Source: an uncultured Alphaproteobacteria bacterium
GTDB lineage: Bacteria > Pseudomonadota > Alphaproteobacteria > Rhodobacterales > Rhodobacteraceae
DNA: 53,323 nucleotides
Direction: 5' to 3'
NCBI GenBank assembly: GCA_902537215.1
Contig: CACBAM010000014.1
Coordinates: forward strand, 1 to 53,323
In this document: positions 1-53,323 of the stretch, piece by piece
Position numbering within the stretch: position 1 is the first letter of the stretch
How the letters are laid out: each line of letters starts with the position of its first letter
The notes under the pieces: generated by a model
What the model saw: the letters and a program-made list of their open reading frames with translations, nothing else
Database searches by the model: none
What the model was told of the DNA's origin: nothing
Program-made: the position numbers and the translations under genes

Positions 1-261
1 ACCAACCCTTAAAGATCCAAAAGCAGGGCACATGCTTTGTGGCTTATCATGTGGACCCATGGGGTAATCTTTTCGCAAATTTTGTATAAGCTCTTTGTTG
101 GCGCCTCTTTCTGCACTACCCTTAAGAGATGAGGACCCACAAAGGCCATCAGATGTGGTGCCTACGCCCGCAGAATGCTTGTCTTCTAAATCAACATTGA
201 CCTCATCATTCAACTTAACGTCGTCCGCTGCATCATATTTTATTTCTTTCTTTGTGCTCAT
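1..261 (-). CDS. bchY: Chlorophyllide a reductase subunit Y, 5' part only (cut by window edge)
   Basis: The reading frame is open from an ATG at 261 (minus) to the window edge, giving the first 87 residues. After a poorly conserved acidic leader comes the block YPMGPHDKPQSMCPAFGSL, which is the conserved N-terminal signature of BchY, including the cysteine expected to help hold the Fe-S cluster. BchY and BchZ form the NifDK-like catalytic component of chlorophyllide a oxidoreductase (COR), which reduces ring B on the way to bacteriochlorophyll a. It lies 18 bp downstream of bchX with an AAGAAGA-like ribosome site, so it is the third gene of the bchCXY operon. The rest of the gene, and presumably bchZ and puf, lie outside the window. 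Confidence 0.93.
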   Translation of the reverse strand, partial: MSTKKEIKYDAADDVKLNDEVNVDLEDKHSAGVGTTSDGLCGSSSLKGSAERGANKELIQNLRKDYPMGPHDKPQSMCPAFGSLRVG

Positions 262-279
262 TCTTCTTAATTTTTCTCT

Positions 280-1302
280 TTACACTTCGTCATATACGAC
301 TTCTAACGACTCTTTGGGTTTGGCAAATTTTCCTCTCATGTCAGCATCGGTAGCTGGTTGCAACACAAAGTCAGCTCCTGTCTCACTAGCTGCAAACAAA
401 TTGAGAAGGCCATCTTGGTCGAGTGGCTTCGGTCTAAGTGGTGGGGCCTCAGCTGTATTGGTTCCTAGTTCAGCAAACAGTTCTCCCCACCTTGACTCTT
501 TTGTTCCAACAATGTGATAATTTGCGGACTTCTTTCTAAGGTCATCATCTTGAGGTATACTTGCAAGAATTGGTATTTTTACTGTCTCGGCAAAAGCTGC
601 TGCTTCGCCCGACCCATCGTCTTTGTTAATTACTAAACCTGCCACACCAACGTTTCCACCTAATTTTCTAAAGTACTCAACTGCTGAACAAACATTATTT
701 GCTACATATAGAGATTGAAGATCGTTTGATGCCACCAATATAACCTTTTGAGCCATATCCCTTGCTATTGGCAATCCGAAACCGCCGCAAACCACATCAC
801 CCAAAAAATCCAATAATACGTAATCAAAATCCCAATCGTGAAACCCTAGCTTTTCCAATAGCTCAAAGCCATGGATTATGCCGCGTCCTCCACATCCTCT
901 TCCTACTTCTGGCCCGCCAAGCTCCATGGCAAATACGCCATTTCTTTTAAAACACACATCTCCAATAGAGACTTCTTCACCCGCAAGTTTCTTATTAGTC
1001 GATGTTTCAAGTATAGTTGGGCAAGCCTTTCCCCCGAATAAAAGAGAAGTTGTATCAGATTTTGGGTCACATCCTATAAGTAGAACTCTTTTTCCTTGTT
1101 CTGCCATCATATGACTAAGATTTGCAAGAGTGAAACTTTTACCGATGCCTCCTTTACCGTAGATCGCTATTATCTGCGTTTTTTTTGTTGGCTCACCAAC
1201 TGGTACTTCATCAATAGGTTGATTTGCTTCTTCTCGAAGGTCCTTGTGGTGTTTTTCTAAGTCTTTCTTATCTAAAGTATTAGTCGGGTTATCTAAGCTC
1301 AT
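280..1302 (-). CDS. bchX: Chlorophyllide a reductase iron protein subunit X
   Basis: BchX is the NifH-like ATP-dependent electron donor of COR and feeds electrons to BchYZ. The sequence shows the P-loop YGKGGIGKS near residues 49-56, the switch-like CDPKSDTTSLLFGGKACPT, and the two cysteine contexts GRGCGGRG and VVCGGFG that ligate the intersubunit [4Fe-4S] cluster. I place the start at 1302 rather than the upstream in-frame ATG at 1317. The 1302 ATG overlaps the bchC stop as ATGA and has GGAGGG just upstream, a classic translational coupling; this gives 340 residues. It sits between bchC and bchY in one transcript. Identification is secure from the motifs and the neighbours. Confidence 0.96.
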   Translation of the reverse strand: MSLDNPTNTLDKKDLEKHHKDLREEANQPIDEVPVGEPTKKTQIIAIYGKGGIGKSFTLANLSHMMAEQGKRVLLIGCDPKSDTTSLLFGGKACPTILETSTNKKLAGEEVSIGDVCFKRNGVFAMELGGPEVGRGCGGRGIIHGFELLEKLGFHDWDFDYVLLDFLGDVVCGGFGLPIARDMAQKVILVASNDLQSLYVANNVCSAVEYFRKLGGNVGVAGLVINKDDGSGEAAAFAETVKIPILASIPQDDDLRKKSANYHIVGTKESRWGELFAELGTNTAEAPPLRPKPLDQDGLLNLFAASETGADFVLQPATDADMRGKFAKPKESLEVVYDEV

Positions 1303-2240
1303 GCTACATCCCTCCAATCAATAACCATCTTGAGGCATTCTGGATCTTCGAAAGATTGTCGATAAGCGGCTTTGGAGAAATTTATATTACTCTCATGCGA
1401 TATTAAACCTTCTAAAGATAGAGCACCGGTTTCTAATAGTGATCGTGTAATATTTATGTCTTCAGTATTAAATTCAGCTGAAATCCTGAACCTAGCCTCT
1501 TTTATAAATGCGGGCGGGAAAGAAAAGGAGATAGGAGATGAATAAAATCCAGCAAAAACTATTTCGCCATTTTTTTTCAATTTTGGAATAATCTTATCCA
1601 AAACGCTGATATCTCCACTAGCCTCATAAATCGATTCATGATCTGAAGAATTATCATTTTCTGGATCAATAACGTCATAATCTGTTTCATTACCGACTCT
1701 AAGAGGATTACTTTCCCATACAATCGGGGCTTGCCCACCAGCAGCTATTGTTAATCGAGCTAGCAGCCTTCCTAAAACACCATGACCAATAATAAGTGAG
1801 GGAAGTTTGTTCCCAAGCCCTGCGATGGCATGCCTAGCAGTAGCTGCGAGTGCAAATAATGTCCCTTTAGCTTTCAAATTAGGGTCTATTTTTATAAGTT
1901 TTTCATCGGAAGCTATTAGAAGGCTAGAGGACGCTCCGAAAAGACCCTTCTCGTTTTTATAGCAATTGGCCCCTGGGACAAATACATGATCGCCAACCTT
2001 GAGTTTCCTGGATGCTCTGTTGTCGACTACCACCCCAACCGTTTCATAACCTGGGACAAGAGGATAACCCATTCCAGGGAAAAATGGCATGTCACCATTC
2101 CAAAACAAGCGTTCCGTGCCGGTAGAAACCCCAGAGAACTGTGTTTCAATTATGACTTCACCTGACTTTGGTTCCCTTAGGGCAACTTTGCGCAGGTCTA
2201 ATTCACCTGGGTTATTAATTACTATTGCTAATGTTTCCAT
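1299..2240 (-). CDS. bchC: 3-hydroxyethyl bacteriochlorophyllide a dehydrogenase
   Basis: BchC oxidises the 3-hydroxyethyl group to the 3-acetyl group of bacteriochlorophyllide a. It is an MDR-superfamily protein. The sequence shows the GroES-like N-terminal half (GVSTGTERLFWNG, then PLVPGYETVGVVV) and a Rossmann-type stretch (LIIGHGVLGRLLARL). I chose the ATG at 2240 (METLAIVINN...) because the family begins here; a TTG at 2255 is the only upstream alternative and neither has a strong Shine-Dalgarno sequence. The stop overlaps the bchX start by 4 bp. About 240 bp separate it from crtF, and that gap holds two PpsR-type palindromes, so this is probably the promoter-proximal gene of bchCXY(Z). 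Confidence 0.93.
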   Translation of the reverse strand: METLAIVINNPGELDLRKVALREPKSGEVIIETQFSGVSTGTERLFWNGDMPFFPGMGYPLVPGYETVGVVVDNRASRKLKVGDHVFVPGANCYKNEKGLFGASSSLLIASDEKLIKIDPNLKAKGTLFALAATARHAIAGLGNKLPSLIIGHGVLGRLLARLTIAAGGQAPIVWESNPLRVGNETDYDVIDPENDNSSDHESIYEASGDISVLDKIIPKLKKNGEIVFAGFYSSPISFSFPPAFIKEARFRISAEFNTEDINITRSLLETGALSLEGLISHESNINFSKAAYRQSFEDPECLKMVIDWRDVA

Positions 2241-2419
2241 ATTAAACGCTGACAATTATTAAGGTTTTCATGAATTAACGATAAAAAATCGACGTGGAAC
2301 CCTATGGATTCCCCTCGTAAATCGATGTCTTTTTCTAGCTTTCTTAAAAACTCAACCAAAAAGCTGGTCCTCTTTTATTTACGTAAATATCCTGTAATTA
2401 AAGCCAACTCAAAAATAAA

Positions 2420-2437
2420 TGTCAATAAATTTAGACA
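2420..2437. promoter_or_regulatory. PpsR/CrtJ-type operator, distal site upstream of bchC
   Basis: The 18-mer is TGT, 12 bases, ACA, the established consensus of PpsR/CrtJ, the aerobic/light repressor of photosynthesis genes. It lies in the crtF-bchC gap, 5 bp from a second identical-format site, as expected for cooperative binding of a tetrameric repressor. Function is inferred from the motif and position. Confidence 0.75.
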
Positions 2438-2442
2438 AAAAC

Positions 2443-2460
2443 TGTAATAAATTTCTGACA
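2443..2460. promoter_or_regulatory. PpsR/CrtJ-type operator, second tandem site upstream of bchC
   Basis: This is a second TGT-N12-ACA 18-mer, ending TGACA, whose centre is 23 bp from that of the site at 2420-2437, roughly two helical turns. The pair sits about 180-220 bp upstream of the bchC start and just beyond the crtF stop. The remaining stretch down to bchC shows no gene. Confidence 0.75.
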
Positions 2461-2483
2461 TATGGTTTTTATGCAAAAAAAAA

Positions 2484-3614
2484 CTACTTTTGAGCACTCA
2501 TAACTTGGGTAATAAATGGCGCACTTACAGCATGCTTAACAATATTTGAAAAACCAACCTTGAGGAGAATCACCTTATGCTCCTCAAACGAACGCACTTT
2601 TCCTGTTGTCATTGCCATCGTATAAAATGAAAAATAGCAATCACTGGAACGCATCGCTTTGCTTCCACCAGACATTGGCTCTGTTATTAACAACGATCCA
2701 CCCTTTGGAAGAGCTTCGTAGATTCTTTTGAGCAACAACTCTACAGTGCTGTCTTCATGATCATACAAAACCCTTACTAAACTTATAACATCTTGATTCG
2801 AAGGAATATCATCTTTTAAAAAATCACCAGGACAAAAATTTAAAAGCCCTACTATATCATCAATTTTTTGGTGATTGTTCTTTGCAACGTTTATTACATT
2901 TGGCAAGTCAAAAACGGTGGCTTGGATACCGGGATACTTACTCTTTACCGCTAATAAAAATGCGCCTGTACCACCGCCAATATCTAGAATACTTTTAACG
3001 CCTTTAAAGCTATATGCTTGCAAAGTTTGATCCGCAACCAACCTTTGGGAAGTCTGCATCAGCTTACTGTATTCGGAAGATACCTTTGTGGAAATCTTCT
3101 TTTTTTCTCCTCCTTTTCTTACATAGGGCCAAAATTGACTCAGCTCTGTTTCACTTCTCCCATGCAATAACTTCACTGGATCTAAGAGATCTCGATATAA
3201 AATTTGGTTGTGCTGAATCATATCCATTAACCCAGGAACCCCAACTATTTGCGCCCCTACCCTCGTCAGCCAATATTTATTTCTTTTGTAGCATATCAAG
3301 TTTAAAGCACATCCACCACGCAGCAACAACAAAGACCTTTCATTCGCAATCTCCAGAAACTTGCTAACCTCATCCAGTGATCGCCCTTCTTTCTTGAGAA
3401 ATTGAAAGATATCCAAATAGATTAATAAATGAAGAATTTGTGTATAGACAAACCCGGACATGATCTCATGAATCTTATTGCCCTCATAACTGATGAGACC
3501 TCTAAGAATTGGAACTTTAGCGATAGCTTCATGCACTTTGGTTGATGAAAAGACTTTAACCTTCAATCGATAATAGCTTCTATAAAGCGAATTAATTTTT
3601 TCTTTCAAAATCAT
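2484..3614 (-). CDS. crtF: Demethylspheroidene O-methyltransferase (carotenoid 1-O-methyltransferase)
   Basis: CrtF methylates the C-1 hydroxyl of demethylspheroidene and related carotenoids using S-adenosylmethionine. The 376-residue protein has a helical dimerisation N-terminal half and a class I methyltransferase C-terminal half, with the SAM-binding motif ILDIGGGTGAFLLAV around residues 211-225, a following acidic strand end (FDLPNV), and LVRVLYDHED where O-methyltransferases carry catalytic/metal-independent residues. It is downstream of crtE on the same strand (43-bp gap) and upstream of the bchC control region, exactly its Rhodobacter position. The Shine-Dalgarno sequence before the ATG is weak. 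Confidence 0.93.
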   Translation of the reverse strand: MILKEKINSLYRSYYRLKVKVFSSTKVHEAIAKVPILRGLISYEGNKIHEIMSGFVYTQILHLLIYLDIFQFLKKEGRSLDEVSKFLEIANERSLLLLRGGCALNLICYKRNKYWLTRVGAQIVGVPGLMDMIQHNQILYRDLLDPVKLLHGRSETELSQFWPYVRKGGEKKKISTKVSSEYSKLMQTSQRLVADQTLQAYSFKGVKSILDIGGGTGAFLLAVKSKYPGIQATVFDLPNVINVAKNNHQKIDDIVGLLNFCPGDFLKDDIPSNQDVISLVRVLYDHEDSTVELLLKRIYEALPKGGSLLITEPMSGGSKAMRSSDCYFSFYTMAMTTGKVRSFEEHKVILLKVGFSNIVKHAVSAPFITQVMSAQK

Positions 3615-3657
3615 CCGATCGGAGCAGTCTTGAACACCTGTTAAACATATAAGTGGC

Positions 3658-4518
3658 TTACAAAGTTTTTTGAAGAGGCTTTACTGGTGTTAGACGTTCT
3701 GCCTGACTTCTAACGATTTTGATCAATTCAACTTCACCGGGGCATGAGGGAATAGAAGCTATAGCTCCAGCCAAAATGTCTTGAAGCCTTTTAATCGCAC
3801 CTTGCTCTCCAAGCTTTAAAACAGCGTTAGGGCGCTCATTTTCGCTATCTCTGTTATTCGATTTACCACTTTTTTGAGGGTCAGAAAAGTCCTTCAAATC
3901 GTCAGCAACCTGAAACGCCTCACCTATTCTCTGCCCGAGCTCGGCCCATGGCTCTGGATCTTCGCCTGCAGAAATTGCCCCCATTTTTGTAGCCGCGACG
4001 AACAATGAGGCCGTTTTGAGTTTATGATATGAACTAAGATCAATCGTTTTTTCACTTTCCCAACCTTGACCTGAACAGATACCATAGGGCATACCCGTTG
4101 ACGTTGTTAAAACATTTATCAACTCGCCAAGCCTGGCAGGAGCGCTTATGCCTTTAGAAGTAAGCACTTGAATTGCTAAAATAATAAGAGAATCTCCACA
4201 TAGAACAGCTAGAGGCTCATCAAAGGCCTTATGAACAGTAGGCTTACCCCGCCTAACCTCCGCATTATCAAATGCTGGCAAATCATCATGCACTAAACTG
4301 GCGCAATGCATCATCTCGACTGAAACCGCTGATGCCATTGAGAGATCAACATTATCTAACCCACACGCATTGGATACAGCAAGGCAGAGCTGAGGCCGCA
4401 CTCTAGCACCGCCTGGAAAGATTGCATAATCCATCGCCGCAGCCAATTTTGGCGGAGCAGGCGATCGACTCGCATTCTCAATTGCCTTTTTCAGTGCCTC
4501 TTCTAACTTTTCTCTCAT
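3658..4518 (-). CDS. crtE: Geranylgeranyl diphosphate synthase (carotenoid pathway)
   Basis: CrtE is a trans-prenyltransferase that makes C20 geranylgeranyl diphosphate, the precursor of carotenoids and of the bacteriochlorophyll tail. The 286-residue protein carries the first aspartate-rich motif in VHDDLPAFDNAEVRRGKPT (about residues 95-113), the GGARVRPQL substrate-binding segment near residue 36, and the second aspartate-rich motif QVADDLKDFSD near residue 198. The ATG at 4518 has AGGA about 7 bases upstream, and a PpsR-type palindrome begins immediately behind that ribosome site. It is divergent from crtD. Confidence 0.95.
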   Translation of the reverse strand: MREKLEEALKKAIENASRSPAPPKLAAAMDYAIFPGGARVRPQLCLAVSNACGLDNVDLSMASAVSVEMMHCASLVHDDLPAFDNAEVRRGKPTVHKAFDEPLAVLCGDSLIILAIQVLTSKGISAPARLGELINVLTTSTGMPYGICSGQGWESEKTIDLSSYHKLKTASLFVAATKMGAISAGEDPEPWAELGQRIGEAFQVADDLKDFSDPQKSGKSNNRDSENERPNAVLKLGEQGAIKRLQDILAGAIASIPSCPGEVELIKIVRSQAERLTPVKPLQKTL

Positions 4519-4527
4519 ATCTATTCC

Positions 4528-4545
4528 TGTGGTAAAAATTAGACA
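4528..4545. promoter_or_regulatory. PpsR/CrtJ-type operator, crtE-proximal
   Basis: TGT-N12-ACA 18-mer, 9 bp in front of the crtE start codon and touching its Shine-Dalgarno sequence. It is one of two such sites in the 90-bp divergent crtE-crtD gap. Repressor binding here would cover the crtE leader. Confidence 0.72.
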
Positions 4546-4559
4546 TCATTAGAAATTTG

Positions 4560-4577
4560 TGTAAATAATTTTGGACA
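4560..4577. promoter_or_regulatory. PpsR/CrtJ-type operator, crtD-proximal
   Basis: Second TGT-N12-ACA 18-mer of the crtE-crtD gap, 31 bp in front of the crtD ATG. Centre spacing to the crtE-proximal site is 32 bp, about three helical turns, so both could be bound on the same face. Confidence 0.72.
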
Positions 4578-4608
4578 GTTTTTAAAATAAGTCAATAAAA
4601 TACCTTTT

Positions 4609-6096
4609 ATGCTAAAAAAAAACGAACATATAATTATTGTAGGCGCAGGAATTGGTGGGCTTGTTTCTGCTCTTTTACTTTCCAAACAGGGATTTAAAGT
4701 AACTGTTGTTGAAAGAAATGGATACCCTGGGGGAAAATTAAGAGCTTTTTCAAGTCAAGAGGGTCCTATTGATGCAGGGCCTACAGTTTTGACACTAATT
4801 GACGTTTTTCAGGAAATATTCACTCAAGCAAATCTAAATATTTTCAAGGAATTAGATTTGTACAAAGAAGAGCTATTAGCCAGGCATTACTGGCCAGATG
4901 GAAAATGTTTAGATCTTTTTTCAACTCATGAAAAAAATCTTTTTTCTATAGAAAAAGTATTTGGAAAAAATTCAGCAGCTGAATTTGACAAATTTCATCG
5001 AGATTGTAAGACGCTTTTTTATGCTTTTAATAACTCATTGTTAAGAAATGGCTACCCTGGGGGCTTTTTGACAAAAAAAGATTTTTTAAAAAGTATTCCT
5101 CGATTAATTAACATTTTGGGCTTCCCAACCGACTACTGGAGAAAGTTAGAGAAATATTTCAGCGAACCTAAGCTCAGACAACTGTTTGGAAGATACGCGA
5201 CATATGTTGGGGGGTCACCTTTCAATTCTCCATCCCTACTACAGCTTATATGGTATGTTGAGTTTCTGGGCGTATGGCGTATAAGAGGAGGTCTTCACAC
5301 TCTTGCGAATAAATTGAAGCAATTATCAACAGAAAATGGTGTTGAGTTTGTTTTCAATAAGTCTGTTACTAAAATTAATATCAAAGACAACAATGTTTGT
5401 AGCCTGGATCTCAATGATGGACAAAGGTACCAATCCAGAACTGTATTGTTTAATGGAGATCCACGGAACTTTAAAGAAGGTAACTTGGGTAGTGATTTAA
5501 AAAATTTGATAAAAAAAACAGCAACTGAACCACGATCTTTATCTGCCTATGTATGGTCATTTGCTTCTGAAACTACGGGGGTGGAACTAGCCCACCACAA
5601 TGTCTTTTTTAATGAGAACTATAAGAATGAATTTGATAGTATATCAGCCGGGCAAATAGCTAAAGACCCCACTTTATATATATGCAAGCAAGAAAAGGGC
5701 TTAAAAAGTAGCTCAAAAAATCGCTTTGAGATAATCATCAACGCGCCCTCACTCACTCAAAATAAAATTACTGCTACGAAGGAGTATGATTTATGCAAAG
5801 AAAGAACATTTCAAAAACTCAGCAAAATGGGAATTTACTTCAAAAACAAACCGAATTCACACAATCTGACAACTCCGAGAGCATTCGAAAGACTAGCACC
5901 GGGCGCGGACGGATCAATCTACGGGCTAAGCCCCGAGAGACTACTTTCAACCTTCCAAAGACCCTCCACAAAAACAAAAATAAAGGGCCTTTATCTGGCT
6001 GGAGGGGGAACTCATCCAGGACCGGGGTTGCCCATGGCAGCTCTATCAGGCAAGCATGCGGCAGAAATGATACAACGGGACCTTGCTTTGATCTGA
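4609..6096 (+). CDS. crtD: Methoxyneurosporene dehydrogenase (carotenoid 3,4-desaturase)
   Basis: CrtD is an FAD-dependent carotenoid desaturase of the CrtI family and introduces the 3,4 double bond in the spheroidene pathway. The 495-residue protein starts with the dinucleotide-binding fold IIIVGAGIGGLVSALLLSKQ (residues 8-27) and YPGGKLR, and ends with the family's C-terminal FAD signature GLYLAGGGTHPGPGLPMAAL (about 463-482). CrtD rather than CrtI is inferred from its position next to crtC and divergent from crtE; the other homologue, at 8499-10097, is next to crtB. No clear Shine-Dalgarno sequence precedes the ATG. The 3' end overlaps or abuts crtC, suggesting translational coupling. Confidence 0.92.
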   Translation: MLKKNEHIIIVGAGIGGLVSALLLSKQGFKVTVVERNGYPGGKLRAFSSQEGPIDAGPTVLTLIDVFQEIFTQANLNIFKELDLYKEELLARHYWPDGKCLDLFSTHEKNLFSIEKVFGKNSAAEFDKFHRDCKTLFYAFNNSLLRNGYPGGFLTKKDFLKSIPRLINILGFPTDYWRKLEKYFSEPKLRQLFGRYATYVGGSPFNSPSLLQLIWYVEFLGVWRIRGGLHTLANKLKQLSTENGVEFVFNKSVTKINIKDNNVCSLDLNDGQRYQSRTVLFNGDPRNFKEGNLGSDLKNLIKKTATEPRSLSAYVWSFASETTGVELAHHNVFFNENYKNEFDSISAGQIAKDPTLYICKQEKGLKSSSKNRFEIIINAPSLTQNKITATKEYDLCKERTFQKLSKMGIYFKNKPNSHNLTTPRAFERLAPGADGSIYGLSPERLLSTFQRPSTKTKIKGLYLAGGGTHPGPGLPMAALSGKHAAEMIQRDLALI

Positions 6097-6992
6097 ATAT
6101 CCCACCCAACGGGTACGGATGGTGGTACATGGATGGCCTTTCAGATGACGGCACAAAAGCAGTTTCAGTTATCGCCTTCATAGGTTCGGTCTTCTCCCCA
6201 TGGTATAGTTGGTCTGGTAGAAAAAACCCGCATGACTATTGTTCAATAAATATTGTGACATATGGGAAAGGGGGGCGTTGGACGATGACTGAGCGAAGGG
6301 AACGCCACGTTAAACTCACTGAAAATTCTTTTAGGGTCGGGCCTAGCAAATTAGAGTGGGATGGCAAGAAGCTTGTTCTAGAGTTTAGTGAAATAACAAT
6401 TCCGCATTTCGATAAAATTGAAGGTTGCATCACTGTTACACCAGAAAGTGTAAATGATTTGGAAGTCTTGTTGAAACCTGACGGGACACACATATGGAGA
6501 CCATTCTCCCCAATTTCACGTGTAGATATTAAAATAAATAAGAAAGGATGGAGTTGGCAAGGGGACGCTTACCTCGATGGAAATTTTGGAACAAGGGCAC
6601 TCGAACAAGATTTCAATTATTGGACCTGGAGCCGTCTACCTTTTAAAGACAAATGCCTTACATTTTACGACGCTGATCTAGTTGACGGCAGCAACACCAA
6701 TATAGCACTGCGCTTTAATAAAAATGGCTCTGTTGAAGAGGTAGAAGCACCTCCTCTGCAACCTATATCAAAAACAAAATGGCTCATTAAACGGGTTGCC
6801 AGATCGGATAGGGAATTTTCACCCTATCAAAGCCGGGCATTGCTAGATGCACCATTTTATTCTAGGAGTGAGTTAGTTACTCAAATTGATAAAGAAAAAA
6901 CTACCGGCGTTCATGAAACCTTGGATATGAAAAGGTTTACAAACCCACTGATAAAACCTTTGCTATGTGCAAAGATACCTCGAATTTTTTAG
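6093..6992 (+). CDS. crtC: Hydroxyneurosporene synthase (carotenoid 1,2-hydratase), start uncertain
   Basis: CrtC adds water across the 1,2 double bond of neurosporene or lycopene-type carotenoids. Family blocks are clear: NGYGWWYMDGLSDDG, VIAFIGSVFSPWYSWSGR, LDGNFGTRALEQDFNYWTWS and, near the end, DAPFYSRSEL. No ATG, GTG or TTG lies just upstream of the NGYGWWYMDG block; the first nearby ATG (6129) falls inside it. I set the start at the CTG at 6093, in front of NIPPNGYGWW, which overlaps the crtD stop. The open frame runs further back through crtD, but that part looks like crtD shadow. The conservative alternative is 6129. The 3' end overlaps convergent tspO by 4 bp. Confidence 0.85.
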   Translation: MNIPPNGYGWWYMDGLSDDGTKAVSVIAFIGSVFSPWYSWSGRKNPHDYCSINIVTYGKGGRWTMTERRERHVKLTENSFRVGPSKLEWDGKKLVLEFSEITIPHFDKIEGCITVTPESVNDLEVLLKPDGTHIWRPFSPISRVDIKINKKGWSWQGDAYLDGNFGTRALEQDFNYWTWSRLPFKDKCLTFYDADLVDGSNTNIALRFNKNGSVEEVEAPPLQPISKTKWLIKRVARSDREFSPYQSRALLDAPFYSRSELVTQIDKEKTTGVHETLDMKRFTNPLIKPLLCAKIPRIF

Positions 6993-7453
6993 GAATTCTC
7001 CTTATTCAATTGAATAATAGTAAAATTTAATGCCCCTGCGTAGGAACCCCAAACTATATAGGGAGTAAGTAGAAGACCTGCTATTAAATCAATGTAAAAA
7101 GCTAGGACAATCATGATAACAACTGAAACCCAAAGGCATAATAGAATTATAAAACCTAACTTTATCCTGTGGAGGCCGAAGAATACGGGAGTCCATAAAG
7201 TATTGAATACAAGTTGAAGCGCCCAAAAAATCAAGAATAAGTCATTGCCAGGAGCTCCGTAAACTCTAACTAAAGAATATGACATGGCTAAATATAAATA
7301 TAACCATGCAATAGGAAAAACCCAATCTGGAGGTGTCCAACTAGGTTTGTTTAGGGATTTATACCAGTCTCCTGTTGGGAACAAAGAACCGGTAGACCCA
7401 GCTGCGAGACACGCCAAAAAACCGAGCAAAAAAATGAATATCGACCCTGTCAT
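6989..7453 (-). CDS. tspO: TspO/MBR family tryptophan-rich sensory protein
   Basis: TspO is a five-helix outer-membrane/translocator-protein homologue that binds porphyrins and modulates photosynthesis gene expression in Rhodobacter. The 154-residue sequence shows the family signature WYKSLNKPSWTPPDWVFPIAW (residues 27-47), five hydrophobic segments, and the conserved WTPVFF and NTLW stretch in the third. It is located between crtB and convergent crtC, the position of tspO (crtK) in Rhodobacter. It starts 12 bp after the crtB stop, so is probably the last gene of the crtI-crtB-tspO transcript. Confidence 0.94.
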   Translation of the reverse strand: MTGSIFIFLLGFLACLAAGSTGSLFPTGDWYKSLNKPSWTPPDWVFPIAWLYLYLAMSYSLVRVYGAPGNDLFLIFWALQLVFNTLWTPVFFGLHRIKLGFIILLCLWVSVVIMIVLAFYIDLIAGLLLTPYIVWGSYAGALNFTIIQLNKENS

Positions 7454-7465
7454 AACCCCAATTCT

Positions 7466-8494
7466 CTATGTTGATAAATAAATGCTTTTCTTATCATTTT
7501 TCTCAAGCTCCATTAGAACGTCCATCAATCTTTTGCCAGAAAAAAGAACCATATCATTGCCATAACTTTTCTTCTGTGCGCTACTTACAAGAAATTTGAC
7601 TTCTCTTAAAGCTGGAGCGTGTACAACAGCTGAAACTGGCAAAATTTTAGAACTAAGAGTTTTTAAAAAAGAAAAAGCAAGCAAGGTTATCTTTTCAGAT
7701 TTTGAGGTTATTGCTCTCTGGTTAATGCTATCGTACTGAACAGACTCAATATGTGCTCCAATACCTTCATAAATGTAGCGGGCTGCATATATTCCTGGCT
7801 GACAGGAAGTTGGGAGGCCAAAAAGCCCAGATTCTGAACGCTTGTATAATCGACTCGCTTCTTCTAATAAACGTTTTGCTATTGAAGCTAACTCTTTTGA
7901 AGGCTTAGGGCTTGAAAGAAAATCTTTCAAATCTATATTTTTTTCTTTCAGCCAATCAGTAGGAATGTATATACGGTTACTTCTAGCATCTTCGCCTATG
8001 TCTCTTACGATGTTGGTAAGTTGCATAGCCACACCAAGATCACAAGCACGTGCTAATATATCTTTATTTCTTACTCGCATTAGGACACACATCATTACGC
8101 CGACGGTTGATGCAACTCGTGCACAATAAGAGCGCAACTCTGAAAGAGATTTGTACTTTCTCCCTTCAGCGTCCCATTGCATTCCCTCTAATAAAGCCAT
8201 GGGGAGTGCTTTTGGCATTTCATAAAACTTTACAAGTTCTGCAAAACACCTATCAGAGGAATAATTTTCTGGCTTTCCCAAATAGACTTTTTCAAGTCTG
8301 ACAAAGAGCTTTTTTAGAGATAGCAATTTTGCCTGACTATCGTCAATTGCATCGTCAACAATTCGGCAAAATGAATACAAAACGATTGCAGAGTCGCGTA
8401 CTTTTTTGGGAAGAATTTGTGAAGCAGCATAAAAAGAGTGGGATCCCTTTTTAATTATTTCGTAACAGGTTTCCAGATCTTCTTTATTATACAT
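7466..8494 (-). CDS. crtB: 15-cis-phytoene synthase
   Basis: CrtB condenses two geranylgeranyl diphosphates head-to-head to phytoene, the first committed carotenoid step. The squalene/phytoene synthase family motifs are present: FCRIVDDAIDD (first aspartate-rich site, about residues 42-52), ARVASTVGVMM, and AMQLTNIVRDIGEDARSNR (second site, about 157-175), followed by YIPTDWL. The protein is 342 residues. It begins 4 bp after the crtI stop, so the two enzymes are tightly coupled; tspO follows. Identity is secure. Confidence 0.95.
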   Translation of the reverse strand: MYNKEDLETCYEIIKKGSHSFYAASQILPKKVRDSAIVLYSFCRIVDDAIDDSQAKLLSLKKLFVRLEKVYLGKPENYSSDRCFAELVKFYEMPKALPMALLEGMQWDAEGRKYKSLSELRSYCARVASTVGVMMCVLMRVRNKDILARACDLGVAMQLTNIVRDIGEDARSNRIYIPTDWLKEKNIDLKDFLSSPKPSKELASIAKRLLEEASRLYKRSESGLFGLPTSCQPGIYAARYIYEGIGAHIESVQYDSINQRAITSKSEKITLLAFSFLKTLSSKILPVSAVVHAPALREVKFLVSSAQKKSYGNDMVLFSGKRLMDVLMELEKNDKKSIYLST

Positions 8495-8498
8495 TTGA

Positions 8499-10097
8499 TT
8501 AAACCTGCATTACTTTCTTATTGGTATGATAGCTTGCTTTATTGGCAACCTTTTTCAAATCTGGAAGAATCTCATCTAATATTTCTGCAGATGCAAGAAC
8601 ACCCGGCAATCCCGGCCCAGGATGAGTACCAGCTCCAACAAGAAAGAGATTATCAAGCTCTTCTGATATATTGTGAGGTCTAAACCAGGCGCTTTGAAAC
8701 ATTTGAGGTTCCAAGGAGAAACCACTTCCAAAATGGCTCAAATATCTTTCTTTAAAATCAAGGGGGGTCATAACATACTCGGTTTTTATTAATCGGCCCA
8801 GCCCAGGCAAAAGTCTTCTCTCTAAAACATCAAGTATTTTTGTCTTATAGCTTTTTTCAATGTCACGCCAGTGAATATCATTCTTAAAACTTAGGTTTGG
8901 AACGCAAGCCAATACATAAAAAGTATCGTCTCCTTTTGGAGCACAAGTTTTGTCAGTAACAGAAGGTCTATGTACATATAAACTCATTTCCTGAGGCAAC
9001 TCCCCTTTTATAAAAATATCATTAACCTCTTTTTTATAATTGGGTCCCACCAGAATTGTATGATGTCCAACATTCTTCCACTTTGATCTCGTTTTTGACG
9101 TGCCAAAATGCCAAACAAAGAGACTCATTGACCAATTCTTTGCGTCTAATTTATGTTTGGTCCACCTTTTCTTCTTTTGGTGCCCTAATAAACTATCGTA
9201 TGTATTCTGGAGATCTGCGTTTGACACTACATAATCCGCACTAATTTTTTCTCCAGTCTCCAACTGGACCCCAATTGCTCTGTTTTCTTTTGTTAATATT
9301 TTATTAACTGTTGTATTGAGTGTTACCTGACCTCCTGAGGATTTTATTTTTTCTGCCATTTTATTCGCCATGGCTTGAGCTCCCCCGTGAATATAGTAAA
9401 CACCGAATCTATGCTCCAAATAATTCACTAATCCCCACATGGAAGTAACAGTAAAGGGATTCCCACCTACAAAAAGTGGATGGAAACTTAACGCAAACCT
9501 TAGCTTGGAGTTGGATACATAGCTCGCTGCACTTCTATAAACTGACCTATCTGCTCTTAGAAGAGCAAAAATTGGAAGTACCTTTAGAGTATCCCATAGT
9601 CTATGCATGGGACTTCTTCCCATTGAGCCTTTTTTTGAAAACGCAAAATTATATTGCCTTTCTGACAAACGCATGAACTTTCGATATCCTTTAAGATCAT
9701 CCGGTGCAAATTTTTTAATTTGAGCCTCAAAATTTGATTTGTTGCCAGAAACTGAAAGAACATCATTATCTTCAAATATCAAATCATAATATGGGCTTAG
9801 CTTTTCTATTTTTACATGTTGACTTAGATCATCCCCACATCTCTTCCAAAGTTCTTCAAAGTTTTTTGGTAAAGTCAAAATCGTTGGACCTAGATCAAAT
9901 CTATGTCCTTTTTGAGTTTTGGATGACCCGCGACCACCAACATTTTGCAATCTATCAAAAACTTTGACATGGTACCCTTTTTCAGAGAGAAGCATTGCCG
10001 CAGACAAGCCTCCAAACCCTGCTCCAATAATAGCAACAGAAGTCTTTTCCACTTCTCTCTCACCATTAAAGTACGTTTCGTCGGTCTTTTTTAACAT
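8499..10097 (-). CDS. crtI: Phytoene desaturase
   Basis: CrtI performs the successive desaturations from phytoene to neurosporene/lycopene, an FAD enzyme at the membrane surface. The 532-residue protein shows the N-terminal fold VAIIGAGFGGLSAAMLLSEK (about residues 21-40), NVGGRGS, and the C-terminal LFLVGAGTHPGPGLPGVLAS signature. About 20 charged residues precede the FAD fold; the ATG at 10097 is the only conventional start. It leads the crtI-crtB-tspO transcript and is divergent from crtA across a short gap with one PpsR-type palindrome. Assignment as CrtI rather than CrtD rests on its partner crtB. Confidence 0.94.
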   Translation of the reverse strand: MLKKTDETYFNGEREVEKTSVAIIGAGFGGLSAAMLLSEKGYHVKVFDRLQNVGGRGSSKTQKGHRFDLGPTILTLPKNFEELWKRCGDDLSQHVKIEKLSPYYDLIFEDNDVLSVSGNKSNFEAQIKKFAPDDLKGYRKFMRLSERQYNFAFSKKGSMGRSPMHRLWDTLKVLPIFALLRADRSVYRSAASYVSNSKLRFALSFHPLFVGGNPFTVTSMWGLVNYLEHRFGVYYIHGGAQAMANKMAEKIKSSGGQVTLNTTVNKILTKENRAIGVQLETGEKISADYVVSNADLQNTYDSLLGHQKKKRWTKHKLDAKNWSMSLFVWHFGTSKTRSKWKNVGHHTILVGPNYKKEVNDIFIKGELPQEMSLYVHRPSVTDKTCAPKGDDTFYVLACVPNLSFKNDIHWRDIEKSYKTKILDVLERRLLPGLGRLIKTEYVMTPLDFKERYLSHFGSGFSLEPQMFQSAWFRPHNISEELDNLFLVGAGTHPGPGLPGVLASAEILDEILPDLKKVANKASYHTNKKVMQV

Positions 10098-10112
10098 ACT
10101 TGATCTTAAACA

Positions 10113-10130
10113 TGTCAGTTTTTTTTGACA
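10113..10130. promoter_or_regulatory. PpsR/CrtJ-type operator between crtI and crtA
   Basis: The 18-mer reads TGTCA, 8 bases, TGACA: the full extended form of the PpsR/CrtJ consensus and the best match in the window. It lies 15 bp in front of the crtI start and about 55 bp in front of the proposed crtA start, so a bound repressor could affect both divergent units. Confidence 0.8.
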
Positions 10131-10184
10131 ATATTTTTAATAAAAAATATGCTTTGAATTGAATAAGCCATTTTGGAGTAGATA

Positions 10185-10889
10185 ATTAAAACAATTACCA
10201 TAAGTTTTTTTAGGTTCCAGTCCATATTTGGCAAACTATGGGCTTTTTCACATATGGGGTTTTCACATCTATATATGAGAAGGATGAAAGGCCTGCAATT
10301 TTATAAACTTTTTGGAAGTGGTGTTGGGGAAGGCTTTACCCCTGTATTAAACCCTAATGTTTATGCTATCATGGCAGTATGGGATAGTGTAACCGATGCG
10401 GATCAAAACATAACAAACTCATCAATTTTCAAAAAATATAAAAATAGATCAAAAGAAAGTTGGACACTATATCTAAAACCTACCAGATCTTGGGGCAGTT
10501 GGGATAAAAGAAACCCGTTTGAAATAACTGATAATCTTAGTCAAACATTTCCTGTAGTAGCACTCACAAGAGCAACAATAAAAACGAGTATCCTTTTAAA
10601 GTTTTGGAAAAGAGTGCCAGATATATCAAAAACAATTGGGCTCAATAAAAATGTTTTATTTAAAATCGGCTTAGGAGAAATTCCATGGTTTCACCAGGTC
10701 ACCTTTTCAATATGGCCAAATCAGGAAAGCATGGATCAATTTGCTAGAAATCATGGGCCTCACAAAGAAGCCATCAAAGCTGTAAGGGAAAATAATTGGT
10801 TTAAAGAGGAACTCTATGCAAGATTTGCAATAGACAAACAAATTGGGCGATGGCCAGAAATAAACATAAATAAGGAAACAAGTGAATAA
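10185..10889 (+). CDS. crtA: Spheroidene monooxygenase, probable ATT start codon
   Basis: CrtA inserts the keto group that turns spheroidene into spheroidenone under oxygen. Family blocks include FYKLFGSGVGEGFTPV, VFKIGLGEIPWFHQVTFSIW and the C-terminal ENNWFKEELYARFAI. The first ATG (10254) would remove about 23 conserved residues. Upstream of it the frame stays open and reads KTITISFFRFQSIFGKLWAF, matching the known N-terminus MQTVTLSIFRF. The codon at the methionine position is ATT (10185), 6 bases after GGAG (10175-10178); the next in-frame codon upstream is ATA and then TAG. I therefore annotate an ATT start giving 234 residues. The gene heads crtA-bchI-bchD-bchO and overlaps bchI by 8 bp. 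Confidence 0.93.
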   Translation: MKTITISFFRFQSIFGKLWAFSHMGFSHLYMRRMKGLQFYKLFGSGVGEGFTPVLNPNVYAIMAVWDSVTDADQNITNSSIFKKYKNRSKESWTLYLKPTRSWGSWDKRNPFEITDNLSQTFPVVALTRATIKTSILLKFWKRVPDISKTIGLNKNVLFKIGLGEIPWFHQVTFSIWPNQESMDQFARNHGPHKEAIKAVRENNWFKEELYARFAIDKQIGRWPEININKETSE

Positions 10890-11895
10890 GTATTTTCCAT
10901 TCTCAGCAATAGTTGGACAAGAACAAATGAAACTTGCTCTGATTTTGACAGCAATCGATCCATCAATTGGCGGCGTACTAGTTTTTGGAGATCGAGGCAC
11001 TGGGAAATCAACCATAGTTAGATCGCTCGCGGGATTATTACCAAAGCAAAATTTTGTAATAGATTGTTCCTTTAATTGTCAGAATTCATTTAATCTATGC
11101 GATCAGTGTAAAAAAAAGAAGTCTCTTGAGTTTGAAGAACGTTCAACCCCTGTTATAGATCTTCCCTTGGGGTCAACGGAAGACAGAGTTGTTGGAGCGC
11201 TAAATTTAGAAATAGCGTTGACTGAGGGTAGGAAAGTATTTGAGCCGGGCTTACTAGCCAAAGCAAATAGTGGCTTCCTATATATAGATGAGGTCAACTT
11301 GCTAGAGGATCATATCGTTGATCTGCTTTTAGACGTTGCCGCATCAGGAGAGAACCTAGTCGAAAGGGATGGAATATCAATAAGACACTCATCAAAGTTT
11401 GTCTTAATTGGTTCAGGGAATCCCGAAGAGGGTGAACTCAGACCGCAGCTACTTGACAGATTTGGTTTCTCAGTAAATGTAGGTTCTCCCTCTGAAATAT
11501 CACAAAGAATTGAAGTGATTAAAAGAAGAGATGAATTTGAAAGAGATCCTCAAAGTTTTTTACGGAAGTGGAGACGGAAAGATTTAACAGTTCAAAAAAA
11601 AATAATTCATGCAAAAAATACTCTAGATAATATTAAGCTTGACGATGGTATTTTATCAAAGTGTGCTGAAATTTGTATCGCGGTGGGCTCTGATGGATTG
11701 AGGGGAGAACTAACACTTTTGAGGGCTTTAAGAGCACTCTGTGCGTTTAATGGATTAACAAGGCCCACTTTAGAGGATATTAGAGAGATAGCTATTTACA
11801 CTCTTAGCCATAGACTGAGAAGGGATCCATTGGATGATACAAGTTCAGAGGTGCGCGTGAAAAGAAAAGTCAATGAACTTATAGATGGCACATAA
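10882..11895 (+). CDS. bchI: Magnesium chelatase ATPase subunit I
   Basis: BchI is the AAA+ motor of magnesium chelatase, which inserts Mg into protoporphyrin IX at the start of bacteriochlorophyll synthesis. The sequence shows Walker A FGDRGTGKST (about residues 33-42), the BchI insertion with EERSTPVIDLPLGSTEDRVVG, Walker B FLYIDEVNLLEDHIVDLLLD (about 131-150), and sensor-1 and arginine-finger regions (IGSGNPEEGELRPQLLDRFG). It starts with GTG inside the crtA stop context, with AGGA upstream, and overlaps bchD by 11 bp: both junctions suggest translational coupling, fitting the stoichiometric BchI-BchD complex. Length is typical at 337 residues. Confidence 0.96.
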   Translation: MNKYFPFSAIVGQEQMKLALILTAIDPSIGGVLVFGDRGTGKSTIVRSLAGLLPKQNFVIDCSFNCQNSFNLCDQCKKKKSLEFEERSTPVIDLPLGSTEDRVVGALNLEIALTEGRKVFEPGLLAKANSGFLYIDEVNLLEDHIVDLLLDVAASGENLVERDGISIRHSSKFVLIGSGNPEEGELRPQLLDRFGFSVNVGSPSEISQRIEVIKRRDEFERDPQSFLRKWRRKDLTVQKKIIHAKNTLDNIKLDDGILSKCAEICIAVGSDGLRGELTLLRALRALCAFNGLTRPTLEDIREIAIYTLSHRLRRDPLDDTSSEVRVKRKVNELIDGT

Positions 11896-13591
11896 AATTG
11901 ACTTTCTTGAGCATGAGCTCGATGTAAATGCTCTCATCCAGGGCATATTAACAATTAGTAGTATCGATCCCTCTCTTGGTTCTTTATCTGTAAAGGCTAA
12001 CTATTCAACCGAAAGAGAGGTTTTTCTATCGAACCTTTTATCGCTATTGAAACCAAAACGATTGAAAAAAATTTATCCCTTTCAAAACCCAACCGACTTT
12101 GCCAAGAACATAAACATGATCGACACGCTAACCTTGGGTATGCCAAAATATAACGAAGATATATTCTCATCCGATAACATTGCTTTAATTTTAACTAATA
12201 CTGAAAAAATGGAAAAAGGTCTAGCCACATTTTTGAGATGCAAAATTAAGGACAACAACAACAAATTCTTTATTGCATTAGACGAAAGCGAAAGTAATGA
12301 AGTGCCCAGAGCAAATCTTTCCGACTATCTTATTTTTTCTATAAATCTAGATGGAACAAGATATAAAGATTTGAAAAAAGTTTCTATTAATAGAAAAAGA
12401 ATTGCTCAGGCTAGAGAAAATCTAGTGACGGTAGAAACCAATGAAAAAATTCATGATTACTTAATCGCGTCTGCCGAAATGTTTTCTATTTCCAATATGC
12501 ATACGATTTTCAGCACCCTAAAAGTCGCTAAGGCGATATGTGCTTATAAAAGGGAAAAAACTGTTTCCAGAGAAGACATAAACCTAGCAATTTCTCTTTC
12601 CATGATACATAAGGCAAAACAAATTCCGGAATTTAACCAAGAGAAAAAAGAGGAAGCATCCGAGGAAGAACAATTAAGGGATGATAATGAAAGTAAAGCA
12701 AATAGCTCAGAACTAAATAGTGAAGACAGGAAAATGCTTATAGATGCTCTTAAAATCTCTCTCCCAAGCAACCTCATCGAGAGTCTTTTGTCAAAAAATT
12801 CTCCGTCTATTAGTTTTGGGGAAGCAGCAGGATCTGGAGAAAGAAACATTAATTTCTCTGCAGGCCGTCCTATCCCTTCAATTAATAGAAAATATTCCTC
12901 TGACAAAAGAATTGATTTGCTTGGAACACTTACGAGAGCCATCCCTTGGCATAAGCTAAGATCTTCTTCTATTTCAAAAAATAGAAAAATAATCATTTAT
13001 CCACAAGACATTATGATAAAAAGATTTGAGAAACAGTCTGAAAGACTCTTAATATTTTTAGTTGATGCCTCCGGTTCTAATGCTATTGGACGGTTAAACG
13101 AAGCAAAGGGAGCTATCGAGATAATATTGTCCGATGCCTATGCAAAGCGAGATAATGTTGCTCTCATTTCTTTTAGTGGGTTGAAAGCTGATCCTTTACT
13201 TTTGCCTACAAAATCTCTTGTGACAGCCAAGAAAAAATTAAGTTCACTGCCTGGAGGTGGTGCTACACCTTTGGCTAATGGTCTACTCGAAGCATTTAAT
13301 ATGGCTGATGCTGCTAGATCCCGAAGTATAAAACCTATTATTATCCTGTTATCTGACGGTAGGGGAAACATGACGCTTGATGGAGTGGGAGACCGTGTTA
13401 AGGCTATTGAGGATACAACCTATATAGCATCATTAATAAAACGAAACTCCATCAACAATATCTTTATTGATACGTCTAGAAGAAAAACACCAATGGCTGA
13501 AGAGCTTGCGAGAGAACTAAACGGCCATTATTTTCAGTTGCCAATGGCTAATTCCAGCAGCATTTCAAAAGCAGTTCAGCAATCGATTTAG
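11885..13591 (+). CDS. bchD: Magnesium chelatase subunit D
   Basis: BchD is the platform subunit that assembles with BchI and contacts the porphyrin-bearing BchH. The N-terminal half is a degenerate AAA+ module without a usable Walker A; a Glu/Asn/Ser-rich charged linker follows (about residues 255-285, EEKEEASEEEQ type). The C-terminal half is a von Willebrand A domain with the MIDAS motif LIFLVDASGSNA (about 390-401), then GGGATPLANGL and LSDGRGN. The 568 residues agree with the family. It overlaps bchI and is followed 9 bp later by bchO. Confidence 0.95.
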   Translation: MAHKIDFLEHELDVNALIQGILTISSIDPSLGSLSVKANYSTEREVFLSNLLSLLKPKRLKKIYPFQNPTDFAKNINMIDTLTLGMPKYNEDIFSSDNIALILTNTEKMEKGLATFLRCKIKDNNNKFFIALDESESNEVPRANLSDYLIFSINLDGTRYKDLKKVSINRKRIAQARENLVTVETNEKIHDYLIASAEMFSISNMHTIFSTLKVAKAICAYKREKTVSREDINLAISLSMIHKAKQIPEFNQEKKEEASEEEQLRDDNESKANSSELNSEDRKMLIDALKISLPSNLIESLLSKNSPSISFGEAAGSGERNINFSAGRPIPSINRKYSSDKRIDLLGTLTRAIPWHKLRSSSISKNRKIIIYPQDIMIKRFEKQSERLLIFLVDASGSNAIGRLNEAKGAIEIILSDAYAKRDNVALISFSGLKADPLLLPTKSLVTAKKKLSSLPGGGATPLANGLLEAFNMADAARSRSIKPIIILLSDGRGNMTLDGVGDRVKAIEDTTYIASLIKRNSINNIFIDTSRRKTPMAEELARELNGHYFQLPMANSSSISKAVQQSI

Positions 13592-13600
13592 AGCATAGAG

Positions 13601-14479
13601 ATGGTTAATGATACTACAAATAATTTTTGGCCATACTCTGAATATAGTAAGTTTCTTGAGACCGATAATTTTGTTTGGCATTATCAATTAATTGGGAAAC
13701 CAGGCAACCCTATTATACTCCTCATCCATGGAGCTGGAGCTTCTTCTCATTCTTGGGCCAATCTAATACCAAAACTTCATGAGTTCCAAGTTTTGGCGGT
13801 TGATCTACCTGGGCATAGATTCTCAAAGATAAAAAAAGGAATACGACCTCAACATGGTACTATTGTGAGGGATTTAATAATTCTTTTTGAATCATTACAG
13901 ATTAAACCAAACGTCTTTGTAGGTCACTCTATCGGTGCAGCAATCGTTTTGTCTTTATCCATTATCTATGAGGGACCACTGTCATCCATAGTTCTTATAA
14001 ATGGTGCTCTGGAGAGATTTGAAGGTCCAGCTGGAATGATTTTTCCATTAATGGCACGCGTGTTTTATGCGAGCCCTTTAACAAAATACTGGATAAGGCT
14101 TTTTAACAGTGCCGAAACAAGTCTTAGAAAATTCCTTTCAATATCTGGGAGCAATCTTTCTATTAAAAATATTGACTACTATATAAAACTCATGACTGAT
14201 GAGGACCATGTTACCGGCACTCTGGCATTCATTTCTAATTGGAATATCGGCGACATCGAAAAAACACTTAAAAAAGTCAGTGTTCCAACTCTTTTCTTAG
14301 CAGGCATGCGCGATGGAATTGTAAACTATAAAACATCCGTAAGAGCTCACAAAAAAGCATTTAACGCTAAAATAAAGCTCTTTGAAAGTGATGGCCATTT
14401 GATCCACGAAGTTTCAAGTGCAAAAGTTGCCAAAGAAATTAATTCTCTTTATGGGCGACGTCACACTAAGTCCCTGTAA
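13601..14479 (+). CDS. bchO: Magnesium chelatase accessory alpha/beta hydrolase BchO
   Basis: BchO is an alpha/beta-hydrolase-fold protein always found behind bchID; its exact reaction is not established, though a role near magnesium chelation is generally assumed. The sequence shows the oxyanion region LIHGAGASSHSW (about residues 41-52), the nucleophile elbow VGHSIGAA (about 107-114), and a late SDGHLIHE with the candidate catalytic histidine. At 292 residues it is full length. It is the last gene of the photosynthesis cluster, and its 3' end overlaps the convergent enoyl-CoA hydratase gene by 14 bp, marking a sharp cluster boundary. Confidence 0.9.
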   Translation: MVNDTTNNFWPYSEYSKFLETDNFVWHYQLIGKPGNPIILLIHGAGASSHSWANLIPKLHEFQVLAVDLPGHRFSKIKKGIRPQHGTIVRDLIILFESLQIKPNVFVGHSIGAAIVLSLSIIYEGPLSSIVLINGALERFEGPAGMIFPLMARVFYASPLTKYWIRLFNSAETSLRKFLSISGSNLSIKNIDYYIKLMTDEDHVTGTLAFISNWNIGDIEKTLKKVSVPTLFLAGMRDGIVNYKTSVRAHKKAFNAKIKLFESDGHLIHEVSSAKVAKEINSLYGRRHTKSL

Positions 14480-15239
14480 ATCTTGGTTTTTCTTTTCTAA
14501 AAAACGACTGAACTGCCGATTTAAAATCGTTGCTTAGCATCAGATTATCTTGTTCTCTGGCTTCGTGAGCGAACCTATCACAATAAGCTTTAAAAGTATC
14601 TTCACGCATCACTTGCTTTGCAGCAGATGCAGCTAAAGGCGATCTTTCCGCCAATTCTTTAGCCCAGCTTCTAACGTCATCAATAAAGCTACCATCCTGA
14701 AATATTTTATTTGCCAATCCATAGTTTAGACACTCCTCTGAAGATAAATGACTGCCTGAGACAATCACCTCTAAAGCTTTTCTATACCCAAGAGATTTTT
14801 GAAGAAGGTACGTTGCTCCTCCATCAGGGACCAAGCCGATATTTGAAAATACCATTGAAATGCGAGAAGAGGCTGCCATCACTGTGAAATCACAATTCAT
14901 AGCTAAAGCAGTGCCTATACCAGCAGCTGATCCATGCACAGCCGCAATAAATAGTTTTTTGCTTTTGGATATTATCTCAAATATCGGAAAATATTCATCT
15001 AAAAGTTGTTTTGAAGGAGGCATTTGCCCTCCGTCATTTAAATCGGCGCCAGCACAAAAACCAGGACCCTCTCCTCTCAATATCACTATTCTAGTATCTT
15101 TATTTGAATCAATTTGTCCCAAGTTTTCAGCGAGACTTAATCTGAGTTCTGTATTAAATGTGTTATAATTTTCTGGCCTATTAATTGAAACCTCAACTAT
15201 GTGGTCCGTTAAATGCTCTACTTTTATAATTTCTGACAT
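14466..15239 (-). CDS. Enoyl-CoA hydratase/isomerase family protein (PaaG-like)
   Basis: This is a crotonase-fold acyl-CoA hydratase or isomerase of 257 residues. The oxyanion-hole segments are visible as FCAGADLNDGG (about 61-71) and AAVHGSAAGIGTALAMNCDF (about 99-118). The motif NIGLVPDGGATYLLQKSLG (about 132-150) resembles PaaG-type isomerases, which have Asp at the catalytic region instead of the paired Glu of classical hydratases; substrate cannot be fixed from sequence. It is transcribed toward bchO and is divergent from the MFS gene. A general enoyl-CoA hydratase of fatty-acid or aromatic catabolism is the safe call. Confidence 0.85.
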   Translation of the reverse strand: MSEIIKVEHLTDHIVEVSINRPENYNTFNTELRLSLAENLGQIDSNKDTRIVILRGEGPGFCAGADLNDGGQMPPSKQLLDEYFPIFEIISKSKKLFIAAVHGSAAGIGTALAMNCDFTVMAASSRISMVFSNIGLVPDGGATYLLQKSLGYRKALEVIVSGSHLSSEECLNYGLANKIFQDGSFIDDVRSWAKELAERSPLAASAAKQVMREDTFKAYCDRFAHEAREQDNLMLSNDFKSAVQSFFRKEKPRFTGT

Positions 15240-15315
15240 TTAATTCTTTCCTATTATAGATTAACTTATACGACTATTGTTATTTAAGAATACAAGCTTT
15301 TAACTGGCAATTTCA

Positions 15316-16536
15316 ATGATCAATATAGATTTTTATATAAAAAATTTACGCTGGCTCTATGTAGTATTTATTCTTACTTTTTGTTCTGCTTTTGGTCAGA
15401 CTTTCTTCATTTCATTATATTCAGGAGAAATTAGGGCTGCTTTTGAGTTAACCCATGGCCAATGGGGACTGATCTACTCTTGCGCGACTTTATCTTCAGC
15501 AATTCTAATCCTCTTTGTGGGTGGTTATGCAGATAGAATTTCAGCTAAAAGAATCAGCACGTTGGTCATTTTTGGATTGATAGTTTTTGTATTTTTAATG
15601 GCAAACAATACTTCTACTTGGGGGCTAGTTTTTATCATTCTAGGCCTCCGTTTTTTTGGTCAAGGAATGCTTGGGCACATATCAATGGTCTTTTGTGGCA
15701 AATGGTTTTTTAAAAATAAGGGGAAGGCGGTCGCTGTTGCAAACTCAGGTTACACTCTTGCAGAAGCTATAATGCCCACAATATTTGTTGCTTTAATAGG
15801 CCTTCTAAGTTGGCAGGTCAGCTGGTATGTATCGATAATAATGAGCATACTAATATTAGCCTCGGTGAGGTTTCTTACTAAAACAGAGCGAAACAAGGGC
15901 ACCAAGCCACAGAAAGAAAATCGACAGGTAGGCATGTTGAAAAAATCATGGAAGCGGTCCGAGATGTTAAGGAGTTGGGTTTTTTGGGCAGCAGTGCCGG
16001 GGCTTATGACTTCCCCCTTGATTACAACGACCCTTTTCTTCCACCAAGTTCATTTAGTGGAAATAAAAAGTTGGGATCTTTCAACATATGTACTATTCAT
16101 TCCAGCGTATTCAGCTGCAACTCTTTTTTCTCTGTATTTAATTGGTTATTTGGTGGATAAGCTTTCCACAAAAATTATTCTACCTGTTTTTCTTTTTCCT
16201 CTGATCTCAGGGTTATTATTCTTGTCGATCGCTACAAGTTACTTAGACTTACTCCTTATCTTTATCCTATTAGGTTTAAGCGCGGGGGCATACATCGTAG
16301 TGTATGGAACTTTTTTTCCAGAATTCTTTGGATCTTTATATCTGGGGTCAGTGCGCACGGTTGGAGTAACCATTATGGTTTTCAGTTCTGCTATAGGACC
16401 TGTTTTAAGTGGTTATTTTATAGACTTAGGCTATCTCATTGATCATCAGTTCAAATTTTTTGCTGCATTTTCAGCGTTTTCTTCCTTATTATTTTTAACT
16501 ATCAATATTAGAGTAAAGCTCCCTGAAAATGCTTAA
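15316..16536 (+). CDS. MFS transporter, monocarboxylate/oxalate-formate antiporter type
   Basis: A 406-residue integral membrane protein with about 12 hydrophobic segments in two halves and a charged central loop near residues 195-215 (TERNKGTKPQKENRQ). The motif GGYADRISAKR between helices 2 and 3 is the MFS signature. The overall pattern fits the monocarboxylate/OFA branch. It overlaps a 46-codon ORF that abuts the acetoacetyl-CoA synthetase gene, so a role in uptake of a small carboxylate such as acetoacetate or hydroxybutyrate is a reasonable inference, not shown by motifs. Confidence 0.8.
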   Translation: MINIDFYIKNLRWLYVVFILTFCSAFGQTFFISLYSGEIRAAFELTHGQWGLIYSCATLSSAILILFVGGYADRISAKRISTLVIFGLIVFVFLMANNTSTWGLVFIILGLRFFGQGMLGHISMVFCGKWFFKNKGKAVAVANSGYTLAEAIMPTIFVALIGLLSWQVSWYVSIIMSILILASVRFLTKTERNKGTKPQKENRQVGMLKKSWKRSEMLRSWVFWAAVPGLMTSPLITTTLFFHQVHLVEIKSWDLSTYVLFIPAYSAATLFSLYLIGYLVDKLSTKIILPVFLFPLISGLLFLSIATSYLDLLLIFILLGLSAGAYIVVYGTFFPEFFGSLYLGSVRTVGVTIMVFSSAIGPVLSGYFIDLGYLIDHQFKFFAAFSAFSSLLFLTINIRVKLPENA

Positions 16537-16669
16537 AGTAAAAAATTCAAAAGCGCTTATGATTGAATTTATGTTGCGTTACGAAAACAAAGAAGAACCG
16601 AAGCAAGCGAATGCGGAATATATAATAAATAACACTAGTGAATTAGTAAAAATATTAAGAGGCCTCTAA
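16529..16669 (+). CDS. Small ORF (46 aa) between transporter and acetoacetyl-CoA synthetase
   Basis: An ATG at 16529 lies inside the last codons of the MFS gene, and the stop at 16667-16669 is directly followed by the ATG of acetoacetyl-CoA synthetase. The product of 46 residues is soluble and charged (MLKVKNSKALMIEFMLRYEN at the start, VKILRGL at the end). No family is recognised. The exact filling of the gap, with an overlap on one side and zero spacing on the other, argues for a translated, coupled ORF. It could also be a chance open frame of a leader region. Confidence 0.5.
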   Translation: MLKVKNSKALMIEFMLRYENKEEPKQANAEYIINNTSELVKILRGL

Positions 16670-18616
16670 ATGGATAATCCAGAAATCATTTGGCAACCAT
16701 GTAATGAAAGTAAAAAATCAAGTAACCTGTCTCAATTTATTGAACTTGTTAACCAAAGACACTCGAAATCAATAAAGACAGAATATCAAGATATTTGGGA
16801 CTGGTCAGTCACCAATGTTGAAAGTTTCTGGTCTTTAATTTGGGATTTTTCTGAAATAAAAGGACATAAGGGCTCTAAAATCTCTGAAAATATCGGGCTG
16901 ATGCCCGGAGCCAGGTTTTTTCCTGATGCTAAACTTAACTATGCAGAAAACTTGCTCCGAGCACCAAATAATTCAGTTGCTATAGAGGAATTTAGAGAGG
17001 ACGGATTATCCAATAGTTTGAGTAGAAAAGAACTTGAGTGTAAGGCCCTTCAAATGGCAGGTTGGTTAAAAAGCAAAGGTATCGAAAAGGGCGACCGCGT
17101 TTGTGCTTATATGCCAAACTGTTCAGAAACAATAATTACAATGCTTGCCACTTCTGCAGTTGGAGCGATTTTTTCTTCCTGCTCGAGTGATTTTGGGATT
17201 GATGGTGTTATTGATCGTTTTGAGCAAATAGCGCCCAAAATTCTAGTTGCAGCGAACGGCTACCTTTACAATGGTAAGATAATTGAAAGATCCGATGAAA
17301 TAAAAACAATATCCAAACGTTTACCTTGTCTAGAACAAATTATTGTTGTCGATTATATCAGCTCAACGAAAAGTAGTGATCACTTTCCAAATTTTAACAC
17401 TGTTTTTCAGTCGGATCCATTGGTGGACTATGTTTTATGTGAATTCAATGACCCTCTATACATTGTTTTTTCGTCAGGCACTACTGGTAAACCTAAATGC
17501 ATTACACACAGCATTGGCGGAGTTCTAATTCAACACGCAAAAGAGCACTTACTTCATATTAATTTAACTGAAAAACAAAAATTGTTCTATTTTACTACGT
17601 GTGGTTGGATGATGTGGAACTGGTTAGTTGGATCTCTGTTCTGCAAAAGCTCTATAATTCTCTATGAGGGAAGTCCATTTCATCCAAACCCAGAACACCT
17701 TTGGAGAATAGCCGAAAAATCAGAAGTAAACGTATTTGGTACATCTGCAAAGTATATTGATGCGCTATCAAAATCCAACGTGGTTCCAAAGAAACACTTT
17801 CAGCTTCGTAATCTTGGAATAATCTGTTCAACCGGATCTCCACTTAGCCCTGATAGCTACGATTATATTTTGAACAATATAAAGTCAGATATACAAATTG
17901 CATCGATTTCCGGTGGAACAGATCTTCTGAGTTGTTTTGTCTTAAGTAACCCTTTAAGCCCGGTTACTAGAGGAGAAATTCAATGCAGAGCATTGGGAAT
18001 GAACGTCGATATATTCAATGAAAATGGAAAAAGCTTAGTTAATGAAGAGGGTGAATTGGTATGCAAAACTCCATTTCCATCAATGCCAATAAAGTTTTGG
18101 AATGATCAAAATGATCGCAAATATAGAGAAGCATATTTTGAAAAATTTTTGGGCATTTGGCATCATGGAGATTGGGCTAAAATTACTGAGCGTGGGACAA
18201 TAGTCATCTATGGAAGATCTGATGCGACTCTAAATCCTAGTGGGGTAAGAATTGGAACTGCTGAGATTTACAATACAGTCGAGAAACTCGAGGAGATTGT
18301 TGAGTGTCTTGTGATAGCACAGAACTGGAACAATGATGTTAGGATAGTTTTATTTCTAAAATTAAAAAATGACTTTAAGTTGACACAACAACTTGAGGAA
18401 AAGGTAGTTAACCAGATAAAAACAAATCTTACCCAACGACATGTTCCAGCAAAATTAATTGCTGTTCCAGATATTCCTCGAACACGGTCTGGTAAAATAA
18501 CGGAGCTTGCAGTTAGAGACATCGTGCATGGAAAAGAAATTAAGAATAAAGAAGCTTTAGCTAACCCTGAAGCATTAAGTCACTTTGCTAACATACCTGC
18601 TTTAAGTAAAGATTGA
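16670..18616 (+). CDS. aacS: Acetoacetyl-CoA synthetase (acetoacetate-CoA ligase)
   Basis: AacS activates acetoacetate to acetoacetyl-CoA with ATP and CoA. The 648-residue length fits this branch of the ANL superfamily. Motifs: the ACAS N-terminal domain (DWSVTNVESFWSLIWDF), the phosphate loop VFSSGTTGKPKCITH (about residues 265-279), TTCGWMMWNWLVGSLF (about 308-323), ISGGTDLLSCFV at the adenine motif, and the C-terminal hinge and lysine region IPRTRSGKITELAV. It lies directly after the small ORF and the MFS transporter, all on the plus strand. The stop is 4 bp from that of convergent trkH. Confidence 0.92.
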   Translation: MDNPEIIWQPCNESKKSSNLSQFIELVNQRHSKSIKTEYQDIWDWSVTNVESFWSLIWDFSEIKGHKGSKISENIGLMPGARFFPDAKLNYAENLLRAPNNSVAIEEFREDGLSNSLSRKELECKALQMAGWLKSKGIEKGDRVCAYMPNCSETIITMLATSAVGAIFSSCSSDFGIDGVIDRFEQIAPKILVAANGYLYNGKIIERSDEIKTISKRLPCLEQIIVVDYISSTKSSDHFPNFNTVFQSDPLVDYVLCEFNDPLYIVFSSGTTGKPKCITHSIGGVLIQHAKEHLLHINLTEKQKLFYFTTCGWMMWNWLVGSLFCKSSIILYEGSPFHPNPEHLWRIAEKSEVNVFGTSAKYIDALSKSNVVPKKHFQLRNLGIICSTGSPLSPDSYDYILNNIKSDIQIASISGGTDLLSCFVLSNPLSPVTRGEIQCRALGMNVDIFNENGKSLVNEEGELVCKTPFPSMPIKFWNDQNDRKYREAYFEKFLGIWHHGDWAKITERGTIVIYGRSDATLNPSGVRIGTAEIYNTVEKLEEIVECLVIAQNWNNDVRIVLFLKLKNDFKLTQQLEEKVVNQIKTNLTQRHVPAKLIAVPDIPRTRSGKITELAVRDIVHGKEIKNKEALANPEALSHFANIPALSKD

Positions 18617-18620
18617 CAAA

Positions 18621-20069
18621 TTATTGCTTCCAAAAAATAGGTAGAAAAAATGCCATCGCTACGAGAAGTTCTAGCCTCCCTAAAATCATTGCTAAAATTA
18701 AAATGTATTTTTCAATATCGTCTAAACTTTTGAAGCTTCCAGATGGCCCAATTATTTCACCGATACCAGGGCCAACATTTGCTAAAGCGGTTGTTGCACC
18801 AGATAGAGCAGTAACAAAGTCTAATCCACAGAAAGCAAGGCTTAGTGTTACTAAAATTAGGCATGCAAAAAAACAACAGATCATCGTAACAGTTGAGCGG
18901 TAAATATCTTGATCAACGAGCTTACTACCATACCTCAAAAGAAAAACCCCCTTTGAATAAATTAATTGTCTTAAGGATGTTTTGATTACTTGTCCTAGAA
19001 CTATAAATCTGTAGACCTTGATCCCTCCAGCAGTTGAACCCGCGCAACCGCCGATAAATATAAGAAAGAAAAACATGGCGGGGCCTAAGGAACCATAATT
19101 CATAAAATTCCCACTAGAGTATCCAGTAGTGGTTATTATGGAAACTACATTAAAAATATATTCAGTGTTTACATATACTGATTTAGTGTGCCCACTGTTT
19201 TGGTAAAAAATCAGTAATGCACAAGAAAAAAATATTATTGATAGAAAGGTCAATACCTGTGGGTCTAACTTGGGAATGTTTCGAGTAAAAAAAATCGCAA
19301 CAAATACACTGAACGGTAACCCGCCTACTATCATAAACAAAATAGCGACCCATAAAACGGGAGCACTATTAAAGTAGCCGAAAGATTCGTCATGAGTCGA
19401 AAACCCACCAGTAGCGACTGTCGTCATACCATGCGTTAGCGCATCAAATGGTGTCAATCCAACAATTAAGTAAGAAACGACGCATGCCAACGATAATATT
19501 ACGTAAATGATAATTATGGATCTTGATATCTCTACCAACCTCGGCAGAGGTTTATCCGACCTATCTGAACTCTCCATTTTAAACAATTGCATTCCACCAA
19601 TTCTCAAAAATGGAAGTAGTATTAGGCCTAGTGACAGTATACCAAGACCTCCAACCCATTGCATCAAAGCCCTCCACAAAAGAATTGGGCGATCAAAGCT
19701 TAATATCTCAGACATTATTGTTGAACCCGTGGTAGTGAGTCCTGAAGTCGCTTCAAATAAAGCATCTACGAAACTTAAGTTAGCCGAAGAATTAGCTAAG
19801 GGGATTGCGCACAAAATTGGGAGCAGAAACCACAACATATTAACTACTAATATTCCAAATCTTGGAGTAATCTTTGGTTGATCACCGAAACATGCGATTA
19901 TAACCAATATACAAAAAATAGCAGCCATTAAACCTGACCATAGAAAAGACTTGCCTCCTTCCCAACCCGTGAGCACAGAGGTAATCCACGGGATTAACAT
20001 TAAAAAGGAAAAAAATAACCCTACGTAAGCGACGATTAGTCCAGCTGACCTAACTTCTTTCAATAGCAT
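18621..20069 (-). CDS. trkH: Trk-type potassium uptake protein, membrane subunit
   Basis: TrkH is the pore subunit of a K+ uptake system gated by the NAD-binding TrkA, which is not in this window. The four selectivity-filter repeats can be read in order: LTTTGSTI (about residue 110), TVATGGFSTHD (about 218), ITTTGYSSGNF and ALANVGPGIG near the C-terminus, each with the key glycine. Hydrophobic segments cover the whole 482 residues. It is convergent with acetoacetyl-CoA synthetase and 131 bp downstream of the LptF-type gene on the same strand. Confidence 0.93.
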   Translation of the reverse strand: MLLKEVRSAGLIVAYVGLFFSFLMLIPWITSVLTGWEGGKSFLWSGLMAAIFCILVIIACFGDQPKITPRFGILVVNMLWFLLPILCAIPLANSSANLSFVDALFEATSGLTTTGSTIMSEILSFDRPILLWRALMQWVGGLGILSLGLILLPFLRIGGMQLFKMESSDRSDKPLPRLVEISRSIIIIYVILSLACVVSYLIVGLTPFDALTHGMTTVATGGFSTHDESFGYFNSAPVLWVAILFMIVGGLPFSVFVAIFFTRNIPKLDPQVLTFLSIIFFSCALLIFYQNSGHTKSVYVNTEYIFNVVSIITTTGYSSGNFMNYGSLGPAMFFFLIFIGGCAGSTAGGIKVYRFIVLGQVIKTSLRQLIYSKGVFLLRYGSKLVDQDIYRSTVTMICCFFACLILVTLSLAFCGLDFVTALSGATTALANVGPGIGEIIGPSGSFKSLDDIEKYILILAMILGRLELLVAMAFFLPIFWKQ

Positions 20070-20200
20070 TGGTAAAACTTATTTGAATTTTCTTAAAATT
20101 ACAATAATTGACAATAATTAAAAAACTCGCAAAAATTGAGTAAATATGTCTTTTCTCTTTTTATTCTCACCTTCCGGATTCCCCTCAGAAATCTCACCAA

Positions 20201-21295
20201 TCAAGCAAAACTATCTTTAAAATTAATAAGTAATAACATGCCGGCAAGAACCAATACAGGTGGAAGATAAATTAGTAAAAATATGTCTGGATTGAGAACA
20301 AGAAGTGATTTCAAAGAAATAATAGAAACCTGCATAACTAGGGCTACTACTGACAGTGAAAGAACAACTACAGTAGTTCGATATTTTTCACTAGTAAAAA
20401 CTATTAGAGCTAAACCCCCAAGCATGCATAGCGCTATCGGAGACAATATCGATGCCATCTTCATATGACTCTCTGCTAAATACTCAGATGAGGAATAGTC
20501 ACTTAATTGAGCAAGCTCTTTAGATTTTAAAAATCCAGTAATTGGTGAAACATCTGAGGGCGAAGCAAAGTAATACTGCGATTCGGGAATAAATGAATTC
20601 AAGTTAATACCAAATCTTTCAAATTTTACTGACACAATACTCTTTTCATCTTTGGACATAATCTGCAACTCGCCATCTTGCATAATTAAATCTCTAATAT
20701 TATCTTTATCTCTAATAGCTGCTTCTTTGGCAGAGTATAATAAAGAGTAACTGTCATTTCGGTCATCAAAGACAAATACTCCCGTCATTTGATTTTCTTC
20801 TAATTTGTCTCTTACATAAATAGTAACACCAGCAATTGGATGCAAAAACTTACCACTATTTATAAACTTCATGGCAAAATTTTGTTCAATGTCAAAAAAT
20901 ATAGATTGAAGTTTAAATGCGCTTTTTGGTAATACAAAAAAAGTGATTAAAAATAGAATGAAGCTGATAGTTACTCCAAATAAAAAAATTATTTTTGCGA
21001 AAGAAAAAAATGAAAAGCCTGAGCTTGAAATAGCTACAATTTCTGCTTCTGTTACAAGTTTATTTACGGCATAGATAGTTGAAAAAAAAGCAGCAACAGG
21101 TATCACAAAATATGCTACCTGAGGGATTGTATGCATCGCAACATTAAAAAATATGGCTAAGGGCTGCTTATTTAAAACCAAAGTTTCAAGCTTTGGAAGA
21201 ATTTGAACCAACCATAGAATTCCGATAAATGTGAAAGAGAATATCAGAAATGGTTTAAGTAGCTCGCTATATAAATATTTGCTTATTACCCTCAT
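20201..21295 (-). CDS. lptF: LptF/LptG family permease (LPS export), LptF-like
   Basis: A YjgP/YjgQ-family protein of 364 residues: three N-terminal membrane helices (around residues 13-33, 50-75, 97-120), a beta-jellyroll-like periplasmic region (about 125-265), and three C-terminal helices. The opening MRVISKYLYSELLKPFLIFS is characteristic of the family. With LptG and the ATPase LptB it would extract lipopolysaccharide from the inner membrane. The usual partner lptG is not adjacent; trkH lies downstream and a divergent acyl-CoA synthetase upstream. LptF rather than LptG is my judgement from the N-terminus. Confidence 0.82.
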   Translation of the reverse strand: MRVISKYLYSELLKPFLIFSFTFIGILWLVQILPKLETLVLNKQPLAIFFNVAMHTIPQVAYFVIPVAAFFSTIYAVNKLVTEAEIVAISSSGFSFFSFAKIIFLFGVTISFILFLITFFVLPKSAFKLQSIFFDIEQNFAMKFINSGKFLHPIAGVTIYVRDKLEENQMTGVFVFDDRNDSYSLLYSAKEAAIRDKDNIRDLIMQDGELQIMSKDEKSIVSVKFERFGINLNSFIPESQYYFASPSDVSPITGFLKSKELAQLSDYSSSEYLAESHMKMASILSPIALCMLGGLALIVFTSEKYRTTVVVLSLSVVALVMQVSIISLKSLLVLNPDIFLLIYLPPVLVLAGMLLLINFKDSFA

Positions 21296-21497
21296 TTAGA
21301 AATTATTCTTTATACTCTGAGTTTGGCTCGATTATTGCTCTATATGAAACGTTAATAGAACGTATTTCTCTCTACGTCAAAAGGTTAGCTCCTTAATAAG
21401 CTCGTGCAGATCATGGTTAGTCTGCGTTTTTCTTTCATTCTAAAATCATTTTATATATCATACCTTAGGATTTTTGAATCATAGATAGGATAAGCAA

Positions 21498-23162
21498 ATG
21501 GTCTTCAATGAAAAAATCAATCTAAGAGTTAGCGAGTTAATTAATAAATATTCTAACCCTTCAAATAGTGTCGAGCAATTACTATGTGACCAGTATCCAT
21601 CAAATAAATTAGCCTATAAAATAATAAATGAAAATATGGAGGAATATGATCTTACATATGGGGAGTTGAAATCGAGTTCTACTTTGATAGCGAATGGTTT
21701 AACAAAAAGAGGTATTGGGAAAGGCGATAGAATTGCTACGTTGATGGGAAAAAGTAAAGAGTATCTCATCACACTATTAGCGATCTGGAGAATAGGTGCC
21801 GTACACGTCCCATTATTTACTGCTTTCTCTACACCAGCGATTGCGCTGAGAGTAAAGGGAAGCAACGCTAAGATAGTCTTCTGTGACCAGAAACAGCAGT
21901 CGAAACTTACCCCATCAGATGACTTCGTGCCTCATAGTCAATTAGATGTAATTACGACAGCATGCTTTGATCAAACACCAAACTGGGCAGAAAGATGGGA
22001 AGATCTACTAGCAACAGATGTTCCTATCAAGAAAGAGGTGAACTTAGATCCAAATGCTGCCATCATTCATATATTTACGTCTGGTACGACTGGAGAGCCA
22101 AAAGGTGTTAGTGTTCCTGTGAAAGCTCTTGCATGTATAGAAGCATATGCAGAATTTGCTTATGATCTTAGACAAACTGATATCTTTTGGAATGCTGCTG
22201 ATCCTGGTTGGGCCTATGGATTATACTGTGGTATTCTTGCGACTTTAACTACTGGGACACCTGCGATTTTATTTGAAGGTGGCTTCAGCGCTAAGGCGAC
22301 CATAGATATAATAGAAAAGTATAAAGTTACAAATTTTGCAGCCGCGCCAACAGTCTATCGATCATTACGTGCTGATAGGGTGGAACTATCCGCTGGACAT
22401 AAACTAAGATGTCTTTCAAGTGCCGGAGAACCTTTGACCCCAGAGATCAACGAATGGGCACAGTCTTTCTTTGGCCTTTCTGTCCACGACCATTATGGAC
22501 AGACTGAAACCAGTATGGTTATTAATAATCATCATCATCCAGAGCTTAAAACAAATTTGCGTGATGGCTCAATGGGTAAAGTGATGCCGGGATGGTCGGC
22601 TACTGTCTTGAAAAATAATGAAGATATACAAGAAGAGCCCGGGGTTCCCGGTCGTGTTGCATTCATTGTTAACGAAAGCCCATTTTCTTGGTTTATAGGT
22701 TATATTGGAAATCCAAAAAAAAGTGCTGAAAAGTTTTCCAAAGACGGAAAATATTATCTAACCGGTGATACCGGATCAATTGATGAAAATGGCTATTTCT
22801 ACTTTTCCACAAGAGACGACGACGTGATAATTATGGCTGGCTATAGAATTGGGCCATTCGAAGTTGAGGCTGCTTTGAGCACTCATAATGCAGTTGCGGA
22901 GTGTGCTGTAATCGCTACCCCAGATAAGGTGAGAGGTGAAGTAATAGAGGCTTTTGTAGTTTTAATGCCTGGAAAAGAGAAAAGCGATCAACTTACTGAA
23001 AACCTTCAACAGTGGGTAAAAACAAATTTTGCCGCTCATGCCTATCCAAGGGCTATAACTTATGTGGACGAATTACCAAAAACACCTAGTGGGAAAATTC
23101 AACGCTTTGTTCTGAGAGAGCAACGAAAAAATGAAATTTTAAGGGAACAGAATAATGGATAA
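21498..23162 (+). CDS. AMP-dependent acyl-CoA synthetase (short/medium-chain type)
   Basis: A 554-residue ANL-superfamily ligase. The phosphate loop HIFTSGTTGEPKGVSV lies at about residues 192-207, the aromatic pocket NAADPGWAYGLYCG at about 232-245, the adenine motif DHYGQTETSM at about 330-339, YYLTGDTG with the ribose-binding Asp near 418, and PKTPSGKIQR with the catalytic lysine near the C-terminus. It resembles acetyl/medium-chain acyl-CoA synthetases; the acyl substrate cannot be read from the sequence. It overlaps the nitroreductase gene by 8 bp, so the two are translationally coupled. Confidence 0.88.
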   Translation: MVFNEKINLRVSELINKYSNPSNSVEQLLCDQYPSNKLAYKIINENMEEYDLTYGELKSSSTLIANGLTKRGIGKGDRIATLMGKSKEYLITLLAIWRIGAVHVPLFTAFSTPAIALRVKGSNAKIVFCDQKQQSKLTPSDDFVPHSQLDVITTACFDQTPNWAERWEDLLATDVPIKKEVNLDPNAAIIHIFTSGTTGEPKGVSVPVKALACIEAYAEFAYDLRQTDIFWNAADPGWAYGLYCGILATLTTGTPAILFEGGFSAKATIDIIEKYKVTNFAAAPTVYRSLRADRVELSAGHKLRCLSSAGEPLTPEINEWAQSFFGLSVHDHYGQTETSMVINNHHHPELKTNLRDGSMGKVMPGWSATVLKNNEDIQEEPGVPGRVAFIVNESPFSWFIGYIGNPKKSAEKFSKDGKYYLTGDTGSIDENGYFYFSTRDDDVIIMAGYRIGPFEVEAALSTHNAVAECAVIATPDKVRGEVIEAFVVLMPGKEKSDQLTENLQQWVKTNFAAHAYPRAITYVDELPKTPSGKIQRFVLREQRKNEILREQNNG

Positions 23163-23847
23163 TATTATTGATACACCGAGCTTAGATTATTTAATAAGGA
23201 AAATTGTGTGTGAGAGATCCTCAAAACGAAATTTTCTACATGATCCAGTAAGTATCGACATTGTAAAGGATATAATTCAAGATGCTTCAAGAGCACCATC
23301 TGGCACCAACACTCAACCGTGGAAAGTGACATGTGTCACTGGAGAAACAAAAAAGAAATTGACAAATGCCGTCTTAGAAGCGGCAGAGACAGGTAATGCC
23401 AGCTTAGAATATGAATATATGCCATCTAAACTGAAAGAACCTTACATATCCAGAAAAAGAGCGGTTGGTTATGCACTCTATGAACTTTATGGAATAAAAA
23501 GAGATGACTACCCTGCAAGAAAAGCTGCAATGTTACGTAACTTCGAATTTTTTGGAGCTCCTGTTGGACTTTTTTTTCGGATGGATCGAGAACTTTTATA
23601 TGGATCCTGGCTAGACGTGGGAATGTTTATGCAAAATGTTATGCTACTCGCTAGAGGTAAGGGTTTAGAAACGTGTCCCCAACAAGCATGGTGTGAGTTT
23701 GGATCTATTGTTCACAAAGTGTTAAATATTCCTGAAGACGAAATAATAATATCAGGAATGTCTATGGGTTATGCAGCAAAAGCTCCTGAAAATACACTAG
23801 TGAGTGAGCGCATGCCACTAGACGATTTCACAACCTTTCTTAAATAA
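23155..23847 (+). CDS. Nitroreductase family flavoprotein
   Basis: A 230-residue FMN-dependent nitroreductase-fold protein. The FMN-contacting segments are visible: SSKRNFLHDPVS (about 18-29), ASRAPSGTNTQPWKV (about 43-57), and the C-terminal GMSMGYAAKAPENT with ERMPLDDFTTF. Members use NAD(P)H to reduce nitro compounds, quinones or enoates; the physiological substrate here is unknown. The start overlaps the acyl-CoA synthetase stop by 8 bp, suggesting the two proteins act together, perhaps on an unsaturated or aromatic acyl-CoA. That link is inference only. Confidence 0.87.
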   Translation: MDNIIDTPSLDYLIRKIVCERSSKRNFLHDPVSIDIVKDIIQDASRAPSGTNTQPWKVTCVTGETKKKLTNAVLEAAETGNASLEYEYMPSKLKEPYISRKRAVGYALYELYGIKRDDYPARKAAMLRNFEFFGAPVGLFFRMDRELLYGSWLDVGMFMQNVMLLARGKGLETCPQQAWCEFGSIVHKVLNIPEDEIIISGMSMGYAAKAPENTLVSERMPLDDFTTFLK

Positions 23848-23872
23848 TGTTTAAATTTATTTTACACTTTTC

Positions 23873-24643
23873 TTAAGACTCATAATCGGATCCTAATCGT
23901 GATAATCTTCGCTTCAGAGCTGTGAACTCCATCTCACCTAACTTCGATCCAAAACCTTTCATCGCCTGTTGATGTACCAAATCCTGAACTTCAGGTTTAG
24001 GTAAACTAACTTTACTTCCTGCCTGCGCAGATATCTGTATCTTACAAGCCTGCTCTAAATAGTACATCATAATAAAGGCTTCAGGTATTGTTCGACCACA
24101 TGTGAGTAAGCCATGATTTTTTAAAATGAGTAACTGCTTATTATCTCCAAGATCTTTTACCAACCGTTTTTGTTCGTCTAAGTTTAAAGCTAACCCTTCG
24201 TAATTATGATATCCGATCAAATCTTTATACAACAATCCAGTTTGGCTGAGAGGTAATAATCCTTCTTCTTGACAAGACACCCCAACCCCAGCAGGCGTGT
24301 GTGTATGAATTACACAATGCATATTTGGTCTTTCACGATGGATACATGAATGTATAACAAAACCTGCAGGATTTATTTTATCATCAGTTTCTGAAATTAT
24401 GTTTCCCTCTAAATCTACTTTCACAAGATTTGAAGCGGTTATTTCTTCATAGAGTAATCCAAACGGGTTCAAAAGAAAATGTTCGTCTGGACCTGGAACT
24501 CTAGCGGAAATATGGTTGTAAATTAAGTCATCCATACCAAAGTGTGCCATTAGTCTATAGCAAGCAGCGAGATCAACTCGAGTGTGCCATTCCTCTATTG
24601 TGATAGACCCATTTCTTACGAGTGTTGGTAAGTTTTTATTCAT
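23873..24643 (-). CDS. Class II aldolase/adducin domain protein
   Basis: A 256-residue protein of the class II aldolase/adducin family, a zinc-binding fold used by fuculose- and ribulose-phosphate aldolases and several decarboxylases. The zinc-ligand pattern is present: HTHTPAGVGVS (about 120-130) and the later ILKNHGLLTCG (about 180-190), with YNHISARVPG near the N-terminus. I start at the ATG at 24643 (MNKNLPTLV), with AGGAG 7 bases upstream, instead of the longer frame to 24670. It is convergent with the nitroreductase and divergent from acnB. Non-metabolic adducin-like members exist, so the reaction is open. Confidence 0.85.
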   Translation of the reverse strand: MNKNLPTLVRNGSITIEEWHTRVDLAACYRLMAHFGMDDLIYNHISARVPGPDEHFLLNPFGLLYEEITASNLVKVDLEGNIISETDDKINPAGFVIHSCIHRERPNMHCVIHTHTPAGVGVSCQEEGLLPLSQTGLLYKDLIGYHNYEGLALNLDEQKRLVKDLGDNKQLLILKNHGLLTCGRTIPEAFIMMYYLEQACKIQISAQAGSKVSLPKPEVQDLVHQQAMKGFGSKLGEMEFTALKRRLSRLGSDYES

Positions 24644-24896
24644 TGCATTGCTCCTACTCCAGATTAACACCTTATTGTCGCATAGAACGTCAAAAAGTAT
24701 ACAAAATTCTCTTAAACTTTTTACTAAGTTATCCTCATACTATTCAAAAATTTTTTTTGAAAAATCCTTCGAAAACATATTTTTTTATCCCCTTTTTTTT
24801 CCCGAAACCTTGCATGATCATACTAAAAATTATATTGTATTGCAGTAGGAGCTGTGCTTCGAAAAAAATTTCAAACGTATTAATGAGGGGGTAATT

Positions 24897-27689
24897 TTGG
24901 AGGTATATGAAGCTTATTTGCAAGAAATAATAGAGCGCTCAAAACTCGGGCTCGGTCCAAAGCCTATCGACCAGGGAAATCTATTAGAAGAAATTATAAA
25001 TATAATTTTGAAACCTGAATCTCCATACAGAAATGATGCAGTAAAACATTTTATATATAATACATTACCAGGCACCACCAGTGCCGCATCGGTTAAAGCA
25101 AAGTTTTTAAAAAAACTAATTTTAAAGGGCGAGCTTATAGCCGAAATTGATCAAAAATATGCATTTGAGTTACTATCGCACATGAAAGGTGGTCCATCCG
25201 TAGAAGTACTTTTAGACCTCGCCTTTCATGAGGATGTTATGATTGCCGAACAAGCAGCAACCGTGTTAAAAACGCAGGTCTTTCTTTATGAAGCGGATAC
25301 AAACAGGCTTGAGAAAGAATATTATGCTGGCAACAAAATTGCTCAAGAAATATTAGAAAGTTACTCAAAGGCAGAATTTTTTACAAAGCTAGATACAATT
25401 CCAGAAAAAATTAAAGTTGTAACCTATGTTGCTGCTGAAGGTGATATTTCCACTGACCTACTATCACCAGGTAATCAGGCTCACTCTCGCTCAGACAGAG
25501 AACTTCATGGACAATGTTTTATATCAAAACGGGCTCAGAATGAAATCTCACAACTTAAGATAGCTCACCCTGACAAAAGCGTTATGCTTGTTGCTGAAAA
25601 GGGCACAATGGGCGTGGGTTCTTCTAGAATGTCAGGTGTCAATAATGTCGCTCTTTGGACAGGTAAGAAAGCTAGTCCCTACATTCCTTATGTGAATGTA
25701 GCCCCGATCGTTGCTGGAACAAATGGTATATCACCGATTTTTCTTACTACTGTTGGCGTGACAGGAGGTATTGGAATAGATTTAAAAAATTGGGTTAAAA
25801 AGAAAGATTCCAATGGAAACGTAATTCTAAATAATGATGGTGAGCCTGTTTTAGAGCAATTATATTCTGTTGAAACGGGGACGGTATTTACCATTAATAC
25901 GAAAACGAAGAAACTTTATAATGACGAAGAGGATAAGGAACTAGTAGACATAAGCTCATCATTTACGAGCCAAAAGGTAGAGTTTATGAAAGCTGGAGGA
26001 TCCTACTCTGTAGTCTTTGGGAAGAAACTTCAGAATCTTGCAAGCCTTATTTTAAACAAAGATCCTGTAAATGTCTTTGCTTCTCCGAGAGAAATCCATT
26101 CAGAAGGACAAGGATTAACAGCAGTTGAAAAAATATTTAATAAAAATGCTGTTGGTCTTACTAGCAACAGAAAACTCTTGGCGGGTTCCGATGTCCGAGT
26201 TAACGTCAATATTGTTGGATCACAGGACACTACCGGTCTCATGACTGCACAAGAGTTAGAAGCAATGGCTGCTACTGTTATATCGCCGTTACTTGATTGC
26301 GCATATCAGTCTGGATGCCATACAGCTTCTGTCTGGGACATAAAAGCCCAAAATAATATTCCTAGATTAATGCAATTTATGCATGACTTTGGCCTGATAA
26401 CCGCCCGGGATCCAAAGGGTGTTTATCACTCGATGACAGATGTAATACACAAAGTACTCAATGACCTCACAATAGATGATTGGGCAATAATTATTGGAGG
26501 TGACTCACATACTAGAATGTCAAAGGGTATTGCGTTTGGAGCAGATTCTGGCACTGTTGCGCTCGCTCTTGCCACCGGAGAAGCTACCATGCCCATTCCT
26601 GAGTCGGTAAAGGTCACTTTTAGGGGGGATTTGCAAAGACATGTAGATTTTAGAGATGTTGTTCATTCTACACAAGCGCAAATGTTGAAGCAGTTTGGTG
26701 AAAATGTTTTTCAAGGAAGAGTTATTGAAGTGCATATTGGCACTTTAATGTCGGATCAAGCATTTACCTTTACTGATTGGACTGCTGAAATGAAAGCGAA
26801 AGCCGCCGTTTGTATTTCCAATGATGATATTTTAATCGACTCATTAAAGATATCAAAAAAACGAATAGAGAAGATGATTGAAAAAGGAATGGATAATAAA
26901 AGTCAAACTTTGAGGGGTTTGGTAGACATGGCGTCTTCAAGAATAGAAGAGATAAAATCTGGAGAAAGACCAGCTCTAAAGCCAGACAAAGACGCAAATT
27001 ATTTTGCAGAGGTTGTAGTAGATTTGAATGAAATCAATGAGCCAATGATTGCAGATCCAGATGTTAGCAACATAGATATTTCTAAGAGATATACCCACGA
27101 TACTATAAGACCAATATCTTATTACAGAGCCAAAAAATCTGTTGATCTAGGGTTTGTTGGTTCATGTATGGTTCATAAAGGGGATATGAAAATTGTTGCT
27201 CAAATGCTGCGTAATCTCGAAAAAAAATCAGGTAAGGTAAAGTTTAAGGCGCCTTTAGTGGTGGCAGCACCTACATACAATATAATAGATGAGCTTAAGG
27301 AAGAGGGAGATTGGGATATTTTACAAAAATATGCAGGATTCCAATTTGATGATAAAAATCCAAAGCAAACAGCTAGAATTGAATATGAAAACATATTATA
27401 TCTAGAGAGACCAGGATGTAACCTGTGCATGGGAAACCAGGAGAAGGCTGAAAAAGGAGATACTGTTCTTGCAACATCGACACGTCTTTTCAAGGGTAGG
27501 GTAGTAGAGGATTCTTCTGATAAAAAGGGGGAATCGCTATTAGCCTCAACCCCTGTGGTGGTACTTTCGGCTATATTAGGAAGAACGCCCACTTTGGAAG
27601 AGTATAAAAGCTCTGTTAAAGGCATAGATCTCACTAAATTCAAACCTCCGTCAGAGAAGCCTTTGGATAAATTATCAGTACATTTTTAA
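24897..27689 (+). CDS. acnB: Aconitase B (aconitate hydratase / 2-methylisocitrate dehydratase)
   Basis: AcnB interconverts citrate and isocitrate in the TCA cycle and can act in the methylcitrate route. At 930 residues it has AcnB architecture: an N-terminal HEAT-like region (from about residue 1 to 160), the swivel domain, then domains 1-3. The start TTG at 24897, behind GAGGGGG, gives MEVYEAYLQEIIERSKLGLG, matching the family N-terminus. The iron-sulfur cysteines are seen in VGSCMVHKGDM and PGCNLCMGNQ; other signatures are DWAIIIGGDSHTRMSKG and FGADSGTVALALATGE. Many alphaproteobacteria rely on AcnA, so AcnB here is noteworthy. About 230 bp precede it without another gene. Confidence 0.95.
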   Translation: MEVYEAYLQEIIERSKLGLGPKPIDQGNLLEEIINIILKPESPYRNDAVKHFIYNTLPGTTSAASVKAKFLKKLILKGELIAEIDQKYAFELLSHMKGGPSVEVLLDLAFHEDVMIAEQAATVLKTQVFLYEADTNRLEKEYYAGNKIAQEILESYSKAEFFTKLDTIPEKIKVVTYVAAEGDISTDLLSPGNQAHSRSDRELHGQCFISKRAQNEISQLKIAHPDKSVMLVAEKGTMGVGSSRMSGVNNVALWTGKKASPYIPYVNVAPIVAGTNGISPIFLTTVGVTGGIGIDLKNWVKKKDSNGNVILNNDGEPVLEQLYSVETGTVFTINTKTKKLYNDEEDKELVDISSSFTSQKVEFMKAGGSYSVVFGKKLQNLASLILNKDPVNVFASPREIHSEGQGLTAVEKIFNKNAVGLTSNRKLLAGSDVRVNVNIVGSQDTTGLMTAQELEAMAATVISPLLDCAYQSGCHTASVWDIKAQNNIPRLMQFMHDFGLITARDPKGVYHSMTDVIHKVLNDLTIDDWAIIIGGDSHTRMSKGIAFGADSGTVALALATGEATMPIPESVKVTFRGDLQRHVDFRDVVHSTQAQMLKQFGENVFQGRVIEVHIGTLMSDQAFTFTDWTAEMKAKAAVCISNDDILIDSLKISKKRIEKMIEKGMDNKSQTLRGLVDMASSRIEEIKSGERPALKPDKDANYFAEVVVDLNEINEPMIADPDVSNIDISKRYTHDTIRPISYYRAKKSVDLGFVGSCMVHKGDMKIVAQMLRNLEKKSGKVKFKAPLVVAAPTYNIIDELKEEGDWDILQKYAGFQFDDKNPKQTARIEYENILYLERPGCNLCMGNQEKAEKGDTVLATSTRLFKGRVVEDSSDKKGESLLASTPVVVLSAILGRTPTLEEYKSSVKGIDLTKFKPPSEKPLDKLSVHF

Positions 27690-27696
27690 CATCTTA

Positions 27697-27723
27697 TTTA
27701 GGCTAAAAAATTTCTGGCCTAAA
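27697..27723. terminator. Possible bidirectional terminator between acnB and the Kdo-transferase gene
   Basis: A 7-bp inverted repeat (TTTAGGC ... GCCTAAA, 13-base loop) flanked by A/T-rich sequence lies in the convergent gap. The stem is short and there is no long T-run, so this is tentative. Confidence 0.4.
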
Positions 27724-27776
27724 ATTAGACATTATCGATCGTATGTAAAATTGAGTTTATAGGCTTTGTGACAATG

Positions 27777-29060
27777 CTATTTAGCCTCCCTATTATGGTA
27801 TATTTCTAAAATATGAGCTATAAGTTTGTGAGCCACTAACTTATTACGCTTTATATAATCCAAACCCTTTTTTATTCTTTCTTCTCTACTTTTGGCAACG
27901 GAGTATTTTATAACTGCACTAGAGATATCATGCCTGTTTTCTACAATATCGGAAATCCCAATTGAAGACAATTTATCATAACCTGGTTCTAGCATTTTAG
28001 GACCATGAATAACTATAGAGCTTGCCTGCAAGGCCTCGAATGGATTTTTACCTTCTTTTATTCCTTCGAAATTTAGGGAGTTGCCAATGAACGAAATAAA
28101 CGCCATTTTGTACCATAATCCAAGCTCTCCAACTCGGTTTATAACTAAAATTTCTGTATCTTCTTTTGGTAGATCGCTGTAGCTGTTTCTTAATGTAACG
28201 GATTTAGAAAAACACCTAGCTTTTTTTAGAGTATTTTTACTTAGTTCTACTGACCTTGGTATCATTACTAAAACTAAGTTTGGCAGATTGGACTTTGTTA
28301 TTTTATAAGCCTCTAAAATTTCATTTTCCTCACTATCGTGTAACGATGCCGCAACAAAAATTAATTTGCCTTTAAACAATATTTTTAAGCTTTCTTCTAT
28401 AGCTCTTGTATCTGGCAATATTGTTCCAGCCGATTTTAATGGCCCATTAACGGTAATCTTGTCTTCACTGATACCAAAATCAATAAAATGGAATTTTGAT
28501 GATTCATCTTGCAAAAAAATATGATCAAATTCCTTAAGAGGTTGGGTGAATACTTTTCCCAAACGTTTTCTTGAAATTTTCTTTCTATCATTCATCCTTG
28601 CATTAATTAGGAGAAGAGGAATTTTTCTCTCTTTCACCTTTCTAGTTCTAAGCGGCCAAATATCGAGCTCGGAAAATAAAACGATTTTTGGCCTCCAATA
28701 CTCTAGAAATCTATATAATACATAGTGATTATCTACGGGAGCAAACTGATGAATTATATTTGAATTTAGTGGGATATTTTCTAGCGCATCTTTAGATTGT
28801 AAGGTAGAGCTAGTTATTAGAAGTGTATGATCTGAAAAAACTTCAGATAACTCTTGTAGAAATAGCGTCAATGACAGAGTTTCACCTAAACCTAAAGCGT
28901 TTATCCAAATTAACTCTTTTTTTGGACGCTTTTCCGTACAATATCCGAGCTTTTCTTTATACCTTAATTTGTGTTCTTTTCCTTTAAATCTTCTTATAGC
29001 CAAAATCAAAACCCAAATAGGGTAATTAAAATAACAGAAAAACTTGTATAGAATTAACAA
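27777..29060 (-). CDS. waaA: 3-deoxy-D-manno-octulosonic acid (Kdo) transferase family protein
   Basis: A GT30-type glycosyltransferase of 427 residues with an N-terminal membrane anchor (about residues 1-22). The acceptor-side motif IWINALGLGETLSL (about 50-63) carries the conserved Gly-Glu of WaaA, and the donor-side region has SFIGNSLNFEGIKEGKNPFEAL (quoted in part: FIGNSLNFEGIKEGKNPFE) where WaaA has GGS-x7-G-HN-EP. Canonical GGSL/HNPLE is altered to IGNSL/KNPFE, so this may be a divergent Kdo transferase or a paralogue acting on another sugar. A sugar methyltransferase lies beyond a 579-bp gap in this surface-polysaccharide region. Confidence 0.78.
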   Translation of the reverse strand: MLILYKFFCYFNYPIWVLILAIRRFKGKEHKLRYKEKLGYCTEKRPKKELIWINALGLGETLSLTLFLQELSEVFSDHTLLITSSTLQSKDALENIPLNSNIIHQFAPVDNHYVLYRFLEYWRPKIVLFSELDIWPLRTRKVKERKIPLLLINARMNDRKKISRKRLGKVFTQPLKEFDHIFLQDESSKFHFIDFGISEDKITVNGPLKSAGTILPDTRAIEESLKILFKGKLIFVAASLHDSEENEILEAYKITKSNLPNLVLVMIPRSVELSKNTLKKARCFSKSVTLRNSYSDLPKEDTEILVINRVGELGLWYKMAFISFIGNSLNFEGIKEGKNPFEALQASSIVIHGPKMLEPGYDKLSSIGISDIVENRHDISSAVIKYSVAKSREERIKKGLDYIKRNKLVAHKLIAHILEIYHNREAK

Positions 29061-29639
29061 TTTTTATACCAAACTTCTAATTAGCAATGAAAGACATCAC
29101 TAGGTTTTTAGACAAATCCAGCCTGAACATCTACGAACCAAATTAAACTTATATTCTAGTCAAATAACGTTCTACCGATCACCATATTCTAATCATTAAT
29201 TCAAATTTTTGAACATTTTGTTTATAATTAACAGAGTGTGGGCGGAATAAATATAATTAACGTGACTGTACTTTGACTGGAGAAACCATAACTGGCACCT
29301 TATCTCAAGCTTACGTTAAAAATCTCTAAATACACGTAACGAAATAACTATAAAAGTCCAATAATTTTATTCTGGCCTGATAGAGGTTTTTTAAATCATA
29401 GCTATCCTTTTAGCTCAGTTGAAGGGATTTTAACCTAAAAAATTTTTAAAAAACCGAAGTTTAATATTTTGCTATTCATAATTAAAATGAACTGATAAAT
29501 AAAAGGTGACAACAATTTTGAATAAGTAAATAAAAGCATACAGATAAAGAGTTGATGAATTTGATACGCCAGCTTCTTAATACAAGACCACAAACCTAGA
29601 CTTTTGTTTTAATTTCCATATAAAGGGCATTGGGCAAAA
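29061..29639. other. Long AT-rich intergenic stretch, no gene seen
   Basis: 579 bp between two divergently transcribed genes. I see no open frame with a ribosome site, no RNA-gene signature and no clear inverted repeat. It may hold promoters for both neighbours and decayed sequence. Confidence 0.5.
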
Positions 29640-30632
29640 ATGAAATCTTCCTATAAATTAGCAAAAAATCTGTTCCCTAAACACCTAATCAGTAAACATT
29701 GGGATATTTATCCCCCCAACTTTCATAAAGATTTATTTAATGAAAATAAAATAAAAAGCTTTAGAAGCAATGAGCTGAGTTTTAAGTTGAATGACTCTTT
29801 AGAAAACGCAGTGCTCTCAAGAACAAGAAAGGTTCTTAAGCAATTGAGAAGAATTACCGGTAAAATATTTATAGAAAAAAATAAAGAGATAGTTGTCGGC
29901 AATCCAAAAACACTTAAAATTTTTGATGAATCTTATGACTATCATGACTTATTCATCATTTATTTTTTTCACACTCTATCTCCATTCTTATCTGAAAAAA
30001 GCAAAAATTCGCCTTTTTTTGTATGTGAAATAGGTGGAGGTTACGGTGCACTCGCCCACTGCATAAAAAAAAATTTCCCTAGTGCAGTTTGTTTGCTATT
30101 GGACCTACCAGAACAAAACTATATATCCAACTATTATCTAAGAAAATTGAATCCAAATGCGAAAATCCTCAACCTTGAAGCTCTTATAAAAATAAAAAAC
30201 ATTAAGTCTGTTGATGATCTTCAAATAGAGAAAATTGATCTTGTAGAGTATGATTACGTCATATTGCCAGGATATCTGATAGAAAAAATACAAAAAAGCT
30301 TTATAGATGTTTTTATTAATACAAGATCCTTCATGGAGATGAATATTGAGACCGTGAACTTTTATTTTTCACATATACATCGAGCAATAAATAAAAGTGG
30401 AGTATTTTATTGCGTCAATCGGTACATAAAAAAAACATCTGGTGATACTATAAAATTTAAAAACTTTCCATTAGACGAAAAATGGTCGTTTGCGATATCA
30501 AGAAAAAGTTTTTCTCAGCCACTTATACATGAAGCCTTATTAAGGCGAATTAATTTTAAGAATTATGAACTAAGACAAGAATTGATGAGACTTAAACCAT
30601 ATGATGTTAATTTCTTTAAAAGCTTGCTCTAA
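29640..30632 (+). CDS. Putative sugar O-methyltransferase
   Basis: A 330-residue class I methyltransferase. The SAM motif FVCEIGGGYGALAHCIKKNF is at about residues 121-140, followed by LLLDLPEQNYISNYYL, the pattern of the putative sugar O-methyltransferase family found in polysaccharide loci. The N-terminal 110 residues are lysine-rich and lack obvious motifs. The neighbours are a Kdo-transferase homologue, a carbamoyltransferase remnant and a broken SGNH hydrolase, all consistent with surface-glycan decoration. No Shine-Dalgarno sequence is obvious. The substrate is unknown. Confidence 0.75.
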   Translation: MKSSYKLAKNLFPKHLISKHWDIYPPNFHKDLFNENKIKSFRSNELSFKLNDSLENAVLSRTRKVLKQLRRITGKIFIEKNKEIVVGNPKTLKIFDESYDYHDLFIIYFFHTLSPFLSEKSKNSPFFVCEIGGGYGALAHCIKKNFPSAVCLLLDLPEQNYISNYYLRKLNPNAKILNLEALIKIKNIKSVDDLQIEKIDLVEYDYVILPGYLIEKIQKSFIDVFINTRSFMEMNIETVNFYFSHIHRAINKSGVFYCVNRYIKKTSGDTIKFKNFPLDEKWSFAISRKSFSQPLIHEALLRRINFKNYELRQELMRLKPYDVNFFKSLL

Positions 30633-30890
30633 CTATAAAACTTCAAAAAGAGTTAAGGTAAGAAAATTATTTATTAATATCTAGTTTTAATGTGGTACCC
30701 CTAACGGAAAAGAGGCTATCTAAACAAATTTTATAAATCCTAACATTTTAATTTTTTAGTATTATTTTGTAAGGAATATTTGTATTTTTGCTCCCCTAAA
30801 GGTCCAGAAGTTTCCATTGAATTTTTTATTTCATATAGAAGCCCTAATGTGCTTATCATAGATGATGTTAAAAAAGATAAACACCGCTAA

Positions 30891-31247
30891 ATGACATCTT
30901 TTGAAAAACGCCTGTTAGGTAGTGATAAGCTTAAAGTGCCACGATCATCTGTGCAAGCTGTTACACATGTTAATTATTCGGCACAAATTCAAACCGTCGA
31001 TAGGAACACAAACCCTCATTTTCATGCACCTATCTCAAAATTTAAAGAGAAAACTGGTTGCTCACTTATCGTATACACTTCGTTCAATGTAAGAGCAGAG
31101 CCAATCGTTTGTTCACCGAAAGATGCCTTTAAATTTTTTATGGGAACTGATCTAGATATTTTGATAGAAGGAGACTACTTACTTATTAAAGTTAAGCAAG
31201 ACATCGATTTTAAGGAAAATTATGAGGACTTTTACGAGTTATCGTAA
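30891..31247 (+). pseudogene. Carbamoyltransferase (NodU/CmcH type), C-terminal remnant
   Basis: The 118-residue frame matches only the C-terminal end of NodU/CmcH carbamoyltransferases: QAVTHVNYSAQIQTVDRNTN, FKEKTGCSLIVYTSFNVRAE, and PIVCSPKDAFKFFMGTDLD. A full protein is about five times longer. Directly upstream, a TAA at 30888-30890 interrupts the same frame; before it the translation SYRSPNVLIIDDVKKDKHR continues the family pattern (normally SPYML...). So the gene is a decayed remnant with at least one nonsense codon, and most of the N-terminus is missing. Expression from the ATG at 30891 as a stand-alone protein is unlikely. Confidence 0.8.
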
Positions 31248-31289
31248 TAAGTGATCTGCATAACGAATGGACTTTTAGTTCTAAAAAGC

Positions 31290-32496
31290 TTATTGCTGCA
31301 AGGAATTCACTAGAACTTCAAACTTTTTTGCTATAATGTAATTTCGTAAGGGGTGTAATGAATATTGTCGACATAAGTATCCTGTTTTTTCTCTGTAAAG
31401 GCATTCATTAAGTTTACAAATTTGACACCCTTACAATCGCTAAATTTTCTCTCTAATTCTGAATAAACTTTTGAATATCTCTCAAAAGCTTGGTTCATCA
31501 ATTTAGAATAATTAATTCCGCTCTCGATTGTAGCTTCATATCTTTTTCAAACTTATTGATTAAAGCAATTTCATTTTCTGTTAAATTTTCTTCTCTGCTG
31601 TAAGCGTGTGGCTGAAGCGCTCCAATGAAAAAAAAGTTCGAACGACAAGCAAGCGCAGCAAATGTTTCTAAGTTAGTTTGGAATACTTTAGCAAAAAATG
31701 GATCATCCTTATATATTTCCTTAGATAAAATATAATTTGGGTATTTATTATAAAATGTTTCTTTATCAGAAAAAATTAAATTGACCGTGGAGTATATTCG
31801 GTTGATAGCAAGAGATGTAAAAGGCATGAATGGTATCATTCCATCTGTAGAAGATCTTTTTACATGCATACCGTTCATACTTTCAAAATATTTGTAACTA
31901 TAGTCACTCCAGTTTATTATAGGACTAGATATTTTAATTCTATTCTTTTCAAATATTGCATTCCACGCATAATTAAACCCATCCAGAGCTATGACAATAT
32001 CGGGGTCCAGATATATAAGATATTGAATAAACTTAACCAACTCCGCTCCAGAATATCCACCTCCTGCTCCAAAATTAAGGACTTCATAATAGCGTTTTGA
32101 TTTTCTTTTACTCTGATTATTATTAATCATTTGTTCTAGCTGGGAAGATATAGTTTCACTAACGCTTGAGGACCCTGAGCCTGCCGTTGAGCTACCGCCA
32201 AGCATAATTACCCTAGTGATGTTATTATCTTTTTTGTAGGAAAAAGTGGTGCCTTCCTCTTTGTTTTCTATAAACCCAAATTTTCCAATGGGGAGTACTC
32301 CATAAGTGTCATTTGGAACAAGCCTGACTAAAGTTACGGGATCAAAAGCGCCATAGCTCGTTTTAACGGTCCACAAGGTTGAGATTTCGTTATATCTGTT
32401 CATGATTGATTTTTTAAATGATTGATCATGTTTTATGATGTCATTCGAAACCAAAGCAGTAATAGAAATTAGCTCCAAAAATAATAATGTAATCAC
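31290..32496 (-). pseudogene. SGNH/GDSL-type hydrolase, membrane-anchored, broken by two frameshifts
   Basis: An N-terminal membrane segment (from about LLFLELISITALVS) precedes an SGNH fold: nucleophile motif IMLGGSSTAGSGSS, then FGAGGGYSGAELV and IALDGFNYAW. The main frame stops at 31498, but the next frame continues without a gap: MNQAFERYSKVYSELERKF ... YVDNIHYTPY, supplying the catalytic Asp-x-x-His block. It breaks again near 31340, and a third frame finishes as IIAKKFEVLVNSLQQ ending at 31290. One missing A near 31500 and one missing G near 31342 would restore a single gene. No ATG/GTG/TTG with a ribosome site exists at the 5' end; GTG 32496 is the only candidate. Such proteins often deacetylate or acetylate surface sugars. 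Confidence 0.78.
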
Positions 32497-32559
32497 TCCA
32501 ACAAGAGCATATGCGCTGAAGGCAACTAAGAATTTTTTCCTATATTTTTTATCAGTCTA

Positions 32560-32947
32560 AGTTTACCTTATTAAATTGAAAAATTATGTCCATATCAAAC
32601 GCAGATTGCGCAAAAAGTAGAAAGTTAGATTATAATTGGAGAGTTTTATTAAATGAAAATGGCTTAGAATGGGTATATTTGGGAAGAAGAGAACTTTGAA
32701 GTTCCCGGCGCGCAAAGATTAAAGAGTCTCGGTATTAACACAATGGCACTCTATCGTTAATGAAATCCATACTTCATTGGATCAAATAATATCTGATAAC
32801 ATACTAAAGTTGGCTTATTGGCGGAGAGACCCTCCTAACCATTTATTTTTGATCATCTTGTTTCTTTGTATTTTATAGACTTGTAGTTTTCTAGTCTACA
32901 ATTTAGTCTACAACATTATTGTTAGTGAATTATTTTTTGGGGAATAA
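32560..32947. other. Intergenic region upstream of sugar-acid operon
   Basis: About 390 bp between the broken hydrolase and the SDR gene. Short stretches translate to protein-like text in shifting frames, which suggests decayed coding sequence, but I could not assign it. The right end carries the operator-like repeats at 32881-32913. Confidence 0.4.
32881..32913. promoter_or_regulatory. Operator-like repeats upstream of the SDR-UxaA genes
   Basis: Two exact copies of TAGTCTACAA start at 32892 and 32904 (period 12), and a TTGTAG at 32881 forms an inverted partner (TTGTAG-N9-CTACAA). They lie 35-67 bp in front of the SDR start, where a promoter and operator belong. A GntR-type regulator is a guess from the gene context; no regulator gene is next to it. 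Confidence 0.5.
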
Positions 32948-33847
32948 ATGGCAAAATCTAAAATATTTGTGACTGGCGGAAGTGGAAAAGCTGGCAAGCA
33001 TTTAATAGCATACTTGCTAGAAAAAGGATATTCGGTCGTAAATGCTGACCTTGTTCCGCTTGTGATGGATGGGGTTGATAATATAAATTTAGATATATCG
33101 GACTCCGGTCAACTTTTTAATACTTTATCGAGCTATTCAAATATACCAGAGCTAAAATTAGGCGAAGATATAAAAAGTTTCAAAGCAGTAGTTCATTTGG
33201 CAGCTATACCAAGAATTTTGCTCAAGCCGGACAATGAAACGTTTCGCATCAATACACTAGGTACTTATAATGTAATTGAAGCAGCAACAAAACTAGGTAT
33301 TAAAAAAATTATTTTTGCATCTTCAGAAACGACATATGGGTTTTGTTTCGCTCAAGGTAATCCAATTCCCAAATGGCTTCCAATTGAAGAAGACTATGAA
33401 ACCAATCCTACCGATAGTTATGGGCTTTCAAAAGTTTTAAACGAGCAAACTGGTAAAGCTTTTCAAAAACGCACTGGCATTGACATTTACGCATTACGAA
33501 TAGGGAATATTATTGAACCCGATGAATATCATAGGTTTAAGGAATTTTGTAAAAACCCAAGTATAAGATTAAGGAACCTTTTTAATTACATTGACGCCCG
33601 AGATTTAGCTCAAGCGATAGAACTGTGCATAAAGAAGGACGGGCTTGGTTATGAAGTCTTTAATGTTACCCATGATATTAACTCTGTCAGTTTATCGACT
33701 AAGGATATAGTGAATAAATTTTTCCCTAATGTAAAAATAAGAAGGGAAATGAAAGAATATGAATCAATATTATCTTCAAAGAAAATTAGAGATGTCCTTG
33801 GGTTCAATCCAGTGCATGATTGGAGAAATTATTTTAAAGGAGATTAA
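32948..33847 (+). CDS. NAD(P)-dependent epimerase/dehydratase family SDR (uronate dehydrogenase-like)
   Basis: An extended short-chain dehydrogenase of 299 residues. The Rossmann motif FVTGGSGKAGKHLIAYLLEK is at about residues 6-25, the acidic residue after strand 2 is in VVNADLVP, and the catalytic serine and YxxxK are in FASSETTYGF and SYGLSKVLNE (about 119-128 and 158-167). Some of these proteins oxidise hexuronates to aldarolactones. The next gene is a UxaA/GarD-type dehydratase of sugar acids, which supports a sugar-acid pathway; the exact substrate is not determined. Confidence 0.8.
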   Translation: MAKSKIFVTGGSGKAGKHLIAYLLEKGYSVVNADLVPLVMDGVDNINLDISDSGQLFNTLSSYSNIPELKLGEDIKSFKAVVHLAAIPRILLKPDNETFRINTLGTYNVIEAATKLGIKKIIFASSETTYGFCFAQGNPIPKWLPIEEDYETNPTDSYGLSKVLNEQTGKAFQKRTGIDIYALRIGNIIEPDEYHRFKEFCKNPSIRLRNLFNYIDARDLAQAIELCIKKDGLGYEVFNVTHDINSVSLSTKDIVNKFFPNVKIRREMKEYESILSSKKIRDVLGFNPVHDWRNYFKGD

Positions 33848-33929
33848 TAATTGATTTATGGGAAAAGAGAGAAAGCTCTAAAAATATTTTCTTCGTTTTC
33901 ATATATGACGTTCGGAAAGGCGTATCGAA

Positions 33930-35453
33930 ATGGCAAATACAGATAAACTGACTGTAAAACTCAACATAAATGATAATGTTGCCACGGCCCTTAGAAAATT
34001 AGATATTGGTGAGCGAACACAAAATTTAAAGAGTATTAATGAAATTCCCATAGGTCATAAGATCGCTCTCAAGAATATATTTAAAGGCGAGAAAATCATT
34101 AAGTACGATCAACTGATAGGTATTGCTAGAAAGAATATCTTGGCAGGACAGCATGTTCACGTTGATAATACAGATTTTAAGTCATCAGATCATGATTATG
34201 AATATTCGACATCAGTAAGATTACCGAACATGATAGAGCCGGAAAACAGAACGCTGTTTAAAGGTTATAAAAGATCAAACGGTAAGGTTGGAACAAGAAA
34301 CTACATCGGTATACTTACATCTGTAAATTGTTCAGCAACGGCAGCAAAAAATATCGCAGAAGCTTTTACAAAGGATAAGTTAGAATCTTATCCTAATGTA
34401 GACGGTGTCGTCTCCTTTACACATGGTTCAGGTTGTGGTTCCAATTTTTCAGGAGATGGCTTTGAAGCATTACAACGAGTTTTATTAGGATATATTCAGC
34501 ATCCTAATTTAGCCGGTATTTTATTGATTGGACTTGGTTGTGAAGCTAATCAAATTAAATTTTTACTAGATTCTTACAATTTGAAAGAAAATCCGTTTTT
34601 CAAAACAATGACCTTACAGGATATGGGTGGGTTAAGAAAAACAATTACAGAGGGTATTCAGTGTGTTGAGGCTATGCTTCCCGAGATTAACAAGATGGAA
34701 AGAACCGATCAATCAGTTGAACATTTGAATGTGGCTTTACAGTGTGGAGGTTCAGATGCTTGGTCAGGAATCACCTCGAATCCATCACTTGGTTATGCAG
34801 CAGACCTCATTATTAAGAATGGAGGTACTGCCATATTAGCAGAAACACCAGAAATTTACGGTGCAGAACATATGTTAACCAGACGAGCAATTTCACCAGA
34901 GGTTGGTAAAAAACTTATTGATAGAATACATTGGTGGGAGGACTACACTGCAAGAAACAAGGCAAGTTTAAATAATAATCCTTCACCAGGCAACAAAGCA
35001 GGCGGATTAACAACAATTTTAGAAAAATCACTAGGCGCTGCCGCTAAAGGTGGTACCACGCCTCTAAACGACGTACTTTTATATGCTCAACAAACTAACA
35101 AAAAGGGTTTTCTTTTTATGGATAGTCCTGGTTATGATCCTACTTCAGTAACCGGACAAGTCGCAAGTGGTTGTAACGTCGTCACATTTACAACGGGCCG
35201 AGGATCATGCTTTGGTTGTAAGCCATCTCCATCAATAAAGATTGCCTCCAATACAGAAATGTATAACAAAATGGTTGAAGACATGGACGTTAATGCAGGA
35301 AAGGTAATTTCTGACAACAAAAGCATTGAAGACGTTGGGCAAGAAATATTTGACTCAATAGTTAGTGTAGCTTCAGGAAAAAAATCAAAATCTGAGGCTC
35401 AAGGTCTCGGCGACCTTGAATTTGTTCCGTGGCAAATTGGTGCTACATTGTGA
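33930..35453 (+). CDS. UxaA/GarD family sugar-acid dehydratase (altronate/galactarate type)
   Basis: This 507-residue protein has the full two-part UxaA architecture: a small N-terminal SAF-like domain (about 1-100, with DNVATALRKLDIGE and IGHKIALKNI) and the large catalytic domain. Signatures are GYKRSNGKVGTRNYIGILTS, FTHGSGCG, LIGLGCEANQI, LQCGGSDAWSGITSNPSLG and GRGSCFGCKPSPSIKIASNT. The cysteines and histidines fit the Fe2+-dependent dehydration of altronate, galactarate or related acids. It has an AAAGG-type site 8 bases before the ATG and follows the SDR gene by 82 bp. Confidence 0.88.
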   Translation: MANTDKLTVKLNINDNVATALRKLDIGERTQNLKSINEIPIGHKIALKNIFKGEKIIKYDQLIGIARKNILAGQHVHVDNTDFKSSDHDYEYSTSVRLPNMIEPENRTLFKGYKRSNGKVGTRNYIGILTSVNCSATAAKNIAEAFTKDKLESYPNVDGVVSFTHGSGCGSNFSGDGFEALQRVLLGYIQHPNLAGILLIGLGCEANQIKFLLDSYNLKENPFFKTMTLQDMGGLRKTITEGIQCVEAMLPEINKMERTDQSVEHLNVALQCGGSDAWSGITSNPSLGYAADLIIKNGGTAILAETPEIYGAEHMLTRRAISPEVGKKLIDRIHWWEDYTARNKASLNNNPSPGNKAGGLTTILEKSLGAAAKGGTTPLNDVLLYAQQTNKKGFLFMDSPGYDPTSVTGQVASGCNVVTFTTGRGSCFGCKPSPSIKIASNTEMYNKMVEDMDVNAGKVISDNKSIEDVGQEIFDSIVSVASGKKSKSEAQGLGDLEFVPWQIGATL

Positions 35454-35641
35454 AAATTTTGAATTACTGATCAAGGACGTAAATACGAACCCATCGCTTG
35501 GCAAGACTTTTTCTAATGACACACTATAGTGTATTTATCTTCTAAATGTGGAAGTGTGTGCATTAGTACTGTTTACAAATAAGTTTAAAGAGTTCAGTAT
35601 TAAAACTCATTTGGATGAGTTATTTATAGTGGGCTTTAAAG

Positions 35642-36928
35642 TTGGTTGGGTCAGATTTAAAATATAAACGTTATATAACAGGGCTTAAGGCAGGATGCTC
35701 TCTCTTTATTCTAAGCGCCTTGTTTTCATTGTCGTACTACTTAATTTTTCCAGAATTAAACCCAAGCGAAACAGCTTTCAAAATACATATTTCTCGCCTT
35801 TTATTCTCGATAGTATTTTATGCCACAATAATTATTTTTTTAACAAGAAAGAATTATTTAATTTTATTAATAATTACAATTCTTTGGCACAGTTTCGATC
35901 GATTTTACTTAGGTGCCCAAGCATTTGAATTTAATCATCAAGCTTGGAATTTGTATGCTATTTTTGGTGGAAAGTTTCTTGATTACGTTTTTACTTTTGT
36001 GGGAGTGAATTGCGTGATCGCGCTTTGTTTTGCAAATTTCTATGCAACACTTACTCTTTTAGCAATCTCTCTCCTAAATTTGGCACAACTGTTATACAAG
36101 ACTCTAACAGTTCCTGTATTCTATTTTTCTTCTGACCCTCAAACTATAGTTTCCGACGCAATGGTTATGAACAAAGTGGTTTTTCTAGGAAATATTCAAG
36201 TTTCTGTGATTTTGATCCTCGGTACAATTTGGATTGCTTGGCGATTAGAAAAAGTTACCGATGATGCTGCAAAGCAAGAGCGTTCATCTGTTACGCTTGG
36301 GAGATATTTCTCACCAGATATAAGACAAGAAATAGAGAATGAAAGTTCTCTCGATGCAAAATCTAGCAAAGAAAAAAAAGTAGCTATACTTTTTACAGAT
36401 ATAGTTGGTTTTACGAAGCTCTCTGAAAACATGGCACCCAATCAGGTATTGGAGTTGCTTTCCAAGTATCAAACAAAGATGGTTGATGCCATTTTCGCGA
36501 ATGGGGGAACAGTAGATAAATTCATTGGAGACTCTGTGATGGCTACTTTTGGAACACCTGTATCTAGAGGGAACGATGCTCAGAATGCTTTGAATTGTGC
36601 AAAACAAATGCAGATTGTAATGGATAATTGGGATAGCGACATATCGGTTCCAAGTAATTTAAAAATAAAGCACAGGATCGGCATTCACTATGGGAACTGC
36701 TTTGCGGGAAACTCAGGAAGTGATCAGAGAGTTGAATACACCGTGATAGGAGATGCTGTAAATCTTGCAAGTAGAATTTGTGAAGCTTGCAAAGAAGTTG
36801 GTTGCAACTTTTTAATCTCAGATGAATTTATGAGGCATTTAAGTGAGAAGCCAAAATCAGAAGTGATTAAGAACTTCTCAATTAGAGGCCGTAAGGAAAA
36901 AGTGGACCTACATAAAGTTATTTTCTAA
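35642..36928 (+). CDS. Membrane-bound class III adenylate cyclase
   Basis: A 428-residue protein with about six hydrophobic segments in the first 200 residues (for example LFILSALFSLSYYLIF, VILILGTIWIAW) and a class III nucleotide cyclase domain from about residue 245. The metal-binding aspartates are in ILFTDIVGFTKL and DKFIGDSVMATFG; the lysine in DKFIGD is the adenine-selecting residue, and EYTVIGDAVNLASRI carries the second base-contact Asp and the transition-state Arg. It should make cAMP at the membrane. The start is TTG at 35642, with no strong ribosome site; it is not in an operon with its neighbours. Confidence 0.85.
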   Translation: MVGSDLKYKRYITGLKAGCSLFILSALFSLSYYLIFPELNPSETAFKIHISRLLFSIVFYATIIIFLTRKNYLILLIITILWHSFDRFYLGAQAFEFNHQAWNLYAIFGGKFLDYVFTFVGVNCVIALCFANFYATLTLLAISLLNLAQLLYKTLTVPVFYFSSDPQTIVSDAMVMNKVVFLGNIQVSVILILGTIWIAWRLEKVTDDAAKQERSSVTLGRYFSPDIRQEIENESSLDAKSSKEKKVAILFTDIVGFTKLSENMAPNQVLELLSKYQTKMVDAIFANGGTVDKFIGDSVMATFGTPVSRGNDAQNALNCAKQMQIVMDNWDSDISVPSNLKIKHRIGIHYGNCFAGNSGSDQRVEYTVIGDAVNLASRICEACKEVGCNFLISDEFMRHLSEKPKSEVIKNFSIRGRKEKVDLHKVIF

Positions 36929-37189
36929 TTTGGTAAAAGCTAAGAGGAGGGCTAAATGATCTTTTAATTTAGTGTCTAATAACTTATTTATTTTTTTAGA
37001 TCGTCGGGAGCTCTTTCACCATTTCGCTTTATCCATCTATTTTTTTACGTTCTGTAGGCTAAAGTTGTCCCATAAATAGCTTAGCACAAATTGAAATACT
37101 TACATATAGCTTCAAACCGAATTTTATGTCTTATTCCAATAACGGAGATAGTATGATATTGAATAGAAAAAAAGGTATTGGAAAAGATA

Positions 37190-38119
37190 ATGCGTGAAGA
37201 TGTATTGATAAGTGAGTTTAGAAAGCCTCGGCAAATGCTTGGCGAACAGCAATATGATGGTCATTTGTCTTTACACGATGATAAGATGGCCGAGAACCTT
37301 GGGTTCTCAGGTGCACCGATTGAGGGACCCACGCACTTTAGCCAATTTGTGCCTTTGCTTCACAAAGTCTTTGGCGATGATTGGTTTACAAAAGGCTGCA
37401 TTAGTGTCCACTATCAAAATATGGTGGTGGAAGGAGAAGAAGTACAGACGATAGTAGAGAAAGCTCCTGACTCCTCAGGCATTGTTGCGATCTCTGCTCA
37501 GAAGCGAGACGGTACCCCGGTTCTGACTGGGACAGCATCTTTGGGTCCGAATTATGGTGAGACTGAATTAGATAAAAGAATGGCCAAGCTCCGACCCTCA
37601 TCTCAGTTGGTCATTTTAAGCGATTTAAAAGTGGGGCAGAAGGGAGCTGGTAATCCTGAGCTTGTGGGAATGAATATGGATCAACATATGGGTGATATGT
37701 ACCCTTTTTCGAACAAACAAAAGTTGGAGAAGATTACGGAAACCCATAAGTTTTACGAGGGTGAAACTCCTTGGGGAGGACCGGTTATTCCTCTGGAAAT
37801 GATTAGTGTTCTGACAAATTACACAAGTAGTCTTTCTGGTTTCAGAAGTAGAGGCCCGGCAATTGGGTTGTTTGCCAGTCAACAAGTCAAAATGATCGAT
37901 GGACCTTTGATGATAGGGAAAGACTACCTCCTCGAAAGAGAGATTATTGCCCTCAGTGAAAGCCGTAGAACGGAATCTAATTGGATACTTACAAGAGTCT
38001 TATGTGCTGATTCTAAAAAATTGAAGGCAGAGGTGATACTAAATTCTGCAACGCTTAAGGACTCTTATGCAAACTATAACGCTGATGCTGCTGCTCTGGG
38101 TAAAGATTTATCCCTCTGA
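37190..38119 (+). CDS. MaoC-like hotdog-fold protein
   Basis: A 309-residue cytoplasmic protein. The segment DDKMAENLGFSGAPIEGPTH with FSQFVPLLHKVFG and GCISVHYQNMVVEGEEVQT has the pattern of MaoC-type hotdog hydratases/thioesterases, which bind acyl-CoA or acyl-ACP. Its length suggests a double-hotdog arrangement. I use the ATG at 37190 (MREDVLIS); an upstream TTG at 37178 is less well placed relative to AAAGG. It stands alone with gaps of about 250 and 300 bp. The substrate is unknown. Confidence 0.65.
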   Translation: MREDVLISEFRKPRQMLGEQQYDGHLSLHDDKMAENLGFSGAPIEGPTHFSQFVPLLHKVFGDDWFTKGCISVHYQNMVVEGEEVQTIVEKAPDSSGIVAISAQKRDGTPVLTGTASLGPNYGETELDKRMAKLRPSSQLVILSDLKVGQKGAGNPELVGMNMDQHMGDMYPFSNKQKLEKITETHKFYEGETPWGGPVIPLEMISVLTNYTSSLSGFRSRGPAIGLFASQQVKMIDGPLMIGKDYLLEREIIALSESRRTESNWILTRVLCADSKKLKAEVILNSATLKDSYANYNADAAALGKDLSL

Positions 38120-38426
38120 TTAATAAAAAGTCCCTACCTAAATTCTAACGAAAAAATCTCTCCCGTTTTATAGATTGCTTCAACCGTTGGCATAAAATAA
38201 ATTTTTCTTGAGCATACTATAAACAAATCGCTCTGACCTAATATACCCAATAGATGTTGTGGCAGTTTTCGACAAAAAACTTATGTTGTAATCCGTAATG
38301 TCAGAAGGCTAAGAGGCGATGGTTCTCTTATTGAGGAAGCAACTGCATTTTAGCTTTTTAAAATACAAATAACGGTTGGAAAATTTATGCTCTTTCAGAC
38401 ATTACCTTCCTCGCTTAATCTTCGCA
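38120..38426. other. Convergent intergenic gap, nothing recognised
   Basis: 307 bp between two converging genes. It contains a 6-bp inverted repeat (TAAGAG ... CTCTTA) near 38312 without a T-run. No ORF or RNA gene is supported. Confidence 0.4.
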
Positions 38427-39611
38427 TTAAAGGCTCTCACATGCACTACCAACACAAATAAGGGGACAAGGCATTCCTCGCTCTGGCTCCCTAAAACAGC
38501 GCAGCAGCTCTCTTACTCCAAAAATACTGTTGTTGGAGGGTGCTCTACTAAACTGTTCACAGTTTATTATCTCTAAATCTTCACATGAAGCTCTGCGCAT
38601 TATGTCTGCATAGTAGACTACTTCATCTAGTGGTGGGTTTTTAATTGAGTTTCGGTAAGGACCAAACTTAAAACCGAGAAATTTACCTTGGGGACTAAGG
38701 TCACCCTTTATAACACCTATAAGCTGTTCATTGACCCAAAATCTTGTAATCTCTTTGCCTTTACGCATGTCCATTTGAAATACGAAATCAAGCCATCGGT
38801 TTTTGAAATAATTACTAGTCTCCATATTGGCTATTAACCCAGGGCGTTCACAAAAATCTGATATCTCTCCCTGCATATTTTTAATTTTACGACACTCTTC
38901 GCCCGTAGTTTTTAATTGAAAGGTCACTTGATTATTCGTGATGGTTAATGCTATTGCCGGGTCTCTTTGACGACCATTTTTTCTATCTTTTAAATCAAAT
39001 GGTGATATTGTGTGATAAGCGCTTCCAACATGATTAGGTATGAAAATTGAAAATTTATACCAGTATACCTCACCATCTCTCATCTCGTGCACCCTTGGTT
39101 TTTCTTGTATCTGTATGCGTTGCGCAGTCCCGGCTGCGCCAAATCTGCCCCAATCATCAGGATGGCCCTTGTCATTCATGCTTATGGACATTCTAGCGGC
39201 TTTACGGCCTTTGAAATCGACTATCTCAAACCCATCTACCTTGTTGATGTTTCTACTATTGGGCACAAATAGTTTAGCTGTTTGTTCATCCATTATTTGT
39301 AAAAGATTTTCAAAAGAGATACCTAGACGACGCTCTGTTAAATCGATATTTTTATCGGTTGCTATTTTTCTATGAATTTGCAGCTCATTGCTATCAGCAA
39401 CACTATCAAATTCAAGACCATGCTCTTTTAAGACGCTAATTAATTGTTTTCTGGAATTTTTGCCGACAATACCATCAATCTGCCCTACATTATAACCGAG
39501 CGCATTCAAATAACTTTGTATTTTAATATGTTGTTTAATATCAGCATAGCATACAAAAACTGGCCAGAATAAGCATACAGCAAATATGAAGAAATATTTT
39601 ATTAGCTGCAC
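38427..39611 (-). CDS. Secreted polysaccharide lyase (heparin lyase-like) with peptidoglycan-binding domain
   Basis: The 394-residue precursor has a signal peptide (about residues 1-23, hydrophobic FFIFAVCLFWPVFVCYA). A PG_binding_1-type repeat follows (about 27-65: IQSYLNALGYNVGQIDGIVG). From about residue 110 to 345 the sequence resembles the heparin lyase I-like jelly-roll family: GEVYWYKFSIFIP, YHTISPFDLKDRKNGRQRDP, LDFVFQMDMRKGKEITRFWV and LGFKFGPYRNSIK. Six or more cysteines in the C-terminal 160 residues suggest periplasmic disulfides. It should cleave or bind a polysaccharide, perhaps an acidic one; the substrate is unknown. Single gene. Confidence 0.72.
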   Translation of the reverse strand: MQLIKYFFIFAVCLFWPVFVCYADIKQHIKIQSYLNALGYNVGQIDGIVGKNSRKQLISVLKEHGLEFDSVADSNELQIHRKIATDKNIDLTERRLGISFENLLQIMDEQTAKLFVPNSRNINKVDGFEIVDFKGRKAARMSISMNDKGHPDDWGRFGAAGTAQRIQIQEKPRVHEMRDGEVYWYKFSIFIPNHVGSAYHTISPFDLKDRKNGRQRDPAIALTITNNQVTFQLKTTGEECRKIKNMQGEISDFCERPGLIANMETSNYFKNRWLDFVFQMDMRKGKEITRFWVNEQLIGVIKGDLSPQGKFLGFKFGPYRNSIKNPPLDEVVYYADIMRRASCEDLEIINCEQFSRAPSNNSIFGVRELLRCFREPERGMPCPLICVGSACESL

Positions 39612-39739
39612 TGAGAAAACTCTTTTTAATTTTTAAATCTCTTGAGCCTGTACGCTGGCTAATATTGCCTGAAGATTTTTTCTCAACATCCTTTTTACCC
39701 GTTATTAAGCATCAAAAATGCTCTAAAAAATATTTGCGT

Positions 39740-41443
39740 TTAAAGTCGAAATAAATCCATTCTGGGCATTAAGCCCAAAAGATGTTTGCTATATTCATGA
39801 TACGGGTGGTCAAATAGCGTATCTGTTTCTGCTATTTCACATATTCGACCATTTTGCATCACGGCAACTCGATCACACATTTGTCTTATTACAGGTAAAT
39901 CGTGCGATATAAATAGCATTGTAAGACTTAATTCCTCTTGTAAATCTTTTAATAAATTTAATATGTTAGCTTGGACTGAAACGTCTAATGCTGAGGTTGG
40001 CTCATCACAAATAAGGATTTCTGGTCTTGATGCAAGTGCTCTGGCGATTGAAATTCTTTGTCTCTGGCCACCAGAAAACTCATGTGGGTATTTTCTAAGC
40101 GAGGTTCTCGGCATGCCAACAAAGGAGATCAAGTCTCGTACAACTATGGATGTTTCACTTTGATTTTCAGTTGATCGATGAAAACGAATTGGTTCCGATA
40201 CTATATCTTCAACGGTCATCCTGGAATTTAGAGAAGAATATGGATCTTGAAAAATCATTTGCATTTTTCTTCTTACTAGGGAGGTTTTAGTTTTTTCGGT
40301 TTTCTGCAACACGTTATGGCCGAATATATTTATATCACCTGATTTTGGTGTATATAATCCTGCGATTAGACGGGCGAGAGTGCTTTTTCCTGATCCACTC
40401 TCTCCTACTAATCCAAAACTTTCACCCGTCTTTATTTCAATCGATACATCATCCACAGCTTTCAATGAGAGACGATTTTTGCGAAACAAAGCCTTCCGAA
40501 TAGAAAATTCAATTGATAAATTTTTTACAGAAACGGCTATATCATGAGTATTGGAGGGTTTATTTTTTGAAAGCCAGTGATCGCTTACATTTTCAAGAGT
40601 AACTTTTTCTGTTGATCCATCAATGTAGTCAACAATAGTAAACCGATGAAGCTTTTGATCTCCACTAGGTACTGCAGATATTAAACTTTTTGTATAGTCA
40701 TGTTTTGGTTTTTGAAGAACCTGAGCTACTTTTCCTTGCTCAACAAGTTGTCCGTTATACATTACAGCGACGCGATCTGCGATCTCTGCTATAACTCCTA
40801 TATCGTGGGTGACAATTATAACCGCTAAGTTGCGCTGCTTACACAGCGATTTTATTAGATCCAAAATTTGTTTTTGGATCGATACATCTAACGCAGTAGT
40901 AGGTTCATCTGCAATTATTAAGTCAGGGTCACCAGACAGCGCAAGAGCAATAACAACACGCTGACGCATTCCGCCAGAAAATTGATGAGGGTAGGAGTCT
41001 AATCGTGGTTCAGGATCTGGGATGCCAACTGATTCAAGTAGCTCAATTGATTTCTCTCGAGCGGAGGCTCCAGATATTTTTAAAGTTTCAATAAGTGTCT
41101 CTGATAACTGTTTGCCAATAGTCATGAGTGGGTTTAATGAAGTCTGAGGGTCTTGAAAAATAGTACCTATTTTTGTTCCTCTTATCTTTCTCATTTCCTC
41201 GTTAGATAATTGATCTATTCGTATTCCATCAAAAATAATTTCACCTCCTGAAATAAAACCGGGGGGTTCTAAAAGATTTATAACAGAGTTACCTACAGTC
41301 GACTTGCCAGCACCGCTTTCTCCTACTAGACCTAGGACCTCACCCTTAGCAACCGCAATTGAAACTTTGTTTACAGCTGAAACTTGTCCTCTACGTGAAG
41401 GGAAATCTACACTTAGATTATTGATTTCAAGAAGATTGGTCAT
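39740..41443 (-). CDS. Peptide ABC transporter, fused double ATP-binding protein (DppD-DppF type)
   Basis: Two ABC ATPase domains in one chain of 567 residues. Domain 1 has Walker A GLVGESGAGKSTVG (about 35-48), signature FSGGMRQRVVIALALSG and Walker B DLIIADEPTTALD; domain 2 has GLVGESGSGKSTLARL, FSGGQRQRISIARALAS and EILICDEPTSALD. Each is followed by an oligopeptide-transporter C-terminal extension. I place the start at 41443 (MTNLLEINNLSVDF): the ATG overlaps the upstream permease stop as ATGA, and residues further upstream are permease shadow. It energises uptake by the two permeases before it. Confidence 0.94.
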   Translation of the reverse strand: MTNLLEINNLSVDFPSRRGQVSAVNKVSIAVAKGEVLGLVGESGAGKSTVGNSVINLLEPPGFISGGEIIFDGIRIDQLSNEEMRKIRGTKIGTIFQDPQTSLNPLMTIGKQLSETLIETLKISGASAREKSIELLESVGIPDPEPRLDSYPHQFSGGMRQRVVIALALSGDPDLIIADEPTTALDVSIQKQILDLIKSLCKQRNLAVIIVTHDIGVIAEIADRVAVMYNGQLVEQGKVAQVLQKPKHDYTKSLISAVPSGDQKLHRFTIVDYIDGSTEKVTLENVSDHWLSKNKPSNTHDIAVSVKNLSIEFSIRKALFRKNRLSLKAVDDVSIEIKTGESFGLVGESGSGKSTLARLIAGLYTPKSGDINIFGHNVLQKTEKTKTSLVRRKMQMIFQDPYSSLNSRMTVEDIVSEPIRFHRSTENQSETSIVVRDLISFVGMPRTSLRKYPHEFSGGQRQRISIARALASRPEILICDEPTSALDVSVQANILNLLKDLQEELSLTMLFISHDLPVIRQMCDRVAVMQNGRICEIAETDTLFDHPYHEYSKHLLGLMPRMDLFRL

Positions 41444-42372
41444 CGTAATTTTGGATTGAGTGCATCTCTCATCCAGTCCCCTAATAAATTTACAGAAAAA
41501 ACCAGTATTATCAGAGCAATAGCTGGAAAAAGAGTAATCCACCAAAGTCCAGAGAAAAGGAATTCATTACCTACCCTTATAAGTGTACCTAGCGATGGTG
41601 TGGTTGGCGGTATACCTTGGCCAAGAAAACTTAAAGTTGCCTCCGCAATAATAGCAAGTGCGAGACCGATTGTGGCGATTACGAGGACAGGGCGAAGTGT
41701 ATTTGGCAAAATATGTCGCAGAATTATTGTAAATTTTGGCAATCCAATGAGCTTTGCTGCCTGAACATATTCTTTTCCGGCCTCCACTAGTGTAGCGCCT
41801 CGTGCAACTCGTGCAAACTGAGGCCAATCTGTCAGCCCAATAGCGACAATCACAACATAGATTGCAAACTCCTCGCGTAATTCTAGAGGCAGGGCTGCTC
41901 TACCAATCCCATTAATGAGTATAGCAACTAAAATCCCTGGGATGGTAAGTTGCACATCCGCTATTCGCATAATAATTGTGTCTGTAAAGCCTCCAAAATA
42001 TCCTGAAATTACCCCTAATGTTACTCCTAACAACATTCCTAAAAAAACAGCTGCTATGCCAACAAGAATTGAAATGCGTCCACCGTAAAGAATGGTCGAA
42101 AGCATGTCACGTCCTTGATTGTCCGTTCCAAGAAGGTATGCAGACGATCCTCCATCTGACCAGGCAGGTGGAAGTTTTCCATCCCATAATGAAATCTGTG
42201 CGGGATCAAACGGATTATATGGTGCGATTAAAGGTGCCGCAAAAGCAGCTGTAATCGCTATAAAAGTGATGCTTGCGGCTATTATAGCTCCTGGCGTAGT
42301 AAAAAAAGAATAGACAATATCATTGTCTAGAAATCGCTTCCAACGAGATTTTAATTGATCTATTTTTGCCAA
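41440..42372 (-). CDS. Peptide ABC transporter permease (DppC type)
   Basis: A 310-residue inner-membrane permease. An N-terminal helix (about 27-50) is followed by a periplasmic loop containing SAYLLGTDNQGRDMLSTILYG, typical of DppC/OppC, and five more helices. The EAA loop that contacts the ATPase reads EAGKEYVQAAKLIGLPKFTI (about 216-235). It begins 1 bp after the DppB-type gene ends and overlaps the ATPase gene by 4 bp. Dipeptide/oligopeptide specificity is inferred from the family and from the flanking peptidases. Confidence 0.93.
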   Translation of the reverse strand: MAKIDQLKSRWKRFLDNDIVYSFFTTPGAIIAASITFIAITAAFAAPLIAPYNPFDPAQISLWDGKLPPAWSDGGSSAYLLGTDNQGRDMLSTILYGGRISILVGIAAVFLGMLLGVTLGVISGYFGGFTDTIIMRIADVQLTIPGILVAILINGIGRAALPLELREEFAIYVVIVAIGLTDWPQFARVARGATLVEAGKEYVQAAKLIGLPKFTIILRHILPNTLRPVLVIATIGLALAIIAEATLSFLGQGIPPTTPSLGTLIRVGNEFLFSGLWWITLFPAIALIILVFSVNLLGDWMRDALNPKLR

Positions 42373-42373
42373 T

Positions 42374-43345
42374 TTATGATCCTCCGCGTCTTATTCGGGG
42401 GTCAACGATAAAGTAAAGGATATCGACTATAAGATTTATCACAACAAAAAGCAAAGCAACAAAAATCAAATAGGCTGCCATTATAGGCACGTCCACAAAA
42501 TCTACTGCCTGGATGAACATCAAACCAGTTCCCGGCCACTGAAAAACCGTTTCTGTGATAACAGAATAGGCTATAAGTCCCCCGATATTTAAGCCAATTA
42601 TTGTTATTACAGGAACAAGAGTGTTACGCAGAGCATGCCCGAAATGAATAGCCCTATTCGCTAACCCTCGAGCTCTCGCGAACTTTATATAATCTGATCT
42701 CATCACTTCCAGCATTTCTGCTCTAACAAGTCTCAAAATCATTGTGAGTTGGAAAAGAGATAATGTGACTGCCGGTAAAATTATTGACCTCCATCCATCG
42801 ACAGTGAGTAAGGATGTTTTCCACCCACCTAGTTCAATTACTCCTGCTCTACCAGAAGAAGGTAACCACCGTAAATACACCGCAAAAAGATAAATCAGAC
42901 CTATACCGATGATGAAGGTTGGTAGACTTACACCTATCAGACTAACGCTCATTATTATCTTGCTTACCCAAGAATAACGTCGGATACCTGTATAGACACC
43001 AAGAACGATCCCTATGAACACAGCGATAACGGCTGAAGCAAAAACCAACTCTAATGTTGCTGGCAGCCTCTCTAATATCAATTGACTTACTGGCTGTTTA
43101 ATTCGGTATGAAAGTCCAAAATCCCCTTTTACAACGTTCAGCATAAACCTTTGATATTGGACCAGAATTGGATCATCTAATCCAAGTTGTTGCCTAATTT
43201 CAATTCTTTGTTCTCTGGTTGCGTCTTGCCCGACCATATTATTAACGGGATCGCCCACAAAATTAAACAACGAAAAGCTGATGGCTGAAACAACTGCCAT
43301 CACCAAAAGAGCCTGAGCTAACCGATTAAAAATGAAATAAAACAT
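42374..43345 (-). CDS. Peptide ABC transporter permease (DppB type)
   Basis: A 323-residue permease beginning MFYFIFNRLAQALLVMAVVS, the usual DppB N-terminus with a first helix. I chose the ATG at 43345 because AGAGG lies 4 bases upstream; the longer frame to 43375 would run into the hairpin at 43361-43388. QLGLDDPILVQYQRFM is the conserved periplasmic loop, and VMRSDYIKFARARGLANRAI (about 223-242) is the EAA loop. It follows the binding-protein gene and precedes the DppC-type permease. Confidence 0.93.
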   Translation of the reverse strand: MFYFIFNRLAQALLVMAVVSAISFSLFNFVGDPVNNMVGQDATREQRIEIRQQLGLDDPILVQYQRFMLNVVKGDFGLSYRIKQPVSQLILERLPATLELVFASAVIAVFIGIVLGVYTGIRRYSWVSKIIMSVSLIGVSLPTFIIGIGLIYLFAVYLRWLPSSGRAGVIELGGWKTSLLTVDGWRSIILPAVTLSLFQLTMILRLVRAEMLEVMRSDYIKFARARGLANRAIHFGHALRNTLVPVITIIGLNIGGLIAYSVITETVFQWPGTGLMFIQAVDFVDVPIMAAYLIFVALLFVVINLIVDILYFIVDPRIRRGGS

Positions 43346-43360
43346 GAAACCTCTTAATAA

Positions 43361-43388
43361 AAGGGGTACCATCAAAATAGTACCCCTT
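43361..43388 (-). promoter_or_regulatory. Intercistronic hairpin between binding-protein and permease genes
   Basis: A perfect 9-bp stem (AAGGGGTAC / GTACCCCTT) with a 10-base loop lies in the 55-bp gap. There is no T-run on the minus strand, so it is more likely an mRNA-stabilising or processing hairpin than a full terminator. Such hairpins raise binding-protein over permease expression in ABC operons. Confidence 0.65.
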
Positions 43389-43400
43389 CTATTGATAATT

Positions 43401-44963
43401 TTATTTAAAGACTACATAGCGTGGTCTTAAATGGTCGTCCGCAGCGATTGGCACATCAACATTATCTTTCATGCTCCAGCCAAGTACCTGGTGGTGGATA
43501 GGCAGATATGGCATCTCTTTCTTAATTATTTGCCAAGCTTCATCTATTAGAGCCGTACGCTTTGGAATATCAGTTTCTGTCTCAATCAGCTTGGTAATTT
43601 CATTTACTCTAGCATTATTGTAACCGATACCGTTCCATGATCCCTCTCCGTCAAATAGGTAGGAGAAAACGTAGTGGCTATCTAACGTGGACACACCCCA
43701 TCCTAACATATAAAAATCAGAGGTTCTTTTTTGGATCTTTGGGAAATGCTGTGCTTTTGGTATAGCGTCTAGGTTCACTTTAACACCAATTTTCGCTAAC
43801 ATCGCAACAGCGGCTTGACAGATTTTTTCATCATTATTATAGCGATTATTTGGACAATCGAGCTGAATTTCAAACCCATCCGCATAACCAGCTTGTTCCA
43901 TTAAGCTTTTAGCTTTACCTAAATCGAAACCGTACTGCTTATCGAGTTCAGGGGTATTTCCTAACACACCTGGTGGCGTAATAATACCCGTAGGAAATGA
44001 TAATCCATCCATAACTACTCTCTGAATGGCATCTTTATCTATTGCAAGATTGAATGCTTCTCTAACCCTTATATCTCTAAACGGGTTTTTTCCTTTAATG
44101 TTTGAACTTCGTAATTCATCGACGCCTTGGTCCATACCAAAGAAAATAGAACGAACTTGCGCGACAGTTTTTGTCGTTAAACCATCTGTAGATTCAATTC
44201 GCTTTAAATCCTGTAAAGGAGCATCCAATACGAAATCTACTTCACCAGATAATAATGCAGCAACACGGGTTGCAGCATTTTTAATCGGTCTGTACTCTAT
44301 GCGATCAACATTTCCAGGAAACATCGAGTCTCCCCACCAATTTGAATTCCGGGTAAGCACGGAAAGCTCTTCTGGTGCTCTACTTGTAAGCATAAATGGT
44401 CCGGTTCCATTAGCGTTTCGTACAGAAAACGTTTCTTCTTCTGCTGCAAAATCCTGAGGTTTTTCAACTCCATTAGCTTTCGCCCAACCACTATCCATAA
44501 TGTATACATTCGTAAGTGTGTTGGGAAGAATTGGATTTGCTCCATCGGTGACGAGTTTCACCGTAAAGTCATCAATCACTTCAATTTTAGCAACAGTTTT
44601 TACCTGCTCCTTATAATCAGAAGATTCTTCAAGTGCTCTATTAAATGAAAAAACAACGTCTTCTGCTGTAAAGTCAGCGCCATCATGGAACTTCACTCCT
44701 TGACGTAGTTTGAAGGTCCACCCATCTGGTGAAGCTGTCCAACTTTCTGCTAATTCTGGAACAAGGTTCATTTCAATATCGCGAGCAACTAGTGCCTCGT
44801 ATATTTGTCCATTGAATGCAATTGTAGGACTCTCATTTTGGGAATGAGGGTCCATAGTCAATGCGTCTCCTTGGCTTGTCCAACGAAGGACGTTTTCAGC
44901 GTTTGCTGCAGTTGCCATGATGAGGGCAACTGAAAACAGCTTTGCTAAATTAAAAAAATTCAT
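43401..44963 (-). CDS. Peptide ABC transporter substrate-binding protein
   Basis: A periplasmic solute-binding protein family 5 member of 520 residues. The signal peptide covers about residues 1-22 (LAKLFSVALIMATAANA, cleavage before ENVLRW). Family blocks are TMDPHSQNESPTIAFNGQIY, LAESWTASPDGWTFKLRQGV and KFHDGADFTAEDVVFSFNRA, which together are the classic SBP_bac_5 signature. A very strong AGGAGG precedes the ATG. It is the first gene of the transporter operon and is divergent from the M20 peptidase gene. Peptides are the likely ligand; nickel, glutathione or opines are possible in this family. Confidence 0.93.
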   Translation of the reverse strand: MNFFNLAKLFSVALIMATAANAENVLRWTSQGDALTMDPHSQNESPTIAFNGQIYEALVARDIEMNLVPELAESWTASPDGWTFKLRQGVKFHDGADFTAEDVVFSFNRALEESSDYKEQVKTVAKIEVIDDFTVKLVTDGANPILPNTLTNVYIMDSGWAKANGVEKPQDFAAEEETFSVRNANGTGPFMLTSRAPEELSVLTRNSNWWGDSMFPGNVDRIEYRPIKNAATRVAALLSGEVDFVLDAPLQDLKRIESTDGLTTKTVAQVRSIFFGMDQGVDELRSSNIKGKNPFRDIRVREAFNLAIDKDAIQRVVMDGLSFPTGIITPPGVLGNTPELDKQYGFDLGKAKSLMEQAGYADGFEIQLDCPNNRYNNDEKICQAAVAMLAKIGVKVNLDAIPKAQHFPKIQKRTSDFYMLGWGVSTLDSHYVFSYLFDGEGSWNGIGYNNARVNEITKLIETETDIPKRTALIDEAWQIIKKEMPYLPIHHQVLGWSMKDNVDVPIAADDHLRPRYVVFK

Positions 44964-45086
44964 ATTTACCTCCTAAAAAATCATAATAATAAAAAGGCTA
45001 GGCTTGTTAGGTTTTAGTGTCTATAGTTTTTTTTTTAACTGTCGCAAAGTTAACTTTAATATGTCTGTATTTAAAAAAGCTTTTTA

Positions 45087-46466
45087 ATGATTTTACTCGA
45101 TCAAGCTCTAGAAAAATCTAAAAATTTATTCTCTGATGGTGAATTTATTACAAAGTTATCTAGCTTAGTAAGCCTCGTCACTGATAGTAAAAATTCTATG
45201 TCAAACGATGACTTGAAAAATTATTACTCTAAAGGACTTTCAGGTATTCTAGTGGAGTTGGGTATCCAAACAAAAATTATTGATAACCCTATCAAAAATT
45301 GCCCACCGTTTTTAATTGGAACGAGAATAGAGTCACCCAAATTAAAAACAATACTTTTATACGGACATGGGGATACAGTCCCGTTACAAAAAGGGCAATG
45401 GAATGATGGAATATGCCCGATTGAATTAAAAATCATTGGCGAAAAAATCTATGGCAGAGGAGTCGCTGATAACAAAGGTCAACACCTGATAAATTTACTA
45501 GCGCTGCGTTCTATTTTAAAAACGCGCAAAAAACTTGGATTTAATCTAAAAGTTATTTTTGAAATGGGTGAAGAAATTGGTTCGCCAGGGCTATTTGAAC
45601 TTTGCGAGCAGCACAAAGACTATCTGAAATCTGATGTCTTAATTGCTTCAGATGGTCCTAGGGTCGCCATTGATGTGCCGACCTTGTTTCTGGGTTCAAG
45701 AGGAGCAATAAACTTCGAACTTGAAGTAAAATATCGTGAGGGCGCCCATCATTCAGGAAATTGGGGGGGCGTTCTAAGAGATCCTGGAGTTAGGTTGTCA
45801 CATGCGTTGAGTGTTATTGCGGATAAAAATGGAAAAATTTTAATAGAGAATTGGAAACCAACTTCTCTAACAGCAGAAGTGCGTGCTCGTTTGAAATTGT
45901 TACCTTCCACTATTTCTGAAACCTTAGAAATTGATGAAGATTGGGGAGAACCTAAACTGTCTGCAAATGAAAAACTATTTGGATGGAACTCATTTTCTAT
46001 TCTTGCTCTGGGTTCAGGCGATATTAATATACCCGTAAATGCAATTCAACCTTCGGCAAAAGCATTATGTCAGCTGAGATTTGTTGTTGGAACTGATGCA
46101 GGCAAGATCATTTCCTCTCTACGAGACCATCTTGATCGACATGGTTTTGAAGATATAAAAATTAATACGGAACACGCTATAAATTTTGAAGCAACAAGAA
46201 CTAATTTGAATAATATTTGGTTGGAAAAAGTTGAGCGTATTTTAGAGGAATTTCACGGAGATAAAATTCATGTGATTCCGAACTTAGCTGGCTCCCTTCC
46301 GAATAATTGCTTTACTGATATTCTAAACGTTCCAACAATTTGGATACCACACTCATATAAGGAGTGTTCGCAACATGCTCCAAATGAACATTTACCAATC
46401 AAGTTACTAAGAGATGCTCTTCTACTGATGACAAATCTATACTGGTATTTGGGTGAAAATGACTAA
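45087..46466 (+). CDS. M20 family metallopeptidase (dipeptidase/carboxypeptidase type)
   Basis: A 459-residue zinc peptidase. Metal ligands are visible in LLYGHGDTVPLQKGQWNDG (His and Asp, about residues 90-108), GRGVADNKGQH (bridging Asp, about 123-133), IFEMGEEIGSPG (catalytic Glu and ligand Glu, about 160-171), and the final His in KECSQHAPNEHLP near the C-terminus. The dimerisation domain occupies about 205-325. It is divergent from the peptide transporter operon, so it probably hydrolyses imported dipeptides or oligopeptides in the cytoplasm. No signal peptide. Convergent with the M24 gene. Confidence 0.9.
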   Translation: MILLDQALEKSKNLFSDGEFITKLSSLVSLVTDSKNSMSNDDLKNYYSKGLSGILVELGIQTKIIDNPIKNCPPFLIGTRIESPKLKTILLYGHGDTVPLQKGQWNDGICPIELKIIGEKIYGRGVADNKGQHLINLLALRSILKTRKKLGFNLKVIFEMGEEIGSPGLFELCEQHKDYLKSDVLIASDGPRVAIDVPTLFLGSRGAINFELEVKYREGAHHSGNWGGVLRDPGVRLSHALSVIADKNGKILIENWKPTSLTAEVRARLKLLPSTISETLEIDEDWGEPKLSANEKLFGWNSFSILALGSGDINIPVNAIQPSAKALCQLRFVVGTDAGKIISSLRDHLDRHGFEDIKINTEHAINFEATRTNLNNIWLEKVERILEEFHGDKIHVIPNLAGSLPNNCFTDILNVPTIWIPHSYKECSQHAPNEHLPIKLLRDALLLMTNLYWYLGEND

Positions 46467-46476
46467 TAAATTTAAT

Positions 46477-47565
46477 TTATGAATAATTGATAACTTTTAA
46501 TTCGCGCGGAATTTTCGAAAGTATCTCTGGTCCATCATCGTGTAATATTACAATTTCTTCAAGCCTCACACCAAATTTTCCTGGCATATAAATGCCTGGT
46601 TCAATGGAGAAAACCATTCCTGGCTCTAAAATAGTTTCCGAAGATGATGTTATGAAGGGTGGCTCATGGATTTCAGTACCTAGTCCATGGCCAGTTCTAT
46701 GAACAAAATATTTTCCAAAACCTTCTTTTTCAATAGCCTCTCGAGCTGCTTTGTCTACATTTTTGGCAATTTCCCCAGGAATGGCCGCTTCCAAAGCTGC
46801 ACAAATTGAGTCTTCAACAATTTGATGGACCAAAGCATAATCTTTGTGAGGATTCCCTATGGTCGACATTCGAGTTATATCAGATGTATATCCTTCAAAT
46901 CTTCCACCCAGATCAATAACGATTGTATCTCCCTCTTTTAATTTTCTAGATCCCGTTTGATGATGAGGGAACGCACTATTTTCACCTGACGCAACGATAG
47001 AAAACTGTAGTGATGCTCCTTGGTCGGAGAAACTATTTTGTATAGCTGAGGCTATATTTTCTTCGGAAAGTCCTGGCTTTAGCATTTCCCAGGCGCTCTG
47101 CATAGCTAGATCGGCTTGATGCGCATTTATCCGCAAAATCTTCTGCTCATCAGTATCCTTTTGCATTCTTAAAGCCCCAATAGTTGATAATGTAAATAAC
47201 CTCTTTAGATTTTTGAGTTTATCTTGGATAATTGCAGCATGATCGGCACGCATAGTGTCATCAATAACAAAGGTTCTAAAAGAATTGCTTTTCATATCTG
47301 AAAGCATCCTGTCAACTGCCGTTAATGGGCCAGATGCATCTGACCAATTATAAAATTCAATATCAGTATGTTGTCTTACACTTTTTGCCTCAAGTTCAGG
47401 CATTAAAAAAGCAGAATCGGAAAGGGTTAGAAAAAATAAAAGTGGGCGTTCATCCGCATGCGGATTCACTCCAATTAGCCAATTTAGATTTGCACCAGGC
47501 GCTAAAACTATTAAATCGACCTTTTGTTCCTCCATTTTATCGCGTAATCTTTTTATTTTATCCAT
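46477..47565 (-). CDS. M24 family metallopeptidase (Xaa-Pro aminopeptidase type)
   Basis: A pita-bread-fold peptidase of 362 residues with a creatinase-like N-terminal domain (about 1-130). The five metal ligands can be assigned: Asp in IDLGGRFEG and YTSDITRMS (about 218-235), His in HRTGHGLGTEIHEPP (about 289-303), Glu in FSIEPGIYMPG and Glu in GVRLEEIVIL. The ATG at 47565 has AAGG 5 bases upstream. Together with the neighbouring M20 enzyme and the ABC transporter, it completes a peptide-utilisation locus; it would release residues before proline. Confidence 0.91.
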   Translation of the reverse strand: MDKIKRLRDKMEEQKVDLIVLAPGANLNWLIGVNPHADERPLLFFLTLSDSAFLMPELEAKSVRQHTDIEFYNWSDASGPLTAVDRMLSDMKSNSFRTFVIDDTMRADHAAIIQDKLKNLKRLFTLSTIGALRMQKDTDEQKILRINAHQADLAMQSAWEMLKPGLSEENIASAIQNSFSDQGASLQFSIVASGENSAFPHHQTGSRKLKEGDTIVIDLGGRFEGYTSDITRMSTIGNPHKDYALVHQIVEDSICAALEAAIPGEIAKNVDKAAREAIEKEGFGKYFVHRTGHGLGTEIHEPPFITSSSETILEPGMVFSIEPGIYMPGKFGVRLEEIVILHDDGPEILSKIPRELKVINYS

Positions 47566-47990
47566 GTTAACCTTTTACATAAAATTTTTTTTAAACTACA
47601 AGATCGCAATAGTTTAAATAACTTTTCGAGCAAATGTAAGGCATTCAATTTTTAAATATTATTTATGCATTTTTAAAAATTGTGTGACCAAAATCAATTG
47701 CTTAAAGAAGATCGAGAGCCTAACCAACCCCCTTATCTGAGGTAAATATTATTTCTTTTTTGGTTTAAATTATACCTATTGGGGGATAGATTAGCTCAGA
47801 TAAACTTTAGCAAGTGATTAAATTTAAAGTAAGTGGAATGTTGTGGCGGACTGACCCTCTACCACACTCCTTTGTAAGCCGTTGTTATCTTGGCTCTAAT
47901 TTAGCAAATAAGGTCTCTACCCACAAATATTTATACAAATTTTAACATGCTTAAACTGATTGCTTATCAAAAAGCTTAATTACGATCTTT
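47566..47990. other. Intergenic region downstream of flagellin; carries repeat copy 1
   Basis: 425 bp without a supported gene between the flagellin stop and the M24 peptidase start. The left copy of an 82-bp direct repeat (47859-47940) lies here, preceded by TGGCGGACTGACCCTC. Confidence 0.5.
47859..47940. repeat. 82-bp direct repeat, copy 1 (downstream of flagellin gene)
   Basis: This stretch (starts CTACCACACTCC, ends TTTATACAAAT) aligns without gaps to 49036-49117 with 68 of 82 bases identical by my count. The two copies bracket the flagellin gene in the same orientation. Confidence 0.85.
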
Positions 47991-48917
47991 TTAACCGCGT
48001 ATTAAAGACAAAACAGATGCTTTGTTAGCATTTGCTTGGCTCAACATAGCTGTTGCCGCCTGTTGCAAGATTTGACTTTTGGCGAGATTACTTGTCTCGA
48101 GGGCGAAGTCTGCATCTTTTATGCGGCCATTTGAAGAGGCTAAATTAACTGAGATCTGGTCTAAATTAGACATTGTGCTTGCTAGTCTATTTGAAACAGC
48201 TCCAAGTTTTGCCCTTTCAGCAGAAACACTCTTAATGGCAGCATCTATAGCGGGAATTGCTAATGTTCTTGCAACAATAGCCTCACTTATTCCCAAATCA
48301 TGGTATGCTGGTCCAGAAAAACCAGTACCATTTTTAATCCTATTTACACCTTGAACAGTTGCACCATTATTCCATCCAGCTTCAAAATACTCAGATACGT
48401 TTTCAGCGCTCATGTTGTTTATCTGAATATCAATTTTCTGATTAGGTCCAGATCCTACTTGAAAGGAAAAAGACTTATATCCGTCTCCGCTCCCTTCAGT
48501 TCCATTAAGTAAAGACATTCCTGCCCAAGTTGTATTATTTGCAATTCTGTCTATTTCTGACTTCAATTGCTGAAATTCTGCGTCAACATGTTGTCTGTCT
48601 GAATTAGTCAATGTATCGTTTGAAGTTTGCAGAGAGAGCTCTCGCATTCTCAAAAGAATTTTGTGGGTTTCATTAATAGCTCCGTCAACAGTATCAACTA
48701 ATGATTGAGCATCTGCTGCATTTCTTGACGCCATGGCCAAACCCTCAGTTTCAGCAGTCAAACGCACAGATATAGAAATCCCAGCAGCATCGTCTTTTGC
48801 ATAATTTAAGCGCAAACCAGTAGATAGCTTCTCCATAGCGCTGTCCAAGCCTTTAGAAGCATTTTTCGCGGCATTTGCGGCGAATGAAGCAGAATAGTTT
48901 GAGTTGATATTTAACAT
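47991..48917 (-). CDS. fliC: Flagellin
   Basis: The 308-residue protein has conserved flagellin D0/D1 ends: LNINSNYSASFAANAAKNAS, STGLRLNYAKDDAAGISISV and LVDTVDGAINETHKILLRMR at the N-terminal side, and LGAVSNRLASTMSNLDQISV and SNLAKSQILQQAATAMLSQA at the C-terminal side. The variable middle is short (about 145-205), so this is a small flagellin. I use the ATG at 48917 with GGGAG upstream; a TTG at 48932 is the alternative. No other flagellar gene lies in the window. It is exported by the flagellar type III system without a signal peptide. Confidence 0.95.
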   Translation of the reverse strand: MLNINSNYSASFAANAAKNASKGLDSAMEKLSTGLRLNYAKDDAAGISISVRLTAETEGLAMASRNAADAQSLVDTVDGAINETHKILLRMRELSLQTSNDTLTNSDRQHVDAEFQQLKSEIDRIANNTTWAGMSLLNGTEGSGDGYKSFSFQVGSGPNQKIDIQINNMSAENVSEYFEAGWNNGATVQGVNRIKNGTGFSGPAYHDLGISEAIVARTLAIPAIDAAIKSVSAERAKLGAVSNRLASTMSNLDQISVNLASSNGRIKDADFALETSNLAKSQILQQAATAMLSQANANKASVLSLIRG

Positions 48918-49302
48918 ACCCAAATCTCCCAATATAAATAACCTCTTTTATAAACGACTTAGTGATCTGGCTTTTTAACAATAAAAATCATTTACAAAAT
49001 TTAATATGATCTAATTGCTATTGTGTATTGACGTCCTACCACACTCTTCTGTAAGCCTTTGTTATCTTGACTATATTTTATTAGATAATCTTTCTACCCA
49101 CAAATATTCATAGAAATGCTTTTTCGTAACTCTATAAATATCTTTGATACTGTCTGCATTTTAGCCCCAGCCTAGAATACCCAAATTAATAGAATCTTAA
49201 TGCCCGAATATAAAAGTTATTTTTTGAATCAATAAATTGATTGCATTTGAATTTGTCGCAACTAAAATCAAAGGTACATTTTTTGAACTTTTAGAGGAGA
49301 CT
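48918..49302. other. Intergenic region upstream of flagellin; carries repeat copy 2
   Basis: About 385 bp between divergent genes. The right repeat copy (49036-49117) lies about 120-200 bp upstream of the flagellin start, so it may include its promoter. I could not identify a convincing sigma-28 or sigma-54 promoter. Confidence 0.45.
49036..49117. repeat. 82-bp direct repeat, copy 2 (upstream of flagellin gene)
   Basis: Second copy of the element at 47859-47940, same orientation, 14 mismatches. The best-kept parts are CTACCACACTC, TTGTTATCTTG and TCTACCCACAAATATT. Confidence 0.85.
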
Positions 49303-49602
49303 ATGATGTATAGAGTACACTACATATTTACGCCCAAAGATATGACAAAAATGGTAGATGCAATTGATGAGTCTGCCGCAATATGGAAAAAACATGGTTG
49401 TCCTGAAATATCAGTTTGGCAACTATCTGGTTCAGCAATGGGACAGATGTCCTTTACCGTAGCCTTTGAAAATGCTGGTGATTTTGGGGCTTGCGTTGAC
49501 AAAGTAGTGAGCGATCCAGACTTTATAGCTTGGCAGGGAAAATATTTTGGAATATCCGATTGGGCTGCAAATACACATGCAAGACTTTACAAAAAATTCT
49601 AA
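49303..49602 (+). CDS. Small alpha+beta-barrel-like protein, function unknown
   Basis: A 99-residue protein beginning MMYRVHYIFTPKDMTKMVDA. The start at 49303 is supported by AGAGGAGA just upstream; the frame to 49237 is open by chance. The pattern of alternating strands and helices, with VWQLSGSAMGQMSFTVAFEN and SDPDFIAWQGKYFG, fits a dimeric alpha+beta barrel (NIPSNAP/DUF-type) that may bind a small hydrophobic ligand. The residue pattern is clean, so the gene is probably real; the function is not known. Confidence 0.65.
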   Translation: MMYRVHYIFTPKDMTKMVDAIDESAAIWKKHGCPEISVWQLSGSAMGQMSFTVAFENAGDFGACVDKVVSDPDFIAWQGKYFGISDWAANTHARLYKKF

Positions 49603-49629
49603 TTCAATCCGACTTTATTGAAATTTTTT
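49603..49629 (+). terminator. Possible Rho-independent terminator after 49303-49602 gene
   Basis: A 6-bp stem (TTCAAT ... ATTGAA, 8-base loop) starts right after the stop codon and is followed by a run of six T. The stem is weak, hence moderate confidence. Confidence 0.45.
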
Positions 49630-49660
49630 CACATGTTATCTTTGTGCCTATAATATATAT

Positions 49661-49951
49661 CTAGTTTGAATTCTGTTTTTGCTCTTGTAGAATTTTGGCC
49701 TTCTTTTTCTCAACCAAGGGATCTTTAGATAGTGCTACCATACTTCGAGCATCATCTGCTTTTTCTCTCGCTTCTCTAAGTGAGACATCTGGGAAACGGT
49801 CCAAGCCCATCTCTCTGGAGACTTTATGTAACCGATACCTATGACTCCACTTCCCTAAGCCCTTCGCTTTGATTGAAATATAAAGACCCCGTCCATCATG
49901 ATGTTTACCGCTTGAGAGCCCAATAATTATCTGCGTATTTAATTTATACAC
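49661..49951 (-). pseudogene. Tyrosine integrase, N-terminal fragment (P4-type arm-binding domain)
   Basis: The 96-residue frame matches the N-terminal domain of phage P4-type integrases: IIGLSSGKHHDGRGLYISIK, RYRLHKVSREMGLDRFPDV and SLREAREKADDARSMVALSK, ending in a lysine/glutamine-rich tail. The core-binding and catalytic domains (with the R-H-R-Y residues) are absent downstream, so this is a truncated remnant. The start is GTG at 49951. It points left, away from the small phage-like ORFs at 50133-51120, and suggests an old integrated element in this region. Confidence 0.78.
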
Positions 49952-50132
49952 GCCATCCCCCAGTCAACAATGCAGTCCACAACGTGAACTGCCATCACTT
50001 GCTATACAGTGAAATGGGATGACACTCTGTCGTCAATAAAATCCTCACAACGCCCCTTTGGTAGCTGTGGCGTAGAACTACCTAGAGACTCTTAGAGCTA
50101 GTCTATATGCGTAGAATTAGGAGTAAACAGTA

Positions 50133-50285
50133 ATGACTTTTCTACAATACGAAGAACTAAGGAAGACAAATCCTGACTTGTACAACCATAGCTTTACACA
50201 GTGGCGAATGGTACATGACTACAAGCATCTAGGACATAACACTTTCTTTGCGATTAGGAGTAATAACAATGGCAAAGAAGAATAG
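50133..50285 (+). CDS. Small ORF (50 aa), first gene of a compact phage-like unit
   Basis: An ATG at 50133 preceded by ATTAGGAGTAAACAGTA gives a 50-residue basic protein (starts MTFLQYEELRKTNPDLYNHS, ends RSNNNGKEE). Its stop lies 17 bp inside the following gene. The same ribosome-site context (ATTAGGAGTAA) precedes the next gene, which argues that both are translated. No family is recognised. Confidence 0.55.
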   Translation: MTFLQYEELRKTNPDLYNHSFTQWRMVHDYKHLGHNTFFAIRSNNNGKEE

Positions 50286-50727
50286 TAAAAGTGGTGGCAA
50301 TACCCCACACATAAAGGGCGATGAGCTTGTTCAGGATATAAACCAACAGCTAGTAAATCTAATATCAGACGTAGCTAACCTGAACGATGATGACATCAAA
50401 CCTATAGATAAATATAAAAGAAGAGAAGACATTGTAATGAGTGCATATGCCAACGAACACCTACAAGCTAGTTTTGAAGTTAAAGTTAACAATAAAGCTG
50501 ACCGAATGGGCTTAACTGCTGTCTATGAGGCAGAGAAACAAGCTGAACGCCAAGCTAGAGATAAGGAACAACAAAACCACCTACCATACAGTTTAGACGC
50601 TGTAGCTATTGTAAAAGCTGATGGTAAAAAATCTTTATGCGTAATTGATTTCTTATCGCTAATGAAACTGTATAGAGATAGAGCTTTCTACAAAAAAGCT
50701 TTCTTAAACGTTAAAGATGCAACATAG
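50269..50727 (+). CDS. Hypothetical protein, phage-like unit
   Basis: A 152-residue protein starting MAKKNSKSGGN at 50269, behind TTAGGAG with an 8-base gap; a longer frame to 50248 lacks a site. The N-terminus is basic and flexible, the middle is charged and probably helical (VYEAEKQAERQARDKEQQNH), and the C-terminus is hydrophobic-helical (SLCVIDFLSLMKLYRDRAFY). No signal peptide or known domain. It overlaps the small ORF before it and is 9 bp from the next gene. I do not recognise the family. Confidence 0.6.
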   Translation: MAKKNSKSGGNTPHIKGDELVQDINQQLVNLISDVANLNDDDIKPIDKYKRREDIVMSAYANEHLQASFEVKVNNKADRMGLTAVYEAEKQAERQARDKEQQNHLPYSLDAVAIVKADGKKSLCVIDFLSLMKLYRDRAFYKKAFLNVKDAT

Positions 50728-50736
50728 GAGATAAGC

Positions 50737-51120
50737 ATGAAGTCCCTTTTTTTGTTGATAGATGAGGCTAAGCAGAAATATTATTCTAGCAATGCTGAGT
50801 TCCAAAATAAAGTAGATGTAATGCTATCAATGTTGCGTAGTGTTGGAGCTGTACCTTACAGGCGTAAGAAACTAAATGGGCATGTTCATAAGCTCATATC
50901 TGCAACCCTTGTACATGCTTATGAAAGCAACGAAACTATACGCATGACTACTCGTATGTTAGCTAGATTTCACGATATGGGGGTTAGTACAAAATTTATT
51001 GAGTATTTGGATAAGGCTGTACAGGAGAACTTGCTTAAAAGCGACTTATCAAATGATAAGGCAGAAGGTAATTTAACCTTTACCGATACTATAACTAAGT
51101 GGCTTAATACAGCAAACTAA
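50737..51120 (+). CDS. Hypothetical protein, last gene of phage-like unit
   Basis: A 127-residue soluble, mostly helical protein (MKSLFLLIDEAKQKYYSSNA at the start) with a strong TAGGAGAT ribosome site 5-10 bases before the ATG. It contains RKKLNGHVHKLISATLVHAY and a long amphipathic stretch. No domain is recognised. It ends 41 bp before a strong terminator, so 50133-51120 looks like one transcript. Confidence 0.6.
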   Translation: MKSLFLLIDEAKQKYYSSNAEFQNKVDVMLSMLRSVGAVPYRRKKLNGHVHKLISATLVHAYESNETIRMTTRMLARFHDMGVSTKFIEYLDKAVQENLLKSDLSNDKAEGNLTFTDTITKWLNTAN

Positions 51121-51161
51121 GTATAGTTATGATACTAACACCTTATACTTCAATATCATAT

Positions 51162-51205
51162 AGCCATTAGCGATTTTATATAGTTGCTAGTGGCTTTGTT
51201 TTATT
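51162..51205 (+). terminator. Rho-independent terminator closing the phage-like unit
   Basis: AGCCATTAGCGA pairs with TTGCTAGTGGCT over 12 positions (two G-U pairs), with a 10-base loop, followed by TTGTTTTATT. This is the strongest terminator I find in the window. Confidence 0.75.
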
Positions 51206-51313
51206 CAGCTCTCATCCTAAATTCAGTTCTGCGTAAGACGATATACATATATACGTCATATCCCCCTATGGCTCATGCACTACCCACCAAATAAAATTTA
51301 TTCCAATCTATTT

Positions 51314-52315
51314 CTAGATCTTAATTAATACACTACCTCTTCTGCCTGGCGTTAGTGTAGCGTCATGGGACTTTGCACATTCCTCTAGACTAAACACATT
51401 CCCAACCGCCGTCTTAAGAGCCCCATCTGAATGAGCGTCATGTAACGCTTTTATAGCAATATCTCTTTCTTTCTTAGGCAATATGTAGATCAACACGATA
51501 TTAATTTTTATAGCTTTGAAAAGATAAGGACCGAAAGGGAATGCAGGGTTCATATTTTTTGCCCCACCGTATGTAGATATCTCTCCGTTCTGTCTAACAA
51601 TCTTGTGCAAGAGATTTACATTCTCTCCAAACTCCACTTCTATAGCGCGATCAACTCCTGATGGACATATATCTAAAATCTTTTTTGATAAATCAGGGTC
51701 TCTATAATCAAATACATGATCTGCCCCAGCCTCTCGAATGTGTTCAAATCCATTTTCAGATCCAGAGGCTATCACCGTTGCACCGGACCACTTTGCCAAC
51801 TGTATACACGTGTGTCCCACGGCTCCAGCTCCTCCTGATACAAACACCGTTTTTCCACCAAGTGCTCCATCTCCTAAAGTACAATAAGAAGCAGTAAGTC
51901 CAGGGATTCCTAAACATGCTCCTGTTTCAAAAGACATATCTTCGGGCATTTCGACAGCCTGAGCGCTTAGAACAGAAATATACTCCGCAGCAGTTCCATT
52001 GGGTCTTTGCCATTGACCATTCCATATCCACACTCTTTGACCAATTCTATTTTCATTAACACCTTCGCCTACAGCTGTGATGGTTCCAGAGCCATCAGAG
52101 TTTGGCACTATTTGTTCAAACTGAGGTTTTGTAATACCAGGTGGAATTCTTCCAATCCGTGCTTTTGCATCTGATGGATTAGATCCAGAGAATTCGAGAG
52201 CGACGAGTACTTCATCCTTACCTACTTTTGGTATAGGCAATTCCTTAACTTTGAGAACCTCGGTGGAAACACCGAACTCACTATAGGTTATAGCTTTCAT
52301 CATACTCGCATCCAT
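51314..52315 (-). CDS. MDR-family NADPH:quinone oxidoreductase/alcohol dehydrogenase
   Basis: A 333-residue zinc-independent MDR protein of the quinone-oxidoreductase branch. The GroES-like part has VALEFSGSNPSDAKARIGR and VPNSDGSGTITAVGEGV; the Rossmann fold has VFVSGGAGAVGHTCIQLAKW (about 152-171) with GADHVFDYRD. The typical catalytic zinc cysteine/histidine set of alcohol dehydrogenases is not evident. AGGA lies 9 bases before the ATG at 52315; MKAITYSEFG five residues on is the alternative start. The substrate is unknown. Single gene. Confidence 0.85.
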   Translation of the reverse strand: MDASMMKAITYSEFGVSTEVLKVKELPIPKVGKDEVLVALEFSGSNPSDAKARIGRIPPGITKPQFEQIVPNSDGSGTITAVGEGVNENRIGQRVWIWNGQWQRPNGTAAEYISVLSAQAVEMPEDMSFETGACLGIPGLTASYCTLGDGALGGKTVFVSGGAGAVGHTCIQLAKWSGATVIASGSENGFEHIREAGADHVFDYRDPDLSKKILDICPSGVDRAIEVEFGENVNLLHKIVRQNGEISTYGGAKNMNPAFPFGPYLFKAIKINIVLIYILPKKERDIAIKALHDAHSDGALKTAVGNVFSLEECAKSHDATLTPGRRGSVLIKI

Positions 52316-52896
52316 CTTTAATTTTCCTATTCTTTTATTAGTGTTTTATTATTAGTTCAAAAATAGAACTAAATTACTCAGTTTCAAGGGAAACAAATTG
52401 CTATTTCAATTTAAAGTCTCTCTCTTAATTTACCTTTAGAAAACAAGTTACTTCTTCATTAATGGAAAAGTGTCTATTTGCTTTTTTTACTCTGTATTTT
52501 TTCTTATTCCATAGGTGTTTAACGCTATCTCATCCACCACTGACTCAATGCTCTAAATCCGTTTGCTTGGGCTATTCCAAGCCATGATTATGCAACACAA
52601 CATAACCACAAACAGCATTGCTTTATCCAGTCTACTAAACCTTGAATTACATATATCCTTACGTGATTTTAGACTCTTAGATATTAAACATTATAAGGAC
52701 ATTAAAACATATACCACTCTATTGTCATAGCTATCAGCGACATCTAGTGAGCGACATAAAGTAAACTCTAATGTCGCTTAGCAACCTAGATTTTAAGAAC
52801 GTTTTCTTTTCAGGTAATAGTCAATTTATTATCTTTTCAAAACTATAAAAATCCATACAGTATAAAATATTATGTAATGTAGCAGTAGGAGTAAAA
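52316..52896. other. Long intergenic region with short repeats
   Basis: 581 bp between divergent genes. AGCGACAT occurs at 52736-52743 and 52750-52757, with an inverted copy at 52771-52778, giving an 8-bp hairpin. The rest is AT-rich; short stretches around 52550-52660 look like decayed coding sequence, but I cannot name it. Confidence 0.45.
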
Positions 52897-53229
52897 ATGG
52901 CTATCTTTGAGAAATTTAACGAAGCTTGGGAAAGTAGAAATATAGATAAATTAGCTGAATTCTTCCATCCGGATTGGGAGTTTCAATTTCACTCAACAGG
53001 TAAAGTCATAAAACTTGAGGAATGGAAAGAGTTCTTTGGAAAAATATTACAAAATCCTGATGTAAAACGTGAAAATGTTAGATGCATTTATGAGAATGAG
53101 GATATAATAGTCATCCATAGCAATACAACATTTCCGAGTGGTAGCAGAGATGCCGTGATGTATGTTGGACTAAAAAGAGACGGTAAGATTTATCGTTCTG
53201 AAACTGGCTCTACACCTCTTCCAGATTAA
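52897..53229 (+). CDS. SnoaL-like/NTF2-like domain protein
   Basis: A complete 110-residue protein of the NTF2-like cone fold. FEKFNEAWESRNIDKLAEFF and HPDWEFQFHSTGKVI (about residues 4-38), with GSRDAVMYVGLKRDGKIYRS near the C-terminus, follow the SnoaL pattern. AGGAG lies 5 bases before the ATG. Members are cyclases, isomerases or ligand-binding proteins; catalytic residues cannot be assigned here. No operon partner inside the window. Confidence 0.75.
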   Translation: MAIFEKFNEAWESRNIDKLAEFFHPDWEFQFHSTGKVIKLEEWKEFFGKILQNPDVKRENVRCIYENEDIIVIHSNTTFPSGSRDAVMYVGLKRDGKIYRSETGSTPLPD

Positions 53230-53323
53230 ACATATTTTAAATTAGATGAGTTTTCCAGCATGGAGTGCGTTTGGGTATACTTAAGACTGCACAGGCTTAA
53301 ACTCTCTGTAACCACATTAAGTA

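Follow-up and report, generated by a model that had tools for sequence, protein, structure and literature searches.

In the analyzed stretch of DNA from a marine bacterium, herein referred to as the window (53,323 nucleotides), translation of the crtA gene, encoding spheroidene monooxygenase, almost certainly starts at the AUU codon at position 10185, as judged from sequence comparison. The full explanation favored here is likely: it comprises this AUU start and a weak, IF3-sensitive initiation that would limit CrtA. The following features of the crtA region are used below.

8499..10097, minus strand: crtI, the divergent neighbor of crtA, with an ATG start.
10113..10130, plus strand: putative operator TGT-N12-ACA of the PpsR/CrtJ type, assigned by sequence motif.
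10125..10153, plus strand: promoter-like sequence TTGACA-17-TATGCT, matching 10 of 12 consensus bases, with an ATG (10149) inside the -10 hexamer.
10175..10178, plus strand: GGAG, the Shine-Dalgarno core, six bases before the ATT, assigned by sequence and by its presence in all 12 crtA loci of the genus.
10179..10181, plus strand: in-frame TAG closing the crtA frame upstream, shared by nine (L001-L009) of the 12 loci of the genus.
10185..10187, plus strand: probable ATT start codon of crtA, assigned by its start-type position behind the Shine-Dalgarno sequence, conservation in the genus, position 1 of the NF045923 model, and the behavior of this column in 175 loci.
10185..10889, plus strand: crtA, spheroidene monooxygenase, assigned by NF045923 (325.2 bits against a cut-off of 300, for the frame from 10182).
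10254..10256, plus strand: first in-frame ATG of crtA, rejected as the start on the NF045923 score and the predicted structure.
10882..11895, plus strand: bchI, with a GTG start, overlapping the end of crtA by 8 bases.

The crtA 5' end in the window and in its genus

The crtA frame (10182-10889, plus strand) begins immediately 3' of the TAG codon (10179-10181), and its first codons are ATA (10182), ATT (10185), AAA, and ACA. The earliest ATG, GTG, or TTG in this frame is the ATG at 10254, which corresponds to residue 24. The original prediction gave the spacing between GGAG and the ATT correctly as six bases but placed the stop codon four bases further up; the TAG actually begins six bases before the ATT, with the ATA codon between them. 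Its estimate that 23 residues would be lost with a start at ATG 10254 agrees with the numbering of the frame, and the conserved CrtA N-terminus that it described upstream of this ATG is seen both in the genus alignment and in the match to NF045923.

The crtA gene was searched for in 61 genomes, 22 of them belonging to the genus of the window. It was found in 16 genomes, 12 of which, including the genome of the window itself, are among the 22 genus genomes. In the alignment column of ATT 10185, herein referred to as the start column, the 12 genus loci have ATT (11 loci) or ATC (one locus, L009), and GGAG is kept before crtA in all of them. The close relatives thus agree with the predicted codon, none of them having ATG. 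Because ATT or ATC is found in 12 of 12 loci, a sequencing or assembly error at ATT 10185 is excluded. In the window and in L002-L010, the frame is free of ATG, GTG, and TTG from the upstream stop up to where the conserved CrtA N-terminus begins. Two further loci of the genus, L011 and L012 (genomes G008 and G021), have an in-frame ATG 13 codons before the ATT of the start column. Four members of the family from outside the genus were found in the same search (L013-L016), all with ATG in exactly the start column.

Two other codons of the window were considered as starts. A start at ATG 10254, with the 23 upstream codons untranslated, would use the earliest ATG, GTG, or TTG of the frame and is nevertheless very improbable. 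The frame from 10182 scores 325.2 bits with the NCBI model for CrtA (NF045923), above its curated cut-off of 300, and the protein from ATG 10254 scores 296.1 bits, below it; position 2 of the model aligns with the Lys after the ATT, and the model begins at the ATT codon. In the AlphaFold2 prediction for CrtA (17 sequences; mean pLDDT 81, pTM 0.81), the first strand comprises residues 3-10 and the first helix residues 14-31, with a mean pLDDT of 89 for residues 1-10 and 88 for residues 11-20. According to this model, a start at ATG 10254 would remove the first strand and part of the first helix. No GGAG-like sequence was seen by eye before 10254. Synonymous differences in codons 2-23 are common in every comparison made, a ratio that alone is no strong test: 6 synonymous and 3 nonsynonymous differences were found between L001 and L010, and 7 and 8, respectively, between L001 and L011, vs. 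23 and 16 in codons 24-80 of the latter pair. The second candidate, the ATA at 10182, is less probable still. ATA is also a rare start codon and occupies the start column in 4 of the 175 crtA loci analyzed below, but the ATA of the window lies only three bases from GGAG, and the codon at this place varies in the genus (ATA in 8 loci, TTA in 2, ACA and CAC in one each), whereas the next codon is always ATT or ATC.

For the CrtA model, a fold search gave ferredoxin-like monooxygenases with a TM of about 0.35 and aldoxime dehydratases with a TM of about 0.55. A search of solved structures by the CrtA sequence gave no match, and Pfam returned DUF3291 alone, under its cut-off.

Other hidden starts were sought by comparing the window with stretches of two relatives. 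As read here, only crtA clearly has an extended conserved segment ahead of its first ATG, GTG, or TTG. Most of the remaining frames flagged in this comparison resemble shadow frames of opposite-strand genes. Three frames, at 3680 (minus strand), 4545 (minus strand), and 14803 (plus strand), have some conservation before the first ATG, GTG, or TTG in comparison with G018 or G008, which may reflect gene overlap, close relatedness, or further unusual starts. As for the distribution of the gene itself, only 12 of the 22 genus genomes have crtA, and it is lacking in G001, which is 90% complete; the genomes without crtA may have lost the photosynthesis cluster or may be incompletely assembled.

Distribution of crtA start codons in the family

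Across the family, 394 genomes were searched, and 164 of them have crtA. The 5' end was read in 151 of the 164, comprising 30 returned loci (L033-L062), 118 loci fetched by place (L071-L188), and L014-L016; 13 low-scoring genomes without a listed place were left out. Eleven further loci of the genus, six named genome records (L026-L031), and eight plasmid records were added, a homologue from Lacihabitans (L032) was excluded, and identical 5' ends were merged. The resulting set contains 175 distinct 5' ends of crtA, almost all of which belong to members of the family.

The start column holds ATT in 48, ATC in 17, and ATA in 4 of these 5' ends (69 in total), ATG in 48, GTG in 6, and TTG in 3 (57 in total), and other codons in 49. 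Of the interpretation given in the original prediction, AUU as the start has strong comparative support. The implied rarity of such starts is wrong for crtA, where they recur across the family. In 36 of the 69 ATT/ATC/ATA loci, no ATG, GTG, or TTG is present between the start column and the in-frame upstream stop. The remaining 33 have a canonical codon farther 5' in the open frame, at a distance of up to 12 codons in 20 loci and a greater one in 13; in the 20 and, to a lesser degree, in the 13, translation may in principle begin at such a codon. A reduced set of 150 distinct loci, nearly one per genus, was obtained by dropping the plasmids, the named records, and every genus locus except that of the window. 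It includes 54 loci with ATT/ATC/ATA, 25 of them under the strict condition of no canonical codon up to the stop, 55 loci with a canonical codon in the column, and 41 others. Hence, about a third of this nearly one-per-genus sample starts crtA at AUU, AUC, or AUA.

The start column does not behave as a position of ordinary isoleucine. Among the 175 5' ends, no codon with a middle T other than ATT, ATC, ATA, ATG, GTG, and TTG was found in it. For 41 of the 49 loci with other codons, an ATG, GTG, or TTG is located one to three codons upstream of the column, the distance being a single codon in 35; the corresponding counts for the ATT/ATC/ATA group are 3 and 1 of 69. In the eight exceptions among the 49, the canonical codon is 5-10 codons upstream in five and 14 codons upstream in one, and the remaining two (L165 and L169) have an ATG two codons downstream of the column. 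The ATT/ATC/ATA counts are 48/17/4 vs. 17/41/10.5 expected from the other isoleucine codons of the same genes. None of 20,000 simulations reached this excess of ATT, the loci being treated as independent, which they are not fully. The excess persists when only loci with a GC3 of more than 0.7 are counted (38 loci: ATT 24, ATC 12, ATA 2).

The neighboring genes served as controls, under criteria looser than those of the crtA count, since a canonical codon was accepted anywhere in the open frame upstream for crtI and within 25 codons for bchI. Canonical starts were found in all 163 crtI loci with a readable motif (the motif was absent in 12 of 175) and in all 42 readable bchI loci; 133 of 175 were without the bchI motif, many of them because the fetched stretch was too short.

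Across the class, 385 genomes were searched and 5 had crtA; three of these 5 lie outside the family. Two of the three loci have ATG in the start column (L199 and L200) and one has TTG one codon before it (L198); thus, no ATT, ATC, or ATA start was found in this sample of three from outside the family. The eight plasmid-borne crtA genes of Rhodobacterales (from 10 matches) are annotated from ATG, GTG, or TTG and therefore supply no annotated ATT case. The survey suggests that crtA is mis-annotated wherever gene finders accept only these three codons. Literature searches listed no paper on the crtA start codon, as far as openly accessible articles go; the first publications of the crtA sequence lie outside this scope. 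Distant homologues of CrtA, with 31-37% identity, were also observed outside the proteobacterial phototrophs, on plasmids of Deinococcus taeanensis (NZ_CP083459.1) and Nonomuraea gerenzanensis (NZ_LT559118.1) and in Lacihabitans (L032).

Initiation signals and a possible limit on CrtA

The TGT-N12-ACA sequence is the motif of PpsR/CrtJ (PMC10890935), and the putative operator at 10113-10130 overlaps the -35 box of the putative crtA promoter. Within about 150 nucleotides 5' of crtA, this motif occurs in 172 of 175 loci vs. 4 of 175 after one shuffle, and 114 loci have two or more such sites. In some relatives, one PpsR-type site is located within about 20 bases of the crtA start codon. Transcription of crtA would begin some bases past 10153; we therefore propose that the leader is short and that the ATG of the -10 box is absent from the message. 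This ATG (10149) was rejected as a start of crtA, being within the -10 box; in the window, moreover, its frame reaches a TGA two codons later. The in-frame upstream ATG of L011 and L012 was also rejected, being located inside the same -10 box. The predicted RNA structure of the crtA leader has nothing unusual (z -0.72).

The spacing between the Shine-Dalgarno sequence and the start is 6-8 bases in 59 of the 69 ATT/ATC/ATA loci. Mean predicted pairing of this sequence is -7.36 kcal/mol in these 69 loci vs. -4.93 kcal/mol in the 48 loci with ATG in the column (p = 1.7e-6), eight loci whose start near the column is unclear being excluded. With relatedness allowed for, in 27 pairs, pairing is stronger at ATT/ATC/ATA in 17, weaker in 8, and tied in 2 (sign test p = 0.11, Wilcoxon p = 0.017). 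The 19 pairs with a canonical codon in the column itself give 10 stronger vs. 7 weaker, and the pairs on well-supported branches are only six, too few for a test. Compensation of the ATT/ATC/ATA start by a stronger Shine-Dalgarno sequence is thus suggestive only.

The GGAG six bases upstream would place the 30S subunit on AUU 10185, where the ordinary initiator tRNA would read AUU with a third-position mismatch. Initiation at this codon would be weak and IF3-sensitive, so that CrtA output would reach only part of the level permitted by the PpsR-type promoter. CrtA makes spheroidenone, a carotenoid accumulating with oxygen in Rhodobacter (PMC7074977), and reduced CrtA would limit the conversion of spheroidene to spheroidenone. 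By analogy with known AUU starts, we infer that AUU would throttle CrtA and make it IF3-sensitive. The AUU start probably lowers CrtA output; that low output is what selection keeps has a little under an even chance. Weak initiation of crtA might affect bchI as well, given the overlap between the two genes.

A different decoding of AUU, by a second initiator tRNA with a changed anticodon, is very unlikely. Screening for anticodon stems of the initiator type, with the first anticodon base left free, did find GGGCTAATAACCC in 8 of the 22 genus genomes, but the one site read in context (L232) lies inside a protein-coding frame, read as a TRAP transporter. ARAGORN found no tRNA in eight scanned loci, five of them holding GGGCTAATAACCC and representing five of those eight genomes, and AUC and AUA also serve as crtA starts in relatives. 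In the genome of the window, neither the normal nor the changed initiator anticodon stem was matched, its own initiator tRNA gene not being seen. In the same genome, ATC is the sole suitable start codon of infC, the gene for IF3 (G000:C4:149715-150209, L189); it follows AAGGAG, and no ATG, GTG, or TTG comes before it in the frame. Among the 22 genus genomes, infC was found in 13, with ATC (11 loci) or ATA (2 loci) at the start place; 8 of the 13 have an ATG seven codons further in. IF3-dependent control of infC is therefore plausible in the genome of the window, and crtA would share its signature.

The AUU start may instead be near-neutral, a strong Shine-Dalgarno sequence and a non-limiting product letting the codon drift between AUG and AUU, AUC, or AUA. 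This alternative has a substantial probability, though somewhat short of even. On a quick LG+G4 tree of the 175 sequences, at least 29 switches of the start trait are needed, and ATG occupies the column in many relatives that fare well, so that crtA has no need of a weak start. On the other side, ATT or ATC is retained in all 12 genus loci, ATT is preferred over ATC in the crtA column, crtI and bchI, where readable, have no such starts, and the 29 changes are fewer than shuffled labels need on the same tree (mean 54.9, minimum 46; 100 shuffles). The recurrent switching fits selection for low CrtA and a weakly constrained start codon alike. That crtI and bchI lack such starts and that the genus retains them throughout speaks for a cause specific to crtA but is no proof that low CrtA output is the selected trait. 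A broader proposal is doubtful: that the near-cognate start is selected family-wide and ties carotenoid ketolation, and perhaps Mg-chelatase via bchI, to initiation capacity, i.e., IF3 level and growth rate. If true, it would add to anoxygenic photosynthesis a layer of translational control gained and lost many times. The natural AUG versions in relatives make crtA a ready-made evolutionary experiment on why weak starts persist.

Comparison with known near-cognate starts

AUU, AUC, and AUA starts are usually regarded as curiosities of few genes; crtA is a further case of this known class, and an unusually widespread one. In Escherichia coli, the AUU start codons of infC, encoding IF3, and pcnB limit expression (PMC13009471). 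The AUU start is common to these genes and crtA, but infC is autoregulated by its own product, whereas crtA encodes a pigment enzyme. In Staphylococcus aureus, near-cognate starts are described for infC (AUA), cvfC1 (AUU), and ccpN (AUA), and AUU or AUA with a strong Shine-Dalgarno sequence gives about 10% of the AUG level in poor medium; in rich medium, up to 30% was reported for one gene, with no effect of the medium for the AUU gene (PMC13009471). Like crtA, the S. aureus genes have conserved near-cognate starts and strong Shine-Dalgarno sequences, and cvfC1 is also the first gene of its operon. Their starts were shown by ribosome profiling and reporters, whereas that of crtA is assigned by comparison only, and the crtA start codon, unlike theirs, switches often between relatives.

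The pncA gene (BBE22) of Borrelia burgdorferi starts at AUU and encodes an enzyme 24 residues longer than its annotation (PMC13398362). It resembles crtA in being an enzyme extended at the N-terminus, with the N-terminus needed for the fold (PMC13398362). The abstract on pncA presents a single-species case and describes no family-wide recurrence (PMC13398362), whereas the crtA start recurs. The short isoform of AerR in Rhodobacter capsulatus starts at an internal Leu codon, CTG (PMC6199135). As in crtA, an unusual initiation codon is used in a photosystem-related gene of a related bacterium; the CTG of aerR yields a second isoform, whereas the ATT of crtA is the only fitting start.
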